Shown piece after piece: positions 1 through 40,045 of a stretch of 40,045 nucleotides of DNA. Source of the stretch: Nitrospira sp. (GTDB lineage Bacteria > Nitrospirota > Nitrospiria > Nitrospirales > Nitrospiraceae); the NCBI GenBank assembly GCA_024998685.1, contig JACOEH010000045.1, positions 1 to 40,045 on the forward strand. Direction: 5' to 3'. The notes under the pieces were generated by a model. It was not told the origin of the DNA. It did no database searches and saw only the letters and a program-made list of their open reading frames with translations. Made by a program: the position numbers and the translations under genes. Every line of letters begins with the position of its first letter. Position 1 is the stretch's first letter.

Positions 1-20
1 GGGTCGCGAGTGTTAAGAAC

Positions 21-60
21 CGGCCCGGAATTCCCCTCAAAGGAGTTCCGGGCCGAATTT
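21..60 (+). terminator. Rho-independent terminator of an upstream gene
   Basis: A perfect 10-bp stem (21-30 pairing with 46-55, CGGCCCGGAA with TTCCGGGCCG) is followed directly by a T-rich run (AATTTTTT). It ends transcription of a plus-strand gene lying left of the window. Confidence 0.85.
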
Positions 61-102
61 TTTGTAAGCCCAAAATTTCTATAACTGGGAGTCTTCTCCC
101 TC

Positions 103-132
103 TTGCACATAACAATTTTTCCTGCCTAGAAT
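103..132 (+). promoter_or_regulatory. Candidate sigma70 promoter
   Basis: TTGCAC (103-108) and TAGAAT (127-132) are separated by 18 bases. The pair lies between the upstream terminator and the gene starting at 193, so it would give a leader of about 55 bases. Seen by eye only. Confidence 0.4.
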
Positions 133-192
133 AGTCATTCATCAAATCGCCATTGATCCGAAGAGCTGCCGCTACCTGGAAGGAGGCGTTAT

Positions 193-576
193 ATGTCTGG
201 TGAACGCACTTGTCCAACCTGCAATACTGAGAAGGTACAACAGATCAGCGACATTCTCCGTCAGACGCCGTCGAGGGAAGTATTAGCCCAGCTGCCGACC
301 TCCTACCATCCTCCAAAGGCACCGTGGGCCTACCTTCAGGGATTTTTCCTCGGTATACCCGTGAATGCTGCTGTGATGCTGAGCCTGGCCTCTCCGCAGG
401 GGTCGGAATCCGAAATGGCAATAGCCGACTTAGCGTCTTCTGTCGCCTTCCTAGGGGTATGGGTGGGGTATGGAACTCTGAAGACTAAGAACTATACTCA
501 GAAGCTCAATGAATGGAAGGATACGATCGCGTCGAAGTTCCTGTGCCGAAAATGCAGTCATGCGTTTGAAGGGTAG
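193..576 (+). CDS. Small zinc-ribbon-like membrane protein, unknown function
   Basis: The function is not recognised. The 127-residue protein has a CPTC pair near the N-terminus (residues 7-10) and a CRKC pair near the C-terminus (about 118-121). Together these could form one split zinc ribbon on the cytoplasmic side. Two hydrophobic segments (about residues 45-67 and 76-94) lie between them, suggesting a membrane hairpin that brings the cysteine pairs together. The ATG at 193 is supported by the GGAGG at 182-186. The gene follows a terminator and a candidate promoter, so it is probably monocistronic, and it converges on the membrane-protein gene at 626. The zinc-binding idea is inference from the cysteine spacing. 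Confidence 0.75.
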   Translation: MSGERTCPTCNTEKVQQISDILRQTPSREVLAQLPTSYHPPKAPWAYLQGFFLGIPVNAAVMLSLASPQGSESEMAIADLASSVAFLGVWVGYGTLKTKNYTQKLNEWKDTIASKFLCRKCSHAFEG

Positions 577-625
577 ACCTCTCTGCTGCAGTATTCTTCG
601 GGAGGTCCTTCGTGCCGGCGCTCAC

Positions 626-1033
626 TCATGACGTCTTGTTTCGGGTGGTCAGGCGTAGCGTGATCGGGAATACCATAACATAAAACAAGAGGAGCCCGCC
701 CAGCAGGAGCTGCCCGCGGACCTGTGTGGGATCTGCGAAGGTGTCATGGCCTTGCATCCAGAGATGCCTGGTCATTAGATCGCATGCAAACCCCGCGATG
801 ATCAGCGCATACCAGAATCGCCACCGTCTTGATGATGTATACAGTGCCTGCTCGCGTCGATGGATGAGAAGAACCTGAGCAAGGATCCCTATAATGAGGA
901 GATATTCCGTCCACTGAGAAATGCCGAGGGAACCCGCCAGTCCGAGCCAGGCGAAAGTCATGACGAAAATCATGATGGTTCCGAAGAGGAATCCCCGTCG
1001 GGTTTCCGCGAGGCTCGTGCCGATACTTTCCAT
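626..1033 (-). CDS. Small four-helix integral membrane protein, unknown function
   Basis: No family is recognised. From the ATG at 1033 the protein is 135 residues long with four clear hydrophobic segments: FLFGTIMIFVMTFAW, YLLIIGILAQVLLI, FWYALIIAGFACDL and LLLGGLLLFYVMVFPI. The reading frame extends 27 residues further upstream to a TTG at 1114. The ATG at 1033 is preferred because TAGGG sits about 6 bases before it and because the extra upstream segment is polar. tRNA-Glu lies about 160 bases upstream on the same strand, so the gene could be read from the tRNA promoter. Confidence 0.6.
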   Translation of the reverse strand: MESIGTSLAETRRGFLFGTIMIFVMTFAWLGLAGSLGISQWTEYLLIIGILAQVLLIHRREQALYTSSRRWRFWYALIIAGFACDLMTRHLWMQGHDTFADPTQVRGQLLLGGLLLFYVMVFPITLRLTTRNKTS

Positions 1034-1190
1034 CCGTTTCCCTACAGGACATATGTTTGTGTTTTTGGGTGCCGTTTGCCAGGTGGAGACCACCAGCCGA
1101 TTCATGGGCTCCAATATGAGGGTGTCCAGGCCTCTTCGACACCGTCCTTGAAGCAGTTGACGGTTCTGGCAGACAGTCCTGCACAGGAAC

Positions 1191-1268
1191 TGGTGTCCCC
1201 AACGGGATTTGAACCCGTGTTACTGCCTTGAAAGGGCAATGTCCTAGGCCAGGCTAGACGATGGGGAC
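1191..1268 (-). tRNA. tRNA-Glu (anticodon TTC)
   Basis: On the minus strand the 7-bp acceptor stem is GTCCCCA with TGGGGAC, followed by discriminator A and an encoded CCA (1191-1193). The anticodon arm has loop CTTTCAA, giving anticodon TTC. The T arm carries the GGTTCAAATCC block. The complete cloverleaf is 78 bases including CCA. Confidence 0.95.
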
Positions 1269-1393
1269 GTGCCGCTATGGGTAAGAGAACAGCACACATA
1301 CCACACTCATAGCTGCCCTGTCACTAGAATTGCTCCACCGTCGAGAAACCTCGTTGGTGCGTAGAAGGAATGAGAGTGAACGAGGGCGATCAG

Positions 1394-1954
1394 CTAATGA
1401 ACAGGTTTATAGAACGGCAACTCCATTTCCATTCCTTTGAGAGTGCGGTAAGCCTGGTCTTTCTGCGAGAGAATAGGCTCACTGATCGGCCAGACAATCC
1501 TCAAAACCGGATCGTTCCACAAGATGCCTCGTTCATCTTTCGGCGAATAATAGGCCGTGCACTTATACAGGAACGTCGCCGTCTCGCTCGTGACACAAAA
1601 ACCATGAGCGCACCCCGGTGGAATATACATTTGGTGAAGGTTCTTACCCGACAGCTCGATCCCATACCATTTTCCGAACGCCGGCGATCCCTTTCGGATA
1701 TCGACGACGACGTCGTATACAGTTCCCTCAAGGGTCATGACGAGTTTCCCTTGAGCCTGCGGTTCCTGAAAATGCAGACCCCGCACTGTGTTTCGGACTG
1801 AGCGTGAGCAGTTGTCTTGGACGAAGTGTTCAGTAATACCTGCGTTAGAATAGCGCTGCTCGTGATATGTTTCCAGGAAGCACCCTCGATGATCCGACAT
1901 GACAGACGGTTCCAGCAAAAGCACACCAGGAATGTCAATTGACGTCACACGCAC
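1394..1954 (-). CDS. rfbC: dTDP-4-dehydrorhamnose 3,5-epimerase
   Basis: This enzyme epimerises dTDP-4-keto-6-deoxyglucose at C3 and C5 on the route to dTDP-L-rhamnose, a precursor of surface polysaccharide. The 186 residues match the usual RmlC length and form a single cupin domain. The family motifs are visible: RGLHFQ with the catalytic His at residue 61, PPGCAHGF with a second active-site His at 117, and a Tyr-rich KCTAYYSP segment at about 131-138 containing the candidate catalytic Tyr. The start is a GTG at 1954, preceded by AGAGG 5 bases upstream. The neighbouring minus-strand gene ends 21 bases upstream and may be co-transcribed. No other rml genes are in the window. Confidence 0.95.
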   Translation of the reverse strand: MRVTSIDIPGVLLLEPSVMSDHRGCFLETYHEQRYSNAGITEHFVQDNCSRSVRNTVRGLHFQEPQAQGKLVMTLEGTVYDVVVDIRKGSPAFGKWYGIELSGKNLHQMYIPPGCAHGFCVTSETATFLYKCTAYYSPKDERGILWNDPVLRIVWPISEPILSQKDQAYRTLKGMEMELPFYKPVH

Positions 1955-1975
1955 GGCATCCTCTATATCATGTAT

Positions 1976-2428
1976 TCATGGCTCAGGATTGGAGCCGGGA
2001 GGTGGATGACTGGGAGGATCGACGACCATAGGACGGTCGGGATACAATTGCCCCAATCGATCGATCAAGGGTAGAGCTTCAGGTGTGCTGTTCATGCGAG
2101 CCGCACTCACCGGATGATCCCATACTAGAGTGGTGATGTCGGCATCGAGGAGAAGTGATCGGATCGTCGCAGCGCAGGCATCGAGTGTGAGCTCCGTTCC
2201 CCCTCGTAGATCAAGAACGCGTTCTTGAGTGTTCGTGGGTGGTGCCTCGGTGTGAAGGAGGGTCCAACAGCGATCAAAGATGGTCTGTCGCAGTTCTTGC
2301 GAGACATTGATCGCCGTCAGATCTGCTGTGCAGAGTGCCGACACGAACACGACGAATTGGAGATCCGGCATTTCTGGATTTTGAACATCGAGAGACGGCA
2401 TGGCCACCATTATCAGGAGAAAATGCAT
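1976..2428 (-). CDS. Hypothetical protein upstream of rfbC
   Basis: No family is recognised. The 150-residue frame is open and lies just upstream of rfbC on the same strand with a 21-base gap. The N-terminus is hydrophobic but without a clear signal-peptide cleavage site. The C-terminus is proline-rich (DPPSHPPPGS). Several in-frame ATGs exist (residues 1, 7, 10 and 20) and none has a convincing ribosome binding site, so the true start may be downstream of 2428. Overlapping frames on the plus strand are shorter and look less protein-like. A moderate-confidence gene. Confidence 0.5.
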   Translation of the reverse strand: MHFLLIMVAMPSLDVQNPEMPDLQFVVFVSALCTADLTAINVSQELRQTIFDRCWTLLHTEAPPTNTQERVLDLRGGTELTLDACAATIRSLLLDADITTLVWDHPVSAARMNSTPEALPLIDRLGQLYPDRPMVVDPPSHPPPGSNPEP

Positions 2429-2491
2429 GGCGAGTCAACTTTCGTAGAACAAGAAAGTTCGGAGCGTTTATCTATATGAGGAACGACGGAT

Positions 2492-2767
2492 ATGGTGACC
2501 ATCGTTTTGACCGGACAATTGCAAACCGCAGATGGTGAGTGTGATTTGGCGTGCGAAATCGATGGATCAATGTCGGTTCGCCAGCTGATCCAGCGACAAG
2601 GAGTGCAGCTTCGCCATCTGCTGCAACTGTTGAGACAGAAGAAAGTGCTCGTGACCATCAATAAGAAGATCGCCAGCGAGGACTCACTCGTTCAGGACGG
2701 AGACGCAATTCGCCTGATCGGACACGATGGAATGGGGAGTAGTGGGCTTGGACCATCACACCCCTAA
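2492..2767 (+). CDS. ThiS/MoaD-like ubiquitin-fold protein lacking a terminal Gly-Gly
   Basis: The 91-residue protein has the size and pattern of the beta-grasp sulfur carriers ThiS and MoaD: an initial strand (MVTIVLTGQL), a helix with a leucine-rich face (about 38-49), then VLVTINKKIASEDSLVQDGDAIRLI, which matches the family's 'V-N-x-x...L-x-x-G-D-x-I' ending. In true sulfur carriers the chain ends in Gly-Gly; here it continues past that point as GMGSSGLGPSHP, so thiocarboxylate chemistry is not evident. The ATG at 2492 follows GAGG at a loose spacing. The gene is divergent from 1976-2428 and ends just before a strong hairpin. The role is unknown; the fold assignment is inference. Confidence 0.7.
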   Translation: MVTIVLTGQLQTADGECDLACEIDGSMSVRQLIQRQGVQLRHLLQLLRQKKVLVTINKKIASEDSLVQDGDAIRLIGHDGMGSSGLGPSHP

Positions 2768-2795
2768 ACACCCCCTAATATGTAGGCGAATGAAG

Positions 2796-2831
2796 AGAGG
2801 GGTCGAGACTCCATGAGGTCTCGGCCCCTCT
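2796..2831. terminator. Strong hairpin between convergent genes
   Basis: AGAGGGG-T-CGAGAC (2796-2809) pairs with GTCTCG-G-CCCCTCT (2818-2831) with one internal T/G mismatch and an 8-base loop. It lies between the ThiS-like gene (plus) and the HU gene (minus), which converge here. The T-run is weak on both sides, so it is a probable bidirectional terminator rather than a textbook one. Confidence 0.6.
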
Positions 2832-2906
2832 TGTATCTTCCACACGCAGCGGATGAGTCCAAACTGAACCGGATCAGGCACTGCGATGGTGCAGGATGGA
2901 GAATCC

Positions 2907-3194
2907 CTATTTCTTGCCGAGAATCGAGTCTTTTGCAGCCTTCGCGACACGAAACTTGACCACTCGTTTTGCCGGGATCTTGATTTCTTCACCGGTTTGA
3001 GGATTGCGCCCGATGCGCGCCTTGCGGTTAGCCAGCTTCAGCTTGCCGATACCAGGCACTGTGAAGACATTCTTGGCTTCACGATAGGCCAAAGCTGCCA
3101 GATCATCAAGAATCTGAACCGCCCCTTTCTTCGTGATGCCGGCTTTCCCGGCGAGGTAATCTGCAATCTGCGATTTCGTCATTGATTTTGCCAT
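2907..3194 (-). CDS. hup: HU-family DNA-binding protein
   Basis: HU is a dimeric nucleoid protein that bends DNA without strong sequence preference. The 95-residue length is typical. Family hallmarks are visible: the N-terminal helix-turn-helix-like MTKSQIADYLAGKAGI, the central VPGIGKLKLANRKARIGRNPQTG leading into the beta-arm (the GRNPQTGE motif with the intercalating Pro), and IPAKRVVKFRVAKAAKD at the C-terminal end. The ATG at 3194 has an excellent AAGGAGG site. Residue M5 is a possible alternative start. The gene stands alone, with its own leader and a terminator-like hairpin downstream. Confidence 0.95.
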   Translation of the reverse strand: MAKSMTKSQIADYLAGKAGITKKGAVQILDDLAALAYREAKNVFTVPGIGKLKLANRKARIGRNPQTGEEIKIPAKRVVKFRVAKAAKDSILGKK

Positions 3195-3231
3195 TCGTGA
3201 ACCTCCTTGGGGCTAAGGGATAAAGTAAATC

Positions 3232-3265
3232 GATATGTCGCCTGACACTCCTTGTGTAAACACAA
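3232..3265 (-). promoter_or_regulatory. Candidate promoter and inverted repeat upstream of HU
   Basis: On the minus strand TTTACA (3255-3260) and CATATC (3232-3237) are 17 bases apart, a fair -35 and a poor -10. The -35 lies inside an inverted repeat TTGTGT-AA-ACACAA (3252-3265), so a repressor could bind there. Seen by eye; weak evidence. Confidence 0.3.
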
Positions 3266-3484
3266 CCTGGCTGGTTTGGGTTGCCGGTGTGCGTGCTTGT
3301 GCGCACATCGTGAAAACCCGCGAGAGTGTAGCCAAGAGTCGGAAGAGTGTCAACGAGAAAAACGCGCATCTGGCGTGGAGAAATGCACGCACTGCCTCTT
3401 GCGGTTGAAGCAAATGGAGGGTAGAGTAGAGCAATATGGACCTCACCGATCGACATAAACGGCCCTTGACGATGGTGAAAGCGC

Positions 3485-4045
3485 ATGGGTAAAGACCTGC
3501 CTATATTCCCCTTAGGTGCTGTTAGTCAGGACTCTGAACAGCTCGAAAGCTTTCTCTATTCACGAGTGTTTTGTCAAAGAGAAAATTCCCCTCCGCTCCG
3601 GCTGTTGATCGATTTTCTGAAATCTCGAGGCCAAAATCCTATTGTCCCGCCCAACCTGGAGCAAGAAGCCCTGGAGGAATGGGCTTGGGTTCAAGTGGCT
3701 TTGGGCTACCATCGAGAGCGTAAGTCTGTCCATCTCTTTTGCGTACGTGATCGCGGCAGCTATCGAGATGTCTTCGACCAGGAGAAAAAACTTTTTCTGG
3801 ACCTTCTCACCGTTCACTCTGATATCGAAGCGCAGCTCGCGATTGAATATGTGGCTCGTTGTCGATTTATCCTGACGACACGTATGGCGGAGAACGATGT
3901 GACCGATGAGGGTTATGATTTTAATGGGTGGATCTTGGAGTTTTACCAGGAGCAATGCAACGGAATAGTCCAAATTGACAAGCAAGGTTTCTACTCACCT
4001 AAAGGTGAACTTATCGTGGATCTGTCGGTCTCGGACGAAGGCTGA
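3485..4045 (+). CDS. Hypothetical protein, unknown function
   Basis: No family is recognised. The 186-residue protein is soluble, with no signal peptide or membrane segment. It is rich in aromatic residues (EEWAWVQVALGY, FNGWILEFYQEQ) and has a late GFYSPKGELIVDLS segment. The ATG at 3485 is preceded only by a weak site. The stop at 4045 is 18 bases before the start of the cysteine-cluster gene at 4064, so the two are probably co-transcribed and may work together. Confidence 0.7.
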   Translation: MGKDLPIFPLGAVSQDSEQLESFLYSRVFCQRENSPPLRLLIDFLKSRGQNPIVPPNLEQEALEEWAWVQVALGYHRERKSVHLFCVRDRGSYRDVFDQEKKLFLDLLTVHSDIEAQLAIEYVARCRFILTTRMAENDVTDEGYDFNGWILEFYQEQCNGIVQIDKQGFYSPKGELIVDLSVSDEG

Positions 4046-4063
4046 TATGTCAGGGGGCTCCTC

Positions 4064-4726
4064 TTGCCGTCAACCGTGTTTGATAAGACTGCTCGGTGGT
4101 TTGAACGGGTGAATGCTTTTCTTCTTGGGAGCCTTCCTTGTACCCAAGGGTGTTCCGGCTGTTGTGTCGGACTGTTTCCTATAACCATTCTGGACCGGCA
4201 GGAAATTCAGCGTGGTCTCCGAAGGCTTCCAGATGAGCAGCGGAAAAGGATCGAACGGACAGCAGCATGGCAAGTCACTGCGCTGACAGCCGCCGCGCCG
4301 CAACTGAACACGAATCGTTTCATCGATCAGTGGGCGGAGGAGGACATCGATCGAGTCATCGAACGGTTCGAGACATGGCCTTGTCCTGCCTTAGAGTCAG
4401 ATGGAACCTGCGGCCTCTATGAGTTTCGGCCGCTGGTCTGTCGTTCCATGGGTGTTCCTCAGGATGACGGGACCCGTGTCAGAGGCGCCTGTGCTGTGCA
4501 AACAGCCGTTCCACTTATTCGGGTCTCAAAAGCCTTTCGGGAAGAAGAGTATCATCTCGCCGGGATGGAAGCGGAGGAAATCGAGGCGTTACGCCTCCGA
4601 ACAGGAATCGTGGGTGAAGAACTGTTCCTGCCCCATGCTTTCATGCAGGATCCCGAGGTGGGAGAGCGAGAGTCTGGATCGAGCAGCGGTGAATCCACAA
4701 CTGCGACAGAAACGGCACGCGCATAA
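4064..4726 (+). CDS. YkgJ-type cysteine-cluster protein
   Basis: This belongs to the CxxxCxxCC family (YkgJ/UPF0153, sometimes described as a putative zinc- or iron-binding protein). In the 220 residues the N-terminal cluster is C26-x3-C30-x2-C33-C34, and a second set is at C107, C116, C126 and C143 in the segment CPALESDGTCGLYEFRPLVC. Eight cysteines in this arrangement suggest metal or Fe-S binding, but the biochemical role of the family is not settled. The start is a TTG at 4064 with a strong AGGGGG about 7 bases upstream. It follows the unknown gene at 3485 closely. The C-terminal tail (GSSSGESTTATETARA) is low in complexity. Confidence 0.85.
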   Translation: MPSTVFDKTARWFERVNAFLLGSLPCTQGCSGCCVGLFPITILDRQEIQRGLRRLPDEQRKRIERTAAWQVTALTAAAPQLNTNRFIDQWAEEDIDRVIERFETWPCPALESDGTCGLYEFRPLVCRSMGVPQDDGTRVRGACAVQTAVPLIRVSKAFREEEYHLAGMEAEEIEALRLRTGIVGEELFLPHAFMQDPEVGERESGSSSGESTTATETARA

Positions 4727-4783
4727 TGCGCGCTAGACAGCTTATTTCTCGCTATGCTAAGGTGACGCTCCTTGGTTGCGGGA

Positions 4784-4860
4784 GCGCCTGTAGCTCAGCT
4801 GGATAGAGCATCAGCCTCCGGAGCTGAGGGCCACAGGTTCAAATCCTGTCAGGCGCACCA
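4784..4860 (+). tRNA. tRNA-Arg (anticodon CCG)
   Basis: The acceptor stem is GCGCCTG with CAGGCGC, discriminator A and encoded CCA. The D arm is TAGCTCAGCTGGATAGAGCA. The anticodon arm TCAGC-CTCCGGA-GCTGA gives anticodon CCG, and the T arm carries GGTTCAAATCC. The 77-base cloverleaf is complete. Confidence 0.96.
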
Positions 4861-4902
4861 AACCGCCTCTGGTAGTCGGTATCAACAATTCAATACCCGG
4901 TG

Positions 4903-4978
<76 letters not shown>

Positions 4979-4996
4979 AACCAAGCTTCGCTCATG

Positions 4997-5023
4997 CCGC
5001 CGCGTTCGATCAAATCGCGGTGG
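4997..5023 (+). repeat. Hairpin after tRNA-Lys
   Basis: CCGCCGCG (4997-5004) pairs with CGCGGTGG (5016-5023), with one G-T pair and an 11-base loop. It starts 19 bases after the tRNA and may help end or process the tRNA transcript. There is no T-run. Confidence 0.35.
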
Positions 5024-5073
5024 ATATTCAATACTTCCAGTAGGTTTCATTTCAATACCGTGCTTTGTCCGTG

Positions 5074-5113
5074 CCGCCGACTAATTATCGCTTTTTCGTA
5101 TTGAAGTCGGCGG
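5074..5113. terminator. Long-loop hairpin between tRNA-Lys and the P450 gene
   Basis: CCGCCGACT (5074-5082) pairs perfectly with AGTCGGCGG (5105-5113) around a 22-base AT-rich loop. It lies between the plus-strand tRNA pair and the minus-strand P450 gene that converge here, so a transcription-end role for either side is plausible. Confidence 0.35.
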
Positions 5114-5209
5114 ATAAAACCCTTCAGTAATCCTTCTTTTCCCTACAATACCTCACTAGCGCGTGAGTTCGACTCGTGTGTGACGCCGAAAGTTGATGGG
5201 ATTGACTCT

Positions 5210-6592
5210 CTAGAGGGCTGAAACGACCGGCACCCTGCGCGGCTGGAGCATCATGCGGATGCCACCTTTCGGCCGCAAGGTCACCATGAGTTCTGGCTCG
5301 ACAGTCTCTTGTGCCAGTTGCAGGTCATAGCGGCGACCGATCAGGGCTAATAAAAGAGGCCCTTCAACTGACGCAAAATGGATTCCTACGCAGGCGCGCG
5401 GTCCTGCTCCGAATGGGAGATAGGCATAGCGGGAAGCCGGCCGCTCGCCGTTCAACCATCGCTCTGGCAGAAATTGATCAGGGTTGGACCAAAAGGCTGG
5501 ATGTCTGTGCAGATTATACGTACCGACGAGGACGAGTGCGCCGGCCGGTAGTGGTAATCCACCAACAGTGGTACTAGTCGCCGCCTTGCGTTGTACGGCT
5601 GGTGCCGGTGGGTACAGACGGAGCGATTCATCGAATATGGCCCGAGTATACGGGAGGTGCTGAAGATCGTCCGCAGTCGGTGTCCTTCCTTGGAGGACTC
5701 GGTCCAGTTCGTCATGAAATCGTGCCTTCGCTTCCGGATGGGTCGCCAGGAGATACCAGGTCCAGGCGAGCGCGTTCGCAGTGGTCTCGTGTCCTGCAGC
5801 AAAGATCGTCAACGCTTCGTCCCGCAACTCCTGATCGCTCAGCCCTGCCCCGGTCTCCTCATCGCGAGCCTGAAGCAGCAGATCGAGGAGATCCCCATGT
5901 GTTGCCCCTGTGCGGCGCCGCTCGGCGAGCAATCCATAAATCAGCCCGTCCATGAACTGCATGACCGAACGAAATTCACGGTTGCGTGGAGTCGGCACCC
6001 AGCTGGGGAGACGCAGTGGGTTGTGAAACGAGTCGAACGCGTACTTCAGGCTCACGCGCAGCGCACGGCTGATGTGTTTGATATGTTGCGCCATGCTGGT
6101 TGTGAACATCGTTTGCGAGATCACTTCGAGGGCCAGCTGCATCATTTCGGTGGCGATATCGACCGGCTGTCCTTCGCGGTCTGCCCAACCGGCAATCCGC
6201 TGCTCGCCCACCTGGGCCATGCGATCGGCCATCGCCGCCATGCGAGAACGGTGAAAGACCGGCTGGATGATGCGTCGATGACGCTTCCAAACCTCTCCTG
6301 AACTGGTCACCAATCCATTGCCCAGAACCAGCGCGAGGCCGACGGGCCGCCGAGGGTCGTACACTTTCACGAAGCGGTCGGACTGCTGGACCAGAATTTC
6401 TTCGGCGAGATCGGGATGACTGAAGAGATGGAGAGTCTTCGGGCCGAGCCGAAAGCGCAGCGCATCGCCGTGCTGACGCCACCACCCGAACATCGTCTCC
6501 AATGGACGTTTCTTGAATCCAGGCAGATGGCCAAGCAGAGGCACGCTGCCGGGAACATCGACAAGCGTGAATGGGGGAACGGAGTCCAGCAT
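5210..6592 (-). CDS. Cytochrome P450
   Basis: This is a haem-thiolate monooxygenase; the substrate cannot be told from sequence. All core motifs are present in the 460 residues: the oxygen-activating I-helix AGHETT at 266-271, the K-helix ExxR (E322, R325), and the haem-binding loop FGAGPRACVG with Cys401 as the iron ligand. There is no membrane anchor, which fits a soluble bacterial enzyme. The overall pattern (AGHETTANALAWTWYLLATHP) resembles bacterial P450s related to fatty-acid or terpenoid hydroxylases. No ferredoxin or reductase gene is nearby, so electrons must come from elsewhere. The ATG at 6592 has no good ribosome binding site, so a later start is possible. It lies alone next to tRNA genes. 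Confidence 0.97.
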   Translation of the reverse strand: MLDSVPPFTLVDVPGSVPLLGHLPGFKKRPLETMFGWWRQHGDALRFRLGPKTLHLFSHPDLAEEILVQQSDRFVKVYDPRRPVGLALVLGNGLVTSSGEVWKRHRRIIQPVFHRSRMAAMADRMAQVGEQRIAGWADREGQPVDIATEMMQLALEVISQTMFTTSMAQHIKHISRALRVSLKYAFDSFHNPLRLPSWVPTPRNREFRSVMQFMDGLIYGLLAERRRTGATHGDLLDLLLQARDEETGAGLSDQELRDEALTIFAAGHETTANALAWTWYLLATHPEAKARFHDELDRVLQGRTPTADDLQHLPYTRAIFDESLRLYPPAPAVQRKAATSTTVGGLPLPAGALVLVGTYNLHRHPAFWSNPDQFLPERWLNGERPASRYAYLPFGAGPRACVGIHFASVEGPLLLALIGRRYDLQLAQETVEPELMVTLRPKGGIRMMLQPRRVPVVSAL

Positions 6593-6814
6593 GAGAGGAC
6601 GGACCGTATCACACTAGGTCAGGAGCATCAAATGAACAGGGACGAACTTGCTATGGATGAGTGAAATCAATCGGGAGGAACCATACGGTTGCTTAAATCA
6701 AACCCGGCCTGGGCATTCATCGTACGACCCGCGGTTTAGGAAAAGCTTTTAGGCTACCCTCTTTCAGCCTGCTGTGATCTTCGTCGATTGACATAATTTG
6801 TTTCAAAGTGCTCG

Positions 6815-7678
6815 CTAATGATACGGGCCCGCGGGTAGTCCATTATATGAAGCGGTGACCGCTTTCTTTGTCAGCGCGCGCGCGGGGACTCGAAGATCTG
6901 TCGCCATGACATAGACCGGTCCTCCAGCTCCCCCGGTCACTGTTGAGTCATACTGGCCCTCAACGTTGGATTTCCAAAGGTCCTGACCTGTGGAAAGATC
7001 AATCAGTCGATACTCTGCTGCGACACGAATAAGCGAAAGCAACATCCAAGGTTTTTCCCACTGAAGGATGGTAACTAACAGCAAAGCATCCGCGCCTGTC
7101 AGTGACTTCAAGGAAGCCAATTCCGATTTGGAGATGTCCTCGGCGGTGAGGTGAGTTTCCTTGAGTAGCAGTCTTGTCGCAAGGAATGGGAATACATAGT
7201 AGCCTCGTTCAACGAATTGTCGGCTCAATGTCACATCAAAAGCCGTCGCTGCTTCCGACTTACCAGACTTATTAATTGATGGAAGCACTAGAATCGAAGG
7301 AGGGTGATGGTGGGGAAGGTCAGCTGTTTTCGTCTCCGAGTCGGCTTTTCGAATTAAGGCCTGCAAGCGGCCAACGAATAACATAGCCTCAGGATAAAGT
7401 TCCGCTTCTTTTGAAATTCGCTCAATTGCTTCATGGTACTTGCCCTCGCGAAAAAAGAGTACGCCCTGATCGGCATATACACCAGACGGAATTCGTGCTG
7501 AGACAAGCTCCGATGAAAGAATCACCTGGTCCAATGGGGCTCTTGCCCGTGCGTTCCCATTGCCGACATAAGCGTCATACAAACTGTCTTCGTAAACAGC
7601 CATATCGAAGGCAGCCTTGCATCCGATGACCATCATCACAAACATCAAACCTGCTATCCGATATATGCTTCTAATCAT
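6815..7678 (-). CDS. Lipoprotein: DUF4810-DUF799 (GNA1162-like) fusion
   Basis: The protein starts with a lipoprotein signal whose lipobox is VIGC (Cys20 from the ATG at 7678). The first half has a DUF4810-like pattern (YEDSLYDAY, then IPSGVYADQGVLFFREGKYHEAIERISKEAELYPEA...). The second half matches DUF799/GNA1162: ILVLPSINKSG, then VERGYYVFP, then GADALLLVTILQW and LIDLSTGQDLWKS. In organisms I recall, these two domains are separate neighbouring genes beside a CsgG-like gene; here they appear as one chain. The GTG at 7696 is an alternative start, but the ATG is preferred (AAGGG upstream, compact signal peptide). It is probably an outer-membrane-associated periplasmic lipoprotein. Function unknown; the domain calls rest on motif memory. 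Confidence 0.8.
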   Translation of the reverse strand: MIRSIYRIAGLMFVMMVIGCKAAFDMAVYEDSLYDAYVGNGNARARAPLDQVILSSELVSARIPSGVYADQGVLFFREGKYHEAIERISKEAELYPEAMLFVGRLQALIRKADSETKTADLPHHHPPSILVLPSINKSGKSEAATAFDVTLSRQFVERGYYVFPFLATRLLLKETHLTAEDISKSELASLKSLTGADALLLVTILQWEKPWMLLSLIRVAAEYRLIDLSTGQDLWKSNVEGQYDSTVTGGAGGPVYVMATDLRVPARALTKKAVTASYNGLPAGPYH

Positions 7679-7705
7679 GTAGCCCTTGGATGCCACTCAT
7701 TTTTC

Positions 7706-8129
7706 TCATCGCTTACCGATGAACTCACTCAAAAGAATCGCGTGTATGCCGCTCTTAGGTATTAGATCAATGCTTAAGTTTCTCTGTTCAGGGTAATGAG
7801 TGGAATGACGATCGTCAAAAGAAACGAGGTTACATGCAGGTGAGTTATTGAACGACACTCTTTCGGGCCAAAGAATCCGTTGGCTCGCATTTAGGCGGCG
7901 GTTCAAAAAAAGTCGTGAAAGTCATCTCAGATCTCCTTAATTTCATTGAAGTCCAAGATCAGAAGCCCCGGATGCCACAAACAACTCTTTTTGACTCATC
8001 GCTTCATTTTTCGGAGAGATGAACGGTGTCAGTAACAGTTTTCTTGATCTAATGTAGGCCGTCCCCGAATATACCGACCGGAAAACCTGTTAGTGACACT
8101 GTTTCGGGTATCTCCGTTTCTGAGGAGGA
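7706..8129. other. Gene-poor gap between two lipoprotein genes
   Basis: About 420 bases without a convincing gene. A 66-codon minus-strand frame (7706-7906) has no ribosome binding site and no recognisable pattern. The main structure is the inverted repeat listed at 8022-8103. The base composition looks more AT-rich than the flanking P450 and BrkB genes. Confidence 0.5.
8022..8103. repeat. Imperfect inverted repeat, about 22-bp arms
   Basis: The left arm (8022-8043) contains GTGTCAGTAACAGTTTTC. The right arm (8081-8103) contains GAAAACCTGTTAGTGACAC, which is its complement apart from one inserted base and one mismatch in this core. About 37 bases separate the arms. It may be a miniature or relic transposable element end pair, or a long-loop hairpin at the end of the 8130-8864 gene. 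Confidence 0.6.
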
Positions 8130-8864
8130 TCAAATGTTGGGTTTTCCCTTCTCGGTGTCTCGCGTCACAAGGCTAAAGAAACCTGCTTCAGATAATAGCC
8201 CTTCTGTGGCTCTGGCGAAAGCTTTAAGCATTAGGCTTCTTGCGTCTGCTACCTTCACGGTGTCTGCAAAAACGCCTTCAGTCGTCGTTTCGTAAACGAC
8301 CCGCTTCTCGCGCACATCGTAGATTTTCCAGTTCACCGTAATGAGTGTTTTCCCAGTGACATTCGTTTCGTCGCCTTTTGCAAGCGGCATCAACAGAATA
8401 TTCATGTTGAATCGACTGCAGGCCTCGATGCGAAGATTCTTGACGAGCCCCGCAACAACGAGTTCTGTTTTTGATAAGTCCTCAAATAGGCTTTCCGCTT
8501 TTCCAACGACGGGGTAGTTTGCTTTTTCCAATACTTGATTAGAGGCAACTCGTACGTCGTCTTCCATAAGAACCGAAGAGGATGTGCCCCAAGTGAGATC
8601 TTGGGACTTTTCACAAAGAAGGCCCGCGCTCAATTCTCCATATTTCTCGTTGGGAGGAAGATGCAGAACAAGCTTTTCAAAATAGAGCGAGCGAGCATTC
8701 GTGTTCTGGGGGATGGATAGGACCTGATAGCGAGAGGTATAGGCATCCTCTCCTATGACCGATGGACTTCCTTCTGTTTTACAGGACAGGATGCCGATGC
8801 AACCACTGAGGCAACCAAGCGTGATGAGAATTCTACCGATCAGGCACCGAGAGGTGTGGGGCAT
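8130..8864 (-). CDS. Putative lipoprotein, unknown function
   Basis: From the ATG at 8864 (AAGGAG about 8 bases upstream) the 244-residue protein opens with a signal peptide and lipobox LSGC (Cys22). The mature part contains YFEKLVLHLPPNEKYGELSAGLLC, NYPVVGKAESLFED, then ELVVAGLVKNLRIEACSRFN and VNWKIYDVREKRVVYETTTEGVF. I recall a similar domain in front of trypsin-like proteases in some bacteria; here it stands alone with no protease part. It is on the same strand as the DUF4810-DUF799 gene but 450 bases upstream of it. Upstream in-frame ATGs exist, but they lack a better site and would spoil the signal peptide. Confidence 0.75.
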   Translation of the reverse strand: MPHTSRCLIGRILITLGCLSGCIGILSCKTEGSPSVIGEDAYTSRYQVLSIPQNTNARSLYFEKLVLHLPPNEKYGELSAGLLCEKSQDLTWGTSSSVLMEDDVRVASNQVLEKANYPVVGKAESLFEDLSKTELVVAGLVKNLRIEACSRFNMNILLMPLAKGDETNVTGKTLITVNWKIYDVREKRVVYETTTEGVFADTVKVADARSLMLKAFARATEGLLSEAGFFSLVTRDTEKGKPNI

Positions 8865-9168
8865 TGTGCCGTCTCCTTTTGATGGCATTGACATGTTTGC
8901 TCGCATGGTGGATTGGGCGATAGGATATGTCAAAGCCCAAGTAAAAGCGATGAATACGCCTATGAACTAATGAGGGTTTTTGATCCTGTACGGAAAGTAT
9001 CGCCTGCAAGACTTCCTCCATCAACAAACGCCTCAATTCGCGGTACAGTGTACCTGCATCTTGGGAAAAGCATCCTAGGGTGCTACTATGTGACTTCTTT
9101 ACCAGCTCGCCAATGTATCTGTTCTTGTGCTGAAAAGTTTCGAATAACCTGCTAGGGAGAGCAGGCCC
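8865..9168. other. Intergenic region between divergent genes
   Basis: This 304-base stretch separates the lipoprotein gene (minus) from the BrkB gene (plus) and should hold both promoters. No clear consensus promoter was found by eye. The one clear structure is a small hairpin just before 9169, listed separately. Confidence 0.4.
9148..9165 (+). promoter_or_regulatory. Ribosome binding site in a hairpin loop
   Basis: CCTGCT (9148-9153) pairs perfectly with AGCAGG (9160-9165). The loop AGGGAG is the ribosome binding site for the ATG at 9169. It may tune translation of the BrkB-family gene. Confidence 0.4.
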
Positions 9169-10509
9169 ATGACCCGCTCCACACGCATCTCCCAGTTTAC
9201 GAAACAGGATCTCTGGACTAAGGATCTGACGACCATGTCATTGCTCCGGCGGTTGGGCACTCAGGCGCTCCGGCTGGCTACCGCCGTCGGCATGGAGTTC
9301 CGCCATCGTCTGCTCGATGCGCGGGCCGCCGGGCTGGTCTACACGACGTTGCTGTCGTTGGTGCCGTTTCTCGCCGTGATGTTCTCGGTACTGAAGGCCT
9401 TCGGTGTCCATCATGTGATCGAACCTTTCTTGGCTCAGGCCCTGGATCCGTTGGGCCCAAAGAGCAGGGAGATCACCGCCACCATTATCGGCTTCGTGGA
9501 TAACATCAAGATCGGCGTGCTGGGAGTCGCCGGCATCGCCGGTCTGTTCTATACGGCCTTTTCGCTGATCGACAAGATGGAGCAGGCCTTGAATGCCATC
9601 TGGCAGGTCAAGCAGGGACGAACTTGGAACCGGAAGTTTGCCGACTATTTGAGCGCGGTCCTCGTAGGACCGGTGCTGGTCTTTAGTGCGTTCGGCTTGT
9701 TGGCCTCGCTCCAAAGCAACACGCTGGTCCAGCATCTCATAGGATTGGAGCCGTTTGGGACGTTGCTGGTGTGGAGCGGCGAAATGGTTCCCTTCTTGAT
9801 GCTCTGCGCGGTGTTCACTTTCTTCTACAAGATGATTCCCAATACCCATGTCCAGGTCCGCTCGGCAGTTGTTGGTGGCGTGTCGGCGGCCATCCTCTGG
9901 ATCATTGTCGGGGAAGCGTTTGCCAAATTCGTGGCGGCCTCCGCCAATTACAGCGCCATCTATTCGAGTTTCGCCGTGCTCATGCTGTTCTTGCTGTGGC
10001 TCTACACCGGATGGATGATCGTTCTGATTGGGGCGCAGTTCTCCTTTTTTCACCAATATCCCACAGCCTATTTGTCCCGTCTGTTATGGGAGCAGGGCAC
10101 GTACGTGTTTCGGGAGCAACTGGCTCTCAAAGTATTGCGAGTTTTGGGACATCACTACCTCAAGGGAGATCGTCCATTAAAGCTGCCGGAGCTGGCGGGC
10201 GAACTGAGCATGCCCTTGTCTCTGGTGGAAGAAGAAGTGGAACGTCTCATCGAAAACGGATTTGTGGGCCGACTTCAGGAACCGGAAGGGGTGAGCCTGA
10301 TCAAGTCGCCGGACTTGATCTTTGTGAAAGAGGTTCTGGATTCGGTTCGCAACGGAACCCCGCCGTGGGTCCTGCCCCACCTCGGTACTAATGATCCGGT
10401 GTCTGCCCTCTTACACCGTCGGGATAAGGCGGTGGAGCGTGTGTTGGCGGGTGAAACCGTCCACTCGCTGCTACAAGACCAGCCGCCGTCCCAATCCACC
10501 GAACTCTGA
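9169..10509 (+). CDS. YihY/BrkB-family inner-membrane protein
   Basis: This family was once called ribonuclease BN by mistake; the members are multi-spanning inner-membrane proteins of uncertain, possibly transport-related, role. The 446 residues carry about six hydrophobic segments. Family signatures include DARAAGLVYTTLLSLVPFLAV at about 49-69, LFYTAFSLIDKMEQALNAIW and the late YSSFAVLMLFLLWLYTGWMIVLIGA. After the last helix a soluble C-terminal region (about 300-446) has a winged-helix-like pattern (LKLPELAGELSMPLSLVEEEVERLIENGFVGRL), as in many YihY proteins of this length. The ATG at 9169 has AGGGAG in a hairpin loop; an ATG at residue 23 is an alternative. It converges with the cytochrome gene, leaving only 6 bases. 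Confidence 0.93.
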   Translation: MTRSTRISQFTKQDLWTKDLTTMSLLRRLGTQALRLATAVGMEFRHRLLDARAAGLVYTTLLSLVPFLAVMFSVLKAFGVHHVIEPFLAQALDPLGPKSREITATIIGFVDNIKIGVLGVAGIAGLFYTAFSLIDKMEQALNAIWQVKQGRTWNRKFADYLSAVLVGPVLVFSAFGLLASLQSNTLVQHLIGLEPFGTLLVWSGEMVPFLMLCAVFTFFYKMIPNTHVQVRSAVVGGVSAAILWIIVGEAFAKFVAASANYSAIYSSFAVLMLFLLWLYTGWMIVLIGAQFSFFHQYPTAYLSRLLWEQGTYVFREQLALKVLRVLGHHYLKGDRPLKLPELAGELSMPLSLVEEEVERLIENGFVGRLQEPEGVSLIKSPDLIFVKEVLDSVRNGTPPWVLPHLGTNDPVSALLHRRDKAVERVLAGETVHSLLQDQPPSQSTEL

Positions 10510-10515
10510 TTGCCT

Positions 10516-11031
10516 TTACGGTTGTCCCTCTACTTGTGGTTTGTCCCGGTTCTGGCCGAACGATCGCACGTAGAGCAATACCTGCCAGGCTTCGTCTTCA
10601 GTGAGTATGAGCGGAATAAACGGTGCCATCGCCGTGCCCTTGCTGCCGTTCTTCAGGATCCAAAGAAGTTCACCGTCCGTCCGGGCGGCCTGCCACTCTT
10701 GGTCGGTGAAATCGCGCGGCAAAGGACCTTTGAGCGTGCCCGGCTCAATATCACCTCCCAATCCCTTGCCGTCTCGTCCGTGGCAGGTCGCACAGAAGGC
10801 TTTCCCCTGAAAGAGCTGCTTTCCCTTTTCAAGTGTCTCCCGAGTCGGCTGTAGGGGAGTCTTCCAGGTTTTGACTTGCTCGATTTGGTCGGCCGGCACC
10901 CGGGGTTTGAGTACGACTTGATCTGCTCCCAACACAGAAAGCCTCCCTGAGGTGAGGATTGTCGCTGTCAATAGCGCTATGGATAGCGATCGGGACAGTC
11001 CACTTCTCTCATATCGGCCTTGTATAGTCAT
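10516..11031 (-). CDS. Periplasmic mono-haem c-type cytochrome
   Basis: The protein carries one CxxCH haem site (FCATCHGRDGKG) in a class I cytochrome c domain, with a probable axial Met in the later GTAMAPFIPLIL segment. The first ~35 residues form a signal peptide (SLSIALLTATILTSG), so it should be exported and loaded with haem in the periplasm. It probably carries electrons, partner unknown. Start: the ATG at 11031 gives a compact signal peptide but has a weak ribosome binding site; a GTG at 11091 also lies in frame. It sits downstream of the DUF1264 lipoprotein gene on the same strand, likely one operon. Confidence 0.88.
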   Translation of the reverse strand: MTIQGRYERSGLSRSLSIALLTATILTSGRLSVLGADQVVLKPRVPADQIEQVKTWKTPLQPTRETLEKGKQLFQGKAFCATCHGRDGKGLGGDIEPGTLKGPLPRDFTDQEWQAARTDGELLWILKNGSKGTAMAPFIPLILTEDEAWQVLLYVRSFGQNRDKPQVEGQP

Positions 11032-11098
11032 GGAAGGTCTGACCGTAATCCCCGCAGCTCTATCGGGGTGAAGACACGACGACTTCCCCACTGTCAGC

Positions 11099-11617
11099 TT
11101 ACTTGTCGGAATACCCGGGGAACTTGTGACCGAGGGATTGTGGGAAGCTCACTGTGCCATCGGGGAATTCCTGCCCATGTTGCCACAGATGATAGATCAC
11201 ACCGTCCGTCCCCGCTGCAGCTTCCGCAACCTTGGCGGCTTGGTCAGGAGGCATATCAAGGACTTGGACTCGGCCTGTCGCAATCTCTACTTTATGATCA
11301 TGGAAATGGCGGTGCCACTGAATGGCGGGAAGCTTTCTGGTAAGGTCCTTGGCGACGAAATACTCGATTCCGACCAAGGGTGCTTTTGGATCGGTCGATT
11401 CGAAGAGCAGACATTGGAGAATCTTGTCGGAAATGCCTTTGCAGTAATGATGATAGGGGCCGCCCGGGGTCCCGTCCGGCATCATGTGAGGCGCTTGGAC
11501 ATGAATATCGTATCCGACGGCTGGACTAGTCGGTTCTCCACCGATCGCCTGCTGGACAGCAAGTCCGCTACATCCCACTGCAACCATCGCGACAAACGCT
11601 AACAGACTCTTGCTCAT
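11099..11617 (-). CDS. DUF1264 lipoprotein
   Basis: The N-terminus is a lipoprotein signal with lipobox AVGC (Cys16). The mature part matches DUF1264, a domain also known from plant oil-body-associated proteins: HYCKGISDKILQCLLFES, then APLVGIEYFVAKDL, the histidine-rich WHRHFHDHKVEI and VIYHLWQHGQ. The role in bacteria is unknown. The many histidines could bind metal, but that is speculation. The ATG at 11617 has a strong AGGAGG about 9 bases upstream. The downstream cytochrome c gene follows on the same strand, suggesting a joint envelope or redox role. Confidence 0.85.
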   Translation of the reverse strand: MSKSLLAFVAMVAVGCSGLAVQQAIGGEPTSPAVGYDIHVQAPHMMPDGTPGGPYHHYCKGISDKILQCLLFESTDPKAPLVGIEYFVAKDLTRKLPAIQWHRHFHDHKVEIATGRVQVLDMPPDQAAKVAEAAAGTDGVIYHLWQHGQEFPDGTVSFPQSLGHKFPGYSDK

Positions 11618-11768
11618 TGCATCAAACCTCCTGGCCTGAAGAACCTTCGCCTAGCCTATCTAGGAGAAGAATGGCTCACATCGATTGGCCATTAGAGAGA
11701 GCTCATTGACAAAGGATTCGAATATTCCTGGAAACGCCCATAACGGTAAAGGGCCGCGCAGTGTATGA

Positions 11769-12530
11769 CTAAGCAGGCAGGGTTGATGATGGAGAATTGA
11801 GTCTGGTCGGTGTAATGAGTTGGTGGGCTTGAGAGGTGATCATTCCCTGAGCATCCATCATTTCAAACATCAAACAACACTTCAACCTCCCACACACGCC
11901 CAGCAAGCGAGGGTCATCAACCGACAGTTCAAGCTTTTTCGCTTGCTTGGCCGAGATGGGTTTCACATCGGTCAAGAAACTTGCGCAGCACAGGACGAGG
12001 CCGCAGGTATCGATGCCACCGAGCCGCCTGGCTTCCTCGCGTGCCCCGACCTGACGCATTTCAATACGGCCGCCGAAGCGACGTGCCAGGTCTCGGACCA
12101 GTTCTCGAAAATCGATCCGGTCGTCAGCCGTGTAGACAAAGGTCAGTTGTCGGCGATCCATGGCCCCATAGACCTCGACCAACTTAAGATGGATACCGCG
12201 TTCCATCGCTTTGGTTCGGCAATAGGTGGCAGCCTCCCGGGAGAGCCGCTCAAGCCGGGCGATCAACGCCGTCTCTTCGGTGTTAGGCTTGCGTAAAATG
12301 GATTTCATCGCCCGCATGGGCGGAATAAAGGGCGTCGAATAGGGCTCCGTATAGACGATTCCATACGTGATTTCACCTTCCACTTCTAGCAAGACAGGAT
12401 CTCCGGTGCGCAATGACACACCGGCTGAGTCCAACTTCTTGACCTCTCCCCGGTTCCTGACTTTCACTCCAACCAAGCGGACACAAGTGGGATAGATGTG
12501 AGCAAATTCTTCGGCAAGGGTGGATTCCAT
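11769..12530 (-). CDS. ricT: PSP1-domain protein, RicT (YaaT) family
   Basis: In Bacillus, RicT (YaaT) is part of the Fe-S-containing Ric complex that promotes RNA maturation by RNase Y; whether that holds here is unknown. The 253 residues contain the PSP1 pattern: FVYTADDRIDFRELVRDLARRFGGRIEMRQVGAREEA, then GGIDTCGLVLCCASFL and LLGVCGRLKCC. The six cysteines (about 176, 181, 182, 213, 218 and 219) are the conserved set thought to bind Fe-S clusters. No RicA or RicF gene is adjacent. The ATG at 12530 and a GTG at 12545 are both possible starts, neither with a clear ribosome binding site. Confidence 0.92.
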   Translation of the reverse strand: MESTLAEEFAHIYPTCVRLVGVKVRNRGEVKKLDSAGVSLRTGDPVLLEVEGEITYGIVYTEPYSTPFIPPMRAMKSILRKPNTEETALIARLERLSREAATYCRTKAMERGIHLKLVEVYGAMDRRQLTFVYTADDRIDFRELVRDLARRFGGRIEMRQVGAREEARRLGGIDTCGLVLCCASFLTDVKPISAKQAKKLELSVDDPRLLGVCGRLKCCLMFEMMDAQGMITSQAHQLITPTRLNSPSSTLPA

Positions 12531-12581
12531 ATGCCGATCATACACAAAATTATCTCACGAGGGAACTGCTAAGGCGCTGCA

Positions 12582-12601
12582 GCGGTTGAATCTAGCCTCA
12601 A
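12582..12601. repeat. Small hairpin upstream of ricT
   Basis: GGTTGA (12582-12587) pairs with TCAACC (12596-12601) around an 8-base loop, in the 188-base gap between the divergent ricT and the small HEXXH gene. Its role is unclear. Confidence 0.3.
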
Positions 12602-12718
12602 CCATTCCCAAGACGGAGAAGCCAATAAAGCATGGAAAAACATGAAGAAAATGGTCAACACTCGGCCTGCCTTGTTATGGTAGGCTAAGTCAGCGGTCGG
12701 AGGAAGATGGAGTGAACG

Positions 12719-12997
12719 ATGGGGACAATGGTCAGAGAACGAAGAAAGATGTTGCGCATTCCCAATCAAGTTGTCCTTCCGTTCGGTTACCGGATTTCAG
12801 TTCGACAGTTATCCGACGCGGAAATGGACAAGCGCGATGCGAACGCTGATGGAATTTGGGATGATGATACGAAGACCATCTACGTACGGAAGCGACTTCC
12901 TGTCACTCGCCGCCGATATATTCTTGCACACGAGCTTGGCCACGCCTGGCTGGACTGGCAACATCGGTATATGGACGATGGAAAGGCCAGTACCTAG
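12719..12997 (+). CDS. Small HEXXH zinc-protease-like protein (ImmA/IrrE-like)
   Basis: The 92-residue protein has the zinc-metallopeptidase motif HELGH near its C-terminus in the context RRRYILAHELGHAWLDWQ, similar to ImmA/IrrE proteins. Only about 18 residues follow, ending MDDGKAST, so the region that normally supplies the third zinc ligand is very short. Either a nearby Asp serves or the protein is a minimal or inactive form. The ATG at 12719 has GGAG about 6 bases upstream; M4 is an alternative. It converges on the EVE-domain gene. There is no adjacent DNA-binding regulator of the ImmR or DdrO kind. Confidence 0.7.
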   Translation: MGTMVRERRKMLRIPNQVVLPFGYRISVRQLSDAEMDKRDANADGIWDDDTKTIYVRKRLPVTRRRYILAHELGHAWLDWQHRYMDDGKAST

Positions 12998-13017
12998 TCC
13001 GAGGAGCGACGAGGCCT

Positions 13018-13482
13018 TTATACGAGGCTGGTGATGTGGCTCCACTCCAGTGGAGTAACCGGCTGAACTGAGAGACGAGACCCCTTTTTCAGCAACACCA
13101 TTCCTTTCAGCTTGCCCTCTTTCCGCAATTCGTCCAGGGGCAATGGGCGAGCAAATTTGCGAACATACCTGATATCGACCATGTCCCATCTTGGGGCGGA
13201 TGGTTTACTCTCCGGGTCGTAGTGCCTGTCCTTCCTGTCGAATTGTGTGGGATCAGGGTAGGCGGTTTTGACGACCTCAGCAATGCCCACGACCGCCGGT
13301 GGATCGGCGTTGCTGTGGTAGAACAGGACTTGATCGCCGACTATCATGCTGCGCATGAAATTGCGGGCTTGATAGTTGCGTACTCCATCCCAATAAGTTG
13401 TCTTGTTGGGAGATCGTATCAAGTCATCAATCGAGAAGGTGGAGGGCTCCGACTTCATCAACCAATACCTTTTTGATTTCAT
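13018..13482 (-). CDS. EVE-domain protein
   Basis: EVE domains belong to the PUA-like fold and are thought to bind modified bases in DNA or RNA. The 154 residues make a complete stand-alone EVE protein of the thymocyte nuclear protein 1 type: YWLMKSEPSTFSIDDL at the start, WDGVRNYQARNFMR, then VGDQVLFYHSN, VVGIAEVVKTAYPDPTQFD and WDMVDIRYVRKF. The ATG at 13482 is preceded by AGAGGA at good spacing. It converges with the small HEXXH gene with 20 bases between the stops. Confidence 0.93.
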   Translation of the reverse strand: MKSKRYWLMKSEPSTFSIDDLIRSPNKTTYWDGVRNYQARNFMRSMIVGDQVLFYHSNADPPAVVGIAEVVKTAYPDPTQFDRKDRHYDPESKPSAPRWDMVDIRYVRKFARPLPLDELRKEGKLKGMVLLKKGSRLSVQPVTPLEWSHITSLV

Positions 13483-13576
13483 TCCGTCCTCTTCTTTCTG
13501 AACCTCCTACCGGTAGACGCTCCGAATATAAGGTGTGCCCATCTCCTATAATGAGAGTGAGAGAAGGAAGCATGTA

Positions 13577-13963
13577 TTAACTTCTTTCTCGTGAACGGGA
13601 ATCAATAAACTGGATCAGAGCCTGATAGGTCAGCTCCCTTGTTTGCGCTTTCGTCATGCTCAGACCATCCAGGTTTCCTTCCAGCCAGATGCGATTAGAG
13701 ATCGGTTCCACTGCTTCGTTACAAAGAGTCCACATGTCATGGAGAAAACATTCCGGTAAGCCTACTTGGATGCCTTCCGATTCGATGCGATCGTCCAGCA
13801 AGGCGAGGAGATCGGAAAATGCCTGATCGGGACGATAAGGCAGAGGGGTAAAGCCGAACTGTTCTTGGGAATGCTGCTCTTGCGTTGCCTGTTCAACAAG
13901 GTCCCGCATGTACTCTTTGAGCAGACCAATGACATGGCCAGAAAACACAATTGGGTGTTCCAT
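13577..13963 (-). CDS. Hypothetical protein
   Basis: No family is recognised. The 128-residue soluble protein appears mostly helical and acidic, with no signal peptide or cysteine cluster. The ATG at 13963 has only a weak ribosome binding site. It lies about 95 bases upstream of the EVE gene on the same strand and may share its transcript. Upstream is the long gene-free region ending at thrH. Confidence 0.6.
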   Translation of the reverse strand: MEHPIVFSGHVIGLLKEYMRDLVEQATQEQHSQEQFGFTPLPYRPDQAFSDLLALLDDRIESEGIQVGLPECFLHDMWTLCNEAVEPISNRIWLEGNLDGLSMTKAQTRELTYQALIQFIDSRSRERS

Positions 13964-14051
13964 GCGGTATTATCGAGTTTCTTTATGGAAGGAGCAAGAT
14001 CGACTGAGCCGGAAGAGGGAATCCAAGGCGACGATTAGTGAGAATCATTTT

Positions 14052-14188
14052 GTGTGGAGCTGAAAATAAGAGGTGGTGATTGGGCGGGGGTACACCTCGC
14101 TGACTCGGTATGAGCGACGACCTCTCGTTGGCTACCTCATGTTCGGCAGGGTCGGTGTACCCGCGCACCATGAACTCTACACCTTTTT
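14052..14188 (+). ncRNA. Candidate structured non-coding RNA
   Basis: Nested pairing over about 130 bases forms a rod: GTGTGGAG (14052-14059) with CTCTACAC (14175-14182); GTGGTG (14073-14078) with CACCAT (14166-14171); GGGTACACC (14088-14096) with GGTGTACCC (14154-14162); then inner ATGAG with CTCAT and CGACGA with TCGTTG around a CCTC loop. A TTTTT run (14184-14188) follows the closing stem, as for a self-terminating transcript. No match to SRP RNA, tmRNA or RNase P was recognised. The evidence is structure only, and no promoter was identified. Confidence 0.4.
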
Positions 14189-14344
14189 ATGAGACGCACA
14201 AGGCCTAAAGATGGCCTTATGTGTGAGTCCATTTGGGGTAGGTCAAACGAGCCGGTAGGATCTGTCGGTGTCAGTGTTTCGCATAGATCGGGAAACAAGC
14301 CATAGCGACAAGAGGGTGAATCAACTAGAGGTATACCTCAGTAT

Positions 14345-14368
14345 AAGCGCCACGGTGCCGTGGCGCTT
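14345..14368. repeat. Perfect hairpin upstream of thrH
   Basis: AAGCGCCACGG (14345-14355) pairs perfectly with CCGTGGCGCTT (14358-14368). No T-run follows on either strand, so it may be a protein site, an RNA structure or a terminator without a strong tail. It lies 127 bases upstream of thrH. Confidence 0.6.
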
Positions 14369-14495
14369 GATTCAGTGTTCAACGACATATTAATTGTTAC
14401 GTGCTCTATGAACGGTAGACTCAAAGGGTCGTATTGACGCTGCCTCCTGACGGTATCGGGCGGTAGTATCTTCAGTGAAGAAGAGGAGAGATTGC

Positions 14496-15110
14496 ATGAA
14501 AAAACCCGTGGTGGTGTGTTTGGATCTAGAAGGGGTGCTCGTTTCGGAGATCTGGATCAATGTGGCAGTGAAGACGGGCATTGATGACTTGAAGATCACG
14601 ACCCGTGAAATGCCGGATTACGACAAGCTCATGAGGCAGCGATTAGACATACTCGATCGGCAAGCGCTGAAGATCGGCGACATTCAAGCAGTGATTGCCG
14701 AAATGGGTCCTTTAGAAGGGGCGACTGACTTCCTCGCATGGTTGCGGGAGCGCTATCAGGTGATTATTTTGTCAGATACGTTCTATCAGTTCGTTCAGCC
14801 TCTGATGCGACAGTTGGGCTTTCCGACTCTCTTCTGTAATCAGCTGGAAATCGACCGGGATGGTCGCATCGTGAACTACCACATGAGGATGCTTGACCCC
14901 AAGAAGCATGCGGTCGCTGCGCTCAAATCGCTGAACTTCTTTACGATGGCTGCCGGTGATTCGTACAATGACACTGCGATGTTGGGCGAAGCCGACGCCG
15001 GATTTTTCTTCCGGCCGCCGGATCATTTACCGAAAGAATTTCCTCGTTTTCCTGTGACACAGAACTATGGCGAACTTCAGGAGCGATTCGTTCAAGCGGC
15101 CATGGCATAG
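14496..15110 (+). CDS. thrH: Phosphoserine phosphatase / homoserine phosphotransferase ThrH
   Basis: ThrH is a HAD-superfamily enzyme that hydrolyses phosphoserine and can pass the phosphate to homoserine, linking serine and threonine synthesis. The 204 residues show the ThrH form of HAD motif I, CLDLEGVLVSEIW (Asp nucleophile at about residue 10), motif II ILSDTFYQF, Lys in LDPKKHAVAAL, and motif IV AAGDSYNDTAML. The ATG at 14496 has AGGAG about 8 bases upstream, so it is preferred over a start 7 codons earlier. It is monocistronic by appearance. Confidence 0.92.
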   Translation: MKKPVVVCLDLEGVLVSEIWINVAVKTGIDDLKITTREMPDYDKLMRQRLDILDRQALKIGDIQAVIAEMGPLEGATDFLAWLRERYQVIILSDTFYQFVQPLMRQLGFPTLFCNQLEIDRDGRIVNYHMRMLDPKKHAVAALKSLNFFTMAAGDSYNDTAMLGEADAGFFFRPPDHLPKEFPRFPVTQNYGELQERFVQAAMA

Positions 15111-15127
15111 CCGGCGATCAGGAGCGC

Positions 15128-15268
15128 TTATTGGAGAGAAGTCGGCAAGCGGCGGGCTGACCGGTAGATCGCTTCATAAATGGGAGTCATATGGAGGAAG
15201 GAGAGGCCAAGTTCTTGAGCCGTAGCAGGGATGGCGCGGTTGATGCGCTGGATTCCGGCTGACAGATC
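15128..15268 (-). pseudogene. Possible remnant of a larger protein's C-terminus
   Basis: One minus-strand frame reads without stops for about 47 codons directly after the porin stop, containing AGIQRINRAIPATAQELG, then LSFLHMTPIYEAIYRSARR and a TAA at 15128-15130. It has no start codon or binding site of its own, yet looks protein-like and recalls the last part of SGNH/GDSL hydrolases ('LG-x-x-F-L-x-x-T-P'). It could be a decayed gene fragment or chance. Low confidence. Confidence 0.22.
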
Positions 15269-15269
15269 T

Positions 15270-16985
15270 CTAAAAATTGATCCAGAGCTGGGCATAAGCC
15301 CAATCTTGTCCGACGGCTCGCCGTCCTAAATTCCGTGCGATATAGGAACCAGGCCATAGATGGCCGTAGCCTGTTTGAAAGGCGACCATGCCGTTCATAA
15401 AGAAGTGTGTCCAGACAAAATCGATTTCGTCACCGATATGAGTTTCGGTGTTGTCAGGTCGTGAGAACACATAGACGCCTTGACTCGCACGATACCAATT
15501 GTCTCGAGCGTTGGCCAGGTGAAGATTTGTATACCAGATTTCGATGTGATCATTGGATGAGGGTCGGGCTTGGAAGTTGCCGGAGAAGCTCATCATGTTC
15601 TTCCACGCCATGACATCCATGTAGCCCATGTGAATGTGATTCGTCGGGAAGAAGTTTTCAAACGTATTGGCGGTTTTACAATCGCCGGAGGAGGCGGCTA
15701 ATGTACAATTTGCTCGACCGTCTCCGGAGGCATAGTCAAAATTGAAGGCGAGCCGAGGTTTTCCAGGCAGATTGAATGCTGTGTAGCCGAACCAATTTCT
15801 GGTTGCCCATGCATTGATGTGGAGACATTTTCCTTCCCCTCCAGGATCCCCGCATAGGCTGCTTGCGCCGGCAGCGGTATCCCCCATTTGCCCGAACTGA
15901 TAGGCCACTTCGCTGGATAGGTCGAAGTAACCTTTCTTCATGGCTATCCGTCCTCCGACGGTATGACGGGTTTGATTGCCGTGCTTCGGTGTGCCGAGCC
16001 CCTGAGAAGAAATATCTCCTCCACCCAAGTTGTTTTTGTAATAGACATAGAAGGGTTCAATGAGAAATCCAGGCACAGTCTTGATCTGATTGTAAAAGAT
16101 GAACAAGTCGGCATCACCGGCGGCGTTTCTTGCTTGACCTGTCCCGACGATGTTTGCTTGACCACTGCCGACAGCAGCCCCTTGAAAGAGGTCCGTTTCT
16201 GCTGTCCGAAACCAGCCTGCATGGGTATCCATGATGCTGTTACTGTACTGCACCATGACTCCGTCAAACGAGAAGCCTGTGTTCGCCCAATCGAAGTGGC
16301 CGAACAAGCTCTGATCACCGAACACCAGATACTGCCGACCGGCTTTGAGACCCAGACCCTGTATGCCGGCAAAATTACGAATCAGCATGTAGCCGGCCCG
16401 CACTCCAAGTGTGCAGACCGGCCTCCCGCCAGGATTAGGCGTGGACCCACAGGTGTGGATCGAAGGGTCTCCGTTGTTCCCGGCGCCTCCGGCGCCGACA
16501 GGCGATCCATTACCGCCCCAGGTGCGAGAATCAATGAATTCGAGGTAAAAATTGACGTCGGGTGACAGGTCGTAGCCGATGCCCAGACGGGTCATCTGTT
16601 GGACGAATTGATCGTTGGCGTTGCCGGTTAGGTTATTTGGGGCAATGCCGAGGCTGTTACATTCTCCGGACGCTCCTATCCCTCCGCCGAAACAGACGTT
16701 ATTGCGGAATTCGGGCCGCACGCGGAGGTCGGCACGCATCCAGAGGTTTTTGAGGTCGAAGTTTCTGCCGATTTTCGGGTCGAACAGTTCGTAGGCTTCT
16801 TTTTGAGGGATACCACGTCCGATGACAATAGGATTGGTAATCTTTTCCCCTTCGGGCAATTCGAAGGCGCTTTCGGCTGGACCGCAGAAGGTAAATAGCC
16901 CGACCACCACTGTCATGGCCGTGGGGAAGACCGTTTTCAACTGTCTTCGAGCTATCGGTTTAGGAGGCGTCCTTAGGGTATGCAT
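15270..16985 (-). CDS. Outer-membrane porin, alginate-export (AlgE-like) family
   Basis: The ~571-residue protein has a signal peptide (TVFPTAMTVVVGLFTFCGPAESA) and then alternating beta-strand patterns throughout. It ends in a Phe (AQLWINF), the C-terminal signature of outer-membrane barrels. The segments DLRVRPEFRNN, GYDLSPDVNFYLEFIDSRTWGG, GLKAGRQYLVFGDQSLFGHFDW and FLIEPFYVYYKNN fit the alginate-export porin family, which in this kind of bacterium need not transport alginate. Two Cys-containing loops (around VCFGGGIGASGEC and CGSTPNPGGRPVC) may be disulfide-bonded. The ATG at 16985 is chosen over a TTG at 17036. It stands alone. Confidence 0.88.
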   Translation of the reverse strand: MHTLRTPPKPIARRQLKTVFPTAMTVVVGLFTFCGPAESAFELPEGEKITNPIVIGRGIPQKEAYELFDPKIGRNFDLKNLWMRADLRVRPEFRNNVCFGGGIGASGECNSLGIAPNNLTGNANDQFVQQMTRLGIGYDLSPDVNFYLEFIDSRTWGGNGSPVGAGGAGNNGDPSIHTCGSTPNPGGRPVCTLGVRAGYMLIRNFAGIQGLGLKAGRQYLVFGDQSLFGHFDWANTGFSFDGVMVQYSNSIMDTHAGWFRTAETDLFQGAAVGSGQANIVGTGQARNAAGDADLFIFYNQIKTVPGFLIEPFYVYYKNNLGGGDISSQGLGTPKHGNQTRHTVGGRIAMKKGYFDLSSEVAYQFGQMGDTAAGASSLCGDPGGEGKCLHINAWATRNWFGYTAFNLPGKPRLAFNFDYASGDGRANCTLAASSGDCKTANTFENFFPTNHIHMGYMDVMAWKNMMSFSGNFQARPSSNDHIEIWYTNLHLANARDNWYRASQGVYVFSRPDNTETHIGDEIDFVWTHFFMNGMVAFQTGYGHLWPGSYIARNLGRRAVGQDWAYAQLWINF

Positions 16986-17160
16986 TCTCTGAAGAGGAAA
17001 GGAGTCGAGTGGAGCAAGCCTTTCTGCATGAGGCAAAAAATGAGCAAGGAGATATGTCTATGCAATCGTCAACGAGAGGGTTCAATGAGCGGAGGAAAAT
17101 AGCGGAGAGTCCCTGTTGCCCGTATCCTCTTGGTGAAACCACCGCACTGATCATTTCCGG

Positions 17161-17460
17161 CTATAGGTGACCCGATTTGTTAACAGACTGTGGAGTTTCC
17201 TCCGATTGTTTACCCGCAGCAGTGATTTCTTCTTCGGCTTCTTTCATAGAAGCTTGAAAGTCCTGTTCGACCATTTTGACTTCTTGTTGAATCATGTTGA
17301 GCTCAGGCTCCACCGATTTGCGCAGATCCTCCGCCGTATCTTTAAAGCCCTTAATGGCTTTGCCGACTTGGCGCCCGACTTCTGGGAGTTGTTTTGGGCC
17401 GAAGAGAAGAAAGGCTATCACCAGAATAATGAGTATCTCGCTGGCTCCCAATCCAAACAT
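17161..17460 (-). CDS. TatA/TatB-family translocase protein
   Basis: This is a component of the twin-arginine translocase that exports folded proteins. The 99-residue protein has the short N-terminal membrane helix (SEILIILVIAFLLF), the hinge FGPKQLPEVG and an amphipathic helix (RQVGKAIKGFKDTAEDLRKSV), followed by an acidic tail. The hinge and helix look closer to TatA, but the longer Glu-rich helical region recalls TatB; the sub-type is not decided. The ATG at 17460 has no strong binding site. A second TatA-like gene lies 68 bases upstream on the same strand. tatC is not in the window. Confidence 0.9.
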   Translation of the reverse strand: MFGLGASEILIILVIAFLLFGPKQLPEVGRQVGKAIKGFKDTAEDLRKSVEPELNMIQQEVKMVEQDFQASMKEAEEEITAAGKQSEETPQSVNKSGHL

Positions 17461-17527
17461 GATTCAGCTAGTAGTGGTAATACCGTTCATCTCCCCGCTG
17501 TCCAATCGTCACGGGATTCTCAGGTTT

Positions 17528-17812
17528 TTACCCTTGTTTCACCGGTCCCGGTTGCGTCGCTTGAGAGGCGGGCGATGGCGTGGTTGCCGATTGGGCATTG
17601 ACGTGATTGGATGGGGCGGCCTGTGACTGAGCCTGCTGAGGTTGTTCGGCCGGTGTTACGTCAATTGCGTCGGCCTCGTGTACGGACTTCTTGAAGCCTT
17701 TAATGGCTTTACCGAGACCTTCTCCCAATTGGGGAAGTTTACCCGCGCCGAAAATGATCAAGACAATGATCAAGATCAGCAGTAATTCCATCCAACCAAA
17801 TGAGCCGAACAT
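17528..17812 (-). CDS. tatA: Sec-independent translocase protein TatA
   Basis: TatA forms the pore-like part of the twin-arginine export system. The protein is 94 residues from the ATG at 17812 (a TTG lies one codon upstream; GAGG upstream supports the ATG). It has the membrane helix WMELLLILIIVLIIF, the hinge GAGKLPQLGEGLG and the amphipathic KAIKGFKKSV. The C-terminal tail is a low-complexity Gln/Ala/Pro/Ser-rich run. The paralogue at 17161-17460 follows on the same strand, sharing the GKAIKGFK core, so the two probably arose by duplication and are co-expressed. Confidence 0.93.
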   Translation of the reverse strand: MFGSFGWMELLLILIIVLIIFGAGKLPQLGEGLGKAIKGFKKSVHEADAIDVTPAEQPQQAQSQAAPSNHVNAQSATTPSPASQATQPGPVKQG

Positions 17813-17933
17813 CAAAACCTCAGATTAATGCATGGACTTCTACTCGGAACGGAGACAGTTGTCCTCCGCACTCTCAATTCGGAAGGCTATAGGAAGATTG
17901 CCGGACAAGTCAAGAAGAAGAAAGGGCTGGGGA

Positions 17934-19016
17934 TTAGAACGGTTGGATAATTCCGCCTCCGAGAACCAGCTCTCCTTCATAGAAGACGGCGGATTGGCCG
18001 GGGCTCAATGCCCGTTGAGGCTCTCGGAATTGTACACAGACGCTTGAGGAGGTCAACGGTGAAAGAATAGCAGGTGTCGGCGGTGTCGCGTAGCGGACTT
18101 TAACGTGAACTTCAGTGGAGCTCTCTAATAGTCGAGGCACAAAGATATTGAGGTCGCTCACCGTACAGTCTTTTCTGAGCAAGGATTTCTCCGGGCCGAG
18201 CATGACGGTATTGGTGGTGGGGCGTACTTGTTGAACATAGAGCCGTTGTCCTGTGGCAACGCCAAGACCTCGGCGTTGACCTGGTGTGTAGAATGCAATT
18301 CCGTCGTGTTGGCCCAACGGCTGCCCTGTCTCATCGATGAAGAGGCCGGGTCTCTTGGCTTCAGGAACCTCTTTTTCAATGAATGTACGATAATTTCCTT
18401 GGGTGACAAAGCAGATCTCCTGACTTTCCTTCAACTCATCGGCTGGGAGTCCCAAGGCTTCCGCTTCTCTCCAGACGTCCGATTTGACCAGATCGCCCAG
18501 AGGGAAGAGGAGTTTGGGCAACCAGTGGGGATTGAGGCGGTAGAGAAAGTAGGTTTGATCCTTGCGATCATCGGTGGCCCGCGCTAGGACGAAAGTGCCG
18601 TGATTGTTCCGGAGACGAGCGTAATGCCCTGTCGCTACGTAATTGAAGTCTCGCGAGGCTGCCAGATCAATGAGTCCCCGAATCTTCACTCTCTCGTTAC
18701 AGCGCACACAGGGATTGGGTGTCGTGCCGGTGGTATAGCCATGGAGAAAATCGTCTATGACTCCTTTCCGGAATATGTCGCGAGTATCGATGACTTCGTG
18801 AGAGATGTTGAGGAGTTTGGCGACGTGCCTGGCGATGCCGACCTTACAACACCCCCGTTCTTGCCACTTTTTGGAGGCTGATACAGTTTCATCTTCGTGT
18901 TCCCATACCTGAAAGGTAATGCCGTGCACGTCGTAGCCCTGGCGAACCAGCAATGCAGCAGCAACGGAGCTATCAACTCCGCCGCTCATACCGAGAAGAA
19001 CGGTTGATCGGGTCAT
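17934..19016 (-). CDS. mnmA: tRNA-specific 2-thiouridylase MnmA
   Basis: MnmA places sulfur on U34 of the tRNAs for Lys, Glu and Gln. The 360 residues from the ATG at 19016 match the usual length; 40 further codons upstream are open but give an unconserved extension. The PP-loop SGGVDSS is at 11-17, and the catalytic cysteines are C103 (NPCVRC) and C202 (ICFV). Other family segments include GTTPNPCVRCN, FNYVATGHYAR, KDQTYFLYRL and FYTPGQRRGLGV. The window also holds mnmE and mnmG, which modify position 5 of the same U34, and tRNA-Glu and tRNA-Lys genes. The gene follows a bactofilin gene by 35 bases. Confidence 0.97.
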   Translation of the reverse strand: MTRSTVLLGMSGGVDSSVAAALLVRQGYDVHGITFQVWEHEDETVSASKKWQERGCCKVGIARHVAKLLNISHEVIDTRDIFRKGVIDDFLHGYTTGTTPNPCVRCNERVKIRGLIDLAASRDFNYVATGHYARLRNNHGTFVLARATDDRKDQTYFLYRLNPHWLPKLLFPLGDLVKSDVWREAEALGLPADELKESQEICFVTQGNYRTFIEKEVPEAKRPGLFIDETGQPLGQHDGIAFYTPGQRRGLGVATGQRLYVQQVRPTTNTVMLGPEKSLLRKDCTVSDLNIFVPRLLESSTEVHVKVRYATPPTPAILSPLTSSSVCVQFREPQRALSPGQSAVFYEGELVLGGGIIQPF

Positions 19017-19051
19017 GGAGCGGTATTGTACCGGGAGAAGTGGATAAAGGG

Positions 19052-19498
19052 CTAGAGGTCTGCCGCCCGAGCTTTGCCTCGATGGGATGCCAAATCGTGA
19101 ACGTTCTTGGGTGACGATGGGTTTTCGTCGACCCATTTATGAGCTCCCATGTCACACATGCCATGGAAGTGAGCGCCATCCTCGATAGAAATGCCGGGTG
19201 TACGAATATCACCAATAAGAATCCCAGGTTTAAGGATTTGAATTTTTGCGGTAGCTGTGACCGTGCCATTGACCTTGCCGCTGGTCATAAGGGTGCCGGC
19301 TGAAAGAATGCCTTTAATGACTGCCTGTTCCCCGATGATCAGAGTTCCGGTCGTGTGGACTTCGCCTTCAAGGCGGCCGTCGATGCGGATGGTCCCATCA
19401 AAGTTGAGAATGCCCTTAAAATCGACGCCTTTTGCCAGGAATGTAAAATTATCACTGTTGCTCGTGTCTTGAGCATGTTTGTCGCCTAAAGCCCACAT
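19052..19498 (-). CDS. Bactofilin
   Basis: Bactofilins are cytoskeletal proteins that polymerise through a right-handed beta-helix. The 148 residues show the DUF583 core with short repeated strands: FLAKGVDFKGILNFDGTIRIDGRLEGEVHTTGTLIIGEQAVIKGIL, then SGKVNGTVTATAKIQILKPGILIGDIRTPGISIEDGAHFHG. Both ends are polar and unstructured, as usual. The ATG at 19498 has AAGG at good spacing. A second bactofilin lies 122 bases upstream on the same strand, with parB and parA next, so a link to chromosome segregation or cell shape is plausible. Confidence 0.94.
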   Translation of the reverse strand: MWALGDKHAQDTSNSDNFTFLAKGVDFKGILNFDGTIRIDGRLEGEVHTTGTLIIGEQAVIKGILSAGTLMTSGKVNGTVTATAKIQILKPGILIGDIRTPGISIEDGAHFHGMCDMGAHKWVDENPSSPKNVHDLASHRGKARAADL

Positions 19499-19620
19499 CA
19501 GTTTACCTTGCTCCTTGTGACAACAACCGACGAGGCATCGTCGTCAAATGGGTTGAACAGAAGGGAACTCCTTCGATGGAAAGCAAATACTCCCTGTATG
19601 TATTGTAGTGTATCACATGC

Positions 19621-20115
19621 CTATGCCGAGACCCTTCTGATGGCAGGCTCACCCGGAATTCCGATGGAATGAAGATGTGTCGTGTCACGTTGCGAGGTAG
19701 GTGCGGCTTGTTCCATCTCTAAGGTACCGTTAAAGAGGACTCCTTCTTCCATGGAAAGCATGGGTGTGGTGATTCCTCCGTTGATAATCGCAGGAGCCCG
19801 TAATTTCATCTTGTCTCTGGCATGAATATCGCCGGTAATCTTCCCTTTACAGACGATCGTTCCGGCCGTGACTTTCGCCGTAATAACGGCTTCTTCGCCT
19901 ACCAACAGGATGCCATCGGTGTGGATTTCGCCCTCGAGCGTGCCATCGATTCGCACGGTCCCGTTGTAGGTGATGGTGCCCTTGAACACAACGCCCTTTC
20001 CTACGAAAGCGCTGACATCTTGCCCGGGTTCGTGGCGCATAGGTTCCGTGCTCAATCCATTGCTCTCAGTATCAACGTCGTCAGAGCGTCTACCGTCTTG
20101 TTTCTCCTTCCACAT
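19621..20115 (-). CDS. Bactofilin
   Basis: The second bactofilin has 164 residues with a polar N-terminal tail of about 35 residues, then the beta-helix core: FVGKGVVFKGTITYNGTVRIDGTLEGEIHTDGILLVGEEAVITAKV, then CKGKITGDIHARDKMKLRAPAIINGGITTPMLSMEEGVLFNG. It is clearly paralogous to the first, with the shared pattern IDG-LEGE-HT-G-L-GE-AVI. The ATG at 20115 has a strong GAGGAG upstream. In other bacteria some bactofilins anchor ParA/ParB; the position just downstream of parAB fits such a role here, by inference. Confidence 0.94.
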   Translation of the reverse strand: MWKEKQDGRRSDDVDTESNGLSTEPMRHEPGQDVSAFVGKGVVFKGTITYNGTVRIDGTLEGEIHTDGILLVGEEAVITAKVTAGTIVCKGKITGDIHARDKMKLRAPAIINGGITTPMLSMEEGVLFNGTLEMEQAAPTSQRDTTHLHSIGIPGEPAIRRVSA

Positions 20116-20286
20116 AATACACTCTCCTCCTCTTGAGATTTAGGATCACTGTTCGATTAAAAGCATGGACTTACCGTTAGGGAACATATCGGTTTGTTTC
20201 GATGAGATATTTAGCGTTCATGTGCTTAAAAGACAATAGATAGGCTTTTTAAAGCAGGTGCGAGGCACATTGGGGTCAGGCAAGGG

Positions 20287-21135
20287 CTAGCTCAGGAGTG
20301 TATCTACAATACCATCGAGTTCGTGAGGGGAGAAATAATGAATGACGATTTTCCCTCCTTGCTTGTGTGGATGGATCGTTACTTTCGTGCCAAGGCGCTT
20401 CTGTAACCTGATCTCGAGATCAGCCCAAGGTGAACTGTGATGACTCTTCGGCTGCCGCTTCTTTCCCACAAGAGAGAGGTCTACGAGTTTTTCTGTTTCT
20501 CTGACGGAAAGAGTGCCGGCGACGACCATTTTGCCGATCCTGAGCTGCTCCTCCGGGGATTGGAGGCCGAGCAAGGCTTTCGCATGACCTGTTGTTAGAG
20601 TTCCTCCTTCGACGAGTTCCTGTATTTCCGGGTGAAGATGGATCAGTCTAACGAAGTTTGCGACAGAGGAACGATCACGACCGACTTTTACGGCAATCGC
20701 GTCTTGCGTAAGGCTGAATTCATTGATCATGCGCGAATACGCCCGTGCAGTCTCCATCGGATTCAAGTCTTCTCGTTGGAGATTCTCAACCAATGCCAGC
20801 AAGAGAGACTCTTGATCGCTACAATTGCGAATGACGACGGGGATGGTCTCCAGGCCGGCTTCTTTCGAGGCGCGCCATCGGCGTTCTCCGGCGATCAATT
20901 CGTAAATACCATCACCCTTGCGGCGAACTATAATCGGCTGAAGAACTCCGCTCTCTTTAATGGAAGCCGCTAGTTCAGCAAGTTCTTCTGGGGTGAAGAT
21001 GTGCCGCGGTTGATAGCGATTCGGTACAATATGCTCGATGCGTATCCGCTGGACATCGACCGACTCCGCTGACTGGCCCACTTTGGAGGAGGGTAGAAGT
21101 GCGCCGAGTCCTTTACCGAGGGCTTTTTTCTCCAT
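20287..21135 (-). CDS. parB: Chromosome-partitioning protein ParB
   Basis: ParB binds parS sites, spreads along DNA as a CTP-dependent clamp and works with ParA to segregate the replication origin. The ~282 residues contain the N-terminal ParA-contact region (KKALGKGLGALLP), the CTP-binding ParB domain with GERRWRASKEAG, the helix-turn-helix LTQDAIAVKVGRDRSSVANFVRL and a C-terminal dimerisation part. The start is the ATG at 21135 or a TTG at 21141; AAGGAG lies 10 or 4 bases upstream respectively. The gene overlaps the end of parA, which implies translational coupling. Two parS sites lie upstream, within 1.5 kb. Confidence 0.97.
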   Translation of the reverse strand: MEKKALGKGLGALLPSSKVGQSAESVDVQRIRIEHIVPNRYQPRHIFTPEELAELAASIKESGVLQPIIVRRKGDGIYELIAGERRWRASKEAGLETIPVVIRNCSDQESLLLALVENLQREDLNPMETARAYSRMINEFSLTQDAIAVKVGRDRSSVANFVRLIHLHPEIQELVEGGTLTTGHAKALLGLQSPEEQLRIGKMVVAGTLSVRETEKLVDLSLVGKKRQPKSHHSSPWADLEIRLQKRLGTKVTIHPHKQGGKIVIHYFSPHELDGIVDTLLS

Positions 21136-21889
21136 GGACAATAAACTCCTTAGCTAAAGATACGTATGCTTGCGAGCCGGCAGATGCCACGTTGTATAAG
21201 ATTCCAGGTCGGCCATAACTCGGGGCCTCTGCGAGCGATACATTGCGCGGGATGACGGCTTGATAAACCTTATCGACAAAGTGAGACCGTATTTGTTCAG
21301 CTACTTGCTTGGATAAGGTATTGCGCGAGTCAAACATCGTCAAGACAATGCCCTCTAGCTCTAAACCCGAGTTAAACGATTGACGGACAAGATCAATACT
21401 CCCGATGAGCCTAGTCAGACCTTCCATCGCGTAATATTCGCATTGGACCGGTATGAGAACGGAATCTGCGGCGGTAAGGGCATTGATGGTAAGAATTCCG
21501 AGAGCTGGAGGGCAATCGAGAAAAATAAAGTCATACTTCTCTCTGACTTCCTCAATGATGGTTCTGAGATGACCTTCGCGCCTTTCAACGTTGACAAGTT
21601 CAACCTCAGCCCCTGCCAGATCCGCATTGGCCGGTAAGAGAGTGAGTCCTGAAACTGAAGTCTCTAGTGATGATTCTTGAATCGTGCTGGTTTTGACAAG
21701 GCAACCGTATGTTGTCCTCTTCAAGGACTGTTGGTCAATGCCGAGACCACTCGTCGCGTTTCCTTGTGGGTCCATATCTATAAGGAGTACGGATCTTCCT
21801 TCTAGCGCAATGGCTGATGAAAGATTTATAGCCGTGGTAGTCTTGGCAACCCCGCCTTTTTGGTTCGCGATAGCGACAACCTTTCCCAT
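21113..21889 (-). CDS. parA: Chromosome-partitioning ATPase ParA
   Basis: ParA is a Walker-type ATPase that binds DNA non-specifically and drives ParB-parS complexes apart. From the ATG at 21889 it is 258 residues, with the deviant Walker A motif KGGVAKTTTAINLS, switch I DMDPQGNATSGLG and Walker B FIFLDCPPALG. GGAG lies 8 bases before the ATG. An upstream TTG at 21931 would add 14 residues encoded partly by the parS palindrome (FHVEQ); the shorter form is preferred. It overlaps parB and follows rsmG. Confidence 0.97.
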   Translation of the reverse strand: MGKVVAIANQKGGVAKTTTAINLSSAIALEGRSVLLIDMDPQGNATSGLGIDQQSLKRTTYGCLVKTSTIQESSLETSVSGLTLLPANADLAGAEVELVNVERREGHLRTIIEEVREKYDFIFLDCPPALGILTINALTAADSVLIPVQCEYYAMEGLTRLIGSIDLVRQSFNSGLELEGIVLTMFDSRNTLSKQVAEQIRSHFVDKVYQAVIPRNVSLAEAPSYGRPGILYNVASAGSQAYVSLAKEFIVHGEKSPR

Positions 21890-21911
21890 TGAAGAGACTC
21901 CTACAACAGAC

Positions 21912-21927
21912 TGTTCCACGTGGAACA
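21912..21927. promoter_or_regulatory. parS: parS centromere site, upstream of parA
   Basis: TGTTCCACGTGGAACA is a perfect 16-bp palindrome matching the bacterial parS consensus. It lies 22 bases upstream of the parA start and downstream of the rsmG stop on the minus strand. ParB bound here could also repress parAB. Confidence 0.95.
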
Positions 21928-21937
21928 CCAAAAATCT

Positions 21938-22597
21938 TTAAGTGGAAGGTGTAACAATGGAAATCACTCTCTGGCCATATCCTTTTTGAAGGTGAAAAAT
22001 GTATTCACTTGTCAATAACCAGTAAGAAGATAAATCTGACCGCTTAATTGGTTGTGATGAATAGAGAATGACTTTCCCTCCTTTTCGAAGGAGCCTTCTG
22101 CCATGACGCAGGATTAAGTCGTGTTTCAACGCACGAGTGGTCAGGAAATCAAAAGATTCATGTGGTGGCTGATCATTCAAGAACTTCTCTAGAGTCCCAT
22201 CGAAGATATCGACAGTATCAAGCCGTAGGAGGCCAATGATGAAGCGGAGAAAGGAGGATTTCTTCCTCGCTGGCTCAATGAGGGTAATGTCTAAGTCCAG
22301 GCGCGCAATTTTTAAAGGAATTCCAGGAAATCCGGCCCCTGTGCCGACATCGAGCAGCCTGGCCCCAATCTTAATATTATAGGCTCTGAGTGCGGCAAGA
22401 GAGTCCACGAAGTGCTTGATGATAATCTCATCGTCTAGGGTGATGCTTGTGAGGTTGAATGATTGATTCCAGAATTGAAGCTGCTCAAGGTATATCATGA
22501 ACTGCTGTACTTGTTCGCTACTGAGTGGAACACCAATTTCTGTCGAACTTTTCTGTAATAGTATGAAAGATGAATTCGTTTGTTCCACGTGGAACAA
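21938..22597 (-). CDS. rsmG: 16S rRNA (guanine-527-N7)-methyltransferase RsmG
   Basis: RsmG (GidB) methylates G527 of 16S rRNA using S-adenosylmethionine. The ~219 residues include QFWNQSFNLTSI near the start, then HFVDSLAAL, the SAM-binding GARLLDVGTGAGFPGIPLKI and LIEPARKKSSFL. The frame is bounded upstream by a TAG directly before a TTG at 22597, and the first codons (FHVEQ) are the parS palindrome itself. A GTG at codon 4, inside parS, is the only close alternative. There is no ribosome binding site, so it may be translated by coupling from mnmG (56 bases upstream). Confidence 0.95.
   Translation of the reverse strand: MFHVEQTNSSFILLQKSSTEIGVPLSSEQVQQFMIYLEQLQFWNQSFNLTSITLDDEIIIKHFVDSLAALRAYNIKIGARLLDVGTGAGFPGIPLKIARLDLDITLIEPARKKSSFLRFIIGLLRLDTVDIFDGTLEKFLNDQPPHESFDFLTTRALKHDLILRHGRRLLRKGGKVILYSSQPIKRSDLSSYWLLTSEYIFHLQKGYGQRVISIVTPST
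22581..22596. promoter_or_regulatory. parS: parS centromere site, at the start of rsmG
   Basis: A second perfect copy of TGTTCCACGTGGAACA. It overlaps the start codon and codons 2-6 of rsmG on the minus strand. The two parS sites are 669 bases apart, both close to parAB, as is usual near chromosome origins. Confidence 0.95.
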
Positions 22598-22652
22598 CTA
22601 CGCTGATGCAGGAGCGAGGTCAATAGGGAAGATTGGGGATTCCACTCAAATT

Positions 22653-24542
22653 TTATGACACTATCTGTCTAGGAGGAGACTGACGTCGACTTTTTTCTAT
22701 CGCAACTAAAAGTAAAGATATGGCAGCGGGGGTCACTCCGGATATTCTCGATGCCTGGCCTACTGTTTCAGGTCTTATTCTATTGAGCTTTTCTCGAACC
22801 TCTGTGGAAAAACCTGTCACGGTGTTGTAATTGAACATGCGAGGAATCAATTTTTGTTCAAGTTTTTTAAATTTTTCAACTTGTTGAATTTGGCGACGTA
22901 CGTAGCCTTCGTATTTGATCTGAAGTTCAATTTCTTCACCAATTTCATTGTCGGAAATGAAGGGCATTTCAAAAGCTCGTAAGAGTTCTTGATAGCTTGA
23001 TTCTTGCCGTCGAAGAAGCTGTGCCATGGTCATGGCAGACGAGGCATTCTCCAGATACGTGCCTTTGGCCTGAAACCTGATTTTTTCAGTGAATGGTGGT
23101 CTGGCTGTATTCAGATGTTCGATCTCTTTTTCGATCAGATATTTCTTCCGCACAAACCTCATATATGCTTCCTCGAGGATCAGGCCAACGTCATATCCGA
23201 TCGGCATGAGACGAAGGTCTGCGTTGTTGTGGCGGAGAAGCAATCGATACTCAGCTCTCGACGTGAACATTCGATAAGGTTCCTGGGCATCTTTTGTGAT
23301 GAGATCATCGATGAGTACCCCGATATAGGCTTGTGAGCGATCCAGGATGAGAGGAGGCTTCTCCCGCAACTTCAAAACGGCATTAATACCGGCAATCAAA
23401 CCCTGCGCCGCAGCTTCTTCATACCCAGAGGTCCCATTGATTTGTCCAGCATGATAGAGACTTGCAACCTGTTTTGTTTCGAGCGTTCGATAGAGTTGAC
23501 GAGGAGGAAAATAATCGTACTCAATCGCATAGCCCGGTTTGAGTATTTTGGCATGCTCTAATCCAGGAATTGTTTTCAGCATTGCGGCCTGAACATCAAC
23601 CGGTAGGCTGGTTGAAATACCGTTCGGGTAAAATTCGATCGAATCCAGGCCTTCCGGCTCGATAAAAATCTGGTGACGTTCTTTCTCGGCAAAACGCACG
23701 ATCTTATCCTCAATGGAAGGACAGTACCGAGGTCCGGTAGATTCGATGACGCCGCTGTACAGAGGCGAGCGGTCGAGATTCTTTTGAATGATGTCGTGTG
23801 TCTTTCGACTGGTGTGGGTTAAGTGACAGAGAACTTGTCTGGTCGTGATGTGTTGGGTGCGATACGAAAAAGGGGGTGGAGGAGTATCACCGGGCTGAGG
23901 AGTCATCACAGAAAAATCGATCGTAGCCTTGTCTAATCGAGGAGGGGTTCCGGTCTTGAGGCGTCCAACCTCAAATCCGAGGTCACGCATGCAATCTGAA
24001 AGGTGTTCGGCTGAGGCTTCTCCCGCGCGACCGGCCGGGAAATGGTTGAGCCCGATATGGATGAGACCCTTAAGGAAAGTACCCGATGTCATGATGACGG
24101 CTTTCGCATCGATCGTCTCACCTAAACCCGTCACAATGCCGGTTACCGTACCTCCGGCCACGAGCAGTCGATCCACGACTCCTTCCGCCAGGGTAAGGTG
24201 CTCCTGTGAGGCGAGGGTCTCCTGCATAGCCATGCGATACAACGATTTGTCGCATTGGGCGCGCAACGCCCGAACCGCCGGTCCTTTGCTGGTGTTGATG
24301 AATCTAAATTGAATTCCTGAACGATCCGTGTTCCGTCCCATCTCACCGCCGAGCGCGTCAATCTCCTTCACAAGGTGTCCCTTGGCGATTCCGCCGACCG
24401 CCGGATTGCACGACATCTGTGCGATTCGGCCCAGTTCCATCGTTAAAAGCAAAGTTTTCGCCCCCATTCGTGCCGCAGCCAGCGCGGCTTCGCATCCGGC
24501 ATGGCCGCCCCCCACCACGATGACATCAAATGCTGTAGCCAC
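22653..24542 (-). CDS. mnmG: tRNA U34 carboxymethylaminomethyl synthesis protein MnmG
   Basis: MnmG (GidA) is an FAD protein that, with MnmE, adds the aminomethyl group to U34 of certain tRNAs. From the GTG at 24542 it is 629 residues, the family's usual length, beginning [20 protein letters not shown] with the dinucleotide-binding GGGHAG. Other signatures are [35 protein letters not shown], the [12 protein letters not shown] block and the C-terminal [12 protein letters not shown] and SRISGVTPA. The GTG has AGAGGA just upstream, preferred over a TTG at 24566 inside mnmE. The gap to mnmE is 8 bases, so the two partner genes are co-transcribed. Confidence 0.97.
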
Positions 24543-24550
24543 TGGTTCCT

Positions 24551-26002
24551 CTATTTGCCGATACAAAATTCGGAAAAAATTCGGTCCAAAACTTCGTCGG
24601 ACGTAATTGCCCCGACAATCTCGCCCAACGCGTCAGCTGCGCCTCTCAGATCGACCGCTACAAATTCAGGCTCTATACCCCGTTCGATCGAGGCCAGTGA
24701 CTCTTGAAGTGACGCCTCCGCTCGCTCAAGTGCCATCCGATGCCGAACATGGGTGACAATGACACCATCGTCGGGTTCCAAGGAGGTCTTCACAAATTGT
24801 GCTCGAATAGCCTGCTTCAGCGCATTAAGTCCCTCGCCCGTTTGAGCTGAAATGGGAAGAACCTCCCACTTTGTGTGAGCGCGAAGCGCATCGAACAGCG
24901 GTTGTATCGCTGCAGCCTTGATCAAATCGATTTTATTGACGACACACAAATGCTCATGAACCAGAGAAGGCAAACGGACGTTTTCCACGCCTATCTTTGC
25001 CAGTTGAGCGCCATCCAAGACATACAGGACGATATCCGCCTGGTTCTGAGCCTCTTTCGACCGACGGATACCTTCCAATTCGACGAAATCTGTCGTATCA
25101 CGCAGGCCGGCGGTATCGACCAAGGTGACTTGCAGACCAAACCAGACGACTGATTCCTCGATAATGTCGCGAGTCGTGCCGGGGATGTCGGTCACAATAG
25201 CTCGGCTCTCACGGAGTAAACTGTTCAATAAACTTGATTTGCCGACATTGGGCTCTCCAATGATCACCACGCGGACTCCGTCGCGCAGTATGCGTCCGGT
25301 CTCGGCAGTCGCCAACATTTGCCGAACATGAGCCAGCGTCTCCTGCAGAGAGAGGATCATCTCCTCACGTCCAACGAACGTTATGTCCTCCGCAGCGAAA
25401 TCGATTCCTGCTTCCAGGTGGGCCAACAGGCCTACGAGACGGGTGCGCAATCGGTGGACTTGTTGCGCGAGTTCGCCGCGGAGCTGGCGTTGGGCCAATT
25501 TGAGCCCAAGTTCCGATTTAGCTCTGATGGTGTCCAGCACGGCCTCAGCCTGAGACAAATCCAAGCGGCCGTTCAAGAAAGCCCGTTTGGTAAACTCTCC
25601 TGCTTGTGCGAGGCGAGCTCCGGCAGCGACGCAGGCCTCACAGACTCGTTGCAGAACGAGCCAACTTCCATGGCAATGAATCTCAATCACGTCTTCCGCG
25701 GTGAAAGATCGAGGTGCCTTCATATAGACCACCAGGCCTTCGTCGATTATCTGCTCGGTCGAGTGACGTGTCTCGGGAGCAGGTCGGCTACCGATTGAAG
25801 GAACAGGCGCAAAGAGAATATCGGCTAGGTGCAGCGTGTGAGAGGCGAGAGTCTGAAGCGATTGTTTGGAGCGCAGCCGAACAACGCGGCTCCCTATATC
25901 AACGGCATTCGGTCCGCTTATCCGAACAATACCGATGCCTCCCTCACCGGCAGAAGTGGCAATTGCACAAATCGTATCCTCGGGCGTTCCAGCGGCCAGC
26001 AT
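24551..26002 (-). CDS. mnmE: tRNA modification GTPase MnmE
   Basis: MnmE (TrmE) is a GTPase that works with MnmG on U34 of tRNAs. The ~483 residues show the N-terminal tetrahydrofolate-binding domain ([22 protein letters not shown]), then the G domain: G1 [12 protein letters not shown] at about 251, G2 GTTRD, G3 DTAGLRD at about 298 and G4 NKID at about 358. The C-terminus is CIGK, carrying the conserved catalytic Cys. The start is ATG 26002 or GTG 26008, with no clear binding site. It lies between yidC and mnmG on the same strand. Confidence 0.97.
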
Positions 26003-26047
26003 GTTCACATACGTTCGGCCAGACCAGTGAGCGAAACCGACCGAGCG

Positions 26048-27745
26048 TCATTTTTTGCCATCTTGTTCATCCGTAGCCGGTGCTATGGCGGGAGTTCGAA
26101 AGAAAAAGCGATCTGTGACGAATTGTTGCACGATGGTGAGCACGTTATTAGTCAACCAGTACAACACCAGGCCGGCAGGAAAATTGATGAACAGAAACGT
26201 CATGAAGGCCGGAAGCATCAGCATGATTTTCGCCTGAGTCGGGTCCATGGTCGTCGGCTGGATCTTTTGCATGACCACCATGCTGATTCCCATGATGATC
26301 GGCAGAATGTAGTAGGGATCCTGAACCGACAGATCGGTAATCCACAGCCCCAAAGGCGCTTGTCGTAAATCGATCGTCATATACAGAATATTGAACAGCG
26401 ATACGAATACCGGCATCTGCAATATCATAGGGAGACAGCCGCCCACGGGATTGACCTTGTGATCCCGGTATAGTTTGATGAGTTCCTTGTTCAAACGCTC
26501 GCGATCGTCTTTAAATTTCTCCTGGACCGCAGCGACCTTCGGCTGGATGCCCTGCATCTTCTTCATCGATGTATAACTTTTGTATTGCAGGGGGACAAAC
26601 AGCAGCTTGATGATAACGGTTAAGAGGATGATCGTCAGTCCATAATTATGTGTGTACTCATTGATATAACGCAGCACGTAGAAGATGGGCTTGGCCACAG
26701 CTCTGACCGTATCCCAGCTTCCGAAAAGAAACCATCCAAAATCGATGGTATCTTCGAGCCTAATTTGCAAACTCTGCAGCGTGTCATACTCCTTGGGACC
26801 GGCGAATAACTGGAGTCCGACCGGTGTTCCGGAGGAGTCGACAGCCAAACGAACCGCAGTGGAAACGAGCTTGTCCCCTTGCTTCTTGGGCAAAGCGGAT
26901 GCACTTGTTTTTGGAATAAGTGCGGCAATGAAATACTTGTCTTGCAAGGCCGTCCATCTTAGGGAACCCTTGCGCTCAGCCTCAGTTTCCGGCATGTCGT
27001 TTTCAATCTTATCGTCAATGAGCGAGGCCGCTCCGACAGAACCGATGAACCCTTCTCCCCAATCCACAACCCCAAAATTCGTCCCCAATCCGACTTTCAA
27101 CGCCCCTTCGAGTCCGCTGGATTTCAACGCGATGTCCACGACATAGCTGTCGGCGTGAAAGATCAGTTGTTTTTCCAAGCGTACGCCAGTCGCTGGATTG
27201 GCATAATAGAAGGTCATATGGCCCGTGGGGTGGCCCTGGTCCAAGGTCGTAAAGTCCTTTTCAACCCTGTAGATCCCTTCGCTTAATTCCTTTGAATGAG
27301 CAGCATCATCTGCTGTGATCGTCAAGGGTTCGGCAAACTTGCCTCCTTGTCGCACGAGTTGCACCGCGGACTTCCCGTCCGAACTGTTGCGATAGCGCTT
27401 GAGTTCCCAACTGATCAGTGCGGCTCCGCGGGTCGTGAACTTAGCCCGATAAAGATCCGTCTCTACCTCGACGACCTCTATTGCGGACGGTTCTCCGCCC
27501 GGCTCTTGAGCCGGGCTGCCCCCACCGGCGGATTTTGGCACAGCTGTTTCCTTGGTTGCCGGAACGTTTGAAGTTGGAGTGCCAGGGCTTGTATTCGAAG
27601 GCGATGACATATCGCGCGTGGAAGGCCCGGCCGGTTCCGAAATGGTTGGTTGAGGAAGCAGACCCAGCTCTTTGAGCAGGTATTCATACCCGAAGATAAT
27701 CCCCAGAGAGAGTACCAAGAACACGATGATGCGATTTTTGTCCAT
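26048..27745 (-). CDS. yidC: Membrane protein insertase YidC
   Basis: YidC inserts proteins into the inner membrane, alone or with Sec. The 565 residues have an N-terminal membrane anchor (RIIVFLVLSLGIIFGYEYLL), a Pro/Ser/Thr-rich linker, the large periplasmic P1 domain of Gram-negative YidC (about 85-340) and the conserved Oxa1 core of five helices. Core signatures include NYGLTIILLTVIIKLLFVPLQ with the conserved Lys/Arg region, YKSYTSMKKMQGIQP and NPVGGCLPMILQMPVFVSLFN. The ATG at 27745 has only a weak site. It follows yidD by 36 bases in the rpmH-rnpA-yidD-yidC order. Confidence 0.97.
   Translation of the reverse strand: MDKNRIIVFLVLSLGIIFGYEYLLKELGLLPQPTISEPAGPSTRDMSSPSNTSPGTPTSNVPATKETAVPKSAGGGSPAQEPGGEPSAIEVVEVETDLYRAKFTTRGAALISWELKRYRNSSDGKSAVQLVRQGGKFAEPLTITADDAAHSKELSEGIYRVEKDFTTLDQGHPTGHMTFYYANPATGVRLEKQLIFHADSYVVDIALKSSGLEGALKVGLGTNFGVVDWGEGFIGSVGAASLIDDKIENDMPETEAERKGSLRWTALQDKYFIAALIPKTSASALPKKQGDKLVSTAVRLAVDSSGTPVGLQLFAGPKEYDTLQSLQIRLEDTIDFGWFLFGSWDTVRAVAKPIFYVLRYINEYTHNYGLTIILLTVIIKLLFVPLQYKSYTSMKKMQGIQPKVAAVQEKFKDDRERLNKELIKLYRDHKVNPVGGCLPMILQMPVFVSLFNILYMTIDLRQAPLGLWITDLSVQDPYYILPIIMGISMVVMQKIQPTTMDPTQAKIMLMLPAFMTFLFINFPAGLVLYWLTNNVLTIVQQFVTDRFFFRTPAIAPATDEQDGKK
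27497..27516. repeat. Perfect hairpin inside the yidC linker
   Basis: GCCCGGCTC-TT-GAGCCGGGC is a 9-bp perfect stem within the coding sequence for the flexible linker of YidC (SPAQEPGG). Read on the minus strand it would form a strong RNA hairpin about 230 bases into the gene. Confidence 0.6.
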
Positions 27746-27781
27746 GAAGAGGCTATGCTTTCTTAAAAGGTGTAATCGTCG

Positions 27782-27991
27782 CTACTTGACCGGGTCCTCT
27801 CCACCGGGATGGAAGGGGTGACATTTCATAAGCCGGAGGATGGCTAGGCCGAGCCCCTGTAACGCGCCATATTTGCTGATAGCATCTGAGGCATATTGCG
27901 AACAACTGGGTTCAAATCGGCATGTGCGACCATACAGAGGAGAAATCACCAGGCGGTATCCCTGAATCAGCCACAGACATAGCGATTGCAT
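27782..27991 (-). CDS. yidD: Membrane protein insertion efficiency factor YidD
   Basis: YidD is a small membrane-associated protein thought to assist insertion by YidC. From the ATG at 27991 it is 69 residues, the usual size, with IQGYRLVISPLYGRTCRFEPSCSQYASDAI and the C-terminal CHPFHPGGEDPV block, including the three conserved cysteines. AAGGG lies about 10 bases before the ATG, and the start abuts the rnpA stop. A longer frame from 28030 inside rnpA is possible but gives an atypical N-terminus. Confidence 0.95.
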   Translation of the reverse strand: MQSLCLWLIQGYRLVISPLYGRTCRFEPSCSQYASDAISKYGALQGLGLAILRLMKCHPFHPGGEDPVK

Positions 27992-27992
27992 A

Positions 27993-28382
27993 TCAATATG
28001 CCCTTGGTCGAAGAAGATGGAAACGCTCAAGAGACGTCTCCCACGCTTGGACCAACCCCTCTCGTGATTGTAATAGTGCGTCTCGCTTAGGAAACACGAG
28101 AAGCCCCTGGCCTGGAACCAGGTTCGGATATACGTGCCTTACCAGTTCACGAAAGACTCGTTTGGCTCGATTGCGTCGGACCGCATTCCCAAATCGCTTC
28201 CCCACAATAATTCCCACGCGACTCGGGGCATCGTTCATCTTGTACGCCAAAAGATTGAAGAAGGCGGTCGAAATCCGCCGACCGTGATGTTTGACGATTT
28301 GAATGTCGCGGTTGCTGCGCAAAAAAACATCTCGTCCTTGCGCTTTCAGTGTCATTGGGAAGAGGGTGTTTCTTCGCCGCAT
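27993..28382 (-). CDS. rnpA: Ribonuclease P protein component
   Basis: RnpA is the protein subunit of RNase P, which trims the 5' ends of tRNAs. The 129 residues contain the typical RVGIIVGKRFGNAVRRNRAKRVFRE with the RNR signature and a basic, aromatic N-terminal part. The ATG at 28382 gives MRRRNTLFPMTLKAQG; an internal ATG at residue 10 is an alternative. It lies 114 bases downstream of rpmH, as in most bacteria, and abuts yidD. Confidence 0.96.
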   Translation of the reverse strand: MRRRNTLFPMTLKAQGRDVFLRSNRDIQIVKHHGRRISTAFFNLLAYKMNDAPSRVGIIVGKRFGNAVRRNRAKRVFRELVRHVYPNLVPGQGLLVFPKRDALLQSREGLVQAWETSLERFHLLRPRAY

Positions 28383-28496
28383 CCCATCCGTTCATGATCC
28401 CGGAGAGACTCCAGCTGGTAGGTGAACACACGCTCAACAGCAACGAGATAGATTGGAGAGCGACCCGAAGAACACCGCTGATCCGACTCGATGCGT

Positions 28497-28634
28497 CTAG
28501 ACGGTCAACCGAGCTCGTCCCTTTGCCCTTCGACGGGCCAGTACCTTGCGTCCATTTTTGGTGCTCATACGCTTCCTAAATCCATGCTCGCGCTTCTTTT
28601 TCAAGTTGGACGGTTGTTGAAATGTGAAAGACAT
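28497..28634 (-). CDS. rpmH: 50S ribosomal protein L34
   Basis: L34 is a small basic protein of the large ribosomal subunit. The 45 residues match the family throughout: [19 protein letters not shown], then [20 protein letters not shown] and RARLTV. The ATG at 28634 has GAAGGGA upstream. It is the first gene of the rpmH-rnpA-yidD-yidC block and has a consensus promoter 50-80 bases upstream. Confidence 0.97.
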
Positions 28635-28684
28635 AGTTCCCTTCCATTGCTTCGGTTTAATAGGTCAATTCAAATGAGCGGCGA

Positions 28685-28713
28685 ATTATAGGGGAGGGAC
28701 TTGGACCTGTCAA
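28685..28713 (-). promoter_or_regulatory. Consensus sigma70 promoter of rpmH
   Basis: On the minus strand TTGACA (28708-28713) and TATAAT (28685-28690) are both perfect consensus hexamers, with the ideal 17-base spacing. The transcript would start near 28678, giving a leader of about 44 bases before rpmH. This strong promoter probably drives the whole rpmH-to-parB block. Confidence 0.9.
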
Positions 28714-29096
28714 TTTCATGCCGCCTCTGGCAGGTAGATTAAAGAATATCCAACATCAGTCCTTCATATCCGCCGTGTTGAGGCGCTTTTGCCTCCTGTC
28801 ACCAGAATGCCACAAAAATCGGATGCACAAAGATCATCAATTTCTCATAAATATGCAAAATAGATTGAATCTTTATCCGACAACGACGATTATTAGTGGC
28901 ACCGAGCTTGCTGCATAGTTGGGCCGTGCTAGTATGCCTGACGGTTCAAGTCTGTTAAGCTGGCGCATACTTGCAATAGTCTTAATGGTTTTTGAAGAAT
29001 AACGCCGGCTGCAGATGATGGACTTCTACATTAAGATGAAGGAAGAATCCGATTGACCAAAGTCTGTGGATAGAACCTGTAAGGAGGATTCCTCGT
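28714..29096. other. Candidate replication-origin region
   Basis: This gap separates minus-strand rpmH from plus-strand envelope genes, the switch point of gene direction in the window. It contains an AT-rich stretch (about 28830-28900) and one near-match to a DnaA box, TGTGGATAG at 29065-29073 (one base off TGTGGATAA). There is no cluster of boxes, and dnaA is not adjacent, so the call rests on context: the rpmH-to-parAB order and two parS sites. It also holds the promoter for the gene at 29097. Confidence 0.35.
28908..28935 (+). promoter_or_regulatory. Candidate extended -10 promoter
   Basis: TTGCTG (28908-28913), a 16-base spacer, then TGC-TAGTAT with the -10 at 28930-28935 and an extended TGn. 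It would give a 155-base leader before the lipoprotein gene at 29097. Weak evidence, by eye. Confidence 0.3.
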
Positions 29097-29708
29097 ATGC
29101 TGAGAAAAGCATCCCTTGTCTCTCTGTGCTTGACACTCGTTGTGATCGCCGGATGTGCGGAGCCTCCTACTCAGCAGATCCAGGACGCGGAAAAGGCTCT
29201 CAAAGATGCACAGGAAAGCGGCGCTGCCACATATAACGCTGATGAGTACGCCAAGCTAGAAGGTACCCTTGCCGCATTGCGGAAAGAAGTCGCCGATCAG
29301 GACGAAAAGTTCACACTCTTTCGAGACTACGGCAAGGCACAACAACTATCTGCCTCGGCCAAAGCCGACAGTGAACGGATCAAGGCGGCTTCGGTTGAAA
29401 AAAAGGAAGAGGCCAAAGCAGCAGCCTTGCAAGCTCAACAAGTCGCTGAAGAGGCGGTGAAAGCGACGCAAGATTTGGTCGCTAAGGCACCGGTTGGAAA
29501 AGACCGTGCGGCGGTGGAGGCCATTAAAAACGACGTGGAAGGGCTGAAGTCGTTGCTGAAACAGGTTCAGGCGTCGATCGACAAAGAAGATTACCCTGCT
29601 GCACAAACCCAGGCAAAGGCTATTCACGACATGAGCCAAGGCGTGTCAGTCGAAATACAGAACGCCCTTGCGAAGGTGGGAAAAGGAAAACCCACAAAGA
29701 AAAAGTAA
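29097..29708 (+). CDS. Coiled-coil lipoprotein
   Basis: The 203-residue protein has a lipoprotein signal with lipobox IAGC (Cys20). The mature chain is rich in Ala, Lys, Glu and Gln with long helical, heptad-like stretches (AEKALKDAQE, EKKEEAKAAALQAQQVAEEAV) and ends in a basic tail, PTKKK. It is probably anchored in a membrane facing the periplasm, perhaps contacting peptidoglycan; no exact family is recognised, though the pattern resembles DUF4398. The ATG at 29097 has a strong AAGGAGG. Three transpeptidase-like genes follow on the same strand, the first after 8 bases, so it is the head of an envelope operon. Confidence 0.88.
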   Translation: MLRKASLVSLCLTLVVIAGCAEPPTQQIQDAEKALKDAQESGAATYNADEYAKLEGTLAALRKEVADQDEKFTLFRDYGKAQQLSASAKADSERIKAASVEKKEEAKAAALQAQQVAEEAVKATQDLVAKAPVGKDRAAVEAIKNDVEGLKSLLKQVQASIDKEDYPAAQTQAKAIHDMSQGVSVEIQNALAKVGKGKPTKKK

Positions 29709-29716
29709 CGCACGGC

Positions 29717-30853
29717 ATGGCGCTTGATCAGATACATAAGACGCTTGCTGCGGTTATCTGCATTCTCTGTTTTTTGATGGGTTGCGTTCAAGCCGTTCCG
29801 CCGGACCTCCTTGTAGCCCTTGAAGCCATTGATCAAGATTTAATCGCATTGCGGGCTCCGGAAGCTGCGCCTGAGGAGTACGGGCAGTTTGTTCGCCAAT
29901 GGGTCTCGCTCAAAGCACGCGTCCAATTGGACGATGATTTGATCACATGGCCATGGGAATCAAGTGATCTTGAGAATGAACTCCGCCGGCTCTACATCAT
30001 GGGCGAGCGTACCGTTTCCCAGCTGCACGAGAGGCAAACCTCGCAGCATCGCACGGTACAAGCTAAAGTGGCTCGCCTTGAAGAACGGCTCCATACGATT
30101 ACCTCGAAGGTCGAATCGATCGATGGGCGTATCCTCCTAGGAGAAAAAGCCGTTCAGACGGATCTTCTTGTCAAACAGGCCCGTTCCTTCTTCGAACAGA
30201 AAGATTTCCAACGAGCCATGCAAGCGGCAGAGAAAGCGGATTACGCTTTCAAGGCGCAAGCTTTATTACTCAGCCAAGAATTGGGGCGCTACGCCGACGA
30301 GAGCCGGATCGCCTATTGGCAGACCTTAGCCAAACAGACTATCGATTGGTCACGAATCCATCAATCAACGGCTATCGTGGTGAGTAAGGCAGAACGAGAA
30401 TTGACTCTCTACAAGAGCGGACGGAAGGTGCTATCATATCCCGTCCGGTTGGGGTTCAACGGCATGCTGGAAAAACGGTTCCAAGGGGACGGAGCGACAC
30501 CGGAAGGACGCTATCGCGTGACGGACAAGCGCGGTCAAGGGCAGACGCAATTCTATCGAGCCCTGGCTCTGGATTATCCCAATGCCGAAGATCGTCGGCG
30601 GTTCGACCTTGCGAAGAAGTCGGGAAGGATCGCCCCTGCCAAAGGCATAGGGAGCCTTATCGAGATCCATGGAGCCGACAACGAGCTGTTGGCCCAGACC
30701 CTTGGATGCATCATGCTCGATAATCCGAATATGGCTGTTCTCTATGAGGGTGTCTCCGTCGGGACACCGGTCACGATCGTCGGTGCCTTGACGAAAGAGA
30801 ACACGGTGGCCTTGGCCTTGTCTGAACTGGTCCAACGTAGAGACGAAATCTGA
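29717..30853 (+). CDS. L,D-transpeptidase lipoprotein (YafK-like, TLGC motif)
   Basis: L,D-transpeptidases cross-link or trim peptidoglycan in the periplasm. The 378 residues begin with a lipobox LMGC (Cys23), continue with about 180 residues of helical, partly coiled-coil sequence, and end in a YkuD catalytic domain (about 217-355). His318 (IEIHGAD) and Cys331 are in place, but the usual S/T-HGC reads TLGC, as in YafK-type enzymes that also act on or release lipoprotein-peptidoglycan links. GDGATPEGRYRV is a further hallmark. The ATG at 29717 lacks a binding site and is only 8 bases after the upstream stop, suggesting coupling. Confidence 0.9.
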   Translation: MALDQIHKTLAAVICILCFLMGCVQAVPPDLLVALEAIDQDLIALRAPEAAPEEYGQFVRQWVSLKARVQLDDDLITWPWESSDLENELRRLYIMGERTVSQLHERQTSQHRTVQAKVARLEERLHTITSKVESIDGRILLGEKAVQTDLLVKQARSFFEQKDFQRAMQAAEKADYAFKAQALLLSQELGRYADESRIAYWQTLAKQTIDWSRIHQSTAIVVSKAERELTLYKSGRKVLSYPVRLGFNGMLEKRFQGDGATPEGRYRVTDKRGQGQTQFYRALALDYPNAEDRRRFDLAKKSGRIAPAKGIGSLIEIHGADNELLAQTLGCIMLDNPNMAVLYEGVSVGTPVTIVGALTKENTVALALSELVQRRDEI

Positions 30854-30863
30854 GCGTAAACTG

Positions 30864-31502
30864 ATGGGACGACTCCTTCTTGCAACTTCAGCAGTCGTCT
30901 TACTTCTATTAGTGGTCATAAGCGCCTTTACTACCAATCACGTGGCGTCCGAAAACTCGGCAGCCGTTCACCAGCCCGCTGTGCAGGACAAAGACGATCT
31001 TCGTACATTGCAAGCCCGGTATAAGGCACTCTCCAAACAGCTGTCCCACCTCATGCCGAACCAGCCTTACATCTTAGTCGATACGGCCAGGAACCGACTC
31101 TATGTGAAGCACCAAGAGCAAGTAGTCCTCGATGCGATTGCTTCGACCGGCAGCGGAATAATTCTTGATAAGCCCGGCGAAGGTAACAGCCAGTGGATTT
31201 TCGATACGCCACGAGGAGAATTTCTCGTCAAGTCGAAATTGACCAATCCCACATGGATCAAGCCCGATTGGGCATTCATCGAAGAGGGACTCGCCGTGCC
31301 GCAAAATGCCGCCGACCGCGCCGAACAAGGGGTCCTCGGCGAATATGCATTGGGATTCGGCAAAGGCTATTTCATCCATGGGACGCTCTATACTCGTTTA
31401 TTGGGGAAAAACGTGACACATGGATGTATCCGGCTCAATGACAGCGACCTTAAAGGTGTCTACAAGCTCGCTCGAGTAGGGACACCGATCATGATCTTTT
31501 GA
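30864..31502 (+). CDS. L,D-transpeptidase (YkuD domain)
   Basis: The 212-residue protein has an N-terminal membrane anchor or signal (LLLATSAVVLLLLVVISAF), then a YkuD domain starting YILVDTARNRLYVK. The full catalytic motif is present: His172 (YFIHGT) and T-H186-G-Cys188-I-R-L. It should make 3-3 cross-links in peptidoglycan or attach lipoproteins to it. The ATG at 30864 is 10 bases after the previous stop, with no clear binding site. It is the only one of the three clustered genes with the canonical motif. Confidence 0.94.
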   Translation: MGRLLLATSAVVLLLLVVISAFTTNHVASENSAAVHQPAVQDKDDLRTLQARYKALSKQLSHLMPNQPYILVDTARNRLYVKHQEQVVLDAIASTGSGIILDKPGEGNSQWIFDTPRGEFLVKSKLTNPTWIKPDWAFIEEGLAVPQNAADRAEQGVLGEYALGFGKGYFIHGTLYTRLLGKNVTHGCIRLNDSDLKGVYKLARVGTPIMIF

Positions 31503-31529
31503 TCCCTCAAGAGCGCGCAGATATTACCC

Positions 31530-32168
31530 ATGAACCTCTGCGCCATTCTTTTTCTTCTCGCCTTCACCACACCAAGTTGGGGAAAGGATATCAAGGTCTT
31601 TCCCGACCTGAATCTCAATAACCCCAATGAATTGAAAGAGGCGACGCGGGTGCTTGAGGAAGAACTCAAGCTGGCTGCACGTCCTCAAACGTATCTTTTG
31701 ATTGATTTGAGTGGAGGTACGATTCACATTAAAGGCCGTGGAGTCGGCCTCCACCAAATTCCTATCATAGTCTGGTCTGCCGAATCATGGAAGGATCTGA
31801 AAGGGATCCACCGATTGGTTGCACGGCCCCAGGTCGTCAGACGAAAGGTTGAACCTGGTGCAGAAGTCGAGCAGGAGCCCATTTCACTCGCCGATATGCC
31901 GGCCGACTACGTGTTGTCCTTCAGTCCCTCTCTGAGCGTCACGGTGGTTCCATCCGTCGAAAGCGACAGTCTCTTTCAAAGCGCCGTCCTTTTGGGAAAA
32001 GTGGGGTGGCGAAATGTGAGGGACTGGACGAGTAGATTGTTGATGGACCGCTCATCCGAGCCCACGGCTCATCTCCGGCTGACCCTCTCTGTCAACCATG
32101 CGCAATCTTTGGCCTGGTCTCTGGTCGATGGCATGGCCTTGGTCATTCGCCGTCCGACCGATAAATAG
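31530..32168 (+). CDS. Secreted protein related to L,D-transpeptidases but lacking the catalytic motif
   Basis: The 212-residue protein has a signal peptide (CAILFLLAFTTPSWG). Its segment TYLLIDLSGGTIHIKGRGVGLHQIPI parallels the opening strands of the YkuD domain in its neighbour (YILVDTARNRLYVKHQEQVV), but no HG or HGC motif follows, and the mature part has no cysteine. It may be a degenerate, non-enzymatic relative that helps or regulates the two active enzymes, or the resemblance may be superficial. It starts 27 bases after the second transpeptidase, so co-expression is likely. Confidence 0.75.
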   Translation: MNLCAILFLLAFTTPSWGKDIKVFPDLNLNNPNELKEATRVLEEELKLAARPQTYLLIDLSGGTIHIKGRGVGLHQIPIIVWSAESWKDLKGIHRLVARPQVVRRKVEPGAEVEQEPISLADMPADYVLSFSPSLSVTVVPSVESDSLFQSAVLLGKVGWRNVRDWTSRLLMDRSSEPTAHLRLTLSVNHAQSLAWSLVDGMALVIRRPTDK

Positions 32169-32281
32169 GGGCGCAGAGTAGAGAGTCCATGTTGTCTTTT
32201 CCATAGCGGATCCATAAGATACGAATGAGTTACCCATCAACTTTACCAGCACGATTTCGATAAAGAAGGAGGCCTACGTCG

Positions 32282-33970
32282 ATGGGGTTGAATGACAAGC
32301 TTCCAGCATCGTTTCAATCCATAGTTAAACCGGCCTTCGAAGCGATCAACGCGCAGGTCGTTGACCGGTTATGGGCAAAGGACCATCGACTCTGGAAGCC
32401 GGACCCCAAGGAAATCGTCGACCGTCTGGGCTGGTTGACGGTACAAGACCAGATGCGCCAACAACTGGAGCCGCTGCAACGCTGCGTTGCTACGGCTAAA
32501 AGTCTGAATATCAAGGACGTCGTGCTACTGGGAATGGGAGGCAGTAGCCTTGGGCCTGAAGTCTTCCGTACTTTGTTCGGATCTCAAAAAGGCTTCCCGC
32601 GTCTGTGGGTTCTTGATTCAACCGTTCCTGGTTGGATTCGACAGGTCACGAAGGCTATTTCCCTATCGCGGACACTCTTTCTCGTGGCCAGCAAGTCCGG
32701 TGGTACGATCGAGGTGATGTCGCTCTTCGCTCATTTTTGGAACCAGGTGACGAAGACCAAGGGGAATCATGGAGGAAAACAGTTTGTCGCGATCACCGAC
32801 CCGAACACCGGCTTGGAGAAAATGGCGCGCGACGATGGATTTGGAGAGATCTTCACGAACCCCGCTGATATCGGCGGACGGTATTCCGTGCTTTCTCTGT
32901 TCGGCCTTGTGCCTGCGGCACTCCTCGGTCTCGATATTGCCAGACTTTTGGACCAGGCAGCCGGCATGGCGGAACAATGTCGTCAGCAGAAAGACGTCGG
33001 GACTAATCCCGGTGCATATCTAGGCGCGGCTATGGGAAGTCTCGCTAAGGCTGGACGCGATAAGGTGACAGTCATTGCATCTCCATCTCTCTCGACATTC
33101 GGGCTCTGGGTCGAGCAACTTCTCGCTGAAAGCACGGGGAAGGAGGGCACAGGTCTCATTCCGATTGCACAGGAACCCGTTCTGAAGCCACGCGCCTATG
33201 GAACTGACCGATTCTTTGTCTATCTCAAACTTAAAGGGGACAAGAACCATACGCTCGATCAAGCGGTTCAAGCCCTCGTCAAGGCTGAACAACCGGTAGT
33301 CCAATTCAATCTCCGTGACCGCTATAATGTGGGCGCTGAGTTCTTCAGGTGGGAGTTTGCGACGGCCATCGCCGGACACTTACTCGGCATTCACCCGTTC
33401 GATCAGCCGAATGTCCAGGAGAGCAAGGACAACACCAATCGAGTCCTGGAAACTTTCCAATCGACAGGACGACTGCCGGAACAAGCGAACAGCCATCCGA
33501 AGAATGCCGCCCAAGATCTGTCGAGCCATCTTGAGCCCGGCACATATGTTTCAGTGTTGGCCTATACCACTCCGTCACGTTCGTTTGAAACAGCGGTGAA
33601 CCGCTTCCGAAAGGTCCTTATGGCACGACATCGTGTTGCTACCACCTTTGGGTATGGGCCTCGTTACCTCCATTCAACCGGACAACTCCACAAGGGCGGT
33701 CCCAATACCGGCGTTTTTCTGGAATTAGTGGACCGGATGATGCCCGACGTGCCGATTCCCGGCAAGCCGTTTTCGTTTGGAACATTGGCTCAGGCACAGG
33801 CAGCCGGTGACCTGGAATCACTCAGCACACACCATCGCCACGCCGTTCGTGTTCAATTAGGTCGTGACCCAGCCGCCACAGTGAACTCCATCACAGCGGC
33901 ATTGACTGAGACGGCATCATCCGGACGTCGTACAGCCTCAACGAAACGCCGTAAGATCACTCGCCGCTAA
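32282..33970 (+). CDS. pgi: Glucose-6-phosphate isomerase
   Basis: Pgi interconverts glucose 6-phosphate and fructose 6-phosphate. The 562 residues contain GMGGSSLGPEV at about 84-94 and SKSGGT at 137-142, both sugar-phosphate-binding SIS loops. The later part (FFRWEFATAIAGHLLGIHPFDQPNVQESKDNTNRVLE) is the form I associate with the Pgi half of transaldolase-Pgi fusions; here it stands alone. The ATG at 32282 has AAGGAGG upstream. It heads a sugar-phosphate operon with pgl (1-base gap), glk and rpiA. The C-terminus is a basic Arg/Lys-rich tail. Confidence 0.96.
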   Translation: MGLNDKLPASFQSIVKPAFEAINAQVVDRLWAKDHRLWKPDPKEIVDRLGWLTVQDQMRQQLEPLQRCVATAKSLNIKDVVLLGMGGSSLGPEVFRTLFGSQKGFPRLWVLDSTVPGWIRQVTKAISLSRTLFLVASKSGGTIEVMSLFAHFWNQVTKTKGNHGGKQFVAITDPNTGLEKMARDDGFGEIFTNPADIGGRYSVLSLFGLVPAALLGLDIARLLDQAAGMAEQCRQQKDVGTNPGAYLGAAMGSLAKAGRDKVTVIASPSLSTFGLWVEQLLAESTGKEGTGLIPIAQEPVLKPRAYGTDRFFVYLKLKGDKNHTLDQAVQALVKAEQPVVQFNLRDRYNVGAEFFRWEFATAIAGHLLGIHPFDQPNVQESKDNTNRVLETFQSTGRLPEQANSHPKNAAQDLSSHLEPGTYVSVLAYTTPSRSFETAVNRFRKVLMARHRVATTFGYGPRYLHSTGQLHKGGPNTGVFLELVDRMMPDVPIPGKPFSFGTLAQAQAAGDLESLSTHHRHAVRVQLGRDPAATVNSITAALTETASSGRRTASTKRRKITRR

Positions 33971-33971
33971 G

Positions 33972-34748
33972 ATGTCTGTCATCCCGGAAATCCGCATCGC
34001 AGGCAACCTTCATGAGTGGGCGCAGGACGCCGCAGCCTTCATCCATTCTGTGAGCGAACAAGCTATCAAATCTCACGGCCGCTTCATCATCGCTCTCTCA
34101 GGAGGATCCACCCCGAAGAAGCTTTATCAGGTCCTGGCTACTGCCGAGTGGAAAGCGCGGCTCGATTGGTCTCGTATCTTTTTTTTGTTCGGTGACGAAC
34201 GCTGCATCCCGCCGGACCATCCGGATAGCAATTTCAACATGGCGTCTACCTCGCTGTTTCAACCGCTCAACATCCAGCCGGATCATATTTGCCGAATGAA
34301 AGGCGAGCATGAAGATTCAGCGGGTGCTGCTCAGGAGTATGAGGAGGCCATTCGAAGGCTGACCAAAAGTCCTTCACCAAAAGTACCGCTCATAGACCTC
34401 GTCCTTCTCGGCCTCGGAGACGATGGACATACCGCATCACTCTTTCCTGGAACAGCAGCCTTGCAGGAACAAAACAAGATTGTTACGGTCGGTCACGCTC
34501 CCACAGGCATCAGGTCTCGCCTTACATTGACCCTCGGTATGCTGAATCACGCAGTTGTGGTACTGTTCCTGGTGACCGGCACAGGTAAAGCAGAGATAGT
34601 CCGCCGAGTCATCGAGTCTGAATCCGAGGAGGATCATTCGTTGCCGGCCGCGAGGATATCACCGGAATCGGGTCGACTCGTGTGGATGCTCGATCAAGCC
34701 GCTGCACAACAACTGACGAAGAAGTACACACACAGAGAGGGTACATGA
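33972..34748 (+). CDS. pgl: 6-phosphogluconolactonase
   Basis: Pgl (DevB type) hydrolyses 6-phosphogluconolactone in the oxidative pentose-phosphate pathway. The 258 residues show LSGGSTPKKLYQVLA, FLFGDERCIPPDHPDSNFNM and LGLGDDGHTASLFPG, the standard family signatures. The ATG at 33972 is one base after the pgi stop, and the TGA overlaps the glk ATG (ATGA), so the genes are translationally coupled. No glucose-6-phosphate dehydrogenase gene (zwf), the usual neighbour, is in the window. Confidence 0.96.
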   Translation: MSVIPEIRIAGNLHEWAQDAAAFIHSVSEQAIKSHGRFIIALSGGSTPKKLYQVLATAEWKARLDWSRIFFLFGDERCIPPDHPDSNFNMASTSLFQPLNIQPDHICRMKGEHEDSAGAAQEYEEAIRRLTKSPSPKVPLIDLVLLGLGDDGHTASLFPGTAALQEQNKIVTVGHAPTGIRSRLTLTLGMLNHAVVVLFLVTGTGKAEIVRRVIESESEEDHSLPAARISPESGRLVWMLDQAAAQQLTKKYTHREGT

Positions 34749-35815
34749 TTCTCGCGGGAGACATCGGTGGGACAAAGACGAATCTGGCGCTTTACGAGTG
34801 GACAACCGAACGTGTGGAACCATTGCGTCTGGAGAGTTTCCCGAGTAGTGATTACAAATCGCTCGAAGACATCCTCGTCGAGTTTCTTACGCCACCGAAA
34901 GACCCATCTCCCATAGCCTCACCAGAAACCGAAGAAAAAAACCAAAGCGAAAAAATCACCACATTCCCTGCGGAGCCGGCAAAACTGACGGCGGCCAGCT
35001 TTGGAATTGCAGGACCGGTTATCGACAATCGTTGTCAGACGACGAATCTCCCCTGGGTCATCGACGGCCGGGCTATCGCCAAACAGTTCAATATTCCGCG
35101 CGTGCAGTTGCTTAACGATCTGGAAGCAACCGCCTATGGCCTTCTGTGGCTGCGGCCGGACGAGTTTGAGGTACTGAATGTAGGCAATCCACCGAACAAA
35201 CGGCAGGCACTGGTGCTCATTGCGGCGGGCACAGGATTGGGTGAAGGTATCTTATTCTGGGACGGCAAAACATACCGTCCCATGCCGTCTGAGGGAGGTC
35301 ATACGGATTTTGCACCCAACAATGATCAAGAAATTGAACTGCTCCGATATCTCCGGACTCAGTATCTCCATGTGAGCTATGAACGGATCCTCTCAGGACC
35401 TGGGTTACACGTGATATATGAATTCCTCCGCGACACCAAGAAGAACGAGCCGACGTGGCTTGCGGAAAAGATCAGAGCCGGTAATCCAGCCGCGGAAATT
35501 GCTCAAGCGGGATTGCAAGGACAGGCCGAGATTGCCAAGCAAGCGCTGGATCTCTTCGCGTCGATTTATGGCGCAGAGGCCGGCAACCTGGCCTTGAAGG
35601 CGCTCTCCCTCGATGGTGTGTATGTCGGTGGCGGCATTGCGCCTAAGCTCATCATGAAGCTCAAAGACGGGACATTTATGAAGGCATTCTTGAACAAAGG
35701 CCGGTATAAGAAACTGCTGAGCGCCATACCGGTGAAAGTCATTCTGAATCAACAGACCGCTCTGCTCGGTGCCGCATCCGTCGCCGGGGCTCTCTCTCGC
35801 GCGTCCATTCCATGA
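34745..35815 (+). CDS. glk: Glucokinase
   Basis: Glk phosphorylates glucose with ATP. From the ATG at 34745 it is 356 residues, starting MILAGDIGGTKTNLALYEW with the phosphate-1 motif. Others are FGIAGPVIDNRCQTTNLPW, LLNDLEATAYGL, LIAAGTGLGEGILFW and PSEGGHTDFAP, as in the bacterial Glk family. An extra low-complexity segment (about residues 55-78, PPKDPSPIASPETEEKNQ) enlarges a surface loop. The start overlaps the pgl stop as ATGA, preferred over an earlier in-frame start inside pgl. Confidence 0.95.
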   Translation: MILAGDIGGTKTNLALYEWTTERVEPLRLESFPSSDYKSLEDILVEFLTPPKDPSPIASPETEEKNQSEKITTFPAEPAKLTAASFGIAGPVIDNRCQTTNLPWVIDGRAIAKQFNIPRVQLLNDLEATAYGLLWLRPDEFEVLNVGNPPNKRQALVLIAAGTGLGEGILFWDGKTYRPMPSEGGHTDFAPNNDQEIELLRYLRTQYLHVSYERILSGPGLHVIYEFLRDTKKNEPTWLAEKIRAGNPAAEIAQAGLQGQAEIAKQALDLFASIYGAEAGNLALKALSLDGVYVGGGIAPKLIMKLKDGTFMKAFLNKGRYKKLLSAIPVKVILNQQTALLGAASVAGALSRASIP

Positions 35816-36510
35816 GCTCGGAAAGTCTGGACAGTCTTAAAAAAGCCGCTGCCTTCAGAGCGGTGGAATTCATCCGCGACGGCATGGTCGTCGGGTTAGG
35901 GACTGGAACGACTGCGAAACACATGATAATTGCCTTAGGTGACAAGGTCCGCTCAGGCATGAAACTGCGTGGCGTGCCGACATCGACGGAAACGGCCGCG
36001 CTCGCGACACAAGCCGGCATTCCGCTTATCGATTCAGAGAATCGGTGGGAGATCGACGTTGCTATCGATGGAGCCGATCAGGTTGATCCCGACTTCAATT
36101 TGATCAAGGGCGGGGGGGGAGCGCTCTTGAAAGAAAAGATCGTGGCGGCGTCGGCGAAACAATTCATCGTGATGGTCGACTACACCAAACAAGCGTCGGT
36201 GCTCGGAGGGTCTTTCCCGCTGCCTATTGAAGTCATTCCCTTTGGGTGGGGCGGCACTGCGCGCAAAATTGAAGCGCTCACCGGCAGCCGCGTCGTGTTA
36301 CGAGAGCGCAACGGAGTTCCGCTTAAGACTGAGAATTGCCATTTCATCGTTGATGTCCATATCGACCGTCTCGATCAGCCGGGTGAATTGGAAACAGCGC
36401 TGAACCTCATCCCCGGTGTGGTGGAGACCGGTCTCTTCGTCGGTCGGACTCACGTCTTGATCATCGGTACGCCTCAAGGCGTTCGCACCCTTCATGTCCC
36501 AAGGAAATGA
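35812..36510 (+). CDS. rpiA: Ribose-5-phosphate isomerase A
   Basis: RpiA interconverts ribose 5-phosphate and ribulose 5-phosphate. The 232 residues contain GMVVGLGTGTTAKHMI, RGVPTSTETAALA, AIDGADQVDPDFNLIKGGGGALLKEKIVA and VVETGLF, all family signatures. The ATG overlaps the glk stop by the ATGA arrangement, so translation is coupled; the end overlaps the aminopeptidase start by 17 bases. A G-run of seven (near 36112) encodes the GGGG. Confidence 0.97.
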   Translation: MSSESLDSLKKAAAFRAVEFIRDGMVVGLGTGTTAKHMIIALGDKVRSGMKLRGVPTSTETAALATQAGIPLIDSENRWEIDVAIDGADQVDPDFNLIKGGGGALLKEKIVAASAKQFIVMVDYTKQASVLGGSFPLPIEVIPFGWGGTARKIEALTGSRVVLRERNGVPLKTENCHFIVDVHIDRLDQPGELETALNLIPGVVETGLFVGRTHVLIIGTPQGVRTLHVPRK

Positions 36511-39235
36511 GTGCTCGTTCAGCAGACGAGAAATTCTATTGAATTTCGGCCGACGGGCTTGCTTCCTTCTGATCGGCCCGATAGCGTATACACTCGTACC
36601 ATCATCCAAATCCGCAGACGCCACAACGACCACGAGGCCACAAGGTGAAGATATGAGTCCTGAAGATGTTCCAGGCAGTCACGACCGGTATCGGCTTCCG
36701 AGACACGTGGTTCCAACACGCTATGACCTACGGCTTGAACCTGATCTCGCGGCCGCGACGTTCGCAGGCCATGTGACGATCATGATCACGGTCAAACAGA
36801 CCACGCAGACCATTCTGTTGAACGCAGTCGATCTCGTGCTTCAGTCGGCGATGGCTGAGGACGCGAATCAGGGGCAATTCAAGGCGCGTATCGAATTGGA
36901 GCAAAAGACACAGCGGGTCGGGCTTTCCTTTCAAGAACCGATCCAACCTGGCGAATGGCGGCTGCATCTTTCCTTTCATGGCAAACTGAACGATCAGCTC
37001 CGCGGCTTCTATCGCAGTACATATAAAGATGCTTCAGGAACACCGCAGCCGTTGGCGGCCACGCAGCTCGAAGCCACTGATGCGCGCCGGGCCTTCCCTT
37101 GTTGGGACGAACCGGATTTTAAGGCGGTCTTCGCGGCTACGCTCGTGATCGATCCTGATCTCACGGCCATCTCAAACACATCGGTCATATCGGAGTCTGT
37201 TGAGAGCGACAAGAAACTGGTACGGTTTGCAGATACCATCAAGATGTCGACCTATCTCGTGGCTTTCGTGGTGGGTCGTATGGAGGGGACGGAGCCGGTA
37301 TGGGTCGGCAAGACACCCCTTCGGCTGTGGACCGTCCCAGGGAAACAACTTCTCACACCGTTCGGGCAAGATATTGCCGTGGCGTCGCTGAAGTTTTTTG
37401 AGGACTACTACGGCATTCCATATCCTGGAGATAAACTGGACCTTGTGGCTATCCCGGACTTTGCATCTGGAGCGATGGAAAATCTCGGCGCCATCACGTT
37501 CCGTGAGACGGCGTTACTCGTGGATCGACGGATCGGAACCCATGCGGAGCTCGAGCGCGTGGCCGACGTGGTGGCCCATGAGAACGCCCACATGTGGTTC
37601 GGCGATTTAGTCACCATGTCCTGGTGGAACGGGCTTTGGCTGAACGAGGCGTTCGCGACCTTCATGGAAATGCTGGCCGTGGATGCCTGGAAACCGGAAT
37701 GGAAACGTTGGGAGAGTTTCAGCGTCGCGCGAGCGGCCGCGTTCTCGGTCGACGGACTGGTGAGCACCCGACCGATCGAATACCCTGTTCACGCTCCGAA
37801 GGACGCCGATGCCATGTTCGACATTTTGACCTATGAAAAAGGAGCGTCGATCCTTCGGATGTTGGAGCAGCATATCGGTCCCATGGTCTTCCGAGACGGT
37901 GTGCGACGGTACCTCCGTACCCATGCCTTTGCCAATGCCGATACAAACGATCTGTGGGCGGCTCTTGGCACGGTTGCCGGCCAACCGGTGCCTGAGCTGA
38001 TGAACGGCTGGATCTTTCAACCCGGCTTCCCTTTGGTGACGGCAGAAATACGGCATCGAGAATTGCGGCTCTCACAACAACAATTCACCTATATCGCGCA
38101 AGCATCGGCTGCCGAGCAGCTCTGGCAGATTCCCGTCCAGATTCGGCTGGTCATCGGGAATCGTACGGAGCATCGTCGGCTCCTGTTGACAGAGCGGGAG
38201 ATGATCATCGGACTACCGGCTGATGTCACCTCCGTCTTTGTCAATGAAGGAGGACATGGGTTTTATCGCGTTCGCTACCGGAATTCGCTCCTAGAGCAAC
38301 TCCTCGATCAAGGTCTTGATCGTCTGGCGGCCATCGAACGGTTCGCCCTTGTCAGTGACGCGTGGGCGACTACAGTGGCCGGGCTCACGCCGCTGCCGGA
38401 ATACCTCCGACTCACCGTCCATTTCAAAAATGAGCGGGACAAGAACGTCTGGGCGGTGTTGCTGGACTCGTTCTCTCTCCTGAACCGGGTTATTTCTTTG
38501 GAGGACCGGCCGACGCTCGAAGCCTTTGTCTGCAACCTCGTAAAACCAGCCGTGAAGGATCTCGGATGGGATCCGCTGCCGGGAGAATCGGACCTCATTC
38601 GACAATTGCGAGGCGACTTGCTCGGCGCACTCGGAAAGCTCGGCAATGATGTTGCCACGCAACAGGAAGCGACGGAACGATATCGGCGATTCCGCAAAGA
38701 TCCGGCTACCGCCGACACGAATATCGTGCCCGCTCTCGTGGCTATTCTAGCCCACACCGGGGACGACGCACGGTATGATGAGTTCTTAGAGCTCTATCGA
38801 ACGGCGTCTACCCCTCAAGAAGAACGGCGATACCTGTTTTCGCTGACCTCATTTCGACACGAGGAATTACTGACGAGCACGTTGGCCCGCACGATCAACG
38901 GCGAGATCCGCACCCAGGATGCCCCCTTCATCGTGGGAGCATTGCTGATGAATGTGTCTGGCAGAGAACTGGCCTGGGAATTTGTAAAAGCAAATTGGGA
39001 TCAGATGGATCGGTTATATCCGAAGCAAGGCCTCAGGCGAATGTGTGGGGGCATCGTCGGTCTTGCCACTCCGGCACTCGAACAAGATGTGCGCTCGTTC
39101 TTTTCCACTCGCAAGATCGATCTGGGCGGGAAAACGCTAGAACAGTACCTGGAACAACTCCGTGTTGCCGTTTCATTTCGCGAACGAGAAGGACACACGA
39201 TCCGAACTGCGCTCGTCAATGCGCTTGAGGCCTGA
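36494..39235 (+). CDS. M1-family aminopeptidase with a Tat-like signal
   Basis: M1 peptidases are zinc aminopeptidases that remove N-terminal residues from peptides. The 913 residues include the substrate-binding GAMEN (326-330), the zinc motif HENAH (362-366, an HEXXH) and the third ligand Glu in NEAFA (about 385). The C-terminal half is the ERAP1-like helical domain. The N-terminus reads SRREILLNFGRRACFLLIGPIAYTLV: a twin-arginine motif followed by a hydrophobic stretch, suggesting Tat export. An ATG at 36653 would remove this signal and give a cytoplasmic form. It overlaps rpiA by 17 bases, so it belongs to the same transcript. Confidence 0.92.
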   Translation: MSQGNECSFSRREILLNFGRRACFLLIGPIAYTLVPSSKSADATTTTRPQGEDMSPEDVPGSHDRYRLPRHVVPTRYDLRLEPDLAAATFAGHVTIMITVKQTTQTILLNAVDLVLQSAMAEDANQGQFKARIELEQKTQRVGLSFQEPIQPGEWRLHLSFHGKLNDQLRGFYRSTYKDASGTPQPLAATQLEATDARRAFPCWDEPDFKAVFAATLVIDPDLTAISNTSVISESVESDKKLVRFADTIKMSTYLVAFVVGRMEGTEPVWVGKTPLRLWTVPGKQLLTPFGQDIAVASLKFFEDYYGIPYPGDKLDLVAIPDFASGAMENLGAITFRETALLVDRRIGTHAELERVADVVAHENAHMWFGDLVTMSWWNGLWLNEAFATFMEMLAVDAWKPEWKRWESFSVARAAAFSVDGLVSTRPIEYPVHAPKDADAMFDILTYEKGASILRMLEQHIGPMVFRDGVRRYLRTHAFANADTNDLWAALGTVAGQPVPELMNGWIFQPGFPLVTAEIRHRELRLSQQQFTYIAQASAAEQLWQIPVQIRLVIGNRTEHRRLLLTEREMIIGLPADVTSVFVNEGGHGFYRVRYRNSLLEQLLDQGLDRLAAIERFALVSDAWATTVAGLTPLPEYLRLTVHFKNERDKNVWAVLLDSFSLLNRVISLEDRPTLEAFVCNLVKPAVKDLGWDPLPGESDLIRQLRGDLLGALGKLGNDVATQQEATERYRRFRKDPATADTNIVPALVAILAHTGDDARYDEFLELYRTASTPQEERRYLFSLTSFRHEELLTSTLARTINGEIRTQDAPFIVGALLMNVSGRELAWEFVKANWDQMDRLYPKQGLRRMCGGIVGLATPALEQDVRSFFSTRKIDLGGKTLEQYLEQLRVAVSFREREGHTIRTALVNALEA

Positions 39236-39610
39236 AACGCAAGTTCTTGTCAGTTCTTGCTTGGCTCATGCACTATCAGAGAACTAACCGACAAGTTCGT
39301 ACTCTCTAGGGCATGCGTCACGATGGTTTATGACCATACCGCAATCCAGTTCGAGTCGGTAATCCGTCTTCACACCACCGACTACGCATCTCATAAAAAG
39401 TCGTAGGTTTAGTCTCGGAAAAACAGAGTTCCAAGGCCATCAGTCCATCTTTCCAAGCCCCAAATGGACTCACCGGGTAGGGCTATCTTCGAGGATTGCG
39501 CATCTTCGAAAATAGCGTAGAGTCGATCACTCTTCACGCACGTGATGGCGAAGGGAGGGAGTAGAGGGACTCTCTCCCCCTCATCTCACGAACTTGAGGC
39601 CGGAGTGAAG
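39236..39610. other. Intergenic region with two hairpins
   Basis: 375 bases without a convincing gene. CTTGTC-AGTTCT (39246-39257) pairs with AGAACT (39280-39285) and GACAAG (39290-39295), a probable transcript-end structure after the aminopeptidase gene, although no T-run follows. A second hairpin (GCTAT and TTCGA elements, about 39481-39520) lies upstream of the RHS-like gene and could be regulatory. Confidence 0.4.
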
Positions 39611-40045
39611 ATGCACATGACTCTGTGGCGTGTGTGGCAGTCATTAAGGCGCAGGGCACTGATGGCTACATCGGCATTCGCTCTGGCGTTCGTCGTCATC
39701 CTTCCAGGAGTCGCCGCCGATATCAGCTACGTCTATGATGATGTAGGCCGCCTCATGGCCGTCATCGATCCAGCATCCGACACCGCCGTCTACGCCTACG
39801 ATAGCGTCGGCAATCTGACGGGGATCACGCGGCAACCATCTTCGACCCTCGCGATCTTGCAGTTCACCCCACCATCGAGTCCGGTCGGCACGACCGTGAC
39901 GATCTACGGCACACGGGCTTCAGCTCGACGCCGGCATCAAACACGGTCAAATTCAACGGCACGACGGCAACCGTGCTTACCGCCACCACCACTGTCTTGA
40001 CCGCGACTGTGCCCAGCGGCGCGACGACTGGTTCGATCAGTGTCA
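39611..40045 (+). pseudogene. RHS-repeat/TIG-domain secreted protein, partial and frameshifted
   Basis: From the ATG at 39611 (GGAG 5 bases upstream) the protein has a signal peptide (ATSAFALAFVVILPGVAA), then two RHS-type YD repeats (ISYVYDDVGRLMAVID and VYAYDSVGNLTGITRQ), then the start of an IPT/TIG domain (LQFTPPSSPVGTTVTIYGT). At 39911-39914 an extra AC shifts the frame. Removing it restores GTGFSSTPASNTVKFNGTTA, then TVLTATVPSGATTGSISV, a textbook TIG domain to the window's end. As given, the frame runs into an Arg-rich tail and stops at 40000. This is either a real mutation or phase-variable site, or a sequencing error. The gene continues past the window. Confidence 0.75.

Follow-up and report, generated by a model that had tools for sequence, protein, structure and literature searches.

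The question raised by this locus is whether a gene-free region in the genome of a Nitrospira, the principal genus of nitrite oxidisers and comammox bacteria, encodes a structured RNA, and if so, on which strand and between which ends. The region lies in the window (the whole stretch of 40,045 nucleotides analysed here) between a 128-aa ORF on the minus strand and a thrH-type phosphatase gene on the plus strand (14475-15110). An earlier note had put it at 530 bases and placed in it a structured non-coding RNA at 14052-14188, read on the plus strand and ended by TTTTT. The gap is real and contains that interval, but measures 511 bases (13964-14474). The spot most likely holds a real folded RNA, previously uncatalogued, restricted to Nitrospira and encoded on the minus strand. 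A fold was thus rightly recognized there, while the strand, ends and terminator proposed for it are probably wrong. The features discussed below are, along the minus strand:

14202-14240, minus strand: conserved block upstream of the -35, CCCAAATGG-n-TAAGGCCATCTTTAGG, a probable activator site
14196-14201, minus strand: -35 hexamer TTGTGC (TTG in 52 of 53 module copies)
14180-14195, minus strand: promoter spacer of 16 nt, which holds TTTTT (16 nt long in 52 of the 53 copies and at all 42 main loci)
14174-14179, minus strand: -10 hexamer TAGAGT (TAnnnT in 50 of the 53 copies, TAnAnT at all 42 main loci)
14084-14167, minus strand: structured rod RNA with a predicted 5′ end at about 14167, from the invariant TGCGCGGGTACA, pair counts and fold z
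14166-14154 with 14096-14084, minus strand: rod helix 1, from pair counts
CUG 14149-14147 with CAG 14102-14100, minus strand: rod helix 2, from pair counts
14140-14136 with 14114-14110, minus strand: rod helix 3, from pair counts
13999-14083, minus strand: C-rich, G-poor stretch, a candidate Rho-dependent termination zone, from the composition of 39 loci
13969-13997, minus strand: promoter-like site of the 128-aa ORF, TTGCTC-N17-GATAAT, with the start codon a few nucleotides downstream
13577-13963, minus strand: 128-aa ORF, the next downstream on the RNA strand, conserved across the order
39450-39539, minus strand (that of the model match): second module copy, model R2, 75.7 bits

The strand is indicated by a putative promoter. 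Part of the conserved DNA (14174-14237), here called the module, also occurs alone, away from the rod, and 53 copies were aligned, 39 of them from outside the main locus. On the strand opposite to that first proposed, its invariant letters are TTG and, after a spacer of exactly 16 nt, TAnAnT. The spacer is variable in sequence and constant in length, which is the way promoters are conserved, and the copies have the TTG, the TAnnnT and the 16-18 nt spacing of a sigma-70-type promoter. Transcription from promoters of this type starts 6-8 nt after the -10. At the main locus, counted over 42 distinct sequences, the gap between the -10 and the rod is 6 nt in 41 and 5 nt in one, and is followed by TGCGCGGGTACA, the 5′ arm of the rod. 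Because this arm lies invariant 6 nt past the -10 in 41 of 42 sequences, the rod begins where the transcript should, and the predicted start falls on the first base of the rod, itself invariant. It is most likely that transcription proceeds on the strand opposite to the one first proposed and starts inside the interval 14052-14188.

The hexamers match the consensus poorly, and a strict full-consensus or generic promoter scan did not flag the site; for this reason an activator is invoked, and the block upstream of the -35 is read as its probable site. Within this block, the CAA-adjacent AAGATGGCC..TA and TCCAYTTGG are conserved over the 53 copies, and over the 39 loci AGGCCATCTT and CCCAAATGGA are conserved at 100% and 96%, respectively. 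The block can also form a hairpin (14200-14240), which was considered as an RNA module or recombination site for its plus-strand G-U pairs and its closeness to RHS genes and an integrase; it was set aside on the TTG-N16-TAnAnT geometry.

The fold itself is supported on both strands. On the plus strand, the 137 nt reach -54.8 kcal/mol (z -2.57), with 3 of 200 shuffles equally good, while the same interval gives z -2.92 on the minus strand and the minus-strand rod alone (14167-14076) z -3.42. The rod is kept in relatives, whose consensus fold has an energy z of about -5 in both orientations when compared with column-shuffled alignments; this energy is slightly lower on plus than on minus. Since no shuffled alignment attains the observed energy in either orientation, energy leaves the strand undecided. 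Of the helices proposed earlier, the 9-bp stem GGGTACACC/GGTGTACCC (14088-14096 with 14154-14162) is present together with a GCG/CGC extension, as is the inner hairpin. Helix 1 is 97.7% paired among relatives. The test for compensatory changes is less telling: eight cells show changes on both sides, a number matched in 1 of 500 shuffles, whereas the count of three pairs with both-side changes is reached by 241 of 500. Given that pair count, and with 12 of the 19 helix-1 pairs invariant, the covariation is weak. The departures from Watson-Crick pairing in helix 1 mildly favour the minus strand, on which 11 G-U cells and 15 non-pairs are read, versus 4 and 22 on the plus strand.

Conservation delimits the rod on the minus strand. 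It opens at about 14167 with the invariant UGCGCGGGUACA; its first 10 nt are conserved at 100% and its 3′ GUACCC arm at 98%, and conservation is about 64% just beyond the rod (39 loci). Past its 3′ end, the next 85 nt have a mean C content of 0.386 and a mean G content of 0.137, and C exceeds G in all 39 loci; the mean skew is equalled by 0.7% of background windows. The sequence of this stretch is itself poorly conserved. Such a composition fits Rho-dependent termination, and no terminator-like site of the intrinsic kind was found on either strand. Further downstream, the 128-aa protein is present in most genomes of the order and is predicted to form four helices (pLDDT 85.5). It belongs to no Pfam or NCBIfam family, and a fold search gave no PDB match at E ≤ 0.001.

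The distribution of the element is narrow. A DNA search found it once in its own genome and in 21 of the 59 genomes searched (its own included), and a covariance-model search over 235 genomes of the order found it in 43, every one a Nitrospira and always at one locus, with a single rod per genome. Scattered pattern matches in unrelated bacteria are estimated to be at about chance level for so loose a pattern, and six matches in viral contigs come from the same pattern, which yields chance matches. In six relatives (L041, L044, L047, L049, L050 and L051), promoter and rod are missing as a unit between the same neighbours, the 128-aa gene lying almost next to a divergent YkgJ-type gene. On the tree of the 128-aa protein, presence of the RNA needs two changes, one of which is L045, whose label rests on a contig that stops at the 128-aa gene; for this reason a single gain or loss fits. 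A Cys-cluster gene of the YkgJ type stands after the element in many relatives (compare L013-L015, L041 and L044). In the present genome, the thrH-type phosphatase gene (14475) takes its place, behind a similar promoter-like site.

The promoter module is more widely dispersed than the rod. It occurs in 46 of 79 genomes of the genus at one to seven copies each, with six in this genome, the main one included, and the stand-alone modules match no Rfam family. Downstream of these copies lie RHS/YD-repeat genes, a gene for a small, two-helix membrane protein of the MKTLSYSL type, and PEP-CTERM-like genes, an assignment that falls below the Pfam cut-off and rests partly on a VPLPG...LLFGSGLLGL...RR tail. 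Where the -10 is broken, in three copies (L091, L154 and L156), genes of these kinds are missing downstream. A co-oriented ORF starts within 260 nt of 33 of 36 intact modules; since 24 of 36 also have one in the other direction, ORF direction alone is modest evidence, and the recurrence of the same kinds of gene is the stronger. The second copy in the window reads on the plus strand as TTGCGC-N16-TAGAGT (39496-39523) and is followed by an RHS/YD-repeat ORF with an RHS_repeat match, starting near 39611. This ORF (plus strand, within 39496-40000) is short, at 152 aa, and lies near the window end. RHS genes were also considered as a co-occurring partner of the RNA and dropped, their presence per genome being only loosely correlated with it. 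In some loci (L084, L091, L144-L146, L153, L154 and L156), the module is retained upstream of an aldo/keto-reductase-like gene. On its other side lies an RHS gene in some of these and an integrase-like gene in others, and loci without the RHS gene have a broken -10. The module does not behave as a REP- or MITE-type repeat: its copies are few (at most seven per genome), diverged and arranged as promoters, and no terminal repeats were seen.

What such an element does can be read in several ways, two of which share the minus strand. We give an even chance to an activator-dependent structured sRNA ended by Rho. A promoter with its upstream block would start the transcript at the first base of the rod, and an activator bound to that block would switch the RNA on together with the RHS, PEP-CTERM-like and membrane-protein genes. 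Polymerase would then make the rod (about 84 nt) and run into the C-rich stretch, where Rho would stop it, producing an sRNA of some 100-180 nt whose 5′ rod is stable and whose single-stranded tail is rich in C. More speculatively, this tail could pair in trans with G-rich ribosome-binding sites. The promoter-rod geometry, fixed in 42 distinct loci, and the C-rich tail in 39 of 39 speak for this reading, together with the dispersed promoter family and its recurrent kinds of gene, the conserved rod, the mild minus-strand preference of helix 1 and the joint absence of promoter and rod from six relatives. The weak covariation, the slightly better plus-strand fold, the plus-favouring G-U pairs of the upstream hairpin, the negative terminator and promoter scans and the ORFs lying in both directions from the modules speak against it. 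The main rival keeps the same promoter, strand and rod, and is quite possible, though on balance we think it unlikely: the RNA would be the 5′ leader of the 128-aa gene, in which the rod senses something and Rho, acting in the C-rich stretch, decides on read-through into the gene, as in riboswitch leaders. At every rod locus with enough sequence, the 128-aa ORF indeed lies downstream on the same strand, with a near-constant 214-268 nt from the rod start to its SGHVIGLL motif, and leaders of this kind are built in the same way, with a structured domain at +1 and a C-rich stretch ahead of the gene. However, the ORF has its own promoter-like site before its start, present also in genomes without the RNA, the stretch from rod to gene is poorly conserved, and the synteny may be mere inheritance within the genus. 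A broader proposal, which we regard as doubtful, would make the element a new genus-specific class of regulatory RNA, either a Rho-gated ligand-sensing leader or an sRNA aimed at ribosome-binding sites, forming the RNA arm of an activator regulon that links RHS surface proteins, PEP-CTERM-like proteins and a small membrane protein.

The remaining two readings dispense either with the strand or with the RNA. That the block is a DNA feature (a mobile-element remnant, a recombination site or a protein-binding palindrome) and not a functional RNA seems improbable. The module is dispersed, the main-locus block is present or absent by genome set, and the stem arms are invariant, as expected of a sequence-specific site, but the rod is confined to one locus per genome, the module copies show promoter geometry without visible terminal repeats, and the fixed 6 nt between -10 and rod, needless for a binding site, is explained by a transcript start. 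Least probable of all, and very unlikely in our judgement, is the plus-strand RNA ending at TTTTT proposed in the earlier note. Its fold energy is significant, its consensus energy is the slightly lower one, and the G-U pairs of the hairpin at 14200-14240 favour plus. Yet the letters of its outer closing stem, GTGTGGAG/CTCTACAC, exist without being used in the minimum-energy fold; the left arm is poorly conserved and unpaired in relatives, and the right arm overlaps the conserved -10 hexamer of the minus-strand promoter. The left flank, where a plus-strand promoter would sit, is poorly conserved, and the T-run taken for the U-tract end lies in the 16-nt spacer of the conserved promoter on the other strand. 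A plus-strand RNA with a U-tract terminator was therefore rejected on promoter geometry. The supposed 3′ closing arm and U-tract are probably the promoter, and the side taken as upstream is probably the downstream side of the RNA. The case illustrates how a promoter A-tract on one strand can mimic a terminator T-tract on the other.

Returning to the minus-strand RNA, comparison with known families supports a structured non-coding RNA outside Rfam. At the gathering score no Rfam family matches over the element, consistent with the earlier statement that it is unlike SRP RNA, tmRNA and RNase P RNA; only chance matches appear at E up to 10. Among these is ncS54 (14272-14374), which by chance hits a palindrome distinct from the rod: a perfect inverted repeat (AAGCGCCACGGTGCCGTGGCGCTT, 14346-14369) that immediately precedes TTGATT, a promoter-like site belonging to the thrH-type gene. 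Two resemblances were discarded: UGCCGAAC as loop C of 5S rRNA, which is unconserved in divergent members and gives no 5S match, and a T-box-like string, GGUGUACCCGCG, which lies on the wrong (plus) strand and has no match. 6S RNA (RF00013) is likewise a rod-like bacterial RNA, but the element is half as long and lacks the large central bubble. The 6S-like match of this genome lies elsewhere (G000:C31:7579-7652, minus strand, L022); at 45.7 bits against the Rfam cut-off of 46.4, it is probably the true 6S RNA. A literature search on Nitrospira small RNAs found no description of a small RNA of this kind. The work yields a defined RNA family and a testable promoter whose start is precisely predicted, and the recognizable upstream site of the candidate regulon could help to find its regulator.

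Two known systems come closest. With regulated trans-acting sRNAs, the element shares an intergenic position, short length, a structured 5′ part, its own regulated promoter, a single locus and a lineage-restricted distribution; it differs in that no Rfam match or intrinsic terminator was found and in that its promoter module is common to surface-protein genes. The mgtA and ribB leaders are controlled by Rho. The element differs from them in that its downstream gene has its own promoter-like site, with sequences compared through Rfam only, and resembles them in that a structured RNA would open the transcript, with C-rich, G-poor sequence between it and the gene. The element represents a new family within a general kind of RNA that is already known.
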